Part shown: positions 1-61,471 of the stretch, piece by piece
How positions within the stretch are numbered: position 1 is the first letter of the stretch
Layout of the letters: each line of letters starts with the position of its first letter
Assembly: GCF_018598585.1 (NCBI RefSeq)
Contig: NZ_JAHESD010000029.1
Span: 1 to 61,471 of the forward strand
Origin: Chryseosolibacter indicum
GTDB lineage: Bacteria; Bacteroidota; Bacteroidia; Cytophagales; Cyclobacteriaceae
Direction of reading: 5' to 3'
Length of the DNA stretch: 61,471 nucleotides
The notes under the pieces: generated by a model
The model's input: only the letters and a program-made list of their open reading frames with translations
What the model was told of the DNA's origin: nothing
The model's database searches: none
Position numbers and translations under genes: made by a program

Positions 1-54
1 GCGCTGGACAGTTGATAAAGTTAAATTTTGTTAAACCATTAAATTTTTAATTCT

Positions 55-621
55 ATGTCAAAAGTAGGTAATAACCCCATTATGGCCACAGTAAATGGCA
101 AACTAGGCGATATTGTAGTATACAGACGTGTACGCGGTAAACTGATCATGTGTAAACCGCCTAAAAAGCGCGACGTTCTCACACCTTCTCAGGAAGAAAG
201 AAAAGAACGCTTTTTAGAAGCTGTAGCGTATGCGAAAGCCCAGCTGGCCAATGAGACCAGTAGAGCAGAGTATACCTCCGGCATTACACCACGTCTCACC
301 AGTGCGTATCTGGTAGCCTTAACCGATTACCTGAGAGCGCCGGAGATTAAGGACCTTGATGTCTCTCAATATAACGGAGCAATAGGCGATGTGCTGGAAA
401 TGAAAGTCACCGACGACTTCAAAGTAGTATCCGTACAGGTAGAGATCAGAGATGCTGCAAAGGTACTCATTGAGCGAGGCGATGCCGTACTGCGTGAAGC
501 ATCCAACTCCAAATGGTCATATACAACAACAAAGCCTAACGTTGCCCTCGTCGGTACAACCATTACCATACGGGCTAAAGACAAAGCGGATAACACCACC
601 GTACTGGAAAAAGTCCTCTAG
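55..621 (+). CDS. Conserved Bacteroidota protein of unknown function, paralogue of the last gene in the window
   Basis: Soluble 188-residue protein without signal peptide or membrane segment. The N-terminal part (residues 14-50) carries a G-x-L-G-x-(I/V)-V-(Y/F)-(R/K)-x-x-RGK pattern, followed by a Q-x-x-x-x-x-RF-x-x-A-x-AYAK segment, a central A-x-x-DY-(L/M)-R-x-P-x-I stretch near 90-98, and a beta-rich C-terminal half ending in an extended strand. The same order of motifs occurs in the protein at 60690-61241, so the two are paralogues. I recall similar proteins of about 190 residues recurring as multiple copies in Bacteroidota genomes, without assigned function. The GxxG-xxV-RGK beginning resembles the DUF6266 pattern, but that link is only a guess. 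The ATG start is preceded by an AT-rich leader and fits the paralogue's N-terminus. Confidence 0.75.
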   Translation: MSKVGNNPIMATVNGKLGDIVVYRRVRGKLIMCKPPKKRDVLTPSQEERKERFLEAVAYAKAQLANETSRAEYTSGITPRLTSAYLVALTDYLRAPEIKDLDVSQYNGAIGDVLEMKVTDDFKVVSVQVEIRDAAKVLIERGDAVLREASNSKWSYTTTKPNVALVGTTITIRAKDKADNTTVLEKVL

Positions 622-666
622 TTAATGGTTAACGCTTAAAGCGTATAGTTAGTCATTCTTTGTTCA

Positions 667-710
667 GGGCTTAAGGTGTTATGCTTTAAGCCCCGAACTT
701 CTATTTTTTA
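667..710 (+). terminator. Probable rho-independent terminator
   Basis: An 8-bp perfect inverted repeat (GGGCTTAA at 667-674, TTAAGCCC at 686-693) with an 11-base loop is followed after a short interval by a T-run at 704-709. It sits just after the first gene and before the convergent HPP gene, so it most likely ends transcription on the plus strand. Confidence 0.5.
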
Positions 711-732
711 TGGTGAAAGCAGGTGAAGATTG

Positions 733-1311
733 TTACAGGTATTTCCGCTTCCAGACCTTGTACCAATACTTGTTTCGCGGATAGCTTCTTTTTTTAGTAA
801 TGTTGTTAAATACCATCGCTACAAACAGCAAAATGACTACACCCGATAAGATAGGACTTATAACATATCCAAATCCCAAAGCTTTAATCTTCTCTGATCC
901 GATAACAGCAATCAGGGCGGTAGCACCACCTGGCGGATGAAGTGTTTTGGTAATTTGCATCAATACAATAGAAGACGATACAGCCAGCGCTGCCGCTAAC
1001 CAGTCGTAAGGAACAAAATAGTTTATTGTAACACCCACAAGGGCACTAATTAAATGGCCGCCAATAACATTTCGGGGTTGAGCGAGAGGACTGTTGATTA
1101 CACCATAGATCAAAACAGATGTAGCACCAAACGAACCTACAAGAAAAAGATTATCGGACGCTGAGAGGTAGAAGCTTTGCATTAAACCTATTAAGCCTAT
1201 ACCGACAAAAGACCCTAAGAATGTCCAAAAGTGCTCTGTATAGTTTACAAGTGTCTCTTTGTAAACAACTATTCTTGCTACACGCAGAGACCGTTTGATT
1301 TTCTTTCGCAT
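733..1311 (-). CDS. HPP family integral membrane protein
   Basis: 192-residue membrane protein with about four hydrophobic segments (roughly residues 28-48, 53-73, 105-122 and 148-172) and a basic C-terminal tail. It carries the signatures of the HPP family: SFGAT-x-VL-x-YG near 59-67, SPLAQPRNVIGGH near 74-86, and the name-giving HPPGGATA motif near 125-132. Plant members of this family have been described as chloroplast nitrite transporters; the role of bacterial members is not settled, so I only infer small-anion transport or a structural membrane role. The gene stands alone, convergent to the gene before it. The start ATG lies in a lysine/arginine-rich cytoplasmic N-terminus, which suits the topology. 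Confidence 0.85.
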   Translation of the reverse strand: MRKKIKRSLRVARIVVYKETLVNYTEHFWTFLGSFVGIGLIGLMQSFYLSASDNLFLVGSFGATSVLIYGVINSPLAQPRNVIGGHLISALVGVTINYFVPYDWLAAALAVSSSIVLMQITKTLHPPGGATALIAVIGSEKIKALGFGYVISPILSGVVILLFVAMVFNNITKKRSYPRNKYWYKVWKRKYL

Positions 1312-1442
1312 TATAAGCGCGAAAATAAATAAGAGCCAATTTAACTTTCAGCTATTATGTAAATATTTATTACGACTGTTCGGCTTGTTATTTATAGTTC
1401 AAGTTATTCTATATTGCAGACACACCCCTAAATATTAAGATT

Positions 1443-1718
1443 ATGTCAGATATTCATATTCGTTGTCCTAAATGCAAATGGGAACCTGATGGTAAACCTT
1501 ACTGGCAGTGTACGTGCGGAAACTATTGGGACACGTTTTCAACAGCTGGGCGTTGCCCGCAATGCGGCAAAATATGGAAAGATACACAATGTATTTCGAC
1601 GGCAGGTGGATGTGCCGCATGGAGCCCGCACCTGGATTGGTATGATGGGTTGGATGAGATCATCCAAAGATTAAAAGAGGAAATAGAAGAGCGCTGGCAC
1701 CAGGAGGTTCGCATATAA
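1443..1718 (+). CDS. Small zinc-ribbon protein
   Basis: 91-residue protein with four cysteine knuckles: CPKC at 8-11, CTC at about 23-25, CPQC at 38-41 and a further Cys-rich stretch near 50-57. Such spacing suggests one or two zinc ribbons that would bind Zn rather than carry out catalysis. The C-terminal 25 residues are acidic and helical (LKEEIEERWHQE). No enzyme domain is visible. The gene is monocistronic, followed by a GC-rich hairpin at 1729-1754. Family unknown to me; a regulatory or scaffold function is possible but not shown. Confidence 0.7.
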   Translation: MSDIHIRCPKCKWEPDGKPYWQCTCGNYWDTFSTAGRCPQCGKIWKDTQCISTAGGCAAWSPHLDWYDGLDEIIQRLKEEIEERWHQEVRI

Positions 1719-1728
1719 TAAACACCCT

Positions 1729-1754
1729 TACACCCGCACTAACCCGCGGGTGTA
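1729..1754 (+). terminator. Hairpin after the zinc-ribbon gene
   Basis: 9-bp perfect inverted repeat (TACACCCGC at 1729-1737, GCGGGTGTA at 1746-1754) starting 11 bases after the zinc-ribbon stop codon. There is no clear T-run behind it, so termination is likely but not certain. Confidence 0.45.
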
Positions 1755-1849
1755 GGATATACCATGCTGTACAATATTTGTGATGGATCCACGTCTCAAC
1801 CTTAGCTTCATTGAATGATTAACAAACAGCGTAATACAATTACAAGTAT

Positions 1850-2521
1850 ATGAGCAAAATTAAAGTTATAATTACTGGTGCTACAGGTATGGTTGGTGAA
1901 GGTGTATTACATGAGTGTTTAAATCACCCAAGAACCGAAAGCGTACTCATCATTAACCGAAAGCCGTACAGTAAACAACACCCAAAGCTTAAAGAAATTA
2001 TTCATGCAGACTTCTATGATCTTAGCACCATTGAGAGCCAACTCTCTGGATATGATGCTTGCTTCTTTTGCCTGGGAGTATCTTCCGTTGGCATGAGTAA
2101 AGAAGAATACTTTAAAACAACATATACTCTTACCATGAACGTAGCAAAAACCTTAAGTAGGTTAAATCCTCATATGACCTTCTGCTACATCTCCGGAGCG
2201 GGTACCGATAACACAGAGAAGAGCATGTTACACTGGGCCCGTGTGAAAGGAAGAACGGAAAATGATCTGATGACGTTACCCTTCCGCGATGTGTATGCTG
2301 TAAGGCCCGGCTTCCTCAAAGCAACGGAAGGATTATCGAATACCAATCCTTTATATAAATACGTAAACTGGATCTTCCCGATAGGGAAAGCACTGTATCC
2401 TGATGGCTTTTGTTCTTTAAAGGAATTAGGCCTTGCAATGATTACTCTAGCAATTAAAGGGTATCCAAAAAAGGTTATTGAAGTAAAGAATATTGTACAA
2501 CTTGCTAAAATACCTGTTTAG
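1850..2521 (+). CDS. NAD(P)-binding Rossmann-fold protein (atypical SDR)
   Basis: 223-residue cytosolic protein. The N-terminus shows the dinucleotide-binding glycine motif GATGMVG (residues 10-16) after a beta strand, followed by a basic residue cluster after strand 2 (INRKP) that would suit NADP. Residues 71-80 (DACFFCLGVS) and 110-120 (FCYISGAGTD) match the atypical SDR group that includes HTATIP2-like and nucleoside-diphosphate-sugar epimerase-like proteins. The classical catalytic YxxxK is not clear (a WARVKGRTE segment lies where it would be), so the reaction cannot be named. It is a single gene with no obvious partner. Length and ATG start fit the family (about 215-225 residues). Confidence 0.75.
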   Translation: MSKIKVIITGATGMVGEGVLHECLNHPRTESVLIINRKPYSKQHPKLKEIIHADFYDLSTIESQLSGYDACFFCLGVSSVGMSKEEYFKTTYTLTMNVAKTLSRLNPHMTFCYISGAGTDNTEKSMLHWARVKGRTENDLMTLPFRDVYAVRPGFLKATEGLSNTNPLYKYVNWIFPIGKALYPDGFCSLKELGLAMITLAIKGYPKKVIEVKNIVQLAKIPV

Positions 2522-2613
2522 TCAAAGTAGTTGTATTCAAAATATATCTTAGAATGACACACTTTTGTAAGTCTCATTAGGCACAATAAAGCTTCAGATT
2601 GTAGAACAATTAA

Positions 2614-2895
2614 CTACTGGTTTGCCGATTTTTTCAATTCCAGTTCTTTATGTTTTTTTAAATAGAAGAAACTTCCCATAATTAATCCACCTGTCATTAA
2701 AACCCAAGTTCCACTGATTGGAACATTGCAACCCTTCTGATTTGGATTTTTACAAGGTTTCTCAGGTTTGGTATTACCGTTACCATTACCGTTTCCATTC
2801 CCGTTTCCGTTACCCCTCCCGCCACCTGGCTGGGCAATAGTAAACGACGTAGAGAAGAACAAAAAAACCGCTACTAAACAAGATATTTTTTTCAT
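2614..2895 (-). CDS. Small exported Gly/Asn-repeat protein with PID-CTERM-like C-terminus
   Basis: 93-residue protein starting at MKKISCLVAVFLF, an obvious signal peptide ending near TIAQ; an upstream in-frame ATG at 2911-2913 would add six residues but weaken the signal. The mature N-terminus is a run of Gly-Asn dipeptides (about eight), encoded by an imperfect hexanucleotide tandem repeat at about 2770-2815. Two cysteines (CKNPNQKGC) follow. The end has a PISG tetrapeptide, a hydrophobic segment of about 17 residues and a basic tail (KKHKELELKK). This order matches the PID-CTERM type of short Bacteroidota C-terminal sorting signal, here with PIS in place of PID. The function of such proteins is unknown; surface retention is the inference. 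Confidence 0.65.
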   Translation of the reverse strand: MKKISCLVAVFLFFSTSFTIAQPGGGRGNGNGNGNGNGNGNTKPEKPCKNPNQKGCNVPISGTWVLMTGGLIMGSFFYLKKHKELELKKSANQ

Positions 2896-3075
2896 AGTAC
2901 CTGGTATACCCATGAAATATACCAGCCGCTACAAGCGATAATTTTTGTTTATAATACATTGATTGATAGGATATTGTATAAAACTAAGCTATTCCATTAA
3001 AAAGATTAATTCCATTCAAAAGAAAAAAGTCTACAAATGAGACGGTATTCAATAACGAGACAATCGTTGAATTAC

Positions 3076-3102
3076 TTGAAAAGCTATTAGTTGTTACCTT
3101 TG
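3076..3102 (+). promoter_or_regulatory. Candidate Bacteroidota-type promoter
   Basis: TACCTTTG at 3095-3102 matches the TAnnTTTG -7 element, and a TTG at 3076-3078 lies 16 bases upstream, slightly shorter than usual spacing. It ends 19 bases before the ATG of the lipoprotein gene at 3122. Confidence 0.45.
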
Positions 3103-3121
3103 TGCCGTATCCCGCTAGGAA

Positions 3122-3610
3122 ATGTTACGTCGAATTAAAAACCCCCTCATCTTACTGCTCATCTTTATTTCGTGCGCACCTCCCAAATACCAGGTTGTAA
3201 ATGACAGCACCTATTACGACACGAACGATGCGCGTAATCCAAGAAAAACAGTCCTTTTATCTATTAAACAATTTACAGACAGTGAAGACTTGATTAATCT
3301 GATTAAAAAAAGAGACTGGTTAACAATAGAAAAGAGGCTGCGCGAACAAAACAGGCCTGCACTGTTTATAAAATCCATAAGGCATTTAATTGAAAAAAAG
3401 TATGCTGAATCCTACAAATTGTTAAATGCATTACCGGAAGATGCGTACGCCTGCCAGGTACTGTTATTGAAGATTGATTGCTTATACGAGTTAAAGTCAG
3501 ATACAACGTCATTTAGAAACCAATATCAAAAGGTGTATGACTGCACCCCTGATCCTAAAGTCAAATCCATTGTAAAAGACCACTATCGCTTTGTTAAATA
3601 TGGCTTATAA
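3122..3610 (+). CDS. Hypothetical lipoprotein
   Basis: 162-residue protein with a short hydrophobic signal sequence and a lipobox-like FISC at residues 15-18 (cleavage before Cys18), so it is probably a lipoprotein in the cell envelope. The mature part is mostly helical with alternating charged and leucine-rich stretches (for example KKYAESYKLLNALPEDAYACQVLLLKIDCLYEL, residues about 91-123, TPR-like in look), but no named domain is recognised. Its 3' end overlaps the next lipoprotein gene by 11 bases, so the two are probably translated together. I cannot assign a function. Confidence 0.7.
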   Translation: MLRRIKNPLILLLIFISCAPPKYQVVNDSTYYDTNDARNPRKTVLLSIKQFTDSEDLINLIKKRDWLTIEKRLREQNRPALFIKSIRHLIEKKYAESYKLLNALPEDAYACQVLLLKIDCLYELKSDTTSFRNQYQKVYDCTPDPKVKSIVKDHYRFVKYGL

Positions 3611-4376
3611 TATATTCAGCAGAATTGCATTCATTATAATTTTGATAGTGTTATGTAACGCTTGTGCCTCTACAGAAGCGCTGCATAAAGGCTTTACAAA
3701 AAGAAAGACCAGTTTAAAATACATCAACGATACAAAATGGCAGGAAAAAACGACGCCATATACTGTATGTGTAGATAAGGTCTTACTAAATGATGGCAAA
3801 TTCCGAGGTCCTGGATTAGTAAGAAAAATAAAGTCATCAGTTATTCCTTTAATAATTTATACTGGCTGGAAAGCCGATCATGATTATAGGCTTGGGCAAG
3901 ATGGAATAAAAGAAGACATCGGCGCTTTTATTCAATGCGCAATGATAGAAGAGAGCAATAGAAGTGGAATATTTAAGGCCGATACTTTACAATCAGTCAG
4001 TAATTTTAAGCTTGAAATTGAAGTAGAGAGCCTTGGTGTTTCAGGACCCTATCACCAGGAGGGTTTCTTTGTATTCTTGTACCTTGTCTATGTCTGGAGT
4101 TTTCAGGAAGCAGGTGGTCAATCGCAGGCATATTCTAAATTCCATTATACACTGAAGAAAGACGGCATAACAGTGTTGGATGCGTACGCTAAGTCAGAAC
4201 AACAATCGGAGCGCTTCCATACTACTTATCCCTCAAAAAAAATAATACGCTCAGCCTTTAATACCTCTATGGTCGAAGCATTGTCTCTCACCTTTAAGAA
4301 AAACATTGAAACTATTGTTAAGGATGTTAATCGCTATCTTCTGTTACAACAAAAAGAACAGATGACGCAGAACTAG
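3600..4376 (+). CDS. Hypothetical lipoprotein, coupled to the preceding gene
   Basis: 258-residue protein starting at ATG 3600, inside the 3' end of the previous gene (a TTG nine bases earlier is possible but less likely). Signal sequence MAYNIFSRIAFIIILIVLC is followed by a NAC lipobox-type cysteine (ACAS, about residue 24). The mature part contains mixed alpha/beta sequence with a hydrophobic stretch near residues 155-165 (FFVFLYLVYVWSF), which may be a buried strand or an amphipathic membrane contact. No family recognised. The overlap with the upstream lipoprotein suggests that both serve one envelope function. No downstream partner: a 400-base gap follows. Confidence 0.7.
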   Translation: MAYNIFSRIAFIIILIVLCNACASTEALHKGFTKRKTSLKYINDTKWQEKTTPYTVCVDKVLLNDGKFRGPGLVRKIKSSVIPLIIYTGWKADHDYRLGQDGIKEDIGAFIQCAMIEESNRSGIFKADTLQSVSNFKLEIEVESLGVSGPYHQEGFFVFLYLVYVWSFQEAGGQSQAYSKFHYTLKKDGITVLDAYAKSEQQSERFHTTYPSKKIIRSAFNTSMVEALSLTFKKNIETIVKDVNRYLLLQQKEQMTQN

Positions 4377-4784
4377 GATCACGTATTTGCAGCATGTTGA
4401 TTAATATCAGCGGAGGATTAAAAGGGGAAATCGGAATTGGTCATTAAATCAGAACTTACGCCTCCTTTTGTTCTCATTTGCAGGAAAGTGACATTAATTC
4501 CGCAACCAAAATTTGATTCGGTTCTTGCTATTTCGATCTAGCTAATCCTGGCTTCGCCGTAGCTCCGTCATGCCTCCGTCCTTCCCTTACCGCTCCTTTT
4601 TTAAGTAATTTTGACAGTAAATTCAAAGATTATTTGGGAAAGAACAAGCGCTCATATCAAGCCTTAGAAGCGCTATTCTCCTTCAGGAATGAATTGCTAA
4701 AGAATTATAATCGAAATAATTGCTTTTAATTGCGCAACCCTTTGTTTGCGCATATATTGCAACCGATTAGTAGCAAATTAAATT
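4377..4784. other. Intergenic region of 408 bases
   Basis: No open reading frame with coding character. It holds a pyrimidine-rich segment with GTAGCTCCGTC and CCTCCGTCC words (about 4553-4590) that resembles, in reverse complement, a segment near 30083-30113, and the repeated TTGCGCA words described separately upstream of the ArsR gene. Confidence 0.6.
4730..4762 (+). promoter_or_regulatory. Candidate operator upstream of the ArsR-type regulator
   Basis: TTGCGCAA (4730-4737, itself palindromic), TTGCGCA (4746-4752) and TTGCAA (4757-4762) lie in a row 22-55 bases before the regulator's ATG. Repeated palindromic words directly ahead of a small HTH regulator gene suggest an autoregulatory operator. 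Inference only. Confidence 0.4.
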
Positions 4785-5102
4785 ATGAGACGTGACGTAT
4801 TCCAGGCAATTGCCGATCCTACAAGAAGGGCTATCATTACGCTTATTGCATTTCAGGCTATGACGCCAAATGCACTTGCTGAGCATTTCGACACCAGCAG
4901 GCAGGCAGTTTCAAAGCATATAAAAATTCTTACGCAGTGCGAACTGCTGAAACAAGAGCAGTCGGGAAGGGAAATCTATTATCACTTCAATGCAAAAAAA
5001 ATGAAGGAGGTCTCAGACTGGTTAAAGCCTTTTGAGCAATTGTGGGAAACGCGATTCAATCAGTTAGATAAAGTTCTACATAAGTTAAAGTCAAAAAAAT
5101 AA
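4785..5102 (+). CDS. ArsR-family HTH transcriptional regulator
   Basis: 105-residue protein with the winged-helix ArsR layout: [17 protein letters not shown] at the start, a helix-turn-helix at about residues 34-56 ([20 protein letters not shown]) and a wing ([15 protein letters not shown]). It lacks the CxC metal-binding motif of ArsR/SmtB proteins, so it probably does not sense metals. This subtype is usually encoded next to an AHSA1/SRPBCC gene, and here the next gene begins 4 bases after the stop codon, encoding an AHSA1-VOC fusion. The pair is expected to be autoregulated; see the candidate operator upstream. Confidence 0.88.
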
Positions 5103-5106
5103 GATC

Positions 5107-6066
5107 ATGATCAAGACAATTTTTTCTAAAGATCTTTCAAACAAAAAGATGTCAATAACCCGTGAATTTGCAGGCACGGTTGAAGAGGTGTGGCAAGCAT
5201 GGACGAGTAGTGAAATACTTGACGAGTGGTGGGCTCCAAAGCCGTGGAAAGCTGAGACAAAAAGAATGGATTTTAAAGAAGGAGGTGAATGGCTATATTC
5301 AATGAATGGACCTGAGGGCGAGAAAATGTGGACCAAAGTAGATTTCAGGAAAATAGAGACGCATCAATATTTTGAGGCAAAGGATTTTTTTTGCGATGAA
5401 AACGGAATTGAAGACAAGAGTCTTCCGAGCATGGTTTGGAAAACATCCTTCACGCCCTCTTCCAATGGTACAACGGTAGCTATAGACATTTTATTCTCAT
5501 CTATTGAAGATATGCAGAAGATAGTTGAGATGGGATTCGAAACCGGCTTTAGCGCGGCACACGAAAACCTGGACCAATACCTACAATCAGCTTTTAAATT
5601 GCGTAAAGAACTAAAGATATCTAATGCGCCACGTGTGACAACTTATCTTAACTTTCCGGGCAACACGGAAGAAGTATTCACCTTTTACAAATCTGTTTTC
5701 AAGTCAGAATTTAGCGGCAGAGGGCTTAAACGTTTTGGAGATCTTCCAGCGGAAGCCGGACATCCGCCAATAGCAGAAAATGTAAAGAACATGGTGTTGC
5801 ATGTAGAACTACCCATACTCGGGGGCCATGTTTTAATGGCTTCTGATGCACCGAAAGAAATGGGCTTTACAGTTAATCAAGGTAACAATATGTATATCTG
5901 TCTGGAGCCCGATACGCGTGAAGAGACCAAAAGACTATTTGATGCGTTGTCAGACGGTGGTACCGTTACAATGCCTTTAGACGATATGTTCTTTGGCTCC
6001 TATTTCGGAACCTGTATCGACAAGTTCGGTATAAACTGGATGTTCAGTTGTAATTATAAAAAGTGA
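5107..6066 (+). CDS. AHSA1/SRPBCC domain fused to a PhnB-like VOC domain
   Basis: 319-residue two-domain cytosolic protein. Residues about 15-160 form an AHSA1-type SRPBCC (START-like) ligand-binding domain: REFAGTVEEVWQAWTSSE at the start, the WWAPKPW segment, and FSAAHENLDQYL at the end. Residues about 178-316 form a VOC/glyoxalase-like domain of the PhnB / 3-demethylubiquinone type (YLNFPGNTEEVFTFYKSVF, then HVELPILGGHVLMASDAP, then FFGSYFGTCIDKFGINWMF). The classical PhnB metal ligands are not all evident. The substrate is unknown; both folds bind small hydrophobic or reactive molecules. It is the second gene of the ArsR operon and is followed by a good terminator. Separate AHSA1 and PhnB genes are the commoner arrangement; the fusion is continuous in frame here. 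Confidence 0.85.
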   Translation: MIKTIFSKDLSNKKMSITREFAGTVEEVWQAWTSSEILDEWWAPKPWKAETKRMDFKEGGEWLYSMNGPEGEKMWTKVDFRKIETHQYFEAKDFFCDENGIEDKSLPSMVWKTSFTPSSNGTTVAIDILFSSIEDMQKIVEMGFETGFSAAHENLDQYLQSAFKLRKELKISNAPRVTTYLNFPGNTEEVFTFYKSVFKSEFSGRGLKRFGDLPAEAGHPPIAENVKNMVLHVELPILGGHVLMASDAPKEMGFTVNQGNNMYICLEPDTREETKRLFDALSDGGTVTMPLDDMFFGSYFGTCIDKFGINWMFSCNYKK

Positions 6067-6083
6067 TAGGATAAAAATACAGA

Positions 6084-6114
6084 GGGATTGTCTAACGAAG
6101 ACAATCCCCTTTTA
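6084..6114 (+). terminator. Rho-independent terminator
   Basis: GGGATTGTC (6084-6092) pairs perfectly with GACAATCCC (6100-6108) around a 7-base loop, followed by CTTTTAT. It ends the ArsR/AHSA1-VOC operon. Confidence 0.85.
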
Positions 6115-6198
6115 TATACTGTTATCAGGATAGTGGAGAATACTTGAATAACTGTATTTCATTTCGTATCTAGACAATAGATTGCTATATCCTGCTTT

Positions 6199-7953
6199 AT
6201 GAAATACCTTTCACTGCTATCCATCGTTGTTTTCCTAACGGCAAAAGCATTTGGCCAAACCACAGTAAAGAATGAATCGCTGCAACGCCTATTCGACAAG
6301 ATAGAAAAGTTTACAACCTCTGCTGAAGATAGCCTTTATCTTAATTATCATCCACGAGGCGAATGGTCACCTGTTTCATACGAATCACAGGTAGTCAGGG
6401 CCGACAGTCTTAAGAAATACATTGCTGCATTAGAGCATATCGCAGACAATACATTGTCGAATCAAGAAAAAATAAGCAAGGCACTCATGCTTATGAATCT
6501 GAATGATGAAGTAGACGCCATTAAATATAAGATCATCTTTATACCCTTTACTGCTGAAGGAGGTTTTTATAACAGGCTCTCCTATATTCTTCCGCGATTG
6601 GCGTTTAACAGTTTGCAACACTACTATGATTACCTTGCCTGGCTGCCGAAGTTTGAGAAAGTACTTCAGGAGAATATGGTGCTAATGAAAACAGGTGTGC
6701 GTGAAGGCATTGTTGCACCAAAAGTAATTGTAAACAACAATCTGCAACTCTTGAAACCCTGGACACCCGACAAAGTTCAGCAGTCACCGTTCTATCTTCC
6801 TATCACTAATCTTCCCCAGAATTTTAAAGAATCCGATAAGCTGCAGATAAGACAGCGCGCTGAAGAAGTGATAGGCAGATTGCTCACTACTTATAAACAG
6901 CTAAACAAGTTCTTCTCTACAGAATACATGTCTGCTGCCAAAGACAAACCAGGGATTATGTTTATTCCCAAAGGAAGGGAGTATTATGAAAACCGAGTGA
7001 GACATTATACAACACTTCCGTTAAGCGCAGATTCTATTCATGCGCTGGGACTTTCAGAAGTAAGTCGTATCAGGGCCGAGATGGACAAGATTATTAATGA
7101 TTTAAAGTTTAAGGGATCTTTTAAAGATTTTATATCCTTTCTGAGAATGGATCCACAATTTTATGCTAAAACCCCGCAGGAACTTTTAAATTATGCTTCA
7201 TGGTTAAGCAAAAAAGCAGAGGGCCAGCTTCCCAAATTCTTTAATACCTTATACAACCTTCCGTTCACAGTAGAGCCAGTTCCTGAAAGCATCGCTTCTA
7301 CTTATACTGCTGGCAGATACGTTCCAGGCTCATGGAAAGCAAAACGCGCAGGAATTTATTGGGTGAATACTTATGATCTTAAAAGCAGGCCACTGTATGC
7401 TTTTCCTGCACTTACTTTGCATGAAGCTGTACCGGGCCACCATTTGCAAGGTGCAATAACTGCTGAACTAAAGGATATCCCAACATTCAGAAACAATTAT
7501 TATATCAGTGCTTTTGGTGAGGGTTGGGGACTTTACTGCGAATTTCTTGGTGAAGAGATGGGTATGTATGTTACCCCTTACGACTTGTTTGGAAGATACA
7601 CGTATGAGATGTGGCGTGCTTGCCGGCTTGTGGTGGATACCGGTATTCATTATAAAGGATGGAGTCGCGATGAAGCACTGAAGTATCTCGGTGAAAATAC
7701 AGCGCTCTCAATTCATGAAGTAACTACTGAAATAGATCGCTACATAGGATGGCCCGGGCAGGCATTAAGTTATAAAGTTGGTGAACTGAAGATCCGTTCA
7801 TTGAGAAAAAAAGCAGAAACATCGCTAGCATCTGACTTTAAAATTGGAGAATTCCACCAGGCAATTCTTCAAAATGGTTCTGTTCCATTATCAATACTTG
7901 AGATGCAGGTAGATGAGTACATCAAGAATATGCAAGGGAAATTAAAAGAATAG
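6199..7953 (+). CDS. DUF885 family exported peptidase-like protein
   Basis: 584 residues with a signal peptide (MKYLSLLSIVVFLTAKAFG, cleavage near Gln20), so periplasmic or outer-membrane associated. The DUF885 signature is present: HEAVPGHH at residues 408-415, an HExxH-like zinc site as in gluzincin peptidases, followed by FGEGWGLYCEFLGEEMG near 436-452, where the downstream glutamate would be the third ligand. Length is normal for the family (about 560-600). Family members are predicted metal-dependent peptidases, but a substrate has rarely been shown. It is a single gene with a convergent hydrolase downstream. Confidence 0.88.
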   Translation: MKYLSLLSIVVFLTAKAFGQTTVKNESLQRLFDKIEKFTTSAEDSLYLNYHPRGEWSPVSYESQVVRADSLKKYIAALEHIADNTLSNQEKISKALMLMNLNDEVDAIKYKIIFIPFTAEGGFYNRLSYILPRLAFNSLQHYYDYLAWLPKFEKVLQENMVLMKTGVREGIVAPKVIVNNNLQLLKPWTPDKVQQSPFYLPITNLPQNFKESDKLQIRQRAEEVIGRLLTTYKQLNKFFSTEYMSAAKDKPGIMFIPKGREYYENRVRHYTTLPLSADSIHALGLSEVSRIRAEMDKIINDLKFKGSFKDFISFLRMDPQFYAKTPQELLNYASWLSKKAEGQLPKFFNTLYNLPFTVEPVPESIASTYTAGRYVPGSWKAKRAGIYWVNTYDLKSRPLYAFPALTLHEAVPGHHLQGAITAELKDIPTFRNNYYISAFGEGWGLYCEFLGEEMGMYVTPYDLFGRYTYEMWRACRLVVDTGIHYKGWSRDEALKYLGENTALSIHEVTTEIDRYIGWPGQALSYKVGELKIRSLRKKAETSLASDFKIGEFHQAILQNGSVPLSILEMQVDEYIKNMQGKLKE

Positions 7954-7993
7954 TCACTATTAGCAAAAAGAAGATATTAAGCTGAATAAAAAA

Positions 7994-8821
7994 TTAGTTC
8001 TCCTTTAGGAATGCTTCTATAACGGGCAGCGCTGCATAGTCTTTTTGTCCTGGTTTAATTGTTGTTATCTCTCCAAGATAATCACCATGACCTCCAGGGT
8101 AAATCATTAACCGTGCGTGCTCTATTTGTCTGTACATTTCTACAGCATGCTCTGGTGTTACCACATCATTGTCTCCAATAATAATAAGTGTGGGAGCTTG
8201 AATACCTTTTATATCCTCTTCACGTATATCTTTAAAAGATTGCATTCTTGCAACATCTCTTTTGTACATGTTGTATAGTGCGTCCTTGTCAGGATTTATT
8301 TTAATAAAAGCGTCCTTATATATCTGAGGCATTCCTTCAAAAGTTGCATTTGCCATCATGTCCCAAAACCAAGGTTGAGCACCACCCTTCTTATACATAG
8401 TAGACGCAACAATAATTCTATTTACAACCTGAGGATGACGAATAGCTAACTCCAACGTTGTACTGGCGCCGTTGCTAAACCCAAGGATATTTGCTTTTGC
8501 GATATTTAGTTGTTTTAACAGAGCAGCAATATCGTCCGCATCCTGTTCAAAAGTTAGAGGGCGATCGATATCCGCTGTATGCCCATGTGCTTGCATTTCT
8601 ACAGCAATTACCTTATTTGTTTTTGCAAGAGAAGGCAAGATCCTTCCAAAAGTAGTGTTTATGTTAGAGCCACCACCATGAATCAGCACCAGCGGAAATC
8701 CTTCTCCATGTATTTCGTAATACATTTTCAGACCATTGACATCCGCGTAATTTCCTTTTGATTGGGCAGTAACCGTATCCATAATGCCAAACATAATAAT
8801 AATTGTAAAAAATACTTTCAT
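7994..8821 (-). CDS. Exported alpha/beta hydrolase
   Basis: 275 residues with an N-terminal signal peptide (MKVFFTIIIMFGIMDTVTAQ), so probably periplasmic. Alpha/beta-hydrolase features in order: oxyanion HGGG (residues 49-52), nucleophile elbow GFSNGA near 114-119, acidic residue in IIGDND near 217-222 (Asp), and catalytic His in the GGHGDY segment near 243-248. The whole triad is intact. The substrate could be an ester or lactone; nothing in the neighbourhood narrows it. The gene is convergent with the DUF885 gene. Confidence 0.85.
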   Translation of the reverse strand: MKVFFTIIIMFGIMDTVTAQSKGNYADVNGLKMYYEIHGEGFPLVLIHGGGSNINTTFGRILPSLAKTNKVIAVEMQAHGHTADIDRPLTFEQDADDIAALLKQLNIAKANILGFSNGASTTLELAIRHPQVVNRIIVASTMYKKGGAQPWFWDMMANATFEGMPQIYKDAFIKINPDKDALYNMYKRDVARMQSFKDIREEDIKGIQAPTLIIIGDNDVVTPEHAVEMYRQIEHARLMIYPGGHGDYLGEITTIKPGQKDYAALPVIEAFLKEN

Positions 8822-8989
8822 AACGATTTTAGAACAAAGCTATAACACTAGATTTCTATAATAGAGGGGCACATACGGCAAATTGTGGGTAAAATCCGGC
8901 ATTAAGAAAGTAAAAAAAATAATATATAACGTAGGGGTACATCATTCAATTATTGTCTCAAAGACAAAAATAAGCTACTAATATTCTTT

Positions 8990-9652
8990 GTGATGACAAC
9001 AATTGCTAACAACTATACATGGGCACAACACCTCTCTCTTGATCTGAACGGTATAGGAAGGAGAATATCGACAGGTATTGCATGGTTCAAAAACCTGAAC
9101 ATGCCTTTAGAGGAGAATAGAATTTTTTTATTTGTTGACTTGAATAATTCTACCTCCCTGGCTGAGAGGATGGGCAATGTGAGATACAGCATGTTTCTAT
9201 CAAGTTTCTTTAGAGATTTTCGTCTATGCCTTAGAAAAACGACGGGAAAAATATATCAATACGTAGGAGATGAAATAGTTGTAAGCTGGCCTAATTCACG
9301 AAAGAATTTATTGGAGAGCATTCAACTTGTTTCCAAATTCCAGCAGGCGCTAAACGAACTAAAACATATTTATCAAAGGAAATTCAATTTCATTCCAGAG
9401 TTTAAAGCCGCATTGCACCAGGGAAAAGTAGCAGTGACAAGAGTAGGATTTCAAAAGGTTTATCGCGGCGATATTCTTAATACCTGTGCGCGCATGCTGG
9501 AACTTGCATCACGACTAAAACTTGCGCTCGTAACCTCTTGTGTTATCGCCGAATACGTAAAAAAAGAGATGGATTATTGTATTAATCCAATAGAAGGAGT
9601 TGCTATTCGTGGCAAAGCAAAGCCAATGGATATTTACGCAATATTGAAATAA
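8990..9652 (+). CDS. Class III adenylate/guanylate cyclase domain protein
   Basis: 220-residue soluble protein that is almost only a class III nucleotidyl cyclase domain. Visible elements: FVDLNNST (about 44-51) with the first metal Asp, IYQYVGDEIV (about 87-96) with the second metal Asp, and RGDILNTCARM (about 158-168) with the transition-state Asn and Arg four apart. The two positions that normally fix the purine (Lys four residues before the second Asp; Asp seven before the Asn) are Gln and Val here, so substrate choice cannot be predicted. I recall the YQYVGDE form from a wider bacterial subgroup. No membrane or sensor domain is attached; the first 38 residues are short and unassigned. 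Confidence 0.85.
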   Translation: MMTTIANNYTWAQHLSLDLNGIGRRISTGIAWFKNLNMPLEENRIFLFVDLNNSTSLAERMGNVRYSMFLSSFFRDFRLCLRKTTGKIYQYVGDEIVVSWPNSRKNLLESIQLVSKFQQALNELKHIYQRKFNFIPEFKAALHQGKVAVTRVGFQKVYRGDILNTCARMLELASRLKLALVTSCVIAEYVKKEMDYCINPIEGVAIRGKAKPMDIYAILK

Positions 9653-9784
9653 GAACAGCCTTTTATATCACTTTAATCATTTGATCTACTTCATAAAAAG
9701 CACAAGAGATACAAAAGCGTTGTATAAGTTTTGATTATTCCGGTTACTTTTGTACGAAATCTTTCTCAACGGTAGCAGCGTATT

Positions 9785-10072
9785 ATGAATCCAATAAAGT
9801 TCTGGCAAATAATTAAGGATGACTCCAAAAAGACATTTGAGGTATGCGGACAAGCATCAAATACAAATGCCTTTACCAATAAGACTTACGCAATGCAAAA
9901 GGCCGGAATGAACGTAAGCTGCGTTACTCCACCCATTACCAATAAAAATTCAAGTAAAGATCTTATCAAACTTACGGGATACACAAAGGAGGACGGCCTT
10001 TATGAAAGGTTATTAAAAGAATATCGCGATTGGACAATAAACTCCATCGGCGAATTTGATATAGAGGAGTAG
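9785..10072 (+). CDS. Hypothetical protein
   Basis: 95-residue soluble protein of mixed composition with no signal peptide, membrane segment or known motif. It has two cysteines far apart (about residues 21 and 46) and an acidic C-terminus. A TACTTTTG element (9745-9752) resembling the Bacteroidota -7 box lies 33 bases before the ATG, which supports a real transcribed gene. Function unknown. Confidence 0.55.
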   Translation: MNPIKFWQIIKDDSKKTFEVCGQASNTNAFTNKTYAMQKAGMNVSCVTPPITNKNSSKDLIKLTGYTKEDGLYERLLKEYRDWTINSIGEFDIEE

Positions 10073-10101
10073 TTATTGCCAGGGCTGCATAGGTGGCTAT
10101 A

Positions 10102-10125
10102 AATGATTATATTTATTTAATCATT
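10102..10125 (+). terminator. Possible weak terminator hairpin
   Basis: AATGATTA (10102-10109) and TAATCATT (10118-10125) form an AT-rich 8-bp stem with an 8-base loop, 30 bases after the stop of the hypothetical gene. Low GC and no T-run make this tentative. Confidence 0.3.
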
Positions 10126-10167
10126 ATGTCCAAATCAAAACCAATGTTTACCCTGATACACTGATTT

Positions 10168-10638
10168 ATGCCATCCCACAGCTTTTCAAGAACAATTTTG
10201 TTAACAGGTTTACTCGCCGGAACATGCGACATATTAGGAGCAATTGCAATCACTTATACAAAGCTATCACCCCTGGTATTGTTACAATATGTAGCTAGCG
10301 GCGTAATAGGCAATAGTGCCTTTACCGGTGGCACTTCAACTGCTTTGCTGGGTTTAGGAGTACATTATTGTATAGCATTTACTGTTTCTATCATTGTATT
10401 TTTAACCTATCCATTTGCTATTAAACTTTTAAAGAACAAGTACCTCGCAGCTCTGGCATACGGCATTGTGGTATGGTGTGTAATGAATTTAATAGCAGTG
10501 CCTTTAAGCCAGGCAAAACAAGGACCATTCAGGTGGGATAATGCCCTGTTAAACATGCTCGTACTTGTAATATGCATTGGCCTTCCAACTAGTTTAATGG
10601 CTTATCAATACTATAGGAGGAGCAAAGCCATTATATAA
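10168..10638 (+). CDS. Four-helix integral membrane protein, unknown function
   Basis: 156 residues with four clear transmembrane helices (about 9-30, 62-84, 90-112 and 127-147). A GLLAGTCDILGAI segment in helix 1 and a ASGVIGNSAFTGGTSTALLGL segment before helix 2 are distinctive; I remember similar Bacteroidota proteins annotated only as membrane proteins, with some likeness to the DUF1440/YagU group. No catalytic or transport motif is recognised. Monocistronic. Basic C-terminus (YYRRSK) is probably cytoplasmic. Confidence 0.65.
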   Translation: MPSHSFSRTILLTGLLAGTCDILGAIAITYTKLSPLVLLQYVASGVIGNSAFTGGTSTALLGLGVHYCIAFTVSIIVFLTYPFAIKLLKNKYLAALAYGIVVWCVMNLIAVPLSQAKQGPFRWDNALLNMLVLVICIGLPTSLMAYQYYRRSKAII

Positions 10639-10781
10639 TACGCTCATTTTTTTACTATCTATCCCAATGTTAAAAGGATAGCAAGCTTGCTACACATGCA
10701 GGTAATAAAACAGTTAATTCTGCTCTTCATTTAATTTTGGTAAATCAATAATTTGCCTTACTAATTCTAACCCCACATAGT

Positions 10782-11552
10782 ATGAAGACCGCTATTGTTA
10801 ACATCCCTCTCTTCTTTAAGAGGATCTCAGTCTTATATCGCCTGGCGTTTATCGTGATACCCTTTTTTGTTATAAACAGCTTGATCATTCCCGACATGAA
10901 ATTCAATTGGAGCGTAAAGAACGTTAAAGAATTTACCATTGAGGAGCTTACAGCCATGCCAAAAGACGAAATTCCTTTATACATAAAGGTTAAAGATGCG
11001 CAAGTGCTAAAATCTTCCTTTGGAAATAGTTATCAAGACTCTCCCAATATTCCGGGCTCTGACGCTACAGAATCTTTCCTGGGATTAGAAGCATACCAAT
11101 ACGTATTATCACAACGTATTAAAAAAGGAGATACATCAATTTCTTATGTTGCTTATCCTGTGTATTCTACACAGGCAATTGAAGAAAACCCAGGTAAAAA
11201 TGCAAGTGATCTTCCCGCCTTCGTAGTTGTAAAAGATTCTAAATACACGAAGTACCATGAAGAAAATGACAACTATTTTACAGATGCTAAATTCTCTATA
11301 GAAGGACAATACGAGCAGGCTGGGATGGAAGCAGCTACAATTGCTGAATTAAAAAATGCAGGCTTTTTGATTAAAGATAATGTTATCATTCTCGATAAAG
11401 GAAAGAGTGCTATGGGTTGGTCGGGCCTCATTATCTTGACATTAATAGGGCTTTTCATCATGACCCTCTCTTTTCTTAGTTTCTTTCCTGAAAATAAGTT
11501 AAGATCAATATTTGAAGAATTACCTGAAGTAAAAGAAATGGTTGAGCATTAG
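10782..11552 (+). CDS. Hypothetical protein with N- and C-terminal membrane helices
   Basis: 256 residues: one transmembrane helix near 18-37, an extracytoplasmic-looking middle part of about 165 residues, and a second helix near 210-232 followed by an acidic tail. The middle begins with a KEFTIEELTAMPKDEIPLYI stretch and is rich in Tyr, Ser and Asp, like a soluble beta-containing domain. No family recognised. A TAATTTTG element at 10732-10739 may be its -7 box. A strong terminator at 11610 closes the unit, so it is probably transcribed alone. Confidence 0.65.
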   Translation: MKTAIVNIPLFFKRISVLYRLAFIVIPFFVINSLIIPDMKFNWSVKNVKEFTIEELTAMPKDEIPLYIKVKDAQVLKSSFGNSYQDSPNIPGSDATESFLGLEAYQYVLSQRIKKGDTSISYVAYPVYSTQAIEENPGKNASDLPAFVVVKDSKYTKYHEENDNYFTDAKFSIEGQYEQAGMEAATIAELKNAGFLIKDNVIILDKGKSAMGWSGLIILTLIGLFIMTLSFLSFFPENKLRSIFEELPEVKEMVEH

Positions 11553-11609
11553 CAGTAGACGATATATAAGGAGCACACTAAAGAGAGGAGTTCTTTAATA
11601 TACTTATGG

Positions 11610-11636
11610 GGCCGCACGAATGTGCGGCCTTCTTTA
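11610..11636 (+). terminator. Rho-independent terminator
   Basis: GGCCGCAC (11610-11617) and GTGCGGCC (11622-11629) form a perfect GC-rich 8-bp stem with a GAAT tetraloop, followed by TTCTTTAT. It lies 58 bases after the stop of the gene ending at 11552. Confidence 0.9.
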
Positions 11637-11715
11637 TATAATGAGACTCTTACGCTACTTCCAAGTAAGACGTTCTCGCTAAATGCTTAATGATTATTAC
11701 TATCCGCCAGAATAA

Positions 11716-11955
11716 CTAGCTCGCAGATCTTCTCCTGGTCGCTGCACGTTTTACATGGGCACTTGTCACTTTTGATGGCTTGTGCTTGCTTACAGTCATC
11801 GACTTCTTTTTCTTAAATTTTTGCTTCTTAGGTTTCTGCCCATAATATGCTTTTGCTGAAGCCGTTTTGTGAGGTCGTGTTTGAGCGGATACATTAAAAA
11901 CAGCGGCTGTAATTAAAACTCCCGTAAGGAGGATGATGGTTTTGAGGTTCTTCAT
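11716..11955 (-). CDS. Small exported lysine/arginine-rich protein
   Basis: 79-residue protein with a signal peptide (MKNLKTIILLTGVLITAAVF, cleavage after VSAQ at about residue 25). The mature 54 residues are extremely basic: repeated KKQKFKKKK, KHKPSK, VKRAATRRR. No acidic residue is present in the mature chain. It could bind anionic polymers such as polysaccharide or extracellular DNA, but this is inference from composition. No family recognised. Read on the minus strand, divergent from the acetyltransferase that follows. Confidence 0.6.
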   Translation of the reverse strand: MKNLKTIILLTGVLITAAVFNVSAQTRPHKTASAKAYYGQKPKKQKFKKKKSMTVSKHKPSKVTSAHVKRAATRRRSAS

Positions 11956-12077
11956 AAAGTGAGAGATTTAAGCATTCATCCTCCTTAATAAATTGTGCCA
12001 GCAGTAATCAGCATACTTTGATATCCTTATTCCACGATTTGTAAAATCTTATTAGATTGAATCTACATTTCTTCACC

Positions 12078-12674
12078 ATGCAGTTCAAATCCGCTTTCCC
12101 TGACGCCCTATCTTTGGAAACCGAAAAAGTACAGCTTCGACTACTCACATCAACCGATTTTGATAGTTTCCATAAGATCTCGCATACTAAATCCATATGG
12201 ACCTATTTCACGAAAGATTTAAGTATAGAAGCTGAATTGAGACAATGGGTTGCCGATGCTCTAGCAGATAAAGAAGCAGGAAGACGTTACCCCTTTGCAA
12301 TAGTTGAAAAAGAAACCGGAAAAGTTTGTGGCAGTACCAGTTTGGGCAGCATTTCTTTTTATGACCGGAGAATCGAAATAGGCTGGAGCTGGCTTGGAGA
12401 AGAGTTTATGGGAACAGGCTTTAATAAACACGCTAAATTCCTCTTGTTACAATACGCCTTCGAACACGTTGGAATAATAAGAGTAGAAATCAAGACAGAC
12501 AACTTAAACGAACGGGCAAAAAAAGCCCTTGCTAAAATAGGCGCAACACCGGAAGGTGTATTACGAAGCCACATGCAGATGTTCAATAACCGCAGAAGAG
12601 ATTCAATCTACTATAGCATTCTTAACAACGAATGGCCTCAGATAAAAGAATCGATCTTTAAGGGCATTCAATAA
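12078..12674 (+). CDS. GNAT N-acetyltransferase (RimJ/RimL-like)
   Basis: 198 residues from the ATG at 12078; a TTG seven codons upstream is less likely. The protein begins with the LETEKVQLRLLTSTDFD pattern of RimJ/RimL-type acetyltransferases and has the acetyl-CoA loop region (WLGEEFMGTGFNKHAKFLLLQYAFE, residues about 111-135) and the usual NLNERAKKALAKIGATPEGVLR end. The acceptor is not predictable: ribosomal protein, free amino acid and antibiotic are all possible. It is followed after 35 bases by an AraC gene on the same strand. Confidence 0.85.
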   Translation: MQFKSAFPDALSLETEKVQLRLLTSTDFDSFHKISHTKSIWTYFTKDLSIEAELRQWVADALADKEAGRRYPFAIVEKETGKVCGSTSLGSISFYDRRIEIGWSWLGEEFMGTGFNKHAKFLLLQYAFEHVGIIRVEIKTDNLNERAKKALAKIGATPEGVLRSHMQMFNNRRRDSIYYSILNNEWPQIKESIFKGIQ

Positions 12675-12709
12675 ATGCTCCGTTTCGTATATTTGAATTT
12701 TGCAAAAAC

Positions 12710-13618
12710 ATGACTACAGCAACTTCACTTGAAGAGTTTTACAAGGAGACTTCTAACCTGGTTCCTGAAGATATTAATAAGGAAATAGGTCACTTCAATG
12801 TATTTCGGATTGACGATATCATGTTGAAGATGAAGGAAAAGCCGTATATGCCTTATAACAGAAGAGCATATTTTAAGATAAGCATGATGCAGGGGAGAAA
12901 CAGGGTTGAGTATGCCGACAAAGTAATTGAAATAGAAGGCACAGGATTGCTCTTTGCTACACCACGCATCCCCTATCATTACGTGCCTTATGACGATAAT
13001 CAGTCAGGCTACTTCTGCATCTTTACACGTGAGTTTCTCATACAAAACAAAAGCGGCGTGGTGCTTGATGAGCTTCCTATCTTTCGTCCAGGAGGGTATC
13101 CTGTCTTTCAAATCAATGCTGAAAATGCAGAAGAACTACATGCTATCTTTACCAAGATGTACAAAGAATTGTCATCAGACTATGCCTATAAATATGATCT
13201 GATAAGAAATTATGTTCTCGAGCTAATACACTTTGGCCAAAAGTTACAGCCCGCCACATCGTTGTACACCACACACAATGCTTCAGCACGTGTTTCGTCT
13301 CTTTTTATCGAGTTGCTTGAAAGACAGTTCCCAATAGAATCGCCACACCAAAAGCTAATGCTTCGTACCGCTAAGGATTACGCTGACAGACTTTCTGTAC
13401 ATGTAAATCATTTAAATAAAGTACTGAAAGAGAATACGGGCAAAACAACTACTGACATTATCAGCAATCGTATTGTTCAGGAAGCAAAAATTCTACTTAA
13501 ACAAACGGATTGGAATATTTCTGAAATTGCCTATAGTCTTGGTTTCGAAGAGGTAGCCCATTTTTCTAATTTCTTTAAGAAACAAACATCAATAGCTCCT
13601 TTAGCCTTCCGTGCCTAG
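12710..13618 (+). CDS. AraC-family transcriptional regulator
   Basis: 302 residues. The N-terminal 160 residues form a cupin-like sensing region (RAYFKISMMQGRNRVEYADK, then FATPRIPYHYVPYD). The C-terminal 90 residues are the two-HTH AraC domain: LSVHVNHLNKVLKENTGKTT for the first HTH and WNISEIAYSLGFEEVAHFSNFFKKQT for the second, with the conserved Phe-Lys end. TATATTTG at 12688-12695 is a possible -7 box. The SDR gene 94 bases downstream on the same strand is the probable target; AraC/SDR pairs of this kind are common in Bacteroidota. Confidence 0.88.
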   Translation: MTTATSLEEFYKETSNLVPEDINKEIGHFNVFRIDDIMLKMKEKPYMPYNRRAYFKISMMQGRNRVEYADKVIEIEGTGLLFATPRIPYHYVPYDDNQSGYFCIFTREFLIQNKSGVVLDELPIFRPGGYPVFQINAENAEELHAIFTKMYKELSSDYAYKYDLIRNYVLELIHFGQKLQPATSLYTTHNASARVSSLFIELLERQFPIESPHQKLMLRTAKDYADRLSVHVNHLNKVLKENTGKTTTDIISNRIVQEAKILLKQTDWNISEIAYSLGFEEVAHFSNFFKKQTSIAPLAFRA

Positions 13619-13712
13619 CGAGATTTGATTTTTGCAAATACTGGATTGAAGCTCGCAAACATAGATAGCCCATAGGGATGAAATTTGTGTAACAAAAAAA
13701 CAATTTTACACT

Positions 13713-14477
13713 ATGGCTAACAATAATAAAATCGCGCTGGTTACCGGCGGCAGTCGAGGCCTGGGAAAGGACATGGCATTAAACATTGCTAAAAAAGGTA
13801 TTGACGTAATCATTACCTATAACAGCAAGAAAGAAGAGGCATTAACTGTGGTAAAGCAAATTCAGAATTCAGGACGCAAGGCTGAAGCATTGCAGTTCAA
13901 TGCTGCCGATATTGCAGGGTTTGGTAAGTTTATTGATTCATTAAAAAGCACCTTAAAAAGCAGCTTTAATACAGATCGCTTCGATTTTCTCATCAACAAC
14001 GCGGGCATTGGCATTTATTCCGCGTTTGCAGAAACAACAGAAGAACAATTCGATCAGTTGATGAACATTCACTTTAAAGGCGTCTACTTCCTAACGCAAA
14101 AGGCCCTTCCAATAATTAATGATGGTGGTCACATTATCAATATTTCAACTGGCCTCGCCCGATTCTCTACGCCTGGTTATTCTGCGTATGCATCTATGAA
14201 AGGTGCCATTGAAACATTAACTAGATACCTGGCTAAAGAACTTGGCCCACGGGGTATTGCGGTAAATGCAGTCGCACCGGGTGCCATAGAGACTGATTTT
14301 GGAGGCGGCCATGTACGTGATAACGAACAGTTAAACAAACAAATTGCAGGCATTACTGCTTTGGGCCGCGCTGGACGTGCTGATGATATCGGCGGTGTAG
14401 TAGCATTTCTATGTACGGATGATGCAAAATGGATAAACGCGCAACGTATTGAAGTGTCAGGTGGAATGAATTTATAA
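13713..14477 (+). CDS. Short-chain dehydrogenase/reductase
   Basis: 254-residue classical SDR. Cofactor motif TGGSRGLGK (residues 10-18), NNAG at about 97-100, catalytic Ser in INISTG near 143-148, YASMK (Tyr and Lys four apart) at about 158-162, and the post-PG motif APGAIETDF. All catalytic residues are present. The substrate is unknown. It follows an AraC gene and ends in a strong terminator, so it is probably regulated by that AraC protein. Confidence 0.88.
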   Translation: MANNNKIALVTGGSRGLGKDMALNIAKKGIDVIITYNSKKEEALTVVKQIQNSGRKAEALQFNAADIAGFGKFIDSLKSTLKSSFNTDRFDFLINNAGIGIYSAFAETTEEQFDQLMNIHFKGVYFLTQKALPIINDGGHIINISTGLARFSTPGYSAYASMKGAIETLTRYLAKELGPRGIAVNAVAPGAIETDFGGGHVRDNEQLNKQIAGITALGRAGRADDIGGVVAFLCTDDAKWINAQRIEVSGGMNL

Positions 14478-14483
14478 ACTGAA

Positions 14484-14527
14484 GCAGAAGGGTTCAAGCT
14501 TAGTCATACCCCTTCTGCCTCGTTTTT
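14484..14527 (+). terminator. Rho-independent terminator
   Basis: GCAGAAGGG (14484-14492) pairs with CCCTTCTGC (14510-14518), followed by CTCGTTTTTT. It ends the SDR transcript. Confidence 0.85.
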
Positions 14528-14712
14528 TCCGTTAATTTAAAGTCACTCTAATCAATTGAACTGTGATTCTAATACCCTTTACGGGGATGTGTTCTTTTCA
14601 TAGAACAGGTTGCTATCGTATGCAGCAGCAGGCACATTTTTAGTATCTCGCCTGCAGTCAATTTATCCTTAGGATTTCTATTCAAAAGAAAACCTCTTAA
14701 TACGAAAAGAGC

Positions 14713-16065
14713 ATGCAACTTGTAGAAGAGACTTTATCAGGATGGGGAAATATTCCCAAAGCTCCTGCAAAAGTATTTTACCTGAACGATACACAGGATT
14801 TCACCAAAGTTCTGAATGGAAAAAAGATACTAGCAAGGGGACTAGGCCGCAGCTACGCGGATCAAGCGACAAACGCTAACCATCTTGTAGGAAAGATGGA
14901 GCGATACAACCGCTTTCTTGCTTTCGATGAGGAGAAAGGTATTCTTACCTGTGAAGCCGGCGTTTCATTGGAGGAGATTATTAATGCATTAACACCACGC
15001 GGGTGGTTTCCTATGATCACTCCGGGTACCAAATACATAACCATTGGCGGCGCCATTGCAAATGATGTACATGGTAAAGCACATCATGCTGACGGCTCTT
15101 TTGTAAACTGCGTATACGATTTTACCATTCTGTTGGCAGACGGACGAGTTATGAGAGCAAGCAGAGACGAAAATCCGGATTTGTTCTGGGCAAACTTCGG
15201 AGGTCTGGGCCTTCTGGGGATAATTCTTACAGCTACTATTCAGCTGCGTAAAGTTGAAACAACCTACTTCAAGCAAAAGGCAATTGCAGCTGAAAACCTT
15301 GACCAGATGTTACAGTCTTTAGAAGACATGGGTGAAGCATATAATGCTTCTGTAGCATGGATAGACCCGATGGCAAAAGGTAAACGATTAGGCCGTGGGG
15401 TATTAACTGTAGGCAATCATGCTAAACTTGAAGATCTACCACCTGCCTTCCGTAAAGATCCATTGAAGATTGGTGGCAAGCCAAAACTTACTGTGCCTTT
15501 TTACCTTCCAGGATTTGTTTTGAACCCGCTCACGGTAAGCATGCTCGATGTAGTCCTCTATTGGATGCAGAAGTCAGCGAAAGAAATATCCCACTATGAA
15601 AGTTTCTTCTATCCATTGGATATAATTAATGAGTGGAATCGCGGCTATGGCAAGCGCGGCTTTATCCAATACCAGTTTGTAATCCCCATGGAGAATGGCA
15701 AGGAGAACATAAGGAAAATTCTCACCGAGATTACCTCCAGCAATTGTATTCCTTTTTTAAATGTCTTAAAGAAGTTCGGTAAAGGACAGGGAGGATTGCT
15801 CTCATTTCCCTTTGAAGGATATACGTTTGCTATTGACTTTCCTGTTACTCCGCAGCTAAAACCTTTTACCCAAAAATTAGATAAGATGGTGCTGGATATG
15901 GGAGGCCGTATTTATTTAGGTAAAGACGCCTACCTTGATGAGGCAACTTTTAAAGCGATGTATCCGCAGCATAAGGAGTGGCTTGAGATCAAAAGAAAGT
16001 ATGATCCAAATAACCTATTCTCTTCAGACTTGTCGAGAAGAATTGGTCTTACGCCTGCTATATAG
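14713..16065 (+). CDS. DprE1-like FAD-dependent oxidoreductase
   Basis: 450 residues, soluble, with an N-terminal FAD-binding PCMH domain (GLGRSYADQA, residues 43-52; ITIGGAIANDVHGKAHHADGS, about 111-131) and a C-terminal substrate domain. Similarity to mycobacterial DprE1 (decaprenylphosphoryl-ribose 2-oxidase) extends over the full length: the NDVHGKxHH FAD motif, the LGKD lysine near residue 404, MYPxxxEW, and the FSSDLSRRI end. The residue matching DprE1 Cys387, target of benzothiazinones, is Ala (about residue 373, in FAIDFP). DprE1 acts with DprE2 in making decaprenylphosphoryl-arabinose; no DprE2 lies beside it here, so the substrate may be another polyprenyl-sugar or polyol. Confidence 0.85.
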   Translation: MQLVEETLSGWGNIPKAPAKVFYLNDTQDFTKVLNGKKILARGLGRSYADQATNANHLVGKMERYNRFLAFDEEKGILTCEAGVSLEEIINALTPRGWFPMITPGTKYITIGGAIANDVHGKAHHADGSFVNCVYDFTILLADGRVMRASRDENPDLFWANFGGLGLLGIILTATIQLRKVETTYFKQKAIAAENLDQMLQSLEDMGEAYNASVAWIDPMAKGKRLGRGVLTVGNHAKLEDLPPAFRKDPLKIGGKPKLTVPFYLPGFVLNPLTVSMLDVVLYWMQKSAKEISHYESFFYPLDIINEWNRGYGKRGFIQYQFVIPMENGKENIRKILTEITSSNCIPFLNVLKKFGKGQGGLLSFPFEGYTFAIDFPVTPQLKPFTQKLDKMVLDMGGRIYLGKDAYLDEATFKAMYPQHKEWLEIKRKYDPNNLFSSDLSRRIGLTPAI

Positions 16066-16079
16066 GAAGGCAAAAACAA

Positions 16080-16493
16080 TTAGGATTGGAGCCCATGCTT
16101 CTCGAATTGCTTCTCCAGGGTTTCAAAGTTTTGAAGGGTAATGGGTTTGGTAAAATAACCCTTTACGCTATCAAAAGTAGTTGACTTCTGGAGATCTGAA
16201 GAGTCTGCTGAACTGCTTAGAATGTAAACCGGATACGAGAACTTTAATTCCTGATAGTTCTTTAAAAACTCCCAGCCATTCATAACAGGCATGTTTATAT
16301 CCAGGAGAATGAGATCTACCTGCGCAACATTTGTTTGTAAATGTTGCAAGGCTTGCCTGGCAGACTTAAAGCATAATGTATTAATACCATTATTATAGCT
16401 TGTTGCTACCCTGCCAAAGATAAAGTGTACTATCTCATCATCGTCAATTAGAATGATATTCTTTAGTTTACCATCATTCTTCAAGTCATCCAT
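16080..16493 (-). CDS. Single-domain response regulator
   Basis: 137 residues, a receiver domain only. Acidic pocket DDDE at residues 17-20, phospho-acceptor Asp in LILLDINMP (about residue 65), Thr/Ser in YILSSSAD and Lys in YFTKPI near the end. No output domain. The start lies three bases after the stop of the histidine kinase, so the two are co-transcribed and form a two-component pair, the regulator probably acting by protein-protein contact or as a phosphorelay member. Convergent to the DprE1-like gene with a 14-base gap. Confidence 0.9.
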   Translation of the reverse strand: MDDLKNDGKLKNIILIDDDEIVHFIFGRVATSYNNGINTLCFKSARQALQHLQTNVAQVDLILLDINMPVMNGWEFLKNYQELKFSYPVYILSSSADSSDLQKSTTFDSVKGYFTKPITLQNFETLEKQFEKHGLQS

Positions 16494-16496
16494 AAA

Positions 16497-17792
16497 TCAA
16501 TTGGCCTGCAGTTTATAGTATAATTTAGCATTAGGAATTTTCACTTCGAAGCTTGTCCCTTTATTAGGGAAGGAGACGAATGAAATATTACCCTTTAATT
16601 TTTGAACAACTTGTTTTACCAAATATAAGCCAAGCCCTGAACCTTTTGAGTCTTCAGAAATTCTTTCAAATGATTTAAAGATTTTAGAATGGTGCTCCTG
16701 GGCTATTCCTTTGCCATTGTCCATCACTTTTATTGAAGCTTCAGTTTCACCACCTCTAACTATGATATGTATAAATGGATTTTCCTGGTCATAATTATGA
16801 TATCGGATAGCATTTGATATCAGATTATTGAAAATAATATAAAGCCTGGTAGGGTCGCTATAGAAATCTACTTTTAATTGAACGTCTACATTAAAATGAA
16901 TGCGGTGTGCGTTCTCGCCGAACCTCAGCAATTGTATTACATTATGTAATTCTTCCTCAAAATCGATGCGCTTGAGCGAAATATCCGCCATTGCATTACG
17001 AGAGTAATTCATAATCGTCTTGATGAATTCCTCCATTTGTCTGACATTCCGACGCATCATTTCAAGATTTTCCTGTATCTCAGTATGATTATGAGCGTGA
17101 GCCGAAAGGTTAATAAGACCTTCAATAGATGCGAGCGGTGCTTTCAGGTCATGAGTCACGTGATGAAGGAATTTATCAAGTTCCTCCTTCGTCTGCTCTA
17201 TGTGAACGTTATCTTCGTGAAGTTCTTTAGTCTTGTTATGGTAAGTGGTTATATCAATAACATAGATTAAATAGTAATCAGCTTTTGCGGGCCATTTTCT
17301 TGATAATGGCATTACAGTTCTTACAAAGCATCTGTTCTTGTTCTCCTTCTCTGCTATTACCTCCTCAAGAGAAGAAGCATTTCCGGTATTCCTAACGCCT
17401 TTAACTTGCGCATATCTTGTATATGCTTGCGTACGGCTTATTCTTCCCACTTTATGAAGGTCGAGGTCGCTTAAGCCAAGTGCATCCAGGCGTAATTCGT
17501 TTTCATTAAAATAAGCAGGATTGCTGTAGATGTATTTCAATTGCTTGTTCAGCACAGCAACCCCAATAGGAAGTTGCTCGAGAACGTTAATATAAAAAGA
17601 CTTCTTCTGTACATATTTTTGCTTTGACTGTACATGAAGTTCTTGTATTAAAAGGTTGATACCATTGGCCAGGTCTTTCAATTCTCCCTTATCCTCATCT
17701 AATGAAAGATGTCTTGCCGTATCCCCCTGAACGGCATTGTGGATAATTTCAATCATTTCATCAATGACCTTCTGCCCCTGATTGTATTTCAT
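16497..17792 (-). CDS. PAS-domain sensor histidine kinase
   Basis: 431 residues without transmembrane helices, so cytosolic. Order: a short N-terminal helical part (1-50), a PAS-like domain with VLEQLPIGVAVLNKQLKYIYSNPAYF (about 68-100), a coiled segment, then HisKA with HHVTHDLKAPLASIEG (phospho-His about 212) and HATPase with FNNLISNAIRYHN (N box), DNGKGI and GSGLGLYLVK (G boxes). All kinase boxes are complete. Signal unknown; it must be intracellular. It forms an operon with the single-domain regulator downstream. Confidence 0.9.
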   Translation of the reverse strand: MKYNQGQKVIDEMIEIIHNAVQGDTARHLSLDEDKGELKDLANGINLLIQELHVQSKQKYVQKKSFYINVLEQLPIGVAVLNKQLKYIYSNPAYFNENELRLDALGLSDLDLHKVGRISRTQAYTRYAQVKGVRNTGNASSLEEVIAEKENKNRCFVRTVMPLSRKWPAKADYYLIYVIDITTYHNKTKELHEDNVHIEQTKEELDKFLHHVTHDLKAPLASIEGLINLSAHAHNHTEIQENLEMMRRNVRQMEEFIKTIMNYSRNAMADISLKRIDFEEELHNVIQLLRFGENAHRIHFNVDVQLKVDFYSDPTRLYIIFNNLISNAIRYHNYDQENPFIHIIVRGGETEASIKVMDNGKGIAQEHHSKIFKSFERISEDSKGSGLGLYLVKQVVQKLKGNISFVSFPNKGTSFEVKIPNAKLYYKLQAN

Positions 17793-18468
17793 TGCTGGGA
17801 ATTAGTAGATAGGTTCAAAATGTGGAAGATTTATAAGTGTTTTGTTAACACAATGTAAGTTTATCGATTTATGATTCTTATGCCATCAATCCCGGTACTT
17901 AATTCTTCACAAATTAAAATAAAGATAGCATGCTAAATCAAACTCATGAAATAATTTGTAGCTAATATTCTACGACTTTAAATTATTTTTCTGAAAAGCG
18001 GTTGTGCAACGATTATAAACTCATTTTTTAGAACAATTGAAAGGGTTCGCAATTTGGTATCCTATTCCCAATTTAAAACTGCAAGTGTAATATTCCTCTA
18101 CTAAGTACGGCAATTAAATAAAATTTGTAAAGTAATTTGCTATGACAACAAATGTGAGACATTTTGACTTGTAGTAATCGAATTAATCCTTAGATAAATT
18201 TCTCATTCTTAAGTTTATTCTTCTGCTAGAGAATTCCAGCAATATTTCTGTTACCACCTTTCACACAAAATTGTAAAAATTAGCAAGCTAAACAGGACAC
18301 TCCGTATACATGGACAAGAGTCTTATCAATCCTGATACTTCAACTCGGCGCACTATCTAAATTCCGCATGTACGCGAATTCGCAGAAGTAATTATCTGAT
18401 TGAGCAATTATCTGATTTAATAATTGGTTTGGTGTTTGCATTTAGCAGCATTATAAAATCAAAAAAAT
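17793..18468. other. Intergenic region of 676 bases
   Basis: Divergent spacer between the histidine kinase (minus strand) and an outer-membrane protein gene (plus strand). AT-rich. It has a direct repeat of AATTATCTGATT (about 18390-18401 and 18407-18418) close to the downstream gene, which could be a regulator site. No coding sequence or convincing RNA gene was seen. Confidence 0.5.
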
Positions 18469-19041
18469 ATGTTAAAAAACACTCTACCAGTACTATTTCT
18501 ATTGATCACGACCATTTCTTTCGCTCAAGACCTTAAACAAAAAGAAGTGGGAATCCTCATGAAGAGCCTAGACAACTTTGGATTGACATACAGAACAGGA
18601 TCAAAGACTGCTTTGTGGCGGTTCTCAGGGCTATCATTGTATGGCAGTAAAAACAACCAAGATTATAACAAATCTACCAGTTACAACATCTCCCTCAAGG
18701 CAGGCCGAGAATTTAGAAATGATATCACCAATAAATTAGAACTTAGAACAGGTTTAGATGTGTCGCTAGGTTACCTCTATTCAAAAAATCCACTCAACTA
18801 CAATACTAAAGAGAACATCTTTATGCCTGGTATAGATGGTATTGTTGGGTTAAATTTTTTAATAACGGAAGATTTTATAGTTGGCGCAGAAATCACACCA
18901 GGTTTCTATTATAGAACAGGTAAAAGAACAGCTTATAATAGTAATATCGGCGTAGACGTAGAAACTGACATTTCAGAATTCAATTTTTCAATTACTAACA
19001 GTGCCACATTAAGTTTGATCTATAGATTTAATAAGGACTAA
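18469..19041 (+). CDS. Outer-membrane beta-barrel protein
   Basis: 190 residues with a signal peptide (MLKNTLPVLFLLITTISFAQ). The mature part alternates polar and hydrophobic residues in strand-length segments with Gly/Tyr turns (for example FGLTYRTGSKTALWRFSGLS, YNISLKAGREF, ATLSLIYRFNKD) and ends in an aromatic near the C-terminus, the look of a small eight-stranded OmpW/OprF-type barrel. Function unknown. Possibly an independently controlled gene given the long leader region. A hairpin terminator follows at 19060. Confidence 0.75.
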   Translation: MLKNTLPVLFLLITTISFAQDLKQKEVGILMKSLDNFGLTYRTGSKTALWRFSGLSLYGSKNNQDYNKSTSYNISLKAGREFRNDITNKLELRTGLDVSLGYLYSKNPLNYNTKENIFMPGIDGIVGLNFLITEDFIVGAEITPGFYYRTGKRTAYNSNIGVDVETDISEFNFSITNSATLSLIYRFNKD

Positions 19042-19059
19042 CATAATATCATAAATTTA

Positions 19060-19087
19060 TTAAGAGGAGTTTATTTACTCCTCTTAA
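19060..19087 (+). terminator. Long-stem terminator hairpin
   Basis: An 11-bp perfect inverted repeat: TTAAGAGGAGT (19060-19070) and ACTCCTCTTAA (19077-19087) around TTATTT. It lies 18 bases after the barrel gene's stop. A T-run is lacking. Confidence 0.65.
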
Positions 19088-19272
19088 CCATATTCTTACA
19101 ACTCCCTTAGTTTATCTCTTAGCATTCTCCTCTTCTTTTGTTGCTAATTACCACTTGTTAATTCGTCTTAACCACCAGTTTAATTTTTATTTGTTTGCTA
19201 GCAATTACTAAATGAATTTCACCTCCTCAAAGGAACACAAGCAACATTTTACAATTAAACGCCTATAAGAAT

Positions 19273-20439
19273 ATGAAGAACATTTTTTTAGCTCTCCTGT
19301 GCATTGTCGCTTTTGCTGGACATGCACAGGATAAATTCAATGGTTTGGATATGAACATGAGCAACCTATCCAGATTATCTGACGCTAAGTCTCGCTCAAT
19401 ATCTCCTGAGAATTTTACAGGTGCTAAAGGCAAAGGTGGTATGGCTGATCCTAAAACTGATACAGCCAGAAGAAATGCTGCAAACGCATGGTGGGCCGCG
19501 CAGGACTTAGGTAAGGGATGGAAAGTAAATCCATATATAGAGATCAAAGGAGGTGAGTCTTTCACAATCGCTGAGATGGAAGGGCCGGGAGCAATCCAAC
19601 ATATCTGGATGACACCTACAGGCAACTGGCGCTTTTCAATTATCAGGTTCTATTGGGATGACGAAAAGACACCATCAGTAGAAGTACCCATTGGTGATTT
19701 CTTTGGGATGGCCTTTAACGAATTTGCGCCTTTAAATTCGCTAGCTGTTACGGTAAACCCCGGTAGTGCATTTAATTGCTACTGGAAAATGCCCTTCCGA
19801 AGAAAATGTAAGATCACTGTAGAAAACCTGGCTAAGGATCCTATACGTCTCTACTATCAGGTTGATTACACGCTCACCACTATAGGAAATGATGAGGCAT
19901 ACTTTCACGCACAATTCAGAAGATCAAATCCGACTCAAGGTTCAATTCACACATTGGTAGACGGCATTAAAGGTAAAGGACATTATGTAGGAACTTTCAT
20001 TGCCTGGAATGTAAACAACAATGCTTGGTGGGGTGAAGGAGAGGTGAAATTCTACATGGATGGTGATAGTGATTTCCCTACTATCAATGGAACCGGTGCT
20101 GAAGATTATTTCTGTGGTTCTTATAATTTCGAGAACCAGAAAACCAAACAATATCAGGAATACTCTACTGCTTATGCAGGTTTACATCAGGTAATCAGAC
20201 CTAATGGGCTATACCTTTCACAGCAAGCTTTCGGAATGTATCGCTGGCATATTTTAGACCCAATACGTTTTGAGAAAGATCTAAGAGTTACAGTTCAGGA
20301 CCTTGGTTGGAGACACGATTGGCGTTACTATCCTCAGAAGTCAGATATTGCCTCTGTCGTATATTGGTATCAGACAGAGCCGCACGCACCCTTTCCAAAG
20401 TTACCTTCTAAAGACGACCTCGAATGGGTGAAATGGTAG
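19273..20439 (+). CDS. GH172 (DUF2961) family glycoside hydrolase
   Basis: 388 residues with a signal peptide (MKNIFLALLCIVAFAGHAQ), so exported. It matches the DUF2961 family, now glycoside hydrolase family 172: GPGAIQHIWMTP near residues 104-115, FYWDDEKTPSVEVPIGDFFG near 131-150, DGDSDFPTINGTGAEDYFCG near 263-282, and a final ILDPIRFEKDLRV segment. Described members include a difructose-anhydride-forming enzyme and D-arabinofuranosidases, so the substrate is probably a furanoside, but this cannot be read from sequence. Alone in its transcript with a terminator behind it. The DprE1-like gene 3 kb upstream could concern related sugars; this is a weak guess. Confidence 0.85.
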   Translation: MKNIFLALLCIVAFAGHAQDKFNGLDMNMSNLSRLSDAKSRSISPENFTGAKGKGGMADPKTDTARRNAANAWWAAQDLGKGWKVNPYIEIKGGESFTIAEMEGPGAIQHIWMTPTGNWRFSIIRFYWDDEKTPSVEVPIGDFFGMAFNEFAPLNSLAVTVNPGSAFNCYWKMPFRRKCKITVENLAKDPIRLYYQVDYTLTTIGNDEAYFHAQFRRSNPTQGSIHTLVDGIKGKGHYVGTFIAWNVNNNAWWGEGEVKFYMDGDSDFPTINGTGAEDYFCGSYNFENQKTKQYQEYSTAYAGLHQVIRPNGLYLSQQAFGMYRWHILDPIRFEKDLRVTVQDLGWRHDWRYYPQKSDIASVVYWYQTEPHAPFPKLPSKDDLEWVKW

Positions 20440-20459
20440 ATTGAAAATATTTCATCAGA

Positions 20460-20497
20460 GATGATAGGATAGTTAATCTATTCTATCATCTTTTTAT
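20460..20497 (+). terminator. Rho-independent terminator
   Basis: A 13-bp stem with one G-T pair (20460-20472 with 20478-20490) and a 5-base loop, followed by TTTTTATTT. It ends the GH172 transcript. Confidence 0.9.
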
Positions 20498-20522
20498 TTG
20501 TACTCTTGCAACTATTCCTTAA

Positions 20523-21383
20523 TTATTTATTGGCTTTGACAACTTGTCTTAACGTGTTGTAATCCGCATCTGATGCTTTCACAAAACCTTCTGCTCCATA
20601 AAGTTGCAAAAGAGCCTGTTTCCCTTTTTCATCTTTAGCTAATTTTATCAGCGCCATGCATATTTTATTTGCATGAGCCGCATCAAAGTCTTTTGAAAAA
20701 ACTAAAGGGTCATTGGGTATCGGATCTGTTTTGGCAATGATAACGACTTTCTTTTCTACATCCGGATATTTTTCTTTAAGCCTGCTTCTGGCATCACGCA
20801 ATGATCCATTTCCAGCTTCAGAATAAAACGCCGCCCCAGCATCTACTTTCTTTTCGTAAACCTGTTTTATCACCTCATCATGCTTTTGTAAATATACCTC
20901 ATTAGATGGCGTTACTTTATTTTTCTTGAGCATCATCTTAGGATAAAGATATCCGGAAGTAGAAAGCTCATCAGTATAAGCCATTGTTTTCCCTTGTAAA
21001 TCTCTAAGGGTTTTAATCCCTGACGATTCATGTGCGACAATCATACCCTGGTAAACAGAATGTCCAAAACGCACAATTCTTAATTTCACTGACGCCTTGT
21101 ATTTACCATTCGCTACAACATAGCTCTGGCTGCTCATGAAAGCGAAGCACCTCTTGTCCGAGCCGAAATTCTCAATCAAGACCTCATATGTTTTAGGAAT
21201 CTTCAAATCTATAGGCAGACCGGTTTCTTTTTCTAGAAATTGTTCTATTACGCTGCCACTTTCTTTTAAGGCCTCATCAGATATTGAGGGCGTCAAATAC
21301 AGGTTTATTGGGTTTGATACCTGCGCGATCGCAAAAATGTAAAAGACAATAAAAAGACCAGAGAGTAGAATTTTTTTATTCAT
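20523..21383 (-). CDS. PhnD-like phosphate/phosphonate-type periplasmic binding protein
   Basis: 286 residues with a signal peptide (MNKKILLSGLFIVFYIFAIA). The mature protein fits the PhnD group of substrate-binding proteins: a start with PINLYLTPSISDEALKESGS, AFMSSQSYVVAN in lobe 1, SGIKTLRDLQGKTMAYTDELSTSGYLYP (about 121-148) and NDPLVFSKDFD in lobe 2. No ABC permease or ATPase gene is nearby and no lipobox is present. It may feed a transporter encoded elsewhere or act as a ligand sensor for a two-component system. Convergent with GH172. Confidence 0.8.
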   Translation of the reverse strand: MNKKILLSGLFIVFYIFAIAQVSNPINLYLTPSISDEALKESGSVIEQFLEKETGLPIDLKIPKTYEVLIENFGSDKRCFAFMSSQSYVVANGKYKASVKLRIVRFGHSVYQGMIVAHESSGIKTLRDLQGKTMAYTDELSTSGYLYPKMMLKKNKVTPSNEVYLQKHDEVIKQVYEKKVDAGAAFYSEAGNGSLRDARSRLKEKYPDVEKKVVIIAKTDPIPNDPLVFSKDFDAAHANKICMALIKLAKDEKGKQALLQLYGAEGFVKASDADYNTLRQVVKANK

Positions 21384-21549
21384 AGAATACTAAACTTAGG
21401 TCAAGTTTAAGTTTTATCCTTTAATCCCAAAGTGCATAATTTACTGATACCATACAGAAATAGACTTTTAAGTTATATATGCTTAAATCATATTAATCAA
21501 GCCTTTTACCCTTCTTATAAGATTAAGAAAGGTACACGCTTAATACTGA

Positions 21550-21927
21550 TCATGATTTAATGGTTGCGTCAATTATTGCGCAGATGTCGCGAAAACTGGC
21601 CGGCTTTGTTAGAACATCTTTAGCTCCAAGTTCAAGACAAAGACTCTTATCTTCTCTGCTTATGTAGGTTGAAAATACAATAATCGGTATTGTCTTCAAT
21701 ACTGCATCGTTTCTGGCTATTCTAAGAAATGCCTTACCGTCCTGCTTGGGAATATTTAGATCAAGGAAAATATAATCCGGGCATAAAAGGGTAGGACTTT
21801 TAAATAATTCCAAAGCTTCTTCAACCGACTCTGCCGAGTAATACACAGCAAGCGGATTCGAGTGGCTTAATGCATCTTTAAATATTTCCTGGTCCTCAGC
21901 ATCATCGTCTACATGTAAGATTACCAT
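21550..21927 (-). CDS. Single-domain response regulator
   Basis: 125-residue receiver domain: HVDDDAED (residues 5-12) acidic pocket, YIFLDLNIP (Asp about 58), IVFST and a final VLTKPAS lysine. It belongs to the type often found in Bacteroidota as a stand-alone protein next to or remote from hybrid kinases. No kinase is adjacent, so its partner is unknown. It is monocistronic as far as can be seen. Confidence 0.88.
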   Translation of the reverse strand: MVILHVDDDAEDQEIFKDALSHSNPLAVYYSAESVEEALELFKSPTLLCPDYIFLDLNIPKQDGKAFLRIARNDAVLKTIPIIVFSTYISREDKSLCLELGAKDVLTKPASFRDICAIIDATIKS

Positions 21928-22045
21928 AGGTAATACAGCTCGATTTTGTTTTAAACCGCAATAATTGACAGTAAAGATGTCTGGAAAAATGACTTTTGTC
22001 AGGTTTGGTACTAAATCCAGGAAGGTTCTTAAAAAACTTATAAAG

Positions 22046-22111
22046 GATACTGCTTCGTGGGTACAGTATCTCCGACAGACGTAGAAAGAGCGCCACTACC
22101 GGCGCTCTTTT
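22046..22111. terminator. Two consecutive hairpins in a 445-base gene-free region
   Basis: GATACTG/CAGTATC (22046-22052 with 22064-22070) is followed 15 bases later by a 10-bp perfect stem AAAGAGCGCC/GGCGCTCTTT (22085-22094 with 22101-22110). The second stem is terminator-like on both strands. On the minus strand it lies 260 bases beyond the AraC gene ending at 22373 and ahead of the response regulator; on the plus strand no gene precedes it, which leaves room for a small RNA. The rest of 21928-22372 holds nothing I can name. Confidence 0.55.
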
Positions 22112-22372
22112 GTTGAATAGATTAATTCACCAACAAATTATTTTGAACTCGAGCAATTCCGACCAGCTCAAAAAAGAGTAGCCAGCAGATAGTATTTAAC
22201 AATGACCCTGCCATTTTTTAGACACAGCAAGAACCGGCTGTATTACAAGACGTTAACTGGTTCAACCCAATTTACGCCATATGTGCTTGTGTTGACAAAA
22301 GCGGCACTTTGATGAATATTTCGGTGAATAATTAAGAGTTAGAGAACCTAAAGGCGCCAGAATAAGCCTCTT

Positions 22373-23203
22373 TTAGACTTTCGAATACTCACTTACCCTG
22401 AAAAAAGCTTCATCGATAACATTTAGTTGAGAAATGTAATCAAACGGAGAGGCAGCACTTAGTCTTTTGAAGTCATTAATCAAATGAGCGGAATCATAAA
22501 AACCGAGCTCGAAAGCAATTTCAGTAATTGACCTTCCCTTCTTTAACAGATGCAGAAGATTTTTTGATCTGATTATACGCAAATATTCTTTAGGAGACAT
22601 CCCTACGTTCTCACTAAAAATTCTACGAAAATTCCTTTCGCTCATACATGTTAGGGACGATAATTCATTAACGCGCGTATTGCCTTTGCACTTGTGGATT
22701 TTAAATAAGGCTGCGCTCATCTGATCAACATACTTTAATTGACCTATATTCACGCCACTGGCCGACAGAAATGATTCTATTCTATCACGGATAAGGGAAA
22801 GATCTGCAACCGAGTACAACTCTTCATATAAGGCATTAACACCTGATCCCATAATATTGTCAGCACTGATAAGTTTCTCGCCAAAAAATTTCATGTTGTC
22901 ATTGTATACAGAAACATTGGAGGCAGGGTTAAATACAACCCCTGTCATACAAATCTTCCCGGTATATTGTAATGAAAATTGGTTTTTAAAACCACCGACT
23001 AACATCGCTCTTGGTCTTCGTACATAACGATTATAACTATCCAAATGAAATACATCATCTCCATAATTAAATATTAGTTCAAATGTTCCATCTGGTACCA
23101 GGATATGCGGCTCTGAAACTCTTTCATGGCTTTCTATTTCAAGTGTATAAATGTATTTTATCTGTTGTGTTAATAACTTTGGTGCTATCTTCTTCAATTC
23201 CAT
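22373..23203 (-). CDS. AraC-family transcriptional regulator (DUF6597-type N-terminus)
   Basis: 276 residues. The N-terminal part has the HILVPDGTFELIFNYGD pattern (about residues 33-49) seen in regulators with a DUF6597-like sensing domain. The C-terminal third is the AraC HTH pair: RVNELSSLTCMSERNFRRIFSENVGMSPKEYLRIIR and GRSITEIAFELGFYDSAHLINDFKRL (about 178-250). It is divergent from the DinB/SDR pair, which may be its targets. Confidence 0.87.
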   Translation of the reverse strand: MELKKIAPKLLTQQIKYIYTLEIESHERVSEPHILVPDGTFELIFNYGDDVFHLDSYNRYVRRPRAMLVGGFKNQFSLQYTGKICMTGVVFNPASNVSVYNDNMKFFGEKLISADNIMGSGVNALYEELYSVADLSLIRDRIESFLSASGVNIGQLKYVDQMSAALFKIHKCKGNTRVNELSSLTCMSERNFRRIFSENVGMSPKEYLRIIRSKNLLHLLKKGRSITEIAFELGFYDSAHLINDFKRLSAASPFDYISQLNVIDEAFFRVSEYSKV

Positions 23204-23336
23204 ACTTAAAACTTTTATTGCGCCCCTATCAGTTTGGTCTGCATTAAAATATTTGGCCGTTTTTTACAATGCATCCAAATTTAAATGTCTGTTATTTCAC
23301 ATATTACAATAAGGATATTGAATTCCTGTTCTAGCC

Positions 23337-23867
23337 ATGGAAAATCCATCGAATACTATTTATAAAGTTATTCAGTTTCTCTCTAAAACTCCAACTATAC
23401 TAAGGATGCTGCTTTCAGGCTTAGAGGAGCAAAGCATTAAGACCAATGAAGGACCAAATACATGGAGCCCTTTTGATGTAGTAGGTCACCTTGCTTATTT
23501 GGAGAAGACAGACTGGCCAATTAGGATTGAGATAATTTTATCAGATAAAACAGATAAAACCTTTGCTCCCATAAATAGAATAGCACATTTTGAATTAAAT
23601 GTAGAGAAGCATATTGAACAGTTATTAAATGAATTTGAAACACTGCGAAAAGAGAACATTCAAAATCTTAAATCAAAAGACCTAACGGAGGCTGTGTTAT
23701 CAAAAGAGGGCATCCATCCTTCTTTTGGAAAAGTAACGCTAAATCAGTTACTCCATACATGGGTAGTTCATGATTTAACGCATCTTAACCAGATAATACG
23801 TGTTCTTGCAAAACAACGCAAACGAGATGTTGGGCCATGGATTGAATATCTTAGTGTACTAAAATAG
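23337..23867 (+). CDS. DinB-family protein
   Basis: 176-residue protein of the DinB/YfiT four-helix fold (DinB_2 type). The putative metal-binding histidines are seen in VVGHLAYLEKTDW (residue about 51) and in LLHTWVVHDLTHLNQI (residues about 139-154). Members of the fold include thiol-dependent transferases and stress-induced proteins; the reaction here is unknown. It lies 24 bases upstream of an SDR gene on the same strand, so both are likely one transcript, divergent from an AraC regulator. Confidence 0.85.
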   Translation: MENPSNTIYKVIQFLSKTPTILRMLLSGLEEQSIKTNEGPNTWSPFDVVGHLAYLEKTDWPIRIEIILSDKTDKTFAPINRIAHFELNVEKHIEQLLNEFETLRKENIQNLKSKDLTEAVLSKEGIHPSFGKVTLNQLLHTWVVHDLTHLNQIIRVLAKQRKRDVGPWIEYLSVLK

Positions 23868-23891
23868 AAGTACTATTACACAGTAAATAGA

Positions 23892-24638
23892 ATGAAGAAA
23901 GTCATTTTAATTACCGGAGCAAGTCGTGGAATAGGCGCAGAAGCTGCTCTTTTAGCTTCAAGGAAAGGATATCATGTTTGCCTTAATTATTGTAGCAATA
24001 AGGAGGCTGCTGATAGCGTAATTAAGACAATTGAAGATGAAGGAGGAAGTGGTATAGCAATACAAGCAGACATTTCAAAAGAAGACGAGGTAGATTTGCT
24101 CTTTAGTACGATGGATCGAAAGTTTGGAAGATTAGACGCACTTGTCAATAATGCAGGAATACTTGAATCTCAAATGGAGTTAACAGAAATGTCTGCAGCG
24201 CGGATAAAGAAGATATTTGAAACAAATGTTTTTGGCTCATTCTACTGTACGCAAAGAGCTATCACCAGAATGGCATTAAAGCATGGTGGTACCGGAGGCT
24301 CAATAGTCAATGTTTCTTCTGTAGCCAGTCGTACGGGATCACCTTTTGAATATATTGATTACGCATCTTCCAAAGGCGCCATCGACACCTTCACTATTGG
24401 ACTTTCCAAAGAAATTGCTTCCCAAGGAATAAGAGTAAATGCCGTAAGGCCTGGTTTCATTTATACAGATATTCACGCCTGCGGAGGCGATGCCGATCGC
24501 GTTGATAAACTTCGTGATCATATTCCTATGAAACGAGGAGGATACCCTGAAGAGGTCGCCGCAGCCATTCTCTGGCTCTTAAGCGAAGAAGCATCATACG
24601 TTTCGGGAAGCTTTATAGAAATAGCAGGAGGCCGTTGA
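23892..24638 (+). CDS. Short-chain dehydrogenase/reductase
   Basis: 248-residue classical SDR with all motifs: TGASRGIG (8-15), NNAG (about 88-91), VNVSSVAS serine (about 141), YASSK (about 157-161) and RPGFIYTDI. The FabG-like glycine motif and an Asn after strand 2 (NYCSNKEAA) suggest NADP. Substrate unknown. Probably co-transcribed with the DinB gene upstream. It ends 13 bases before the convergent PhnA gene. Confidence 0.88.
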   Translation: MKKVILITGASRGIGAEAALLASRKGYHVCLNYCSNKEAADSVIKTIEDEGGSGIAIQADISKEDEVDLLFSTMDRKFGRLDALVNNAGILESQMELTEMSAARIKKIFETNVFGSFYCTQRAITRMALKHGGTGGSIVNVSSVASRTGSPFEYIDYASSKGAIDTFTIGLSKEIASQGIRVNAVRPGFIYTDIHACGGDADRVDKLRDHIPMKRGGYPEEVAAAILWLLSEEASYVSGSFIEIAGGR

Positions 24639-24651
24639 AGTTTCGGTTTAT

Positions 24652-25236
24652 TTATGTCGATCTTTTAACAAACTGAGTCAGAATTACAATTTGCTGACCA
24701 TTAACACGTCCTTCTATTTGAGATGCGTTGTTCTCAACGAGCACTATTCCCTTTACCGTTGTACCACGCTTAGCGGTAAAACCACCACCCTTTACATCAA
24801 GGTCTTTGATAAGTACTACGGTATCTCCATTTTGAAGAAGGTTACCATTACTATCTTTATGGACAACTTTGCTCTCAGTTCCTTCAGTATCAAATACATC
24901 CTGTCTTGCCCATTCCTGCATCTCTTCATCCAGATACATCATCTCTAACAGGTCTTGCGCCCATCCTTCACCCTGCTGTTGCAGCCTGTTTAGAAGTCGC
25001 CATGATACAACCTGTATAGCAGGAATTTCACTCCACATGCTATTATTTAAACAACGCCAGTGGTCACTATCTAACGTATTATTGCGCAACTGTTCAAAGC
25101 ACTTATTACATACAAGAATACTTGCGTCAGTTCCTGACGGTGCTGATTCTACTTCATATACCATCAATTCACCACTGCCACTACAAAGCTCACAAACTGA
25201 CCCACTTCTCTGATGTAATTCGTTTTCCGTGCTCAT
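24652..25236 (-). CDS. PhnA-domain zinc-ribbon protein
   Basis: 194 residues. The N-terminus has a zinc ribbon, CELC at about residues 15-18 and CNKC at about 42-45. The C-terminal 70 residues form the PhnA domain: KDSNGNLLQNGDTVVLIKDLDVKG, KRGTTVKGIVLV and IEGRVNGQQIVILTQFVKR. E. coli YjdM (formerly PhnA) is the reference; despite the old name there is no phosphonate gene nearby and its role is unclear. A tryptophan-rich middle segment (60-110) makes this version longer than YjdM (about 111 residues), as in other Bacteroidota. Confidence 0.88.
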   Translation of the reverse strand: MSTENELHQRSGSVCELCSGSGELMVYEVESAPSGTDASILVCNKCFEQLRNNTLDSDHWRCLNNSMWSEIPAIQVVSWRLLNRLQQQGEGWAQDLLEMMYLDEEMQEWARQDVFDTEGTESKVVHKDSNGNLLQNGDTVVLIKDLDVKGGGFTAKRGTTVKGIVLVENNASQIEGRVNGQQIVILTQFVKRST

Positions 25237-25300
25237 GCATTATTTTTACTGCACGAAGTTAGTATATTTTAATAGATAGTAATGGCAGTTGTAAGGACAC

Positions 25301-25329
25301 AAAAACAGAAATAGGACATTGTCCCTATT
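25301..25329 (-). terminator. Terminator of the ECF41 / decarboxylase unit
   Basis: Read on the minus strand, AATAGGGAC (25329-25321) pairs with GTCCTATT (25317-25310; one bulged G) around AAT, followed by TCTGTTTTT. It lies 117 bases after the stop of the carboxymuconolactone decarboxylase gene. Confidence 0.6.
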
Positions 25330-25445
25330 ATTTATATCCCATGTAGTACACTACACCCAACCTTTAAAGATTAATAAAAGCTTGTCAACGCACTCAATTA
25401 GAAATGCGTTGAAGACCTTATTCAATTTAATGCTATATGAATACC

Positions 25446-25913
25446 TTACAAAGCATTAACTTTCTTCTTTACTTCATATTTTCCCGGAACTGTACCAAAT
25501 GATCTTACCAATCTATTCCACGAGTTTATCTGAATGATAGCCAATGTCAGCAATGCTATTTCACGTTTAGAAAAGTATTTTGACAATTCATTATGTATAT
25601 CATCGCTGTGTTCTTCAGCAGGCAGCCGGGTAAGTCTTTCAGCAAATGCCAGTACCGCTTGTTCCTTTGGAGTATAGTACGGTGTTTCACGCCAGGCAGA
25701 AACGGAAATTAATCTAAGTGCTGTTTCACCATGTGCCAACCCTTCTTTAAAGTGCATATCAAGGCAATAAGCACAACTGTTAATTTGAGACACACGCATT
25801 CTAATAAGCTCAAGAAGTGAAAAATCAAGACCAGCGTTATCAATGTACTCCTGCCCTGCCAAAAGACCGTTCAAAAACCCTTGTGGTAATTCTTTATATG
25901 AAATTCTTTCCAT
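25446..25913 (-). CDS. Carboxymuconolactone decarboxylase / AhpD-like protein, ECF41 target
   Basis: 155 residues with the AhpD-type redox motif SCAYCLDMH at about 47-55 (CxxC plus His), preceded by the conserved glutamate in LELIRMRVSQIN. The fold is all-alpha and usually trimeric or hexameric; members are alkylhydroperoxidases or decarboxylases, and the CxxC favours peroxide reduction. It lies directly downstream of an ECF41 sigma gene on the same strand. ECF41 sigma factors are known to drive an adjacent carboxymuconolactone decarboxylase, oxidoreductase or epimerase (COE) gene. The promoter seen at 25939-25965 fits this exactly, so I infer it is the sigma factor's target. Confidence 0.9.
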   Translation of the reverse strand: MERISYKELPQGFLNGLLAGQEYIDNAGLDFSLLELIRMRVSQINSCAYCLDMHFKEGLAHGETALRLISVSAWRETPYYTPKEQAVLAFAERLTRLPAEEHSDDIHNELSKYFSKREIALLTLAIIQINSWNRLVRSFGTVPGKYEVKKKVNAL

Positions 25914-25938
25914 AATATTTATTGATTTTTGCGCTAAA

Positions 25939-25965
25939 GACGAATGACCTGGAAAGAACGTGACA
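25939..25965 (-). promoter_or_regulatory. ECF41-type promoter
   Basis: On the minus strand TGTCACG (25965-25959) is followed by 16 bases and CGTC (25942-25939). The published ECF41 motif, as I remember it, is TGTCACA-N16-CGTC; only the seventh base of the -35 differs and the spacing is exact. It sits between the sigma gene's stop (25973) and the target's ATG (25913), giving a leader of about 17-20 bases. Confidence 0.85.
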
Positions 25966-25972
25966 AAAATTG

Positions 25973-26806
25973 CTAATCTTTTTTCAAATTGATCATCTTA
26001 TCTGGATTGCGTATATAAAAGATGTTTTCAAACTGTTGCTCGTAAAGCGAGAATATTTGTATTGCAACCAAGTCCCCTTCGTGGTAGTAAAAAAGAGCAG
26101 GTTGGTTGTTTAGCCAACGTAATTCGGTAAAAGCCTTATTAAAGGCTTTTTTATATAATCCAACAAGCAAACTCCTCACCGCCTTTACACCTCGTATCGG
26201 ATTTATAAATGCAGTTGCTTTTCCTCCCCCATCCGATACTACCGTAATCTCTGTTGCAAGCAGTTGTTCAAGTTCTTTCATATCACCATTCTGCAATGCT
26301 GACATATATCGTTGAATGGATGTGAGTTGTTGCTTGGCGTTTCTTGGAACGGAAGAGGTTTTAAGTTCACTTCGTGCACGACTCAAAATCTTTCGTGAGT
26401 TCTCAACGCTGATGCCGAGTACTTCTGCGATTTCTTCGTGGTCGTAGTCGAAAGCTTCTTTCAGGATAAATACAGCGCGCTGCTTGGTATCAAGCTTCTC
26501 AAGTAAAACCATGAGTGAATACGAAAGCACTTCTTTTCTGAAAACACTTGTCTCCGGGTCATCTGTAGCAACTGGCTCCGGAAGCCATTGCCCAGGGTAG
26601 TGACTACGCTCGCGTTGTTGTTTCCGTTTTTGGTCAATGGCTTTATTTATCACCATGCGAATAAGATACAACCTTTCATCGCGCACCTCTTCATGATTCA
26701 TCTGCATCATTTTGAGCAGTGCATCCTGTACAACATCTTTAGATTCTTCGTAAGAACCAAGAATATTGTAAGCGTACAAAATAAGAGAGGAACGTAGATC
26801 TTCCAT
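25973..26806 (-). CDS. ECF41-family RNA polymerase sigma factor with SnoaL-like C-terminal domain
   Basis: 277 residues. Sigma region 2 is at about 5-65 (YAYNILGSYEESKDVVQDALLK, then LYLIRMVINKAID) and region 4 at about 100-150 (LDTKQRAVFILKEAFDYDHEEIAEVLGISVENSRKILSRAR). A SnoaL-like domain of about 110 residues follows. The three ECF41 signatures are visible: WLPEP near 73-77, DGGGKA near 191-196 and NPDKM (usually NPDKL) near 267-271. In ECF41 the extension controls activity in place of an anti-sigma factor, and none is encoded here. The next gene is the expected target. The N-terminus is slightly shorter than usual. Confidence 0.92.
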   Translation of the reverse strand: MEDLRSSLILYAYNILGSYEESKDVVQDALLKMMQMNHEEVRDERLYLIRMVINKAIDQKRKQQRERSHYPGQWLPEPVATDDPETSVFRKEVLSYSLMVLLEKLDTKQRAVFILKEAFDYDHEEIAEVLGISVENSRKILSRARSELKTSSVPRNAKQQLTSIQRYMSALQNGDMKELEQLLATEITVVSDGGGKATAFINPIRGVKAVRSLLVGLYKKAFNKAFTELRWLNNQPALFYYHEGDLVAIQIFSLYEQQFENIFYIRNPDKMINLKKD

Positions 26807-26948
26807 ATAAGATATTAAGCTTACTACGGCAGCAAAGATATTCTACAGCCCCAGATAATAACAGAGCATTACAATTTTATTATACATGCGCTGTTAAGAT
26901 TGTTAACTGCTGTGCAATATATTGCGATTGCTTTATTTATAAACGGTT

Positions 26949-27413
26949 ATGAAAAAGTTGTTAACTGCCAAAACAAGAAGAGAATTCTTTATCTCTAATA
27001 TTATAGGGCTAATTGTAGTAATAGCGCTGATAATATGGTTTACTATTCTTTCCATTAACAATACTGGCATTCAACTCGCGTCACCATTTCTATGGTCCGC
27101 GTTTCTGTTGATGTTGTTTATTCCCTTTGCTTTGATAACCATATTCTCAGCAATGAAGTCGGTAATTGTTACTGAAAAAGGTATTATTATCTCTTACGTA
27201 TTTAAGAAGCATAAAAACGAATTTAGTTTTTCTGAAGTAAAAGAATTCATCGCTGATAAAAAGAATAGAAAAGAAGGAGTTGAATCATCTTCACCTCGTG
27301 ATTCTTTCAGGTTACACCTAGCAGACGGTAGAACTTTTGAATTTACGCGAAGCCAACTCGACAATTATAATAAGCTCAAATCAACCATCTATAAAGCCGT
27401 ATCAAGAAAGTGA
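26949..27413 (+). CDS. Two-helix membrane protein with a PH-like cytosolic domain
   Basis: 154 residues: transmembrane helices at about 14-34 and 46-68, then about 85 residues that look like a bacterial pleckstrin-homology (PH) domain (VIVTEKGIIISYVFKKHKNEFSFSEVKEF, then DSFRLHLADGRTFEFTRSQLDNYNKL). Function unknown. The gene at 49001 has the same plan. Divergent from the ECF41 gene. Confidence 0.65.
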   Translation: MKKLLTAKTRREFFISNIIGLIVVIALIIWFTILSINNTGIQLASPFLWSAFLLMLFIPFALITIFSAMKSVIVTEKGIIISYVFKKHKNEFSFSEVKEFIADKKNRKEGVESSSPRDSFRLHLADGRTFEFTRSQLDNYNKLKSTIYKAVSRK

Positions 27414-27525
27414 GCCATATACCCGGCAGCATAGATAACCACAGCATCCTTCAAATATTTAAAAAAATTATATTCTAAATAGGGGTAAACGCAAAGTGGC
27501 TTGTCATAAGCAAAAACAAATACAA

Positions 27526-28632
27526 ATGATTATGACTACCGCTTTTAAAACTAAGCTACTCTATAGAATATACATTGTAATTATTCTATGCATCTGTTCA
27601 ATTTATTCCTTTTCACAGGAGAAAGAACGTGGTGTTAATATTGGACTTTTCTATCCTGTGAGTGTTCAGGGTATGAGCTCAACGCAATATACCAACGTAT
27701 TCTCTATACACGCTTTTGCTGGATTATCCAAAGCCGAAAAAGGTTTTACAGCATCGGGCTTTGCAAATATTATAAGAGAAGATGCCTCTGGCTTTCAAAC
27801 CGCAGGCTTCTTAAATAAAATTGGAGGCAACGCTACCGGTTTTCAGTCCGCTGGATTTCTAAATATTATTGGCGGCAGCGCCGAAGGCTTTAAAGCTGCA
27901 GGCTTCCTTAATCTTTATCACAACGCTGATGGGTTTCAGGCCGCAGGTTTTAGCAACATCTCCGATGGAAACATAAGAGGTGCACAAATGTCTGGGTTCT
28001 TAAATCTCGCTAAACGAATGACTGGTTTCCAGGGCGCGGGATTTATGAATAAGGCGCACGATGTTAAAGGAACGCAACTTGCTGGTTTTATTAATATCGC
28101 TAAAAATGTAAGAGGATCACAAATTGCATTTATAAACATTGCTGATAGCAGTGAACATCCCATAGGTATTATTAACATTGTTAAGAATGGAGAAAAATAC
28201 ATTGGGGTAACTACTGATGAGATCTCTAATACTACATTGGCTTTCCGCTCCGGAAGCAAGACATTATATGGAATCATTGGTGTTGGTTATAATTTTGAAT
28301 ACGATGAAGACGCACTCGTATTGCAATATGGTATTGGTGCTAATCTGCTCAATTATCAGAATTTTCAACTTAAGACAGAAGCTACCACTACCATTCTTGA
28401 GAATTTTAAAAGAGGAGATTTCATGAAGGTTTCTTTAAACGTTATGCCCTCTATAAAACTTGGCAATAGGGTACAAATATTTGCAGGACCTTCATTAAAC
28501 TACGCAAACACAAATACCAATGAAGGTCGCAAACTTATTGATCACTACTTCTGGCATGATGCAAACAATAGCAAGAATCGCGATCATAAAATGTACATTG
28601 GGTATTCAGGAGGCGTTCATTTCGCGTTATAG
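27526..28632 (+). CDS. Exported protein with nine 16-residue GFQxAGFxN repeats and a C-terminal barrel-like part
   Basis: About 368 residues; ATGs at 27526 and 27532 are both possible starts, and an earlier in-frame GTG at 27496 is less likely. A signal peptide (YRIYIVIILCICSIYSFSQ) is followed by nine to ten tandem repeats of about 15-16 residues of the form G-(F/T/A)-Q-x-(A/S)-GF-x-N-(I/L/K) (nucleotides about 27742-28160), for example GFQTAGFLNKIGGNAT and GFQSAGFLNIIGGSAE. They should fold as a stacked beta solenoid. The last 150 residues look like outer-membrane strands (YGIIGVGYNFEYDEDALVLQYGIGANL). Similar repeats occur in LA_2272-type surface proteins. Function unknown; a surface display role is inferred. 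Confidence 0.7.
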   Translation: MIMTTAFKTKLLYRIYIVIILCICSIYSFSQEKERGVNIGLFYPVSVQGMSSTQYTNVFSIHAFAGLSKAEKGFTASGFANIIREDASGFQTAGFLNKIGGNATGFQSAGFLNIIGGSAEGFKAAGFLNLYHNADGFQAAGFSNISDGNIRGAQMSGFLNLAKRMTGFQGAGFMNKAHDVKGTQLAGFINIAKNVRGSQIAFINIADSSEHPIGIINIVKNGEKYIGVTTDEISNTTLAFRSGSKTLYGIIGVGYNFEYDEDALVLQYGIGANLLNYQNFQLKTEATTTILENFKRGDFMKVSLNVMPSIKLGNRVQIFAGPSLNYANTNTNEGRKLIDHYFWHDANNSKNRDHKMYIGYSGGVHFAL

Positions 28633-28818
28633 AAGTTAACTTCTACCTTGCTTTATCCGACTACCAAAAGGAACTTACATGCAGTACGTTCCTCTTTGAC
28701 TTTAAATTTAACTAGTCACAATGATCTATTTTTCAACTCAGTATGTAATAGTCTTAGTACTGCTGACATACGGTTGACATCTTTGTTTCTGAACTTCGAT
28801 TATTCTTAAACATATGGT

Positions 28819-29442
28819 ATGGATAAACTCGATTTAACCAAGAAGTTCAAAAGCTATTATCACGCAAAAACAAAACCGGAAATTGTTGAAATCGAACCAG
28901 CACAATTCCTTTCCATCAAAGGAAAGGGAGATCCTTCTGAAGCAGAATTCATCTCAAAAATACAAGCACTTTACGCCACTGCTTATACAATAAAGTTTAT
29001 ATATAAATCAAAAGGAAAAGATTTCGTCGTGCCTAAGTTGGAAGGTCTCTGGCGGTTTGATGAATCATTATCCAACAACACTACTATATCCGAAACTCCC
29101 AAAGCAATACCAAGAAGCGAATGGCAATACCAACTGTTAATCAGAATGCCTGATTATGTGAACAATCGAACCATTATAAATGCCGCACTACAGGTAGTTG
29201 AAAAGAAGAAAATAGAAGAAGCCGAAAATGTGCATCTCCTTAATTTACACGAAGGAAAATGTATTCAAATACTGCATGTCGGACCTTTCCATAGAGAGCC
29301 GGAAACACTTCAGCTTATCCAGGATTTCTCTAACAAACACCAGCTCTTAAAAAATGGATTGCATCATGAAATCTATTTAAGCGATTTCAGAAAAACACCA
29401 CCTGATAAACTTAAAACCATATTAAGAGAACCCGTAAGATGA
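28819..29442 (+). CDS. GyrI-like small-molecule-binding protein
   Basis: 207 residues, soluble, no DNA-binding domain. It matches the GyrI-like (AraC effector-binding) family in its two-part layout: EIVEIEPAQFLSIKGKGDPSEAEF (about 21-44), then KLEGLWRFDE with paired strands, and IQILHVGPFHREPETLQLIQDF (about 156-177) in the second half, where the conserved glutamate of the ligand pocket is expected. Stand-alone proteins of this fold bind or degrade hydrophobic compounds; specificity is unknown. Terminator at 29627. Confidence 0.85.
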   Translation: MDKLDLTKKFKSYYHAKTKPEIVEIEPAQFLSIKGKGDPSEAEFISKIQALYATAYTIKFIYKSKGKDFVVPKLEGLWRFDESLSNNTTISETPKAIPRSEWQYQLLIRMPDYVNNRTIINAALQVVEKKKIEEAENVHLLNLHEGKCIQILHVGPFHREPETLQLIQDFSNKHQLLKNGLHHEIYLSDFRKTPPDKLKTILREPVR

Positions 29443-29626
29443 CATCTACTTGATTGCAGCTTTAACCTACAAATACGAATTGATAAAGGTAGACACTGCG
29501 GGAGGGAAGATCAGAACGCCAAGAACGGCAATTAAAGTGTATTAGGCCTACACTCTGAGTTATTCATCAAATCTCTGTTTTTTCTAAGACATCCCTCTTC
29601 AGCCAAACATTATTGTTTTAAACAGG

Positions 29627-29660
29627 AAGGCTTTGTGTTGCACAAAGCCTTTATTTTATT
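29627..29660 (+). terminator. Rho-independent terminator
   Basis: AAGGCTTTGTG (29627-29637) and CACAAAGCCTT (29641-29651) form a perfect 11-bp stem with a TTG loop, followed by TATTTTATT. Confidence 0.9.
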
Positions 29661-30314
29661 GTCCTCCTACCCAAGATTCTCTGAATCTATCGCGTCACGA
29701 GAAATTAGCTGCGAGATAGTCTGAGCGACAGAAAATAATGATACTCCTTCTGCTGTCTATACGTTTAAACATTATTTATTTTATAGAATTGCCGCTAAAA
29801 CCAACCTCTTGAACATCTCAGATCGCACTGATGTATTTTTGATGAACTCTCTGATGTAGTATTGATGTAGTCCATAAAACCTCCTTTTATTGACATTTCA
29901 ATCGTTTGATAAGATCTTTCCTGTGTTTAAACCACCCTGGCAAACTAAATATTTTACCATTATTTATGAATCCAATATTTACCATTTCTCTGGGGTACTT
30001 ACCAAGCTTTCCTACGCTAAATTTTTGTTATCACGCCATCAAAATTCTCTCTGGGAACACCGCATAGGGCAAGGATATACTGACGACGAAGCTACGACGG
30101 AGGAAGGACAAAGCTAGAGTCAGGCTGCCCACCAGGATCGGAAAAATTGCCAGTTACACTGTTCAGACTCAGTCAATCTTTACTGGCTAAGCAGCTATAT
30201 AATAATCATTGAACTATAGTCTCTGAGCAATCAGCTACTCGAAATAGAGAGGATGTATCGGCTCAGAACAGGTTTCGCATAGCACTAGAAACACTTAAAC
30301 CAACTTCAATAAAT
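29661..30314. other. Intergenic region of about 650 bases upstream of the GH64 gene
   Basis: No convincing gene. It has a purine-rich word cluster (GACGACGAAGCTACGACGGAGG with overlapping GAAGGACAAAGC, 30083-30114) that resembles in reverse complement a segment at about 4553-4590. A short open frame at 29890-30117 shows no protein-like composition. Confidence 0.5.
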
Positions 30315-32513
30315 ATGAAAACTAAATTTACGTACTATCGGGCTTTTTTAAGGAGCCAGAAAATTACAATGGTTCTCGCGTTGGCTCTTACAACTATCGT
30401 TGCATGGAGCCAACCTGTTGTACCATTCACACTTTATAATAATTCAGCTTATACCGATGCAAACATATATGTAGCTGTTGTAGGTAAACAAAACGGTAAC
30501 CATGTGTGGATTGATACGCGCACCGGTGCCGTTAAACCTATGCAAAGTTCTGATAACACAGTACAGGGCCCGATCTACAATGGTGATGGTGGCCCTGGAT
30601 TAAACGGAAGGTACGCAAATTGCTTCGCGCGATTAAGTGAAATACCTAACAAAGTAATTAACTTCCCTGGCATTACGGGTTGCAGAGTTCTGATCTCCTT
30701 TAATTCACAACTCTATCTCTATTTCTTTAGTACAACACAAGGTTATGCCGCACCTAACCTTGCTAACCCTAACGATCCCAATCAAGGTATACGGTTTGAA
30801 GTCATTGAGCTATCCAACGCTGATAACGGACTGTGGGCAAACACAACGCGTGTAGATTCTTACCAATATCCAATGGGGTTGGAAGTATGGGGCAACGGCG
30901 GATTCTATAAAAAAGTAGGTGAATTTAAAACACATGCTCAAATACTCTCCCAATGGCAATCATCTGCACCGGCAGCATTTGCAGGATGTTATGATGCTGC
31001 TAAAGGAATCATTCACTTCCCTTCCAAAACTCCGGCCTTCCAGCCTGGTGGTGCACAAGGCAACTACTTCACATCGTATATCGATCAAATATGGTCGAAG
31101 TACTCTACCGGAGACCTCATCTTTAACTCTGGCGATGCCGGCACATGGAGAGGACGTGTATCAGGTTCAGTTTTTGCGTTTACAAGAACGTCTGATGGAC
31201 AGGTAGCAAGAATAAACCGTAAGCCTACTTCAGTTGAAGCGATGGAAGGAAGTGGTGCACTCGCAGAAGGTGGTGAATGGGACAAAGTTGTTCAATCACA
31301 AATTTGTGCTGCCATCAACCGCCATGCTATTGATCTTAACCTACCGGTCGGCGCCACTCAGGATTTTGCTACAGCCTCAAAATACTACGTTAACAATCCT
31401 TACAATTGGTACTGTAAATTCTGGCATCAGCCCGATGTTAGCCTCGATGGCTTAACTTATGCTTTTGCTTATGACGATGTGTTCGATAAATCATCTACCA
31501 TCAATGCTTCATCTCCTCTCAGGGCTACAATTACCATTGGCGGATTTGTTGGTCTTAGCAGTAATCCAACCGGTGTAACCACTACTTATAAAGACTGTAA
31601 TTACACCGGTTCAGCAGTAGCACTCCCGGTAGGCGATTATAACCTCGCTGCATTAAACTCAAGGGGAATTTTAAATAACGACATCTCTTCTCTTCGTGTA
31701 ACACCAGGTTACAAAGTAACGCTTTACGATAACGACAACTTTACTGGTACCTCGCTGGTGATTACAAGTGACAATTCTTGTTTAGTTGGCCCAGGTTGGA
31801 ATGATAGAGCTACCTCAATAAGAGTAGCACAAAACACATCTTCATTTTCTACAAGAATGGAAGCAGAGAATTGGATATCCATGTCTGGTGTTCAAACTGA
31901 AACAACGCAAGATCCATCAGGAGGTAATCTTAATGTAGGATGGATTGAAGCTGGCGATTGGATGGCCTATGATGTAAACATTCCGACTGCAGGTACATAC
32001 ACCGTAACTTACAGGGTGGCTAGTCCAAACGCAAACACAAACTTACGACTCGAAAAAGATGCTGGTGCAACACAACTCGGTTCTGTCACAATTCCTAACA
32101 CAGGATCATGGCAAACATGGGCTAATGTTTCTCATAATGTAACATTACCGGCAGGCGCTTATTCAATTGGTATTGCTACATCAAGTGGTGGCTTTAACAT
32201 TAATTATTTTACGATCTCTAATGGTGCAAATATCGCTGCTCTTTCTGCACGTGGCGCAGCTGTAGAGGTTAATCCTGAAACACAGGAGCGTTTATTTGCA
32301 TTGTCACCAAATCCGGTTAAAGACCAACTCTTTATCAAGGACTATGAGCAAATAAAACAAATAAGAATCTTCGACATACAAGGCAAAGAGGTAATTGTGA
32401 TAGAAAGACCAGGAAGTACAATCTCAGTTCAATCACTAAAGCCAGGTATACACATCGTCCAAATTGAAAGATTGAATAAATCCATCAGTAAAGAAAAAAT
32501 TGTAAAGGAATAG
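30315..32513 (+). CDS. Secreted GH64 beta-1,3-glucanase with crystallin, CBM6 and T9SS domains
   Basis: 732 residues with a signal peptide ending near VAWSQ (residue 34). Residues about 35-410 match glycoside hydrolase family 64 (laminaripentaose-producing beta-1,3-glucanase): FTLYNNSAYTDANIYVAVVG, GPGLNGRYANCFARLSEIP, and the final GLTYAFAYDDVFDKSSTI. Residues about 420-510 form a beta/gamma-crystallin-like module (TTYKDCNYTGSAVALPVGDYN, then VTLYDNDNFTG). Residues about 513-636 form a CBM6 carbohydrate-binding module (MEAENW, GWIEAGDWMAYDV). The last 75 residues are a type A T9SS sorting domain (FALSPNPVKDQLFI). The protein should be exported through T9SS and attack beta-1,3-glucan such as fungal wall or laminarin. 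Confidence 0.9.
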   Translation: MKTKFTYYRAFLRSQKITMVLALALTTIVAWSQPVVPFTLYNNSAYTDANIYVAVVGKQNGNHVWIDTRTGAVKPMQSSDNTVQGPIYNGDGGPGLNGRYANCFARLSEIPNKVINFPGITGCRVLISFNSQLYLYFFSTTQGYAAPNLANPNDPNQGIRFEVIELSNADNGLWANTTRVDSYQYPMGLEVWGNGGFYKKVGEFKTHAQILSQWQSSAPAAFAGCYDAAKGIIHFPSKTPAFQPGGAQGNYFTSYIDQIWSKYSTGDLIFNSGDAGTWRGRVSGSVFAFTRTSDGQVARINRKPTSVEAMEGSGALAEGGEWDKVVQSQICAAINRHAIDLNLPVGATQDFATASKYYVNNPYNWYCKFWHQPDVSLDGLTYAFAYDDVFDKSSTINASSPLRATITIGGFVGLSSNPTGVTTTYKDCNYTGSAVALPVGDYNLAALNSRGILNNDISSLRVTPGYKVTLYDNDNFTGTSLVITSDNSCLVGPGWNDRATSIRVAQNTSSFSTRMEAENWISMSGVQTETTQDPSGGNLNVGWIEAGDWMAYDVNIPTAGTYTVTYRVASPNANTNLRLEKDAGATQLGSVTIPNTGSWQTWANVSHNVTLPAGAYSIGIATSSGGFNINYFTISNGANIAALSARGAAVEVNPETQERLFALSPNPVKDQLFIKDYEQIKQIRIFDIQGKEVIVIERPGSTISVQSLKPGIHIVQIERLNKSISKEKIVKE

Positions 32514-32535
32514 TCAATAACCTTTTCAAATTATA

Positions 32536-32573
32536 AAGAGGGCAGCGAAGCAATTCGTTGCCTCTTATTTTTT
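32536..32573 (+). terminator. Rho-independent terminator
   Basis: Imperfect stem around 32539-32564 (GAGG-GCA-GCGAA with TTCG-TTGC-CTC) followed by TTATTTTTT at 32565-32573. It ends the GH64 transcript. Confidence 0.7.
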
Positions 32574-32737
32574 AATGAAGTTATGGGAATGATTCTACTG
32601 TAGGTTAGGAAGAGCCAATAGTTAACCGATCATCACTTAAATAAATCTTCCCTGATAATATCGCTATTTAGTCCTGGCAATTCATTTGAACTTATCTGCT
32701 TTCCTTTTATTTTCAACACATCAACCCAAATGTTCAA

Positions 32738-33991
32738 ATGAAAAACATATATGTAATTCTGGCTTTACTATGTCTTGTGGCATGTAATTCTGCTGAGAAA
32801 AAGAACAATACCGAAGACGACTCCCTGTTAGTTACGCAAAAGGTTAAGGACCGTATAGACTCGACATTGAAGAGTCATGTAGATTCAGGATATGTTGCGG
32901 GAATTTCAGCATTAATATTTGAAAAAGATAAAGAGGTATATTTTAATGCCTTTGGTTTTGCTGATCGCGAGGCTAAGAAAGCAATGGACCGAAATACAAT
33001 TGTAAGGATCTATTCTATGACAAAGCCTGTAACGGGTACTGCACTGATGCAGTTATACGAACAAGGTGCGTTTCAACTAGATGATCCTTTATCTAAATAC
33101 CTTCCCGAATTTACCGACATGAAGGTATGTACTGGGGTAGACAAGGCAGGAAAACTAAAATTAGAACCTGCGAAGCGTGGCATTACCATCAGAGACATCA
33201 CGAGACATACAGCAGGGTTTGCCAGCCAGCAAGATTCCTTGTTGGGTAAGATGGTTCAGGAAGCTGATGTAATGAACAAAGAGAATACACTAGATGCGAT
33301 GACAAAAAAATTAGCCAAGCTTCCCTTGGCCTTTCACCCTGGAGAACAATGGGCTTATGGTATTTCTGTTGATGTTCAGGCACGTCTTGTAGAAAAACTA
33401 TCAGGGAAACCGTTTGATCAGTATGTCAGAGAGAACATACTTGATCCTTTGAAAATGACCCGAACACGTTATGTGCCTACTAATAAAGACAAAGAAGCAC
33501 TTGCGGCCATGTATCGACTGGTTGCTAAAGATACGCTTCAAAGAATTCCAGATGAAGAAGCAAATGCCTTTAATGGTAAGGAATGGCCTTTAAAGCCAGG
33601 TGGCTACGGCTTAACTTCAAGTGTTGACGATTACATGCGGTTTGCCCAAATGCTCGTACATGAAGGTAGTTTTGATGGAACAACCATTCTAAAACCAGAA
33701 ACAGTTAAACTGATGGCCACAAACCATCTTGCAGATAGCATTACAAAAAGGATGTGGCTTCCATCCAAGGGCCAGGTAGGCTTTGGTATCGACTTTGCCG
33801 TTCGCCTTCGTGAACCTGCTTCAGAAAAAGAAAACAAAGGCGCTATAGGAGAATTTTTTTGGGATGGCGCTGCCAGCACATTATTTTGGGTGGATCCTGT
33901 AAACGAGCTTACTGCCGTGCTATTTGTACAGGTATTACCTTTCGATAATACATTGCATAAGAAGTTTAGAGATGCAGTGTACGCCAAGTAG
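32738..33991 (+). CDS. Beta-lactamase-fold serine hydrolase lipoprotein
   Basis: 417 residues. The signal sequence ends in VAC (Cys16), a lipobox, so it should be a lipoprotein. The rest is a class C beta-lactamase/esterase-type domain: nucleophile motif SMTK (about residues 93-96), the WAYGIS segment carrying the second-motif tyrosine near 206-210, and the late WDGAASTLFWVDP (about 377-389) in place of a KTG box, as in EstB-type esterases. It is probably an esterase or D-aminopeptidase rather than a resistance enzyme. Single gene with a terminator. Confidence 0.87.
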   Translation: MKNIYVILALLCLVACNSAEKKNNTEDDSLLVTQKVKDRIDSTLKSHVDSGYVAGISALIFEKDKEVYFNAFGFADREAKKAMDRNTIVRIYSMTKPVTGTALMQLYEQGAFQLDDPLSKYLPEFTDMKVCTGVDKAGKLKLEPAKRGITIRDITRHTAGFASQQDSLLGKMVQEADVMNKENTLDAMTKKLAKLPLAFHPGEQWAYGISVDVQARLVEKLSGKPFDQYVRENILDPLKMTRTRYVPTNKDKEALAAMYRLVAKDTLQRIPDEEANAFNGKEWPLKPGGYGLTSSVDDYMRFAQMLVHEGSFDGTTILKPETVKLMATNHLADSITKRMWLPSKGQVGFGIDFAVRLREPASEKENKGAIGEFFWDGAASTLFWVDPVNELTAVLFVQVLPFDNTLHKKFRDAVYAK

Positions 33992-34038
33992 GCGTTTCTA
34001 AGGCTTCCTATTGCCCTGTAAAGAACATTATTGCTGAG

Positions 34039-34072
34039 GCTCCGGGTGTTATATCTACCCGGAGCTTTTTTC
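34039..34072 (+). terminator. Rho-independent terminator
   Basis: GCTCCGGGT (34039-34047) and ACCCGGAGC (34057-34065) form a perfect 9-bp stem with a 9-base loop, followed by TTTTTTC. Confidence 0.92.
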
Positions 34073-34525
34073 TTAATTTCAATAAGCGGACACACCAAAA
34101 AATATTGGTTTTACCAAAAGGTCTTTTTTGATACACAAACCCTGATCAAAAATTAAAATCCTCTATTCTCCCCTATGCATTCCGGTCTGCTACCCAACTA
34201 CCATCCATCTGACATCAGTATTGGTTCTGTGATAATTCACTGTAAATTCACTGTTCCTTCATTAAAAAGGCCTTTTTATCAAAGTTGATACAAGGATCGC
34301 AGAAGAACGACAGAAGGATGAAGGTAGGCAGATGAAAGGGAGAAGGAAGGCGGAAGGTAGCGACAACGATAGGCGGCATTTCGAAATGGTACCCCGGTAT
34401 TGTAGGGGAAATTCCGTTTTCAAACTGGATGTTGCAAACACGAAATAATCTCATTTGATGCGTTTTTAAATCACCTTGATAGATTGTTAAACAAAAATCA
34501 AACGCTTTTCTAAATTTGCAGGCTA
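34073..34525. other. Intergenic region of about 450 bases with a purine-rich tract
   Basis: 34291-34376 is strongly purine-biased on the plus strand, with repeated GAAGG / GAAGGA / GGAAGG words. No coding frame of good character. It may be a degenerate dispersed element or an unrecognised leader region. Confidence 0.45.
34484..34518 (+). promoter_or_regulatory. Candidate promoter of the DUF3127 gene
   Basis: TAAATTTG (34511-34518) matches TAnnTTTG; a TTG lies 24 bases upstream (34484-34486), slightly far. Transcription starting a few bases later would make the ATG at 34526 almost leaderless, which favours the ATG at 34547. Confidence 0.4.
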
Positions 34526-34546
34526 ATGGAACAGAAACGTAAAGAA

Positions 34547-34903
34547 ATGCAAATAACCGCAAAACTTGTCCAGCTACTTCCACTCCAAACCGGTAATGGC
34601 AAAAACGGCGAATGGAAAAAGCAGGATATTATTGTAGAAACAGGGGATAAATTCCCTAAGAAGATATGTGTTTCAGTGTGGGGAGATAAGATTGATGCAA
34701 AAAAACTGAAACCAGGCAACATGTTGAAGATTGATTTTGATGTTGAAAGCCGTGAGTATAATTCACGCTGGTATACTGATGTAAAAGCATGGAAAATAGA
34801 AGTAGAGGGTGCAAGAGAAGATCAGGCTCCGGATTACTCTGCGGACTATGTGCCACCATCTGAAGACTTAAGTAGCCAATCGGAAGATGATCTTCCATTC
34901 TAA
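34547..34903 (+). CDS. DUF3127 OB-fold protein with an SSB-like acidic tail
   Basis: 118 residues from ATG 34547; an in-frame ATG at 34526 would add seven residues, but family proteins begin at MxITxKxxxxLP and a purine-rich AAAGAA precedes the inner ATG. The domain matches DUF3127: GNGKNGEWKKQDIIVET, FPKKICVSVWGDKI, and SREYNSRWYTDVKAWKIE. The fold is predicted OB-like. The last 30 residues are acidic and low-complexity and end in DDLPF, close to the DDIPF tip with which single-stranded DNA-binding proteins recruit repair proteins. This suggests a DNA-binding or SSB-like role, not proven. A long bidirectional terminator follows. Confidence 0.85.
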   Translation: MQITAKLVQLLPLQTGNGKNGEWKKQDIIVETGDKFPKKICVSVWGDKIDAKKLKPGNMLKIDFDVESREYNSRWYTDVKAWKIEVEGAREDQAPDYSADYVPPSEDLSSQSEDDLPF

Positions 34904-34919
34904 AAAATAATGATATTTA

Positions 34920-34955
34920 CAGGATTATTATTTAAAGAATTAAATAATAATCCTG
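34920..34955. terminator. Bidirectional terminator with a 16-bp perfect stem
   Basis: The arms 34920-34935 and 34940-34955 are perfect reverse complements around a loop of AGAA; the stem is AT-rich. It lies between the convergent DUF3127 gene and the gene at 34976-35554 and probably serves both. Confidence 0.75.
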
Positions 34956-34975
34956 GTTTCATTACAACGCTTCTG

Positions 34976-35554
34976 CTATTCTGCGAGGGCTTTAAGAACA
35001 TTAAAGAGAATTTCGGAATTCCACTCAACAAAACTAAATCTTCGATACTCGTTGCTGTTACTTTTATTAAACACAACAAAGTATTGATGATACTCTTGCA
35101 GGCCTACTTGCTGCCACGGAAGTAGTTGCAGCGTGTTTTGCCATTCCAGGCCTTCATTCTTTATTACGAGGTCATTTATTTGCATCCCTCCCTTATTGCT
35201 AACTTCACTCAATCTGGCGTGAATAATATCTGAGAGAAAATATTTACCAATCCATTTACTGATATCGGTATATGTTGTTCCAACCTTTTTGTAATTAGAA
35301 TATCCCACAAAGGAAATAGGCAGCACCTTATCATCTTCATACTTAATTTCTATCCTGTAATTGTAGCCAAGGTTGAACCTGTATAACGCAATCCAGTCAC
35401 CAAGATATTTTACATCTTTAAAAGAAGACTTACCTATTTTAACTGAAGAGTTGTTGCTGTTTTTATACTCAATAAACTCAGGCGTAATAACAAGCTCCTT
35501 CTCAGCAATAAAAAGACCTGGTTTAAGTTTGTAGGTATGAATGGTAGTTTCCAT
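34976..35554 (-). CDS. Hypothetical protein, PH-like strands
   Basis: 192-residue soluble protein without signal peptide. The first half has an ELVITPEFIEYKNSNNSSVKI pattern and paired strands (YRIEIKYEDDKVLPISFVGYS), reminiscent of a PH-like fold; the second half repeats a similar strand order (LLPWQQVGLQEYHQYFVVF). No family recognised. It may be co-transcribed with the NYN gene upstream on the same strand (44-base gap). Confidence 0.6.
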   Translation of the reverse strand: METTIHTYKLKPGLFIAEKELVITPEFIEYKNSNNSSVKIGKSSFKDVKYLGDWIALYRFNLGYNYRIEIKYEDDKVLPISFVGYSNYKKVGTTYTDISKWIGKYFLSDIIHARLSEVSNKGGMQINDLVIKNEGLEWQNTLQLLPWQQVGLQEYHQYFVVFNKSNSNEYRRFSFVEWNSEILFNVLKALAE

Positions 35555-35598
35555 TTGAAGTTGAATGCTCCCTATAATACAATATTTTAAGACTTCTA

Positions 35599-36096
35599 TT
35601 ATGATCTTAATATTTCCGGATGTTCATCTATAAGGATGTGTTCAGAGGCAAGTTCTGACAATATTGGGCTTACGCCAAAATTAAAGGTAAGTAAGACTAT
35701 TGAGAGTTGATCATTGTCTTTGCGCGACACATCAATAGCAGGCACAAAATCAACATCCCCTGAAGAGAGAACAATGTCATACTGCTTCATGGCATAATAA
35801 ACAAGATGTGCACCAATAGCAACATCCACCTGCTTTTGGGCCCCGCCTTCCATTTGATAAAGGTTAACCATAAAACCAGCCTTTTTCACGGTGTAATAAA
35901 ACTGGTTCAGTCCGAAATCAACACCATAATTATCCACACTGTTAAAAATTATCGGGAGACATGTCATACCGTATCTTTTCTCAAGGAACTTCTTTGTTTC
36001 TATATAATCTATTTTTCCACGACCCTTGCTTGCCTTCGTCACATAGCCCATGTCTATCAGCCACACTAAATTTCGCATCCTGGTTTTCTTATTCAC
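35599..36096 (-). CDS. NYN-domain protein (LabA/PIN-like nuclease fold)
   Basis: 165 residues; the ATG at 36096 or the one six codons later (36078) could be the start. The NYN layout is seen: VWLIDMGYV with the first acidic residue (about 15), KQVDVAIGAHLVYYAM with the central acidic pair and LSSGDVDFVPAI (about 111-122) with two further Asp. These acidic residues form the predicted Mg-dependent RNase site, so an RNA substrate is likely. The first motif has IDMGYV rather than IDGxNL. Transcribed away from nfeD-floA's terminator. Confidence 0.82.
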   Translation of the reverse strand: MNKKTRMRNLVWLIDMGYVTKASKGRGKIDYIETKKFLEKRYGMTCLPIIFNSVDNYGVDFGLNQFYYTVKKAGFMVNLYQMEGGAQKQVDVAIGAHLVYYAMKQYDIVLSSGDVDFVPAIDVSRKDNDQLSIVLLTFNFGVSPILSELASEHILIDEHPEILRS

Positions 36097-36160
36097 TTTC
36101 GCACCTGCTTATTCTAATTACGTGCCTTAGAGCTCCTCCATAGATCTGCTCGAGGGTTTA

Positions 36161-36210
36161 AAAAAATAATGGCTTTACATACAGTTCCAAATCTGTACAT
36201 AAAGCCATTA
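36161..36210 (-). terminator. Terminator of the nfeD-floA operon
   Basis: On the minus strand TAATGGCTTTA (36210-36200) pairs with TAAAGCCATTA (36177-36167), with an inner TACAG/CTGTA pairing, and is followed by TTTTTT (36166-36161). It starts 20 bases after the floA stop. Confidence 0.9.
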
Positions 36211-36229
36211 AAGTTAGTTGCGAATTATA

Positions 36230-37222
36230 CTATCCTTCCTTTTTAGGCATGTTTGGCTGGCCCGAGCCGGCAATAGCCTGTCTCATACCTGTATCAGCCT
36301 GTACGTTCTGCATTTTGTAATAATCCATAACGCCAAGGTTACCAGATCGGAAAGCATCTGAAAGAGCCTTCGGTACCTCCGCTTCTGCTTCAATAACTTT
36401 TGCCCGAGCTTCCTGTGCTTTTGCTTTCATCTCCTGTTCTAACGCTACCGCCATTGCTCTTCTTTCTTCTGCTCTTGCTTCAGCAACTTTTAAATCGGCA
36501 CTTGCCTGATCTATTTGAAGCTTCGCGCCAATGTTTGCTCCTACATCTACGTCAGCAATATCAATTGAAAGAATTTCAAACGCTGTTCCTGCATCTAGTC
36601 CCCGTGATAATACAAGCTTTGATATTTTATCAGGGCTTTCCAACACCTCTTTGTGAGATTTGGCAGAACCAATAGAGGACACGATACCTTCCCCTACGCG
36701 CGCTAAGATTGTATCTTCGCCGGCACCACCTACCAGCTGAGCAATACTTGCTCTTACAGTTACGCGTGCTACTGCAATGAGCTGAATACCATCAGCTGCA
36801 ACGGCTGCAACTTTGGGTGTTGTAATAACTTTAGGATTAACAGAAATCTGTACGGCCTGAAATACATCGCGACCAGCAAGATCAATAGCAGTAGCCTGCT
36901 TAAAACTTAAATTGATGTTTGCTTTATCTGCGGAAATAAGCGCGCGAATTACATTTGGAACATTACCACCGGCAAGGTAGTGTGTTTCTAACTCGTTGGA
37001 TGATATCTGAAGACCTGCTTTAGTTGCTGTGATCAGAGAATCTACTACAACCCGGGGCGGTACTTTTCTGATTCGCATAAATACCAGGTCGAAAAGACCA
37101 ACCCGTACCCCGGAAAAGATGGCTGTAATCCACAAATTTACCGGGACGAAGTATAGGAAAATAAAAAACAGGACAATACCTGCGAGTACTAAGAATAGTA
37201 AAGTTGCTCCTTCAATAGGCAT
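36230..37222 (-). CDS. floA: Flotillin-like protein FloA
   Basis: 330 residues of the UPF0365/FloA family, an SPFH protein of membrane microdomains. One hydrophobic N-terminal segment (about 6-29) inserts the membrane hairpin, followed by the SPFH part ([20 protein letters not shown], then [25 protein letters not shown]) and a charged coiled segment ([44 protein letters not shown] region, about 253-296) for oligomerisation. FloA scaffolds secretion and signalling proteins in Bacillus; the role in Bacteroidota is inferred by family. nfeD ends 10 bases upstream, and both share the promoter at 37714-37744. Confidence 0.95.
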
Positions 37223-37232
37223 AGTGTAAGGT

Positions 37233-37703
37233 TTAAATAAGAGGTTCTACAATAATTTGATTAGGATATATTTCTTTGATCCGAATAATGACACCGCTTT
37301 CAATATATTCTCCTGAAGTTTTCACTTCATATTGCTTTGTGTCAAATTCAGCTTTTCCAATAGGCCTCAGGGTAGAAAGCGCTTTACCAATATCGCCGAC
37401 TTTCAACGCCTCGTTAAATCCTTCATTTACCTTGCTGTCAATAACTGTTTTTAATGACAGCTTAGACCACACCCCTGTTTTAAAACTATATATTAAGGTT
37501 GCCAGCGTTGCTGTCGCTGAAACAAGTAAAACCGTAAAACCAGTCTCTCTGCCGAAAGACTTATATGAGATAACAATAGCGAATACAGCGAAAAGTGCAC
37601 CCAGAACGCCCACGATAGTTGAACCCGGAATGAATATCAATTCAATAACAACCAGGGCCAGACCTATTAGTAATAATGAGATGATAAGTGTCCACATAAG
37701 CAT
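37233..37703 (-). CDS. Short NfeD-family membrane protein
   Basis: 156 residues: two or three transmembrane helices (about 5-25, 30-48 and 54-72) and a C-terminal OB-fold domain ([45 protein letters not shown] region, about 100-150). It is the short NfeD type lacking the protease domain, normally paired with floA as in Bacillus yqeZ-yqfA. The OB domain is thought to contact the flotillin. ATGs at 37703 and 37697 are both possible; the promoter is so close that the second gives the better leader. Confidence 0.88.
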
Positions 37704-37713
37704 AGGAGGATTA

Positions 37714-37744
37714 CAAAGATAGCGAATTCTTGTACAGTGCCCAA
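37714..37744 (-). promoter_or_regulatory. Promoter of nfeD-floA
   Basis: On the minus strand TTG (37744-37742), a 20-base spacer and TATCTTTG (37721-37714) match the Bacteroidota sigma-A consensus TTG-N19-21-TAnnTTTG in every fixed base. The nfeD start codon follows after 10 bases. Confidence 0.8.
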
Positions 37745-37857
37745 TATTATGTTTTAGGGTTCCTGCTGGCTATTTTTCTGTTAATCAAACGTCTATTAAA
37801 CAAAATGGTTATTAGCAGGCTAAACGAGTATGATTATATGCATAATTCTGCTTGACA

Positions 37858-38280
37858 TCACAGTGCAGGTAAATCCTTTCTAAGTTGAAGTACGTACTCA
37901 GAGGAGGAAGTGTTCAATGGATCCTTTCCTGTTACTTTTTTTCTATGAGAAAGCCCCCAGTCAAGCATTTCAAAAATTACCTTTTCTAATGTATTACCAT
38001 ACTCAGTGAGTCGGTATTCTACCATTGCAGGTTTTGTATCCAGGATGGTTCTTGCTACAAGATCGTTGCTCTCCAGCTCACGCAGTTCTTTCGCAAGCAC
38101 TTTTGCAGAAATACCAGGTACCTCACGTAGAAGATCATTGAAACACAACTTCTTTTGTAATCGGAGAATACAAATAAGCGGTACTTTCCATTTTCCTGAT
38201 AAAATTTCCAGGGTGTCTTGAATGGCCAAAAGGTTATAACTGCATTCATTGATAGCCGCCGACCCTAATTTCTTTTCCAT
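37858..38280 (-). CDS. HxlR-family transcriptional regulator
   Basis: 140 residues from the ATG at 38280 (MEKKLGSAAINECSYN); an open frame reaches further upstream, but the family begins here. HxlR features: CSYNLLAIQDTLEILSGKWKVPLICIL (about 13-39), the winged helix with FNDLLREVPGISAKVLAKELRELESNDLV (about 47-75) and VEYRLTEYGNTLEKVI. The single cysteine near position 13 could be redox-active as in some HxlR regulators of quinone and aldehyde stress. It is divergent from an NAD(P)H:quinone oxidoreductase-like gene, the typical target. Confidence 0.88.
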   Translation of the reverse strand: MEKKLGSAAINECSYNLLAIQDTLEILSGKWKVPLICILRLQKKLCFNDLLREVPGISAKVLAKELRELESNDLVARTILDTKPAMVEYRLTEYGNTLEKVIFEMLDWGLSHRKKVTGKDPLNTSSSEYVLQLRKDLPAL

Positions 38281-38484
38281 GTAAAATAACCTTAACAGAC
38301 AAATATAAATCCAATTCAAAGGTAGTATTAAAGTGGTAACCAGTTTCCTCGAGGTAAGTAATAGCGTATGATTGCAATGTTGTAAATAGTTTTGTTTCAT
38401 AATGGATGATAATGAGAGCGCTTAACATTTGGTAGTGCATTCATTTCACCCAGTTTTAAAAGAAACAATTAATATTTAAGATTG

Positions 38485-39423
38485 ATGAAAGCAATTAAGG
38501 TAGCTTCCTTTGGAAGTGCTGAAGAACTTGTAATAGCAGAGATGCCACAATTAGAAGCTGGCAATGGCCAGGTGGTTATTGACGTAGAAGTAGCAGGAGT
38601 AGGATTTGTTGATGTATTGGCGAGAAAAGGATTTCTAGCCTTTCCGAATCCGGGTTTCATCCCTGGTGTTGAAGTCGCGGGAACCGTGATAAAAATCGGA
38701 GAAAATGTAGAGCCTGTTTGGCTGAACCAAAGGGTGTTTGCACTTACTCATGTTGGAGGTTATGCCGAAGAGGTAGTAGCAAATGTTACCTCTTTGTCTG
38801 TTATTCCTGCTGGGCTTACCTTTTCAGATGCTGTAGCACTTGGGGTTAATTCAATGGTAGCTGAGTTTTCCCTTCAACGGGCAGGTAGCGTTTCAGGAAA
38901 GGAAGTATTGGTTAGAGGTGCAGGAGGAGGAATTGGATCTTTAAGCGCTCAACTTGCAATACAAAAAGGTGCTCGGGTATCTGCCATTTCATCCTCTGCT
39001 GACAAGCAGAAGCAATTAAAGAACTTAGCGATTACAAATTTATTTACAGATGTAAATGAGCTGTCAGAAAACTTTGATGTTGTAATTGATCCTGTTGCCG
39101 GCCCGGACGCAGAACTATTTATTAAAAAGCTGAAGCCTAACGGCAAGTATATTCTCAATGGTGCTGTTGCAGGACTGCCAAGTGATTCCTTTGCATCAAA
39201 TCTGTTTATAAACTTCCAAAACTCACTGACAATTTCATGTGTGAGTTTATCGTCAATACCACATAATGAACTTGCAAAGACAATGGAGTATCTATTTAAT
39301 CTAGCAACAACAGGTAAAATAAAGCCAATTGTAGCAAAAACGTTTCTATTACCGGATGCCGCTGAAGCACATCGATATGTCGAATCAGGAAAAGCTTTCG
39401 GAAAGATTCTATTAAAATGTTAA
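38485..39423 (+). CDS. Zinc-type alcohol dehydrogenase-like / quinone oxidoreductase (MDR)
   Basis: 312 residues from ATG 38485. A medium-chain dehydrogenase/reductase lacking the zinc ligands of true alcohol dehydrogenases, so of the quinone oxidoreductase kind. N-terminal GroES-like part (ELVIAEMPQLEAGNGQVVIDVEVAGVGFVDVLARKG region, about 14-50; FIPGVEVAGTV), Rossmann motif GAGGGIGSLSAQLA (about 152-165) and IKPIVAKTFLLPDAAEAHRYVESGKAFGKILL end. It probably reduces quinones or enones with NADPH. Divergent from the HxlR gene, which should control it. Confidence 0.87.
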   Translation: MKAIKVASFGSAEELVIAEMPQLEAGNGQVVIDVEVAGVGFVDVLARKGFLAFPNPGFIPGVEVAGTVIKIGENVEPVWLNQRVFALTHVGGYAEEVVANVTSLSVIPAGLTFSDAVALGVNSMVAEFSLQRAGSVSGKEVLVRGAGGGIGSLSAQLAIQKGARVSAISSSADKQKQLKNLAITNLFTDVNELSENFDVVIDPVAGPDAELFIKKLKPNGKYILNGAVAGLPSDSFASNLFINFQNSLTISCVSLSSIPHNELAKTMEYLFNLATTGKIKPIVAKTFLLPDAAEAHRYVESGKAFGKILLKC

Positions 39424-39447
39424 ATGCGGTGAGAAGGGATGAAGAAT

Positions 39448-39480
39448 AAATAGCCCTCTCTAAAAGGGCTATTTATTATT
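39448..39480. terminator. Bidirectional terminator
   Basis: AAATAGCCCT (39448-39457) and AGGGCTATTT (39465-39474) form a perfect 10-bp stem, followed by ATTATT on the plus strand and TATTC on the minus. It serves the convergent MDR and proS genes. Confidence 0.85.
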
Positions 39481-39498
39481 TTATATCCTTCACAAGAA

Positions 39499-40977
39499 TT
39501 AATAAGCTCTCGCAAAAAGCACTCTTCGTTTTGAAAGTTTACCAGTATAGATGCATTTACCTTCTTCTTCTTTAGCATCTAAAGGTATACAACGAATTGT
39601 AGCTTTAGTTTCCTCTTTGATAGCAGCTTCAGTTTCCATTGTTCCATCCCAATGCGCTGAAATGAATCCCCCCTTCTCGTCAAGCAATTTTTTCATCTCA
39701 TCATATGAGTTTACCTCGGTAGTCATGTTGTTTCTGTATGAAAGAGCTTTCTGGTAAATGTTGTTCTGAATGTCGTCTAAAAGTGCCGGGATGGCAGTAT
39801 TGATCTCATCCATTTTCATCACCTTCTTTTCTTTCGTATCTCTTCGCGCAACCTCAACTGTTCCGTTCTCAAGATCGCGTGGGCCAATGGCAAGGCGCAC
39901 AGGTACACCTTTCAACTCCCATTCCGCAAATTTAAAACCTGGTTTATGTGTATCACGGCTATCGTACTTCACGGCATATCCTTGCTTTCTTAATGCGGAA
40001 GAAATCTCAGTGACTTTATCTGTGATCTTCTTGAATTCTTCTTCTGTTTTAAAAATTGGTACAATAACAACGTGAATTGGCGCCAGCTTAGGTGGTAAAA
40101 CAAGTCCATCATCGTCAGAATGTGCCATAATCAAAGCGCCCATAAGCCGCGTGCTAACTCCCCACGACGTGCCCCAAACATGCTCGAGCTTTCCTTCCTT
40201 GGAAGTAAATTGAACATTGAAAGCCTTTGCGAAATTCTGCCCTAAAAAGTGAGAAGTCCCCGCCTGCAGGGCTTTACCATCCTGCATCATCGCTTCAATA
40301 CAATACGTATCAATAGCTCCAGGAAATCTCTCTCCCTCAGATTTTCTTCCTTTTACTACTGGCAACGCCATAAAGTTTTCGGCAAAGTCGGCATACACGT
40401 CAAGCATCTGCACTGTTTCACGTACTGCGTCATCAGCAGTAGCATGTGCTGTATGGCCTTCCTGCCAAAGGAACTCTGCTGTTCGTAAAAACAATCTTGT
40501 GCGCATCTCCCACCTTACTACGTTCGCCCATTGGTTAACGAGAATTGGCAGATCGCGGTAAGATTGAATCCACTTTTTGTATGTGTTCCAGATAATAGCT
40601 TCGCTGGTAGGACGTACCACCAGTTCTTCTTCAAGCCTTGCCTCCGGATCGACAATTAATTTGCCTTTATTGTTAGGATCAGTTTTTAGACGATAGTGGG
40701 TAACAATTGCGCACTCCTTGGCGAAACCCTCAGCATTTTTTTCCTCTGCCTCGAACAAACTTTTCGGTACGAATAACGGGAAGTAGGCATTGGAGTGACC
40801 GGTATCTTTAAACATCTTATCAAGCGCCTGTTGCATTTTTTCCCAGATGCTGTAGCCATATGGCTTAATCACCATACATCCCCTTACATCTGAATGCTCT
40901 GCGAGGTCAGCTTTCTTTACTAATTCATTGTACCACAACGAATAGTCTTCACTTCGGCTTGGAATCTCTTTGCCCAT
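39499..40977 (-). CDS. proS: Prolyl-tRNA synthetase (archaeal/eukaryote-like short type)
   Basis: 492 residues, the ProS type 3 form lacking the editing INS domain. It charges tRNA-Pro with proline. The N-terminal class II domain shows motif 1-like [16 protein letters not shown] (about 41-56), motif 2 region [18 protein letters not shown] (about 153-170) and motif 3 region with [19 protein letters not shown] (about 265-283). The anticodon-binding domain follows ([40 protein letters not shown]). The C-terminal zinc-like domain ends in LFARAY, the usual Tyr-terminated end. Essential gene, monocistronic with a clear promoter and a bidirectional terminator. Confidence 0.96.
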
Positions 40978-41016
40978 ACTGGTATAATTATTGCGTACTT
41001 ATGTTTGTTTCGGTGG

Positions 41017-41045
41017 CAAATATAGGAGGGAAAGTGCAAGGCAAA
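41017..41045 (-). promoter_or_regulatory. Promoter of proS
   Basis: On the minus strand TTTG (41045-41042), a 17-base spacer and TATATTTG (41024-41017) match the Bacteroidota -33/-7 consensus. The leader to the proS ATG is about 35 bases. Confidence 0.8.
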
Positions 41046-41253
41046 AAGGCTAAGCAAAAGTAGAAAGCAGGAAGTTGACCTTCCGGCTTTAATCCTGAAG
41101 AAAGGTGTTGGCAGAAGTTTTTGATCTATTTCTAACAGTATTCTAATAACTGTTACCTTAAGGTGAAGAATTACCAGAAAGCCGATTAATTTTTCTGGAT
41201 TTAGAGAATACTTTTCGGATATTTAACGTTTATAGAATAGCAATCAAGGTTTT

Positions 41254-42342
41254 ATGAAATTCAATATATTAATACTTTCCATTTTATCGTCATTCATATT
41301 TGGCGCTAGTGCAATAGCACAAGACGTTGAATATGACGATATGTATTTTAACTCCAAGGACCGTGCAAAACTAAACTCGTTGACTGCCTCTAACGAGGAG
41401 CCGAAGAGAAAAGTGAGCAAGGACTACGAGGAGGAAGAAGAGGAATCCAATCCTACAGATAGTTATTCAGCAAGAAATGTAAATCCTGAATATACTTCAC
41501 GTTCACAGTCAGAAACTGCGAAGGAAGATGACGAGGATTACTTTGTAAACAACTATCAGTACAACACCAAAAACCAGTTGAACAATTGGCAGAACAGTTA
41601 TAATAACTGGTATAACAGCCCTTGGTACAACACTGCCTATTGGTCTCCTGCAATGAGTACTTTTAATAGCCCTTACTACGGTTACGGTTACTATGATTCC
41701 TGGGGAAGCCCTTGGGGAAGTGGATTTTATAGTCCTTATCATGGCCGTTCAGGGTGGTCTACGTCTATCGGTTTTTACTCTGGTGGGATGATGGGTTGGG
41801 GCATGAACTACGGTTGGGGAAATTACTGGGCTGACCCATGGAACATGTGGGGACCAGCTTATGGATCGTACTGGCGCTCTCCTTATTATGGGTACTGGAA
41901 TCGTCCTACTGTTATCGTTGTAAATAACGGAGAAGGTGGCGGAAGAAGAACAGTATACGGCAAAGCTCCTTCAAGAGGCACAGGAGTTATTAACGACCAC
42001 TCTTCCAATTCCCGAAGCCGCAACAATGCGAATATTAGTGATAGCAGAAGTAACTCTTCTGGTAGGGTAAAAAGCCAGGAGGCATATTACAACCGCAGTT
42101 GGCGAAATTCTACCGCTCCCGCTTCATCATCTAATGAAAGCCCTTGGATGGATTCAAGAACCAATACTCAAAACAATCGTTCGAGGTCTTGGGGTAATAG
42201 CGATAGTAATAATTCATGGGGAGGAAGAAGTAATAATTCAACATACTCTTCACCATCTAATAGTAACTATGGCGGCGCTACTCGTTCTCATGGTTCTACT
42301 TCCGGTTCGGGAAGTAACGGAAGAACGCGTGGCCGGGATTAG
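41254..42342 (+). CDS. Exported low-complexity Tyr/Trp/Ser/Asn-rich protein
   Basis: 362 residues with a signal peptide (about 1-22, cleavage near AIAQ). The mature chain has an acidic start (EEEEEESN), a middle part made of Trp/Tyr/Gly/Pro-rich motifs (YYGYGYYDSWGSPWGSG, WGMNYGWGNYWADPWNMWG) and a Ser/Asn/Arg-rich tail (about 230-362). No globular domain can be recognised; such Gly/Tyr/Trp-rich chains are likely surface-adhesive or disordered. It lies 38 bases upstream of a FadL-like barrel gene on the same strand, so the pair may be co-transcribed and connected to the outer membrane. Similar pairs are known in Cytophagales as uncharacterised genes. Confidence 0.7.
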   Translation: MKFNILILSILSSFIFGASAIAQDVEYDDMYFNSKDRAKLNSLTASNEEPKRKVSKDYEEEEEESNPTDSYSARNVNPEYTSRSQSETAKEDDEDYFVNNYQYNTKNQLNNWQNSYNNWYNSPWYNTAYWSPAMSTFNSPYYGYGYYDSWGSPWGSGFYSPYHGRSGWSTSIGFYSGGMMGWGMNYGWGNYWADPWNMWGPAYGSYWRSPYYGYWNRPTVIVVNNGEGGGRRTVYGKAPSRGTGVINDHSSNSRSRNNANISDSRSNSSGRVKSQEAYYNRSWRNSTAPASSSNESPWMDSRTNTQNNRSRSWGNSDSNNSWGGRSNNSTYSSPSNSNYGGATRSHGSTSGSGSNGRTRGRD

Positions 42343-42380
42343 ATCTTCAATTTTTCGTTAAGCAGTATTTTTAATTAAGT

Positions 42381-43895
42381 ATGAGCAAATTAAGTCTCAG
42401 GTATTTCCTGATTGTCACCGTATTGCTTTCTGGTTTTAATGTATATAGTCAGTCTTATGCTGAAAGAGGGTTCTTATTCTCTCAGGTTGCGCCTCCAGGA
42501 AGTGCTAGAATTCAAGCGTTAGGAGGAAGTCAAATTGCTTTGGGAGGCGATTATAGCTCCGCGCTCTCTAACCCTGCTGGTCTTGGAATGTATAATAGGA
42601 ATGAATTTACCTTCAGCACAGCGTTAAGTTCTCACAGTGCTAATACCAATTACCTTGGCAATAAGAATTCTGAATCAAAATCAGTATTCAATATTCCAGG
42701 TATAAGTTATGTCGGAAAACTTGGTAACGAAAAGGATGGATTTCTGGGAGGTGCTGTTGGTGTAAGCTTTTCAAGAAGGAACGATTACAATCGTTCGATA
42801 CGTATTGGTGGTTTCAATGCAAACAACTCAATCATTGATTATTTTATTGATCAGGCAAATGGACGTAATACCGACCAATTTGATGAAGGAGCTCTAAATT
42901 ATAATACACCTACCGGCTTGGCCTATTTTAATTACCTGATCGGCTCGAAATCTATACTTAATCCCCCAGGCCCGGCAAATGAGTACTTTACAGATGCGGG
43001 ATATCCGGAGCAGCTGGAAGAAACCGAAGTAAAAGGTGCTTCAAATCAATGGAGTATCTCCTACGGTGCCAACTTTCATGATAAGTTTTTTATCGGAGGT
43101 GGTGTAGGAATAACTACAATCCGCTACCAATCAGAAAGAAATTTCCAGGAATCTTTTAACTCTGACACGCTTGAGTATCTTAATCTAGTTGAGAATCTAG
43201 ACATCAAAGGCACTGGTATTAATGCTACTTTAGGTGCAATTGCAAGACCTGTTGATTTTCTTCAAATCGGAGTATCATATACTACACCAACAGTTTACAG
43301 CATGTCACAAAACTATGATGCTTCAATGAGCTCAATCTGGAATAATTTCGACTACTATGGAGATGGAAGTGAAATTTTAGGAGATAATTCAAATGATCCA
43401 ATCTTCACAGATATAGTTACTTCAGAATACAGGTTAACAGTTCCTTCGAGATTAAGCGCAGGTATAGCACTAATCTCGAAATATGGTTTTATAACTGGAG
43501 ATGTTGAAATGACAAATCCTGGTAATACAAAATACAGAGCTGACACCCGTGGTATTTCTTATGCTTCAGAAAACGACGATATCAAAGCTGTTTATACGTC
43601 TTCCTTAAATTACAGGTTTGGCGCTGAATATCGATTTTCTATTTTTAGATTAAGAGCAGGATACGGAGTACAAGGCAACACCTACAAAGATTATATTGAC
43701 AGCTCAAACAATATTAGAACAATAAGTGGCGGATTTGGAATAAGAAAGAAAGAGTTTTACATAGACTTTGCCCTCGTTAACAGACAAGGTGACACGCTTT
43801 ATCAACCTTATACATTTTCTGACGGATCAGGGCCTATATCAGACCAAACGATAAAGACAACGACGGGCATGTTAACGTTTGGATTTATCTTCTAG
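42381..43895 (+). CDS. OmpP1/FadL-type outer-membrane protein
   Basis: 504 residues with a signal peptide ending near VYSQ (residue 24). The mature N-terminus carries the FadL-family hatch sequence (SARIQALGGSQIALGGDYSSALSNPAGLGMYNRNEFTF, about 40-76) with the NPAGLG motif. The rest is beta-barrel-like with alternating hydrophobic residues. FadL proteins carry hydrophobic compounds such as long-chain fatty acids across the outer membrane; substrate here unknown. It ends four bases before the convergent aroK gene. Probably in one transcript with the preceding gene. Confidence 0.88.
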   Translation: MSKLSLRYFLIVTVLLSGFNVYSQSYAERGFLFSQVAPPGSARIQALGGSQIALGGDYSSALSNPAGLGMYNRNEFTFSTALSSHSANTNYLGNKNSESKSVFNIPGISYVGKLGNEKDGFLGGAVGVSFSRRNDYNRSIRIGGFNANNSIIDYFIDQANGRNTDQFDEGALNYNTPTGLAYFNYLIGSKSILNPPGPANEYFTDAGYPEQLEETEVKGASNQWSISYGANFHDKFFIGGGVGITTIRYQSERNFQESFNSDTLEYLNLVENLDIKGTGINATLGAIARPVDFLQIGVSYTTPTVYSMSQNYDASMSSIWNNFDYYGDGSEILGDNSNDPIFTDIVTSEYRLTVPSRLSAGIALISKYGFITGDVEMTNPGNTKYRADTRGISYASENDDIKAVYTSSLNYRFGAEYRFSIFRLRAGYGVQGNTYKDYIDSSNNIRTISGGFGIRKKEFYIDFALVNRQGDTLYQPYTFSDGSGPISDQTIKTTTGMLTFGFIF

Positions 43896-43899
43896 TATC

Positions 43900-44403
43900 C
43901 TATTTTATTATTGTATTTTTAATTTTCGCAAGCAGTACATTCAAATCCGGGTTCTGAATCCGGATTTTTGCTTTATTGTAAATTGGAAGACGTGCTTGGT
44001 ATAGTTGACTTAGTTTCTTTTCAGCTTCTTCAAGATTAGCATCTAAAAGCGGACGCCCCGTTTTATACTTTACTCTTTGCAGTAACACAGAAATTGGCAC
44101 ATCAAGGAAGATAGATGTTCCTGCGTTGTTTATGATGTCTATCCCATCGTGGAAACAGGGTGCTCCTCCCCCGGTAGCAATTACACGAGCCCCATTCTTC
44201 GACGCAACCCCCCTTAACACCTCTGATTCTACCTGTCTAAAGTAATCTTCTCCCCTCAAGCGAAATATATCCGGAATTGTTTGTCCTTCCGTTTTACATA
44301 TTTCTTCATCGAGATCTACAAATTCTAATTGTAGTGCCTCTGATAGTTTTCTTCCAGATGTAGTTTTACCAGAGCCGGGCATCCCAATAAGGAAGATTTT
44401 CAT
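43900..44403 (-). CDS. aroK: Shikimate kinase
   Basis: 167 residues, the normal size for AroK. It phosphorylates shikimate at O3 with ATP in the chorismate (aromatic amino acid) pathway. P-loop GMPGSGKT (residues 7-14), shikimate-binding DLDEE (about 30-34), RGEDYFRQVE with conserved Arg (about 49-58), ATGGGAP (about 75-81) and the lid arginine in KTGRPLLD (about 113-120). All key residues are present. It lies downstream of the DoxX gene on the same strand (33-base gap). Confidence 0.95.
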   Translation of the reverse strand: MKIFLIGMPGSGKTTSGRKLSEALQLEFVDLDEEICKTEGQTIPDIFRLRGEDYFRQVESEVLRGVASKNGARVIATGGGAPCFHDGIDIINNAGTSIFLDVPISVLLQRVKYKTGRPLLDANLEEAEKKLSQLYQARLPIYNKAKIRIQNPDLNVLLAKIKNTIIK

Positions 44404-44436
44404 AACAGTATCGAAAATGTTAACGCTCTAACTAAA

Positions 44437-45549
44437 CTACTTGATCAATTCCAGTATCTCTCGTGCGTCAGGTGTATCGTTGTGATGCCAATTACCTTTC
44501 ACCGTTCCGTTAACCCAAAGAGAAATGCCAGGATTTGAACGAATAATAGTTTTCAACACTGTCGCGTCGGCAAAGTAATAAGGAACTGCTATTTGATTTT
44601 CATGTCTAAAAGCTTCGAACTGCTCACTGCCAGAGGAAGTTAACGCCATCATATCAATCTTGCCATCAAGGTCAGCAATGAGTTTCTTTATCTTATCAAG
44701 ATTGACTGTTGAAACCTGGCTTACATCAGCAATAATAAACAACAACTTATTTCCTTCGAAAGTCTGCTGCGTTACATCTTCACCATCAACACTGGAAACT
44801 CCATAATCAGTAATCTTTGCCCTTGTTTTATCTTCATTTGTTTGCCTTACGCTCAAATATTTATACTGCGTAGTGTCTGCAAGATATTTTTCGGAAGTAA
44901 TTTCCTTCCCCTCATCTTTGTTCAGGAATACATACTCGAATTTCGGCTGCTCTTCGGGCTGCATTTGCTGAGGAATATTGTTGCCTACTCGATATGCCCT
45001 GAAGTCAATAAAGGGCAAGTGACGGATTGCATAAACACCCAGAAAAATGCTGAGGGCTGTAACAACGCCTATCACAATATTCCCCGCAAGCATTGGTAGC
45101 ACTTGTTTGTACGATTTCCTATACCAAAACAGATGAAGAATAAATACCATCAGGATGATATCCTTCCAGAACGATTGCCAAGGTGTAAGTTTAATTGCAT
45201 CTCCGAAGCAACCGCAGTCGGTAACTTTATTAAAGTAAGCTGAATAGAATGTGAGGAAAGTGAAAAATATCATCAATGCCAGTAGAATCTTGGTTGTAAG
45301 ATCCATACGGTAATAAAAGAGCACAGCTACCCCAAGTGCTATTTCCAGCACGATCATTATAAAACCTATTTCAAGCGCATAGGGTATAAAGTAATGAAAA
45401 AATGTTCCGAAGTCTTCGGTGAAAACTTCAAAGTATTCTTCCATTTTAATTTTAGTGCCGATCGGATCGTTGAGCTTAATCAAGCCAGAGAAAATAAAAA
45501 GTGCACCAACAAAGAATCTCGAAAACTGATCAATAATCGTTCTGAACAT
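44437..45549 (-). CDS. BT_3928-type DoxX/MauE-like membrane protein
   Basis: 370 residues. Four transmembrane helices in the first 150 residues (about 8-24, 48-73, 82-103, 125-142), with the conserved FSGLIKLNDP start and the TDCGCFGDAIKLTPWQSFWKD motif (about 111-131), which holds a CxC pair as in DoxX/MauE-type membrane proteins. A fifth helix lies near 153-172. The remaining 200 residues are an extracytoplasmic domain with thioredoxin-like strands (KLLFIIADVSQVSTVNLDKIKKLIADL; VPYYFADATVLKTIIRSNPG). It may handle disulfide chemistry in the envelope. Named from the Bacteroides thetaiotaomicron protein; four bases after DUF1599. Confidence 0.85.
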   Translation of the reverse strand: MFRTIIDQFSRFFVGALFIFSGLIKLNDPIGTKIKMEEYFEVFTEDFGTFFHYFIPYALEIGFIMIVLEIALGVAVLFYYRMDLTTKILLALMIFFTFLTFYSAYFNKVTDCGCFGDAIKLTPWQSFWKDIILMVFILHLFWYRKSYKQVLPMLAGNIVIGVVTALSIFLGVYAIRHLPFIDFRAYRVGNNIPQQMQPEEQPKFEYVFLNKDEGKEITSEKYLADTTQYKYLSVRQTNEDKTRAKITDYGVSSVDGEDVTQQTFEGNKLLFIIADVSQVSTVNLDKIKKLIADLDGKIDMMALTSSGSEQFEAFRHENQIAVPYYFADATVLKTIIRSNPGISLWVNGTVKGNWHHNDTPDAREILELIK

Positions 45550-45553
45550 TGTT

Positions 45554-46093
45554 TTATCCTTTCAATTTTATTAACGCAAACACAGCGTAATTTATCATAT
45601 CCTGGTAATTCGCCTTTACGCCTTCACTTACCAGCGTTTTTCCTTCGTTATCTTCTATTTGCTTCACACGCAGAAGCTTCATTAATATAATATCAGTAAT
45701 GGAAGTGACCCGCATTTCGCGCCACGCTTCTCCATAATCATGGTTTTTATTCTGTAGAAGATCAAACGTTTCGGTAACAGCTTCATCATAAAGAGGTTCT
45801 AGCCTTTCAAATGGTAGTTCCATTTCTGATGAGGAGTCGAGCTTAATTTGTATTAATGCTATTATGCAATAGTTGACAATTCCTATAAATTCATCTTTGA
45901 CCGGGTCATTGACTTTCTGAACGCCTTTTTCCTGGATGCTCCTGATCCGTTGAGCCTTAATATAAATCTGATCTGTTATAGAAGGCAAACGCAAAATACG
46001 CCAGGCAGTTCCGTAATCACGGGTCTTCTTTTCAAACAAGCTTTTGCAGGTGGATATTACCTGTTTATATTCGACAGCAGTTTTCTCAAACAT
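45554..46093 (-). CDS. DUF1599 protein with internal duplication
   Basis: 179 residues, cytosolic. Two homologous halves: residues about 18-56 (LFEKKTRDYGTAWRILRLPSITDQIYIKAQRIRSIQEKG) and about 110-149 (LLQNKNHDYGEAWREMRVTSITDIILMKLLRVKQIEDNEG), each with the DYGxAWR-x-x-R-x-x-SITD core. The all-helical pattern resembles MazG-like nucleotide pyrophosphatases, but the metal-binding EExxD is not evident. Function unknown. It is the first gene of DUF1599-DoxX-aroK, divergent from folP. Confidence 0.88.
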   Translation of the reverse strand: MFEKTAVEYKQVISTCKSLFEKKTRDYGTAWRILRLPSITDQIYIKAQRIRSIQEKGVQKVNDPVKDEFIGIVNYCIIALIQIKLDSSSEMELPFERLEPLYDEAVTETFDLLQNKNHDYGEAWREMRVTSITDIILMKLLRVKQIEDNEGKTLVSEGVKANYQDMINYAVFALIKLKG

Positions 46094-46105
46094 AAAATTT
46101 TAACA

Positions 46106-46963
46106 GTGCAAAATACGGCATTTTCAGTTAACAAAACACTTCATGTTAGGGGTACGGTAGTTGATTTGTCAGAACCCAAGGTTATGGGTATTTTAAATGT
46201 AACTCCCGATAGTTTTTTTGATGGCGGAAAATACTTATCAGAAAGGCAAATCCTTTCACAGGTAGAGGAAATCGAAAGCCAAGGAGCCACTTTCATCGAT
46301 ATTGGTGGTTACTCATCTCGGCCGGGAGCAGCCGACGTTAGTGAGACTGAGGAGATTAGCAGGGTACTGCCTGCAATTAAACTTATAAATAAAAATTTCC
46401 CATCACTTATTATTTCGGTAGACACATTCCGAAGTAAGGTTGCAGAAGTTGCTGTAAAAGAAGGTGCTTCAATTATCAATGACATTTCAGGCGGAACATT
46501 AGATACTAAGATGTTTGAAATAGTTGCCGCATTTAACGTACCCTACATCCTTATGCACATGAAGGGTACTCCGCAAACAATGTTAAGGGAAGCAAAATAT
46601 GAAAATTTGCTCAAGGAGATTATAGACTACTTTCATGCAAAAGTACACCAGCTTCATTCACTTGGTGTTAAAGATATTATTCTTGACCCGGGTTTTGGTT
46701 TTGCTAAAACAAGAGAACACAACTTCAAGCTTCTGAACGATCTTAACCTGCTATATATTTTAGGCAAACCAATTCTGGTAGGACTATCAAGAAAATCGAT
46801 GGTATGGAAAACGTTGGATATTGAACCGAAGGATGCTTTAAACGGAACCACTTCCCTAAACACGATTGCTTTGATAAATGGGGCAAGCATTTTAAGAGTT
46901 CACGACGTAAAAGAAGCCGCACAAGCAGTAAAGCTGGTGAAAGCATTAAAGGATAATTTATAA
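46106..46963 (+). CDS. folP: Dihydropteroate synthase
   Basis: About 285 residues from a GTG start at 46106 (no ATG lies between it and the divergent gene; the next in-frame ATG is already inside the core). It condenses pABA with the pterin diphosphate in folate synthesis, the target of sulfonamides. Motifs: VMGILNVTPDSFFDGG (about 29-44, N and D contact pterin), DIGGYSSRPGA (about 69-79), VDTFRSKVAEVA, LDPGFGFAKT with the Lys/Asp, and RVHDVKEA with the final Arg/His. Only about 80 bases separate it from cdaA; the two are usual neighbours in Bacteroidota. Confidence 0.95.
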   Translation: MQNTAFSVNKTLHVRGTVVDLSEPKVMGILNVTPDSFFDGGKYLSERQILSQVEEIESQGATFIDIGGYSSRPGAADVSETEEISRVLPAIKLINKNFPSLIISVDTFRSKVAEVAVKEGASIINDISGGTLDTKMFEIVAAFNVPYILMHMKGTPQTMLREAKYENLLKEIIDYFHAKVHQLHSLGVKDIILDPGFGFAKTREHNFKLLNDLNLLYILGKPILVGLSRKSMVWKTLDIEPKDALNGTTSLNTIALINGASILRVHDVKEAAQAVKLVKALKDNL

Positions 46964-47044
46964 GATCCTTTCAAAGAGAAGATAATATCTTTCTAATATC
47001 GCAGTATAAAGGCAAACCGTTATATTGGGCCGTAAGAAGAAATT

Positions 47045-47893
47045 ATGATCTTTCTTTTCAGAATAGGATTTTTAGAAGTAAGCTGGGTAGACATCATCGA
47101 CATTGCGTTGGTGAGTGTATTGCTTTACCAGGTTTACAAGCTTATTAGAGGAAGTATTGCTGTTAATATATTTCTTGGAATCCTTGCGCTCTACTTGGTT
47201 TACTTGATTGTACGCGCCGCACAGATGGAGCTGCTTGCAACTATACTCGGCCAATTTATGGGGGTTGGTGTTCTTGCCATGATCATTTTGTTCCAGCCGG
47301 AGATCAGAAAATTCTTACTTGTAATAGGAAGAGGTACAGAGTTTAGAGAGAACCTTTTCAAAAGCATAGCTCAGTGGCGGAATTCATACCATGAGGATGT
47401 TAATGTAAATGAAATCATGGAAGCGGTGAAAACCCTTAAAGCTACACGAACAGGTGCTCTGATTGTTTTTTCACGCGACGTTGAATTAAAATTTTACGTA
47501 GAGACAGGTGATGTACTTGACGCCACCGTAAGTAAGAGACTATTGCTTTCGATATTTAACAAGAACAGTCCGCTTCATGATGGTGCAGTTATTATTTACA
47601 AAGGAAAAATAAAAGCCGCACGCTGCGTATTGCCGGTAAGTGAGAACGATCACCTTCCCCCTCACTTTGGATTGAGACATAGATCTGCTATTGGTATGTC
47701 TGAGAATACCGCAACACTTGTAATGGTTGTCTCAGAGGAGACTGGCCGGGTAATACTGGCGAGAAACGGAATCTACCTTAGGGGATTAAAACTAAAACAG
47801 ATCGAACAGAAAATTGTCGAGTATCTTCAAAACACAGAACCTGCCAATTGGGAGGAAATCTCAGAAGAAGAACCAACAACCACTGAAAATTGA
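47045..47893 (+). CDS. cdaA: Diadenylate cyclase
   Basis: 282 residues. It makes c-di-AMP from two ATP, a signal for potassium and osmotic control. Three N-terminal transmembrane helices (about 15-33, 40-59, 65-87) are followed by the DAC domain with DGAVIIYKGKIKAARC (DGA, about 180-182) and LRHRSAIGMSE (RHR, about 212-214). Both catalytic motifs are intact. CdaR and GlmM, the common Firmicutes partners, are not adjacent; folP lies upstream instead. A YbbR-domain partner was not seen in this window. Confidence 0.95.
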   Translation: MIFLFRIGFLEVSWVDIIDIALVSVLLYQVYKLIRGSIAVNIFLGILALYLVYLIVRAAQMELLATILGQFMGVGVLAMIILFQPEIRKFLLVIGRGTEFRENLFKSIAQWRNSYHEDVNVNEIMEAVKTLKATRTGALIVFSRDVELKFYVETGDVLDATVSKRLLLSIFNKNSPLHDGAVIIYKGKIKAARCVLPVSENDHLPPHFGLRHRSAIGMSENTATLVMVVSEETGRVILARNGIYLRGLKLKQIEQKIVEYLQNTEPANWEEISEEEPTTTEN

Positions 47894-47937
47894 TGTAAAA
47901 GATATTGTGCTAGCACTTGCTAGTGCATGCTTCGTAC

Positions 47938-48585
47938 TCAATACTCAAATGCCTTTACTTTATCTTTCTGCTCTATCAAATAATTAATAAGCGCTTCTTG
48001 TTTTTCGGATGAACCAGAAATCTCATAAACATATCTGACATCCATCCCCTTTCTACGTTCTTTTCTCCTTTCATATCGGAGGCCGATCATTGTTAATTTC
48101 TCTTCAAATGACGCAACCCCGTTGTTTTCAATATCAAATATGATATGCAATATGATTGTCTTATGAAGTTTATCGAAAAAGCGTTGAAGATAACCAAAAG
48201 CAGTTAATACAATTAGCGCAAAAAGGGTAGCTGCAAAGGCAAGTTCACATTGTCCTACACCTACTGCCATTCCCAATGCAGCAGCTACCCAAATGGTACT
48301 TGCAGTTGTTAAACCTGAAATAGATAAACCATCGCGCATGATAGCTCACGCACCAAGAAACCCAATTCCAGTTACAATATTTGACGCTATCCGCCCCACC
48401 TCCGTAGGATGCGAGGATTCAATTGAAATTACGGTAAATAACGTAGACCCGAGGCAAATAAGAATGATGGTACGCAATCCTGCAGATTTATTTCTTAACT
48501 CCCTCTCAGCGCCGATAATAAGACCTAAAACTAATGATACAACTAGTTTAATTACTATTTCCTTCAAATGGTCGTCCAAGAGCAT
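47938..48585 (-). pseudogene. mgtC/sapB-family gene interrupted by one in-frame TGA
   Basis: Two open frames in the same reading frame together make a normal-size MgtC/SapB protein (215 residues if the stop is read through). The N-terminal part (to 48346) ends in GIGFLGA, directly followed by TGA at 48348-48346, then AIMRDGLSISGLTTASTIW, while intact family members read GIGFLGAGxIxRDG. One change GGA to TGA explains the break. MgtC is a membrane protein linked to growth at low magnesium and survival in host cells. TGA is used as a real stop elsewhere in the window, so recoding is unlikely. The rest of both parts is conserved, so the mutation is young or a sequencing error. It may translate as two fragments. 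Confidence 0.85.
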
Positions 48586-49000
48586 ACCAGTTTAATCTTC
48601 TCTTGCTACAACTATAAATTCATACCAGCCATTTTTCTGGTTTAACCCTATCAATAATGTTAGCTAGACTTAAGAAACGTCTTTAAAAAACCTGAAGACG
48701 AATAACTAAAAGTTTATTAACAGTGTAAATGAATCGTTCAGGGAGATTTTCAGCAAAACACTGAAATAAACGAATTGATTTCAGTTACTAAAATTGGAAC
48801 CAGGTTTTCAGGCATAGGCTTTTTATTTTTTGCACTACATATTTGGTTGGCAAAAAATCCTCGTGATTTAAAGTCGTTATTTGTTTTTAACCTGCACAAG
48901 CAAAAATTTTAGTTTATATCGACAACAAATTTTAATGAGCGAAAAACTTTACAATAAAAGAATCGTAAATTAGTAAACTGATTATTTAACGTATACAGCA
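48586..49000. other. Intergenic region of 415 bases
   Basis: Divergent spacer between the broken mgtC gene and a small membrane-protein gene. A small hairpin CGTCTT/AAGACG lies at about 48679-48698. No riboswitch-like complex structure and no coding sequence were recognised. Confidence 0.45.
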
Positions 49001-49453
49001 ATGATAGAAGCTAGTCCGGTAAAATATTATTTAGCTAAATATTTTTTTCTTGCTTTTGCGTTTATTCAATGGATAGTAGGTGCGATCATACTTTTTCGTT
49101 TTGAATTTAACAGCAAAGTCTTCTTCGTATCTTTAATCTTCGCAGCATTAGGATTAATCTCGCTGTATGTCTTCTATTTTATAAATGATAAGATCAGAAG
49201 GGTTGCAATTGGTAAGAATAAAATTGTTGTTATTGAAGGTGACCGAAACGTAAGGTTTGGGTGGCCGGAAGTTAAATCTTTAAGAATTATTCCGTTTCTC
49301 AACCTCTACCGATTAAAAATAAAAGGAAAACGAAACTGTATTTATTTCTTTCCGTCGAGGCAAATCGATCCTGCCTTTGGATTGTTAACCAAAGACACTT
49401 CCAAGATGGGTGAAATTGTCAAGAAACGTAAAAGGGAGTTTGGTTTTGAATAG
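49001..49453 (+). CDS. Two-helix membrane protein with a PH-like domain
   Basis: 150 residues: transmembrane helices at about 12-32 and 40-60, then a cytosolic domain (RRVAIGKNKIVVIEGDRNVRFGWPEVKSLRII, then LYRLKIKGKRNCIYFFPSR) that resembles bacterial PH domains. Same plan as the gene at 26949, though the sequences differ. Function unknown. The C-terminus is basic (KKRKREFGFE). Confidence 0.65.
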   Translation: MIEASPVKYYLAKYFFLAFAFIQWIVGAIILFRFEFNSKVFFVSLIFAALGLISLYVFYFINDKIRRVAIGKNKIVVIEGDRNVRFGWPEVKSLRIIPFLNLYRLKIKGKRNCIYFFPSRQIDPAFGLLTKDTSKMGEIVKKRKREFGFE

Positions 49454-49476
49454 CGAACCTTAAATAACATACTAAT

Positions 49477-49514
49477 AAATAAGAAGAGCTTCCTGGATGA
49501 AGCTCTTCTTATTT
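49477..49514. terminator. Bidirectional terminator with 15-bp stem
   Basis: AAATAAGAAGAGCTT (49477-49491) and AAGCTCTTCTTATTT (49500-49514) are perfect reverse complements around CCTGGATG. It lies between the convergent genes ending at 49453 and 49537 and has T/A runs on both flanks. Confidence 0.88.
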
Positions 49515-49536
49515 TAGCCTATGTTAAGCCCAAAAG

Positions 49537-50754
49537 TTAAGCGTTAACTTTCGTGGCCGACTTTAAAACGTTAAGTTCTTTTCCTACAGTAGTAAATGCC
49601 TCAATTGCTTTATCCAGATGATGCCTTTCATGGCCGGCTGAAACCTGAACCCGAATCCTAGCCTGTCCTTTAGCAACCACAGGGTAGAAAAACCCAATTA
49701 CATATATACCCTTTTCAAGTAAGCGTTCGGCAAATTTTTGGGCTAAGGGAGCTTCATAAAGCATAATGGGTACAATAGGATGTTCTCCCGGCTTTATATC
49801 AAAGCCCGCCTTTGTCATTTCGCTTCTGAAGTATTTTGTGTTCCGCTCCAGCTTATCTCTAAGTTCTGTAGTTTCAGAAAGCATGTTAAAAACTTCTATA
49901 GAAGCTCCTACAATAGAAGGAGCCAAGGTATTGGAGAACAGATAAGGTCTTGATCGCTGGCGAAGCATTTCAATGATCTCCTTCTTACCAGATGTAAATC
50001 CTCCTGAAGCACCACCCAAAGCTTTACCAAGTGTACCCGTAATAATATCTATCCTATTCATCACATTTCTGTATTCAGGAACACCTCTTCCGGTTTTTCC
50101 TATAAAGCCTGTGGCGTGAGATTCGTCTGTCATAACCAGCGCTTCGTATTTATCGGCGAGGTCACAAATCTTGTCTAGCTGTGCTATTGTACCATCCATA
50201 GAAAAAGCGCCGTCAGTTACTACCATGATGTTCTTGGCACCTGCCTTGGTTGCTTCCTGAAGTTGCTTCTCAAGGTCTGCCATATCGTTATGCTTGTATC
50301 TGTAACGCATGGCTTTACATAACCTTACTCCATCTATAATTGAAGCATGGTTTAACTCGTCAGAGATAATGGCGTCATCAGCACCAAGCAAAGGTTCAAA
50401 AACACCACCATTTGCATCAAAAGCTGCCGCATACAAGATGGTATCTTCCATGGCCAGGAAATCAGATATTTTTCTTTCCAGTTCTTTATGAATATCCTGC
50501 GTTCCGCAGATAAACCTCACGGAAGACATGCCGTACCCATGCGTATCAATCGCACGCTTTGCAGCTTCAATTACCCGGGGGTGACTTGACAAACCGAGAT
50601 AATTATTAGCGCAAAAGTTTATAACTTCCTTACCTTCTGTTGTCTTAATATCAGCAGCCTGCGGAGTAACAATAATTCTTTCTTTTTTGAAGAGTCCTGC
50701 TTCACGGATATTATTAAGTTCCTGCTGAAGTGCAGGTTGAAGTTTTTTATACAT
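49537..50754 (-). CDS. kbl: Glycine C-acetyltransferase (2-amino-3-ketobutyrate CoA ligase)
   Basis: 405 residues, PLP-dependent, alpha-oxoamine synthase family. It cleaves 2-amino-3-ketobutyrate with CoA to glycine and acetyl-CoA, the second step of threonine breakdown. Motifs: [16 protein letters not shown] (about 46-61), [14 protein letters not shown] (about 138-151), [15 protein letters not shown] (about 213-227) and the PLP lysine in [13 protein letters not shown] (about 246-258). It is preceded by a small gene (4-base gap) and is divergent from the threonine dehydrogenase gene. Confidence 0.95.
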
Positions 50755-50758
50755 AGGT

Positions 50759-51082
50759 CTAGTTAATCTTTGGTTTCATTATCGGTCGTGACACCGCAGG
50801 CTTTGCAACAATTGGAGGTGCAGCTGCAGGGGTCGCTTCAGCTATCGGATTTTGTTTTTCAGCTTGCTTCTCAGCTGCTGGTTCTGTTTTAGCAGGTGCT
50901 TCAACAACCTTAAGATGGTACTTTCTTCTTATTGGGTTAATAAGATTAAGTTTTTGAACGGTAAAACTGTTGGGATGCATCTGCTCAAAATCAAGCTTCC
51001 ATTTTTCAAAAACGGATGGTTCTGCTGCAGCAAAAGCACTGGCGTCAATTTTTTTCGATATCAGATATTCTTCAAAATTCAC
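50759..51082 (-). CDS. Conserved small protein upstream of kbl
   Basis: 107 residues, soluble. The first 60 residues have a motif that looks conserved ([15 protein letters not shown], then [18 protein letters not shown] and IRRKYHLK); the last 45 are Ala/Pro/Lys-rich and probably disordered. No known domain. The gene lies 4 bases before kbl and opposite the threonine dehydrogenase, so it is likely co-transcribed with kbl, but a role in threonine metabolism is only a guess. Confidence 0.7.
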
Positions 51083-51152
51083 TGGCGCTAAGTTAAGAAA
51101 GGATGACTAACACGAATGATAAATTTCTGTATTTTCGCGCCTGAGACCAGCT

Positions 51153-52109
51153 ATGAAAAGAAACAAGATTTTAGTTATCGGTGCAGGCGGCCAATTAGGC
51201 TCAGAACTCACCCAAGGCCTTTGGAATGTGTACGGAAAGGAAAATGTTATTGCTACTGACGTAAAAGAACCGCAAGGCATTCTTACCGAAGGCAATTTTG
51301 AAATACTGGATGTTTTAAAACAAAAAAACCTTTTCGACTTCATTCAGAAGAATAACATAACGCAGATCTATCATCTGGCCGCTGTTCTTTCTGCAACAGG
51401 AGAAAAGAATCCCAAGTTTGCCTGGCATCTTAATATGGATGGTTTGATCCATGTGTTGGATGCAGCCGTTGAGTTCAAGATAGACAAAGTCTACTGGCCT
51501 AGTTCTATTGCCGTATTTGGTCCTAACACTCCTAAAGTTAATACACCACAAGACACCGTGATGGACCCAGCCACCATTTACGGTATTAGTAAACTCGCCG
51601 GAGAACGCTGGTGCGAATGGTACCATAATAAGCATGGAGTGGATGTACGAAGCCTTCGATACCCGGGGTTAATTGGATATAAAACAAAACCAGGCGGCGG
51701 AACAACGGATTATGCTGTTGATATCTACTTCAAAGCTATCGCTGAAAAGAAATACGATTGCTTTTTGAAGCCTGATACATTTTTGCCAATGATGTATATG
51801 GATGACGCTGTAAAAGCCACACTTGATTTAATGGAAGCCCCGGCAGAAAAGATTAAGGTAAGATCCAGCTACAACATCTCTTCCATGTCATTCTCTCCTG
51901 AAGAAATTGCGAATAACATCACCAAGCATATCCCTGATTTTAAAATAAGTTATACGCCTGACTTCCGCCAAGCCATTGCAGACTCATGGCCAAAATCTAT
52001 TGATGATACCGCAGCAAGGAAAGATTGGGGATGGCAGCCACAGTTTGATTTACAGCGTATGACTAAAGAAATACTTGCGAATTTACATAGTACTACCGAA
52101 GTACTTTAA
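51153..52109 (+). CDS. SDR-type L-threonine 3-dehydrogenase
   Basis: 318 residues of the extended SDR, UDP-galactose-epimerase-like group that includes bacterial threonine dehydrogenases such as that of Flavobacterium frigidimaris. NAD motif GAGGQLGSEL (about 9-18), LAAVLSATGE (about 75-84), the SSIA serine (about 113-116), YGISK (Tyr and Lys, about 144-148) and RYPGLIGYKTKPGGGTTDYA (about 168-187). It oxidises threonine to 2-amino-3-ketobutyrate, which Kbl then cleaves. The divergent kbl, 70 bases plus one small gene away, supports this. Confidence 0.9.
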   Translation: MKRNKILVIGAGGQLGSELTQGLWNVYGKENVIATDVKEPQGILTEGNFEILDVLKQKNLFDFIQKNNITQIYHLAAVLSATGEKNPKFAWHLNMDGLIHVLDAAVEFKIDKVYWPSSIAVFGPNTPKVNTPQDTVMDPATIYGISKLAGERWCEWYHNKHGVDVRSLRYPGLIGYKTKPGGGTTDYAVDIYFKAIAEKKYDCFLKPDTFLPMMYMDDAVKATLDLMEAPAEKIKVRSSYNISSMSFSPEEIANNITKHIPDFKISYTPDFRQAIADSWPKSIDDTAARKDWGWQPQFDLQRMTKEILANLHSTTEVL

Positions 52110-52138
52110 ACACTGAAGTTAAACAACTTACCATCTTC

Positions 52139-52165
52139 AAGTAAGACGATTATATTCTCTTACTT
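52139..52165. terminator. Possible weak terminator
   Basis: AAGTAAG (52139-52145) and CTTACTT (52159-52165) form a 7-bp stem between the convergent threonine dehydrogenase and T9SS genes; it partly overlaps the stop codon of the latter. Tentative. Confidence 0.35.
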
Positions 52166-53363
52166 ATTTTACCAATACCCTGGTAGAAGACTGAAAGCTT
52201 TTTGAAATATATTTCAGCAAGTAAATGCCTTCTTGAAACGTATCTTCCAGAAGAATTGGATTGTTGGCTAGCTCTTTAACGTCTACATTTAATACCGGTA
52301 CCCCATTAACGTTGACAATTAAGATACGGTCATCTTCAGAAGGAGCAAAATTAACATGAAAGATCAACTTCTTTTCAACTACAGGATTGGGATAAACTGT
52401 TAAAGATTTAGGTTGTGTTACTCTTAATGCCTTAGGGCCGAAATATTCGTAAGAGTCATCAAGATCAATTGTTTTAAGGCGATAATAGGTTAATCCCGAT
52501 ACAGGAAAATCATCTTTAAAAGAATAATTTCTAGTGGTGTTAGAATTTCCCGCAGCTCTTGTCTCGCCCAAAACCTCAAACTCTTCTCCGTTAACAGAAC
52601 GTTCTACAATAAACCTATTTGAGTTCCTTTCTGTTTCTGTTCTCCAGTTGAGTCTTACTAGGGTTCCGTCCTGAAACACCTCAAACAATGATAACTTAAC
52701 TGGTAATGTTGTGTTTCGTGTTGCATTATTACAAAAGTTAGAGCCAGAAGTACAAGTGCCTCCATACTCAAAAGTTCCTCCGCCGTTCAGGTTACCCGAA
52801 CTTACATTTACGTTTTTATAAACTCTAACAGTTCCACCCGAGCCATTTACTGTTACATCTGTATTATTCCCTCCTACCATATTTCCCTCAACAATTAATT
52901 GACCGCCATTTTTTACATCAAGGTTGGCTCCTCCACTAAGCTGTAAGTCTCCTTTAATAATTACTGTTCCTCGGATCTCCCATGAAACTTTGTTTGTAAA
53001 GGAAGCATTCCCCCAAATGATTAGTGTCCCCAATACTGACAATTTGGGGTTATTTCCTGTCATGCTTAGACTTGCAGGGATCGTGCTAGACCCCAGGGTG
53101 AGCGATGCACTGCTTTCAATTGTTAAAGTATTATCTCCTCCACCTGTAAAATTTCTGATCGTGTAGTTATAGGTAGATCTTACAATAGGACTTGCATTTC
53201 CATTAAGGACAACGTTATCATTAATATCATCACCAATATTAGAACCTGCCCAATTACTGGTTGTGTGCCAGCTTCCTGAGGTGTTCATTGTACGTGTAGT
53301 TTGCCCCTTTGCCGTGTTAACGATAGAACAAATGGAAAATACTACCGCGATAATTTTGTACAT
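52164..53363 (-). CDS. T9SS-exported beta-helix-like protein
   Basis: 399 residues with a signal peptide (about 1-20, cleavage near AKGQ). The middle (about 25-215) is a run of short strands with many Gly, Asn, Ser and Thr (LTLGSSTIPASLSMTG, GTVIIKGDLQLSGGANLDVK, GGTVRVYKNVNV), typical of right-handed beta-helix or adhesin-like stretches. A fibronectin-like part (TTLPVKLSLFEVFQDGTLVRLNWRTETE, about 218-245) and a type A T9SS sorting domain follow (LTVYPNPVVEKKLIFHV, about 326-342). It is probably surface-attached or secreted. Target unknown. Confidence 0.8.
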   Translation of the reverse strand: MYKIIAVVFSICSIVNTAKGQTTRTMNTSGSWHTTSNWAGSNIGDDINDNVVLNGNASPIVRSTYNYTIRNFTGGGDNTLTIESSASLTLGSSTIPASLSMTGNNPKLSVLGTLIIWGNASFTNKVSWEIRGTVIIKGDLQLSGGANLDVKNGGQLIVEGNMVGGNNTDVTVNGSGGTVRVYKNVNVSSGNLNGGGTFEYGGTCTSGSNFCNNATRNTTLPVKLSLFEVFQDGTLVRLNWRTETERNSNRFIVERSVNGEEFEVLGETRAAGNSNTTRNYSFKDDFPVSGLTYYRLKTIDLDDSYEYFGPKALRVTQPKSLTVYPNPVVEKKLIFHVNFAPSEDDRILIVNVNGVPVLNVDVKELANNPILLEDTFQEGIYLLKYISKSFQSSTRVLVK

Positions 53364-53503
53364 AACAGCTTATTTCAGGATTAATGCGGGCGTATTACAA
53401 CAATCCTACCATGATACACTGACAAGACGATAAGTGTAAATGCGTAGTAGAATGAGATATTTTCCCGGGTTAAACCTTAAGGAAAGCCATTTATTAAACC
53501 ATA

Positions 53504-53537
53504 TTGGGAATTATTTTAATATTATAATTTAGTTTTG
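53504..53537 (+). promoter_or_regulatory. Candidate promoter of the envelope operon
   Basis: TTG (53504-53506), a 23-base spacer and TAGTTTTG (53530-53537) match TTG-N-TAnnTTTG, with a spacer at the long end. It ends 50 bases before the crotonase ATG. Confidence 0.5.
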
Positions 53538-53587
53538 GGAAAGGTTATATCTTGTCTACTTCGGATTATTTGCAGCAATTTTAATTT

Positions 53588-54364
53588 ATGTATATAAAGA
53601 CATCTTTGAATAATGATGGAATCCTAACCATCACGCTGTCCCGGCCGGAAGCTCTAAATGCTTTGAATTCAGCGTTACTTAAAGAACTAAGCTCGGTTAT
53701 GGCAGATGCCTTCTCGAACAAAAATGTTCGCGGTATAATCTTAACCGGCGATGGAGATAAGGCTTTCGTTGCCGGAGCTGATATTAAAGAGCTAACTGCT
53801 CTTGATCCTCAACAGATATTTGAGCTCTCAGTAAAAGGGCAGCAATTGTTTAAGAGCATTGAAGATTCTCCCAAACCGGTAATAGCAGTTATCAATGGTT
53901 TTACTTTAGGTGGGGGATGTGAGCTTGCAATGGCTTGCCACATGAGAATAGCAACAGAAATTTCAAAATTTGGCCAGCCTGAAGTTAACCTTGGTCTCAT
54001 TCCTGGTTACGGCGGCACTCAACGTTTAACTCAACTTGTAGGCAGAGCCAAAGCTTTAGAGCTTATCCTTACTGGAGATATGATTGCTGCGCAGGAAGCA
54101 AAAACATTAGGGCTAATAAACCATGTTGTTGCTACTAAAGAAGAAGCAATGATACTTGCTACAAAGATTCTTGATAAAATTGCAACAAAAGGCCCTATAG
54201 CAGTTGCCAACGTAATTAAAAGTGTCAATGCAGGTTTCAACTTCGAGCAGCAAGGCTACGAAACAGAAGCAAAACTATTTGCCGAATGTAGCAAGACTCA
54301 CGATTTCAAAGAAGGAACAACAGCATTTATTGAAAAAAGGAAAGCACAATTTAAAGGAGAGTAA
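53588..54364 (+). CDS. Enoyl-CoA hydratase/crotonase family protein
   Basis: 258 residues. It should hydrate 2-enoyl-CoA or do a related crotonase reaction. Oxyanion-hole segments AFVAGADIKEL (about 59-69) and NGFTLGGGCELAMAC (about 104-118, with the first catalytic Glu) and FGQPEVNLGLIPGYGGTQRL (about 131-150, with the second Glu) are all intact. Both glutamates present suggests genuine hydratase. It is the first gene of a tight run; the next gene begins directly at the stop codon. Why a fatty-acid enzyme leads an envelope operon is unclear. Confidence 0.92.
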   Translation: MYIKTSLNNDGILTITLSRPEALNALNSALLKELSSVMADAFSNKNVRGIILTGDGDKAFVAGADIKELTALDPQQIFELSVKGQQLFKSIEDSPKPVIAVINGFTLGGGCELAMACHMRIATEISKFGQPEVNLGLIPGYGGTQRLTQLVGRAKALELILTGDMIAAQEAKTLGLINHVVATKEEAMILATKILDKIATKGPIAVANVIKSVNAGFNFEQQGYETEAKLFAECSKTHDFKEGTTAFIEKRKAQFKGE

Positions 54365-55804
54365 TTGGGAAAGCTTAAGAGATTAGCCGGCGAGACTGTT
54401 CTTTATGGCCTGGGAAGTATTTTGCCTCGCTTCCTTAATTTTTTACTGGTAACACTGCACACCGATGTCTTCAATCCTCCTGAATATGGTGTTATTACCA
54501 AGTTATTCAGTTATGTAGCTGTCGTCAATATCATATTCCTATTTGGTATGGAGACCGCATACTTTAGGTTCTCGAGTAAAAAAGATGCTGATGAAAAGAG
54601 AATATTTAACCTGGCTCAAACAGTAGTAGTCTCTATCAGCTTAGTCATTTCCATTATACTCGTACTTTTCTCTTATCAGATCTCAGACCTTCTGTTAATT
54701 CCAGGTCATGAAAAGCTGGTTATCATGCTGGTAGCAATCATGTTTATCGATGCTGTTGTAGCCATCCCTTTTTCAAGACTACGCCTTCAACGCAAACCAA
54801 CAAAGTTTGCTATCGGCAAGCTGATCAACATAGCGATACTCATAGGACTTAATCTATATCTCCTTAAGTTTTCGGGCCTGAAGCCTGACATCTCTTTTGT
54901 ATTTATTGCCAACCTCGTAGCTAATGCTTTTTACCTCGTCCTCTTTGCCAGGATATTATTACAATGGAGACCTGCTTATGATAGAAGTATTTCGCCCCAG
55001 ATGTTTTCATATGCTTATCCGGTAATGCTCACCGGACTTGCCGGAATGACGAATGAAATGTTTTCGAGGATAACGTTGGATAAATGGCTACCTGAAAACT
55101 TTTATCCGTCCATTAGTAAAGAAAGCGCACTGGGGATATTTGGCGCGTGTTATAAATTCGCTGTACTCATGAACCTTGCCATTCAGGCTTTCAGATATGC
55201 AGCAGAACCCTTTTTCTTCTCCCAGTCAAATGAGAAAAATTCTCCCCAACTCTTTGCTAAAGTAAATCACTACTTCATTCTTGTATGCTGCATTTTACTG
55301 TTTTCAGTATCCATTAATCTAGATGTACTCAAGTTCTTTTTAGGGCAGTCAGAGTACTGGGATGGTCTCTACATAGTACCGATATTGCTATTAGCTTATC
55401 TTTTTTTGGGTGTTTATTACAATTTTTCTGTCTGGTTTAAGCTAACTGACAGAACTTACTATGGCACTCTTATTACTATTGGCGGTGTAATTATTACAAT
55501 CGCAGGAAACTATTTTCTGATACCTGTAGCAGGTTATTTTGGAAGTAGCATTGCTACCTTACTGTGCTATTTTGCAATGATGGTAGCATGCTACCTTTTT
55601 GGGCAGAAATACTATCCCATTCCTTATTCTATTGGTAAAGACTTCTCCTACATTGTTTTAACCGTTGTATTAATTTACCTTATTAACAGTCTTGCTATCG
55701 CTGATGGTGCCATAGGAGTTGTGGTGCATCTAACCTTAGCTGTATTTTATGTGGCCGCAATATTCCTTTTGAAAAGGAAGGATCTGGTGAGAAAGCAGGC
55801 CTGA
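54365..55804 (+). CDS. Polysaccharide-type flippase (MOP/Wzx-like)
   Basis: 479 residues, about 12-14 transmembrane helices, the MATE/Wzx polysaccharide biosynthesis protein pattern beginning with GETVLYGLGSILPRFLNFLLV. It should flip a lipid-linked precursor across the inner membrane. The start is TTG at 54365, directly after the previous TAA; an AAAGGAG Shine-Dalgarno sequence just upstream supports this and translational coupling. Substrate unknown; the next gene, a sugar nucleotidyltransferase, points to a glycan. Confidence 0.87.
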   Translation: MGKLKRLAGETVLYGLGSILPRFLNFLLVTLHTDVFNPPEYGVITKLFSYVAVVNIIFLFGMETAYFRFSSKKDADEKRIFNLAQTVVVSISLVISIILVLFSYQISDLLLIPGHEKLVIMLVAIMFIDAVVAIPFSRLRLQRKPTKFAIGKLINIAILIGLNLYLLKFSGLKPDISFVFIANLVANAFYLVLFARILLQWRPAYDRSISPQMFSYAYPVMLTGLAGMTNEMFSRITLDKWLPENFYPSISKESALGIFGACYKFAVLMNLAIQAFRYAAEPFFFSQSNEKNSPQLFAKVNHYFILVCCILLFSVSINLDVLKFFLGQSEYWDGLYIVPILLLAYLFLGVYYNFSVWFKLTDRTYYGTLITIGGVIITIAGNYFLIPVAGYFGSSIATLLCYFAMMVACYLFGQKYYPIPYSIGKDFSYIVLTVVLIYLINSLAIADGAIGVVVHLTLAVFYVAAIFLLKRKDLVRKQA

Positions 55805-55868
55805 TTTTTTATTAATTTGACCTGCCGCTGCAATGCGAGCAATTTAAACTTATAACTAGACTGTTAGC

Positions 55869-56873
55869 ATGAATATTATTATTCCGATGGCCGGATTAGG
55901 AAAAAGAATGCGGCCACACACCCTCACTGTTCCAAAACCATTATTACCAATTGCAGGAAAACCTATTGTACATCGTCTTGTTGAAGACATCGCGAAGGTA
56001 TGCCCTGAAAAAATAGACTCAATAGGATTTATCGTCCATCCAAGCTTCGGAAAAGAAGTTGAAGAAAACCTTAAAGCGATAGCCAAAGAAGTAGGTGCCA
56101 CTGGCAAAATTTACTATCAGACAGAAGCGCTTGGTATCTCACATGCACTTCTTTTTGCAAAAGAACTGTTTACCGGAAAAGTAATCGTAGCTTTTGCTGA
56201 TACACTCTTCAAAGCAGAATTTAAACTTGATACAAATCAGGATGGCATCATCTGGGTGCAACAAGTTGAAGACCCATCACAATTTGGCGTCGTAAAACTC
56301 AATGATAAAAATGAGATTATAGAACTGGTTGAGAAATCAGCGACCTTCGTTTCAGACCTTGCCATTATTGGTATTTATTACTTTAAGGATGGTGCAGCAC
56401 TTGCAAAAGAGATGCAACACCTCATCGATAATGACATCAAAGAGAAAGGCGAATATCAGTTTACAACAGCTCTTCAGGGACTATCGAAGAAAGGTGCACG
56501 ATTCGTGCCCGGAAAAGTTACCGAATGGCTTGACTGCGGCAATAAAAACGTAACCGTACAAACAAACCGACGCTATCTTGAATTCATCAAAGATCAGAAG
56601 CTGGTATCACCAAAAGCAAAAATTACTAATTCGGTTATTATTGAACCATGTTTTATTGGCGATGATGCAGTGATCGAGAATTCCGTTGTCGGTCCATATG
56701 TTTCAGTAGGAAAACAAACCCGGATTTCTGACAGTCGTATTATTAATTCCATCATTCAATCAAATTCTTCTATCAGTAAGGCAGTATTAGAAAATAGTAT
56801 GTTGGGGAATTTCGTTAATTTTGAAAACCGAGCTCTCGATTTGAGCCTCGGCGATTTCAATTCCATCACGTGA
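55869..56873 (+). CDS. Sugar-phosphate nucleotidyltransferase with left-handed beta-helix end
   Basis: 334 residues. The N-terminal nucleotidyltransferase domain has IIPMAGLGKRMRPHTLTVPK (about 4-23), the signature GxGxRxxPxTxxxPKP that binds the nucleotide, VAFADTLFK (about 115-123) with the catalytic Asp, and EWLDCGNK (about 222-229) near the end. The last 90 residues carry hexapeptide-like turns (IIEPCFIGDDAVIENSVVGPYVSVG). It makes an NDP-sugar from sugar-1-phosphate and NTP (dTDP- or GDP-type cannot be told). It is the sugar-supplying step of this operon. Confidence 0.9.
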   Translation: MNIIIPMAGLGKRMRPHTLTVPKPLLPIAGKPIVHRLVEDIAKVCPEKIDSIGFIVHPSFGKEVEENLKAIAKEVGATGKIYYQTEALGISHALLFAKELFTGKVIVAFADTLFKAEFKLDTNQDGIIWVQQVEDPSQFGVVKLNDKNEIIELVEKSATFVSDLAIIGIYYFKDGAALAKEMQHLIDNDIKEKGEYQFTTALQGLSKKGARFVPGKVTEWLDCGNKNVTVQTNRRYLEFIKDQKLVSPKAKITNSVIIEPCFIGDDAVIENSVVGPYVSVGKQTRISDSRIINSIIQSNSSISKAVLENSMLGNFVNFENRALDLSLGDFNSIT

Positions 56874-58636
56874 TACTATTTTGTAAGAAAATAAAGAGAG
56901 CAGCTGGGTTGGTTCTTTTGCTGACATTGTTGGCAACCAACACTTTTGCTCAAAAGAAAAAGAAAGAAGATTCAGCCGTTCAAGGTCTTAGACTAAGAGA
57001 GGCTGAATTTTATTTTACGGAGGGTGAGAAGTTTTTTATCCTCGAAGATTACGCAAAGGCGTTAATCTACTATCAAAAAGCCCTTGAAGCCAATCCTACC
57101 AACGGCACCATTCATTACAAAATCGCAGAAGTACTCTCCAAAAGTCAAAAGCAGGAAGACCTGGTAAAGGCCTCAATCAGCATTGAAAATGCCATTCAGT
57201 TGGATAAAACCAACAAGTTCTTCTATCTGTCCGCAGCAACTATCTATAACAGTCTTGCCCGGTTCGACAAGGCCGCACAGGTTTATGAAAACATGATCAG
57301 TGAAGTAAAGGGCACTGAAGAGTATCTCTATGAACTTGCAGCTGTCTACCAATACGCAAACCGCATGGACGATGCCCTTAGAACCTACGAACGCGCGGAG
57401 AAAGCACTTGGTATCAATGAAATCTCATCCATTCAAAAAATGAGGTTGTTTATCGAAAGTGGCAAGGTAAACGAGGGACTGAAAGAAGGAGAAAAACTAA
57501 TTACAGCATTTCCGGACGACGAGCAATACCTGATGGCTTTTACAGAAGTGCTTTCCAAGAAGGGAATGCGCGAGCAAGCCATCCAATACCTGGAGAAATA
57601 TTTAAGTAGAAACGAAAATGCCCCAGGCGCAAGCATGCTCCTTGCAAGTTTCTACCGCGAAACTAATCAGGAGCAAAAAGCAAGACCACTTTTAATAAAA
57701 TTATTCGACAACACCTCTGCTGACCTGTCAAGTAAACTTATTGTACTTGGTACTTACAATGCAGAATTAAACAACAACAGAAGTAAAGGCATTTCTGATG
57801 CTGACAAAGAAGCATTTGCCCTGTCACTGCTTGAAAAATTGAAGGCCTCTGATGGCGAGAATACCAATGTTCATATTATTGGTGGCGACTTGTACCTATC
57901 AACAGGCAGAAATAGAGAAGCACAAAAAGAATATCTTATCGCAGCAGAGTCAGGAGAAGTAAATTTTGAAGTTTGGGAAAACCTGCTTTACCTCGAAATC
58001 AGGCTGGAGCAGTATGACAATGTTTTAAAACATGCTGAACAAGCACTCGAGTTATTTCCTAACCAGGCAATGATCCATTACTTCAATGGATTTGCCAACC
58101 TGCGCAAGCGCAATTATGAAGAATCCATCTATTCCTTTGAGCAGGCAAAAAGATTGTCGACATCAAATGCCGCGCTCACCAGCGAAGTTAACGGCATGCT
58201 TGGAGACGCTTATAATGCTGTGAAGAATTACGAGAAGTCAGACAAGGCTTTTGAAGATGCCCTTCTCTACAATCCAAATAACGATGCCATTCTCAACAAT
58301 TACAGCTACTACCTGGCGCTGCGGAAGGAGAACCTGGAGAAAGCCGAGAAGATGGCAGCCACACTCATCAAAAATCATCCGGATAACCCTACATATTTAG
58401 ATACTTATGCCTGGGTTTTGTATGTTCGCCAAAAATATAAGGAAGCACGAAAGGCTATAGAAAAGGCCATTAGCACAGGAAAAGCCACCGCCACCCATTT
58501 TGAACATTATGGAGATATCCTATATCAACTAGGCGAAGTTGACGGTGCTGTAAAGCAATGGGAAAAGGCCCGTGGCTTAAATGCTAAAAGTGAAACCCTG
58601 AACAAAAAAATTGCGAACAGAAAAATTTATGAGTAA
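56870..58636 (+). CDS. TPR-repeat protein
   Basis: 588 residues with a signal peptide (about 1-27, cleavage near TFAQ). It starts with GTG at 56870, overlapping the previous stop by four bases (GTGA), which indicates coupling. The mature protein has about ten to twelve TPR units (for example EKFFILEDYAKALIYYQKALEANP; YEESIYSFEQAKRLSTSNAA; NYEKSDKAFEDALLYNPNN), so it is a periplasmic or membrane-bound scaffold for protein contacts. It sits between the nucleotidyltransferase and the DUF4292 lipoprotein in this operon and may help assemble an envelope machine. No enzyme domain is seen. Confidence 0.87.
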   Translation: MILFCKKIKRAAGLVLLLTLLATNTFAQKKKKEDSAVQGLRLREAEFYFTEGEKFFILEDYAKALIYYQKALEANPTNGTIHYKIAEVLSKSQKQEDLVKASISIENAIQLDKTNKFFYLSAATIYNSLARFDKAAQVYENMISEVKGTEEYLYELAAVYQYANRMDDALRTYERAEKALGINEISSIQKMRLFIESGKVNEGLKEGEKLITAFPDDEQYLMAFTEVLSKKGMREQAIQYLEKYLSRNENAPGASMLLASFYRETNQEQKARPLLIKLFDNTSADLSSKLIVLGTYNAELNNNRSKGISDADKEAFALSLLEKLKASDGENTNVHIIGGDLYLSTGRNREAQKEYLIAAESGEVNFEVWENLLYLEIRLEQYDNVLKHAEQALELFPNQAMIHYFNGFANLRKRNYEESIYSFEQAKRLSTSNAALTSEVNGMLGDAYNAVKNYEKSDKAFEDALLYNPNNDAILNNYSYYLALRKENLEKAEKMAATLIKNHPDNPTYLDTYAWVLYVRQKYKEARKAIEKAISTGKATATHFEHYGDILYQLGEVDGAVKQWEKARGLNAKSETLNKKIANRKIYE

Positions 58637-59381
58637 ACCTTCTCTGTTGCTATTCATCACAATAATTACATTTTGTGTTGCCTGCAGCAAAAAAACCGTA
58701 TCACCTACATTTGGCACTCCAAAATCTACACTCAATATTGAAGAAATTGACTTCGATTACTTTCAAGGCAAAGCACGGATGATCTTGCGTGACGCCAACA
58801 AAGAAAGAGAAGTAAAGGCGAACATTAGAATACGTAAGGATAGTGTGATATGGATGACTTTTTCTGTCATAGGAGTTCAAGGGGGAAAAGCACTTATCAA
58901 TAAGGATTCAATCACTATTGTAAGCAACGTAGATAAAGAGTATTATGTATTTGATTATGCAGAGCTCTCCAAGCGTTTTAAAATAGACATTAATTACAGA
59001 ATTATTCAGGCAGCTATGCTGGGCAATCCCGTAATACCACGTGAAGAAACAGATGAAGTTCAACAGGAAAGTTCGCTTTATCTGCTCAAGCAACAAACCG
59101 GTGACGTCAACGTTGTGAACTATATAAACGCAGCGAGCCAAAAAATTGAAAAGGTGGAAATGAAAGAAGGTAACAGCAGCAATTCATTGATGATTAATTA
59201 CTCTAACTTTCAGCCTGTAGGCAATAAAATATTTCCATACAATGGTACAATCAACCTTTTTTACAAGACAGTATCTGGTCTTCTAAACACAACTATTATT
59301 TTTGAATATAATAAAGCAGAGGTTGGAGACCGTGAGCTTAAGTTTCCATTTAATATTCCGAAGCGATATGAACGCAGGTAA
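58629..59381 (+). CDS. DUF4292 lipoprotein
   Basis: 250 residues from ATG 58629 (eight bases of overlap with the previous gene). The signal peptide ends in a VAC lipobox (Cys19), so it is a lipoprotein. The mature part matches DUF4292 in its LolB/LolA-like half-barrel of strands: FDYFQGKARMILRDANKEREVKANIRIRKDSVIWMTFSVIGVQGGKALI (about 43-91), then KIFPYNGTINLF and ELKFPFNIPKRYE. A role in carrying or sensing lipids at the outer membrane has been guessed for such folds. Its position between TPR and EnvC-like genes fits envelope upkeep. Confidence 0.85.
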   Translation: MSKPSLLLFITIITFCVACSKKTVSPTFGTPKSTLNIEEIDFDYFQGKARMILRDANKEREVKANIRIRKDSVIWMTFSVIGVQGGKALINKDSITIVSNVDKEYYVFDYAELSKRFKIDINYRIIQAAMLGNPVIPREETDEVQQESSLYLLKQQTGDVNVVNYINAASQKIEKVEMKEGNSSNSLMINYSNFQPVGNKIFPYNGTINLFYKTVSGLLNTTIIFEYNKAEVGDRELKFPFNIPKRYERR

Positions 59382-60564
59382 AAACACGCTGCTTCTTGTT
59401 CTGCTTATAATACTCTCTTCTTCTGTTACTTTTGCCCAGAAGAAAACAAAAACTCAGCTTCAGCGCGAGAAACAGGAAAACCTTGAAAAGATTAAAGAGG
59501 TTGAAAAAATTCTCTCCGAAACTGCTGCAAAAAAGAAAAACTCTTTGGGAGAGTTGAGTGCCTTGAATCAACGTATTGTTGAGCAGGAAAAACTCATCAC
59601 CTCAATTAAGTCAGAAATCTCTTTACTCAATGCTGAGATCGGTGAGAATAACGACATCATTCAGGCATTGGAAGTTGATCTTGCTAAACTGAAAAAAGAA
59701 TATACAGCCATGTTGTTCGCTGCCCAAAAAGCAAACAACAGTACCACAAGGCTAACCTTCCTCTTCTCTTCAAAATCTTTCGATCAGCTAATGATGCGCC
59801 TTCGCTATATGGAGCAATATGGTGAAACACGCAAGTTACAGGCAGATCAGATTGTAAAAGTACAGGATGAATTATCAGGACAAGTTCGTGTAATTGTCGG
59901 CCAGCGTGAAGAGAAAAACAAATTACTCAGCGATCAGTTAGAAGAGAATGACAATTTATCTAACCTCAAAAAACAACAAAGCTCACTTGTAAAGTCACTT
60001 GAGAAAGAAGAGAAAAAGCTTAAACGCGACCTCGACGAAACGAAGAAAGCCCTCGCTATCCTCGACAAAAAGATAAACGATCTTATTAAAGAAGAGATGG
60101 AACGCGAGGCCAAAGCACTTGCTGCTACCTCCACCAAAAAGAGTGTGCTCTCAACTTCTTTTGAAGAGAACAAGAACAAACTACCATGGCCCGTTGGCTC
60201 AGGTTTCGTATCCCAGAAGTTTGGGCGTCAAAACCACCCTGTGCTAAAGGGAATTGTGTTACAGAACGACGGTGTAAATATTCAGACAAAAGAAAACGAA
60301 AAAGTAAAAGCTGTTTTTGAAGGTGAGGTCCGCAAAGTAGCCTTTATTCCCACCTTTGGCAGCACTGTTATTATTAAACACGGCGAATACTTCTCCGTTT
60401 ACACAGGACTAAAAGAAGTGTTTGTTAAAACAGGCCAGAAAGTAACTACCAGCCAGGAAATAGGCACTGTAATCTCCAACAACGACGGCATCTCCGAACT
60501 CCGTTTCCGCATTCACAAAAACACCGAAGCCCTCGACCCACAAGCATGGCTGGGCAACATGTAG
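59368..60564 (+). CDS. EnvC-like protein with degenerate LytM (M23) domain
   Basis: 398 residues from ATG 59368, inside the end of the previous gene (14 bases overlap). A signal peptide (MNAGKNTLLLVLLIILSSSVTFA) is followed by long coiled coils (about 25-245, with LQREKQENLEKIKEVEKIL and KSLEKEEKKLKRDLDETKKA) and a LytM/M23 domain (about 277-398). Zn ligands are lost: the usual H-x-G-x-D stretch is QNDGVNI and the HxH motif is ELR in SELRFRIHKN. As in E. coli EnvC, it is expected to activate a cell-wall amidase rather than cut itself. Last gene of the operon. Confidence 0.9.
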   Translation: MNAGKNTLLLVLLIILSSSVTFAQKKTKTQLQREKQENLEKIKEVEKILSETAAKKKNSLGELSALNQRIVEQEKLITSIKSEISLLNAEIGENNDIIQALEVDLAKLKKEYTAMLFAAQKANNSTTRLTFLFSSKSFDQLMMRLRYMEQYGETRKLQADQIVKVQDELSGQVRVIVGQREEKNKLLSDQLEENDNLSNLKKQQSSLVKSLEKEEKKLKRDLDETKKALAILDKKINDLIKEEMEREAKALAATSTKKSVLSTSFEENKNKLPWPVGSGFVSQKFGRQNHPVLKGIVLQNDGVNIQTKENEKVKAVFEGEVRKVAFIPTFGSTVIIKHGEYFSVYTGLKEVFVKTGQKVTTSQEIGTVISNNDGISELRFRIHKNTEALDPQAWLGNM

Positions 60565-60591
60565 TATTAACGTATACGATAAGACATAACC

Positions 60592-60617
60592 GTCATTCAG
60601 AGCGGAGCGAAGAATCC
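60592..60617 (+). repeat. Fragment of a dispersed intergenic repeat
   Basis: The words GTCATTCAGAGCGGAGCG and AAGAATCC lie in a row. They match a sequence I remember as widely dispersed between genes in Bacteroidota and some other bacteria (GTCATTCxGAGCGxAGCGAxGAATC). Here it is a single copy after the last gene of the envelope operon. Function unknown. Confidence 0.5.
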
Positions 60618-60689
60618 CTTCAAACAAAAAGTGCATAAAAGCAAGCCCTTAATCACTAGAGCTTCACCATTAGCATTCAACCCCTACAC

Positions 60690-61241
60690 TCACACCGTCA
60701 CCTCCCTAATCAAAACATTGCCCGCCTCATCCTGTACAACCACCTTAATCGTACTTATCAAATCCTTCACCGTTGTAAACCCATAACGCCAGCATTCAAA
60801 ATCCGTAGCAGTCTCTGCCTCCTCAACAACAACACCATCACTTCCTAAGGCAATAACCTTCATCACCCGCAACCTAAAGTCCTTCTTTGTAGCCTTAATA
60901 TTCAACTGCAGAGCAGAATTTTTTGCCGTAACTTCTACCTCCTCAATTACAGGTCTGCGCATATAATCACCTATCGCAGCCGTATAAGCATTCGGAAGCT
61001 TCAGTTCCTTCGCCATATCCCAGTAATAGGCTTTTCTTTCTGCAATAAGCATCATCGATTTTGCATAGGCAGTAGCCTTCCTAAACCTATCCCGATTATT
61101 ACGCTGCAAAGCACTTTCTTTGGTAATAGGCTTTGCCCTTCGCGCCACAATAGTTTTTCCGCGCAACTGTTTAAAAATGAATTTTGAGCCAAACCTTCCG
61201 CTCAAACCTTCAGTAAGATCATTTTCTCTCACTTGTGCCAT
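60690..61241 (-). CDS. Conserved Bacteroidota protein of unknown function, paralogue of the first gene
   Basis: 183 residues from ATG 61241 (MAQVRENDLTEGLSGRFG); an in-frame start 20 codons upstream is less likely because the paralogue aligns from here. The same motif order as in the gene at 55-621: LSGRFGSKFIFKQLRGKTIV, then RFRKATAYAKS, AAIGDYMRRPVIEEVEV and a beta-rich end with CWRYGFTTVK. No signal peptide. Family function unknown. It is in opposite orientation to the first gene and 60 kb away, so this is a dispersed family rather than a tandem duplication. Confidence 0.75.
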   Translation of the reverse strand: MAQVRENDLTEGLSGRFGSKFIFKQLRGKTIVARRAKPITKESALQRNNRDRFRKATAYAKSMMLIAERKAYYWDMAKELKLPNAYTAAIGDYMRRPVIEEVEVTAKNSALQLNIKATKKDFRLRVMKVIALGSDGVVVEEAETATDFECWRYGFTTVKDLISTIKVVVQDEAGNVLIREVTV

Positions 61242-61471
61242 AGGGTATTGTATTTTTAAGACAAGGTAAACCCCACTTTTGACAAATACTGTCAAAACCA
61301 TCTCGCCTCTGGTAAAATTTTAAGAACGTAAAGAGTGCAGCACGAGTGCAAAACGAGTGGAGAATAACACCATTACCGCCTAATTATTCAGAAACTAACT
61401 TAGATTTTTAATTTGGGCGTTCCCCCGCCTCCAATCGCAGGAGCCATCACACGCGGGGCCGGGCTATACAC

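Follow-up and report, generated by a model that had tools for sequence, protein, structure and literature searches.

The window, by which we mean the whole 61,471-nucleotide stretch of Chryseosolibacter indicum DNA that was analysed, holds two genes in tandem on the minus strand, an ECF41-type sigma factor gene and, after a gap of ~60 bp, a gene for an AhpD-like CxxC protein. The sigma factor (25973..26806, minus strand; assigned from its ORF and family models) has 277 residues and consists of sigma2, a WLPEP linker, sigma4 and a putative SnoaL-like C-terminal extension. Its best NCBIfam profiles, both aligned over nearly the whole protein, are TIGR02957 (SigX4, 248 bits) and NF007214 (SigJ, 241 bits), scores that lie under the curated cut-offs of 323 and 271, respectively; a family search of 295 genomes returned no protein above the TIGR02957 cut-off. 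The best solved relative is Mycobacterium tuberculosis SigJ (5xe7; E 4e-28 over residues 2-220), with a likeness that takes in the first part of the extension and an Asp at the position of residue 58, and an alignment that ends 57 residues short of the end of the window protein. The extension itself scores 21.6 bits against SnoaL_2 (Pfam cut-off 27) and is followed by TIGR02957 to residue 274, compared with 220 for SigJ. Three short motifs, named as ECF41 signatures in the first-pass annotation, occur on the minus strand at residue 74 (WLPEP, in the linker, 26573..26587), residue 192 (DGGGK, in the extension, 26219..26233) and residue 267 (NPDK, close to the C-terminus, 25997..26008), and together with the SigX4 and SigJ models they uphold the ECF41 assignment made in that annotation. 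No anti-sigma family match was found beside the sigma gene when the neighbouring ORFs were searched with Pfam and NCBIfam profiles; the flanking genes encode a PhnA/YjdM protein and a protein with a weak bacterial PH-domain match (20.5 bits, cut-off 25).

The target gene (25446..25913, minus strand) encodes a 155-residue protein of the CMD family, related to PA0269, as judged from its ORF, family models and relay residues. It scores 63.5 bits against Pfam CMD and 47.9 bits against TIGR00778 (ahpD_dom), the latter being the top of its five NCBIfam matches, among which there is no curated decarboxylase model. Among solved structures, the closest are 2ijc, 7xw1 and PA0269 (2o4d, E 2e-30), and Atu0492 (2gmy) is matched at E 6e-27. 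An AhpD-type relay, E35-x11-C47-x-Y49-C50-x3-H54, is encoded at 25752..25811 (minus strand), so that all five relay residues of PA0269 (E36, C48, Y50, C51 and H55), the Tyr included, are present in the window protein with a shift of one position; PA0269 has a weak, cysteine-dependent peroxidase activity (PMC3141380). Because the best NCBIfam model, the solved relatives and the relay residues are all AhpD-like, "decarboxylase" is a family label only, and we conclude from models and residues that the target is an AhpD-like protein of the PA0269 type. The first-pass annotation was thus right about an AhpD/CMD-type protein with a CxxC pair, and its use of "decarboxylase" for the same gene needs to be qualified. 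Across our whole locus set, 24 of the 32 CMD-like targets carry CxxC-x3-H and 14 the full E-x11-CxxC-x3-H.

Between the two genes lies the motif TGTCACG TTCTTTCCAGGTCATT CGTC (25939-25965, minus strand, 0 mismatches), found by pattern matching, in which the -35 element TGTCACG (25959..25965) is separated by 16 bases from the -10 element CGTC (25939..25942), the latter ending 25 nt before the target ATG. Relative to the published ECF41 consensus TGTCACA-N16-CGTC (PMC3426412) the spacing is identical and base 7 is changed from A to G, in agreement with the one-base difference and exact spacing described earlier. The first-pass annotation had proposed a genome-wide scan for this motif and had named many equal copies at random places as evidence against the unit. 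In the assembled genome (5,805,109 bases, 183 contigs, 99% complete) the exact pattern, allowing A or G at base 7, matched once, in the sigma-target gap, compared with six matches for the pattern read backwards; with up to one mismatch there were 39 matches against 125 for the reversed control, and the motif is therefore not over-represented elsewhere in the genome. The reversed control does imply some six such sites per genome, which is what a fortuitous match to a sequence that the sigma factor does not regulate would call for. The density of control matches puts the probability of an exact match on the correct strand within the 60-bp gap at about 2e-5; the only exact copy falls in precisely the predicted gap, and it is retained in orthologues, so we regard a chance origin of the motif as extremely improbable.

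A locus scan found no strict ECF41 motif in front of the window sigma gene itself, and hence no feedback loop is visible. The earlier description of the unit as self-contained fits the target in this respect and does not extend to the sigma gene. Upstream of that gene, TATCTTTG (26833..26840, minus strand) is a weak candidate for a -7 element and also stands before the same-genus orthologue L041; we assume that it could correspond to the Bacteroidota housekeeping -7 element, for which we take TAnnTTTG as consensus. This consensus occurs in 14 of 62 loci lacking an ECF41 motif before the sigma gene, a number equalled in 13 of 200 letter-permuted controls, and a housekeeping promoter before sigma is at this point faintly indicated. 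Downstream of the target, the hairpin at 25301-25329 had been thought to close the unit, a role that we do not retain: it has a 5-bp stem, and when 2.9 kb were scanned with a simple terminator search, three sites came up, its core (25313..25325, minus strand, weak and terminator-like) among them, against 1.5 expected. An 11-pair hairpin from the hairpin search (25385..25412, minus strand) is nearer the stop codon and could be the transcript end, albeit with no clean U tract; either structure would make a weak terminator at best, and neither is convincing.

The cassette is readily compared with characterized members of its group. Like the ECF41 proteins Ecf41Bli, Ecf41Rsp and SigJ, the window protein combines sigma2-sigma4 with a C-terminal extension and the conserved motifs, and, as in that group, it has an adjoining CMD-family gene, a TGTCAC-type N16 CGTC promoter and no anti-sigma gene. 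The window differs in having G where the group has A at base 7, and in carrying its promoter before the target only, in the layout >ECF>>COE>. In the census of Wecke et al. 2012 this layout accounted for 53 of 373 proteins, with the promoter before COE in 24 and before ECF in 14 (PMC3426412). That census spanned 10 phyla and already included Bacteroidetes (2/373), so a Bacteroidota copy, which the first-pass annotation had thought worth singling out, is indeed present here and is not new (PMC3426412). Our literature search for ECF41 paired with "Bacteroidota" returned nothing, a search that publications using the older phylum name would escape. The adjoining CMD genes are the sole detectable ECF41 targets in Bacillus licheniformis and Rhodobacter sphaeroides, and partial truncation of the C-terminus of Ecf41Bli and Ecf41Rsp raises activity about 20-fold and 120-fold, respectively, whereas a protein stripped of the entire extension is inactive (PMC3426412). 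In a 2022 review, ECF41 is grouped with the ECFs whose control depends on the extension changing its conformation (PMC8999054).

The promoter code could be followed across phyla, as had been suggested. From 158 collected loci we removed two without a full-length sigma ORF and four duplicates, leaving 152 (93 Bacteroidota, 39 Actinomycetota and 20 Bacillota). The strict motif TGTCAC-N16..18-[CT]GT[CT], scored anywhere within each 2-7 kb locus, was found in 108 of these (64/93, 28/39 and 16/20, respectively) and was absent from 29 of the 93 Bacteroidota loci; with letter-permuted -35 boxes, 6.3 Bacteroidota loci on average and never more than 27 were matched, versus the 64 obtained with the real one. 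For 80 Bacteroidota matches, 72 of them in the 27-base form, a gene start could be named, the median distance to the start codon being 26 bases. Among 27-base forms, base 7 is G in 29/42 target promoters and 22/30 sigma promoters of Bacteroidota, and A in 16/16 Bacillota and 8/12 Actinomycetota forms assigned to a gene; the G of the window promoter is thus the usual base among the Bacteroidota loci studied. The layout of sigma gene, promoter and CMD gene recurs in two further loci of the genus (L041, L042) and in others of the family (L055, L051, L052 and more); a match at E 1e-54 or better was seen in 20/395 genomes phylum-wide and 12/395 class-wide, with the best six candidates per genome scored. 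Four loci that were returned by both sources show that this family also includes Chryseolinea serpens, Fulvivirga sp. M361, Roseivirga thermotolerans and Catalimonadaceae JC749, which places the window genome with the Cytophagales. In 31 of the 93 Bacteroidota loci the motif also precedes the sigma gene, and other genes would be driven. Two of our loci (L068, L125) have it before the sigma gene and before a downstream gene with family matches to FMN-dependent NADH-azoreductase, and four (L079, L080, L090, L126) look alike by eye, an arrangement unlike that of the window.

The tandem order, the 60-bp gap and the lack of any terminator-like site within it by the simple scan would also permit an arrangement in which most target transcripts come by read-through from the sigma promoter and the motif acts as a minor internal promoter. 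We consider this quite improbable, because the motif has the consensus spacing, is kept at the same place in relatives and has homologous counterparts that function in two other phyla (PMC3426412). Two further relationships were explored and discarded. Comparison of promoter base 7 (A or G) with the sigma residues gave a best column of 0.53 bits, a score that several unrelated columns reached as well. The C-terminal DP-K versus NP-K contrast, set against a promoter before sigma, gave 19/30 versus 8/56 (Fisher p 6e-6; 7 of the 93 rows, having no recognisable motif, left out), a contrast that we attribute to clade difference since only one supported independent pair stands behind it.

The window unit is, by family, motif and layout, an ordinary ECF41 cassette, and the earlier observation on sigma factor, promoter and target as a whole is confirmed. 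Most likely it works as an ECF41 switch that has a single target, an AhpD-like thiol enzyme, and does not regulate itself. The sigma factor would probably be made from an ordinary promoter, and its fused SnoaL-like domain would keep its activity low until a signal alters that domain, whereupon sigma and RNA polymerase would open the single TGTCACG-N16-CGTC promoter and an AhpD-like thiol peroxidase or disulfide adaptor would be produced. Since the promoter lies downstream of the sigma gene, no positive feedback would be built in. The family, the motif and its uniqueness in the genome, its conservation in relatives and the relay residues are read directly from the DNA; we infer that transcription starts at this motif, that the extension acts as a brake answering to a signal, and that the target is an active enzyme. 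That a one-target ECF41 cassette with a SnoaL-like brake drives its AhpD-like gene from this one promoter is, in our judgement, very likely.

Because 108 of the 152 ECF41 loci have the strict motif, variation in the sigma protein can be compared with variation in the promoter. The strongest signal came from residue 58 (codon 26633..26635, minus strand), the Asp of the DXXR motif (D58-Q-K-R61) in sigma region 2.4, which covaries with the first base of the -10 element across ECF41. In a first set of 107 loci this column had the highest mutual information of all sigma columns with that base (0.71 bits, next 0.46), the pairs, under a pattern that permitted only C or T there for full-length loci, being D-C 26, N-T 75, D-T 1, N-C 1, S-C 1, N-G 2 and T-G 1; the exceptions were L058 (D with T), L148 (N with C) and L077 (S with C). 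The rule that D goes with C and N with T was fixed in writing before any later loci were obtained. These comprised 26 plasmid loci, from Alphaproteobacteria, Burkholderiales, cyanobacteria, Actinomycetota and Bacillota, and 90 loci from 20 already-sampled actinobacterial genomes, and any first -10 base was permitted. A strict match near an ORF start was present in 19 of the 26 plasmid loci (D-C 17, N-T 2) and missing from the other seven, with two matches doubtfully placed (L250, L251) and the looser TGTCAT not counted. After exclusion of 18 loci that overlapped the first 152, two of them belonging to the 107, the fresh set held 98 loci (26 plasmid, 72 genomic), and 55 of these had a match, one being taken per locus by a choice blind to the -10 base. 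The resulting pairs were D-C 33, D-A 1, N-T 7, N-G 5 and N-A 1, plus eight loci with T, S, K or A at the residue, for which there is no rule. The strict rule therefore holds in 40 of 47 fresh D/N loci and misses N-G five times, N-A once and D-A once. In an amino/keto form, which was devised after the N-G cases had appeared, D is paired with C or A in 34/34 and N with T or G in 12/13 fresh loci (Fisher p 2.5e-10); the fresh C/T cases alone (33 and 7) give p 5e-8. Thus, the association between D58/N58 and the -10 base is strong.

Such a match could also arise through shared ancestry, if clades happened to differ in both residue and base with no contact between them. Many rows are related, and the first set offered only four supported independent pairs (three agree, none disagrees), a number that rose to seven in the combined set. 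On a tree of 162 loci built without the residue-58 column, the 152 D/N rows of the combined set imply 16 residue changes, and the seven supported pairs yield a mean of 5.9 agreements and no disagreement (median p 0.031, range 0.031-0.0625). In the fresh set alone, residue 58 is again the top of 152 columns (0.79 bits, next 0.60), and the window clade (D, CGTC) has close relatives with N and TGTY. Shared ancestry by itself is therefore an unlikely explanation, and the independence of the association from descent is moderately supported. The covariation in ~160 relatives suggests that one sigma residue sets one promoter letter: with Asp58 in DXXR the first -10 base is probably fixed as C, and in most relatives with Asn58 it is T or G. 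The pattern would be compatible with Asp serving as acceptor towards the amino bases (C, A) and Asn as donor towards the keto bases (T, G).

A general ECF promoter code has reportedly been set out by Todor et al. in 2020. A general residue-to-base code for ECF factors is in print, as described in PMC8103513, so the D/N rule may be part of it and would then amount to a confirmation; the terms ECF41 and residue are absent from the main text of PMC3817407. In Tt-RpoE1, as in the published ECF codes, the DXXR Asp in region 2.4 helps to read the -10 element, and there it is assigned to -12G, whereas in ECF41 the covariation is with the preceding base, C versus T/G, within one ECF group; changing -13C to T in the Tt-RpoE1 system lowers transcription and leaves binding unchanged (PMC3397946). 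These Tt-RpoE1 results count against the D58 rule. The account of the sigma-L structures leaves a C-G preference upstream of the -10 element unexplained, its authors proposing the last helix of sigma region 2 for it (PMC6372665). A third variant, GGTC, forms the -10 element in three actinobacterial ECF41 loci with an LCLN-type region 2.4 (L306, L309, L325), where it sits in a TGTCAC motif directly downstream of sigma.

Many genomes of the window family, the window genome among them, also encode a shortened relative that is missing the greater part of the SnoaL domain and matches TIGR02957 only to about position 194 of 281. In the window genome it lies at C106:100090-100668 (locus C106:100066-100733, represented by L044 and L222), scores 158 bits versus 71 for the best model outside SigX4/SigJ/SigI, and has no SnoaL match by profile search. 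We read 23 short-sigma loci, plus three more. In 17 of the 23, L044 counted, the short sigma gene stands directly before a fatty-acid desaturase gene whose product is at least 65% identical to that of L044; L208 has a distant desaturase, and five have none, including L207 at a contig edge. In each of these 17, TGTCAC...GTC lies between the two genes, with [CT]GTC in 15 and GGTC in two, and the three further loci agree, one of them with GGTC; no such motif was found at that place in L201, L204, L208, L214 or L216. In the window genome the desaturase promoter is TGTCACA-N15-TGTC, and TGTCACAAA-N13-TGTC occurs there once, at the sigma-desaturase site (control 0). The desaturase cassette was likewise noted at L043, L046, L200, L202, L203, L205, L206, L209-L213, L215, L217-L219, L221, L223 and L224. 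Measured from the first possible start, the short-sigma ORFs span 193-235 residues, many near 205, which is close to truncations 204 and 206, both more active than the full-length ECF41 sigma (PMC3426412). A literature search for an ECF sigma paired with a desaturase gave nothing among the matches listed. A quick tree, whose root is unsure because the outgroup is distant, joins the short sigmas in one clade (SH-aLRT 70) and sets them next to the full-length proteins (52), so that a position nested inside ECF41 is no more than a candidate reading.

We tentatively propose, as a reading that could well prove wrong, that two ECF41-lineage cassettes with a common layout coexist in the genome, one with a SnoaL brake, D58 and CGTC, the other with a brake-free short sigma regulated by its supply, Asn, TGTC and a desaturase, and that Asp or Asn sets C/A versus T/G across phyla. 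The idea that the -10 base alone insulates one cassette from the other was rejected as a general rule, because N with T can occur in both cassettes of other genera, as with L084 and L200 of genome G091. The window unit is one more ECF41 cassette and its value is comparative: it yields a testable one-residue rule and, in the full-length and shortened relatives within one cell, a natural experiment on the role of the SnoaL domain.

Some observations lie outside this comparison. Six short sigmas from another family of the class (L225-L230) have neither a desaturase nor a motif beside the sigma gene, L229 having one motif 605 nt downstream, and in L225 and L228 the upstream ORF resembles, by eye, a 4'-phosphopantetheinyl transferase. 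ECF41-like sigmas of a further family (L231-L235) have 273-297 residues and no NPDK in the last 60. In the window itself, 27496-28632 encodes repeated phenylalanine-rich units that match the VC2662 and LA_2272 surface-repeat models at scores below cut-off.
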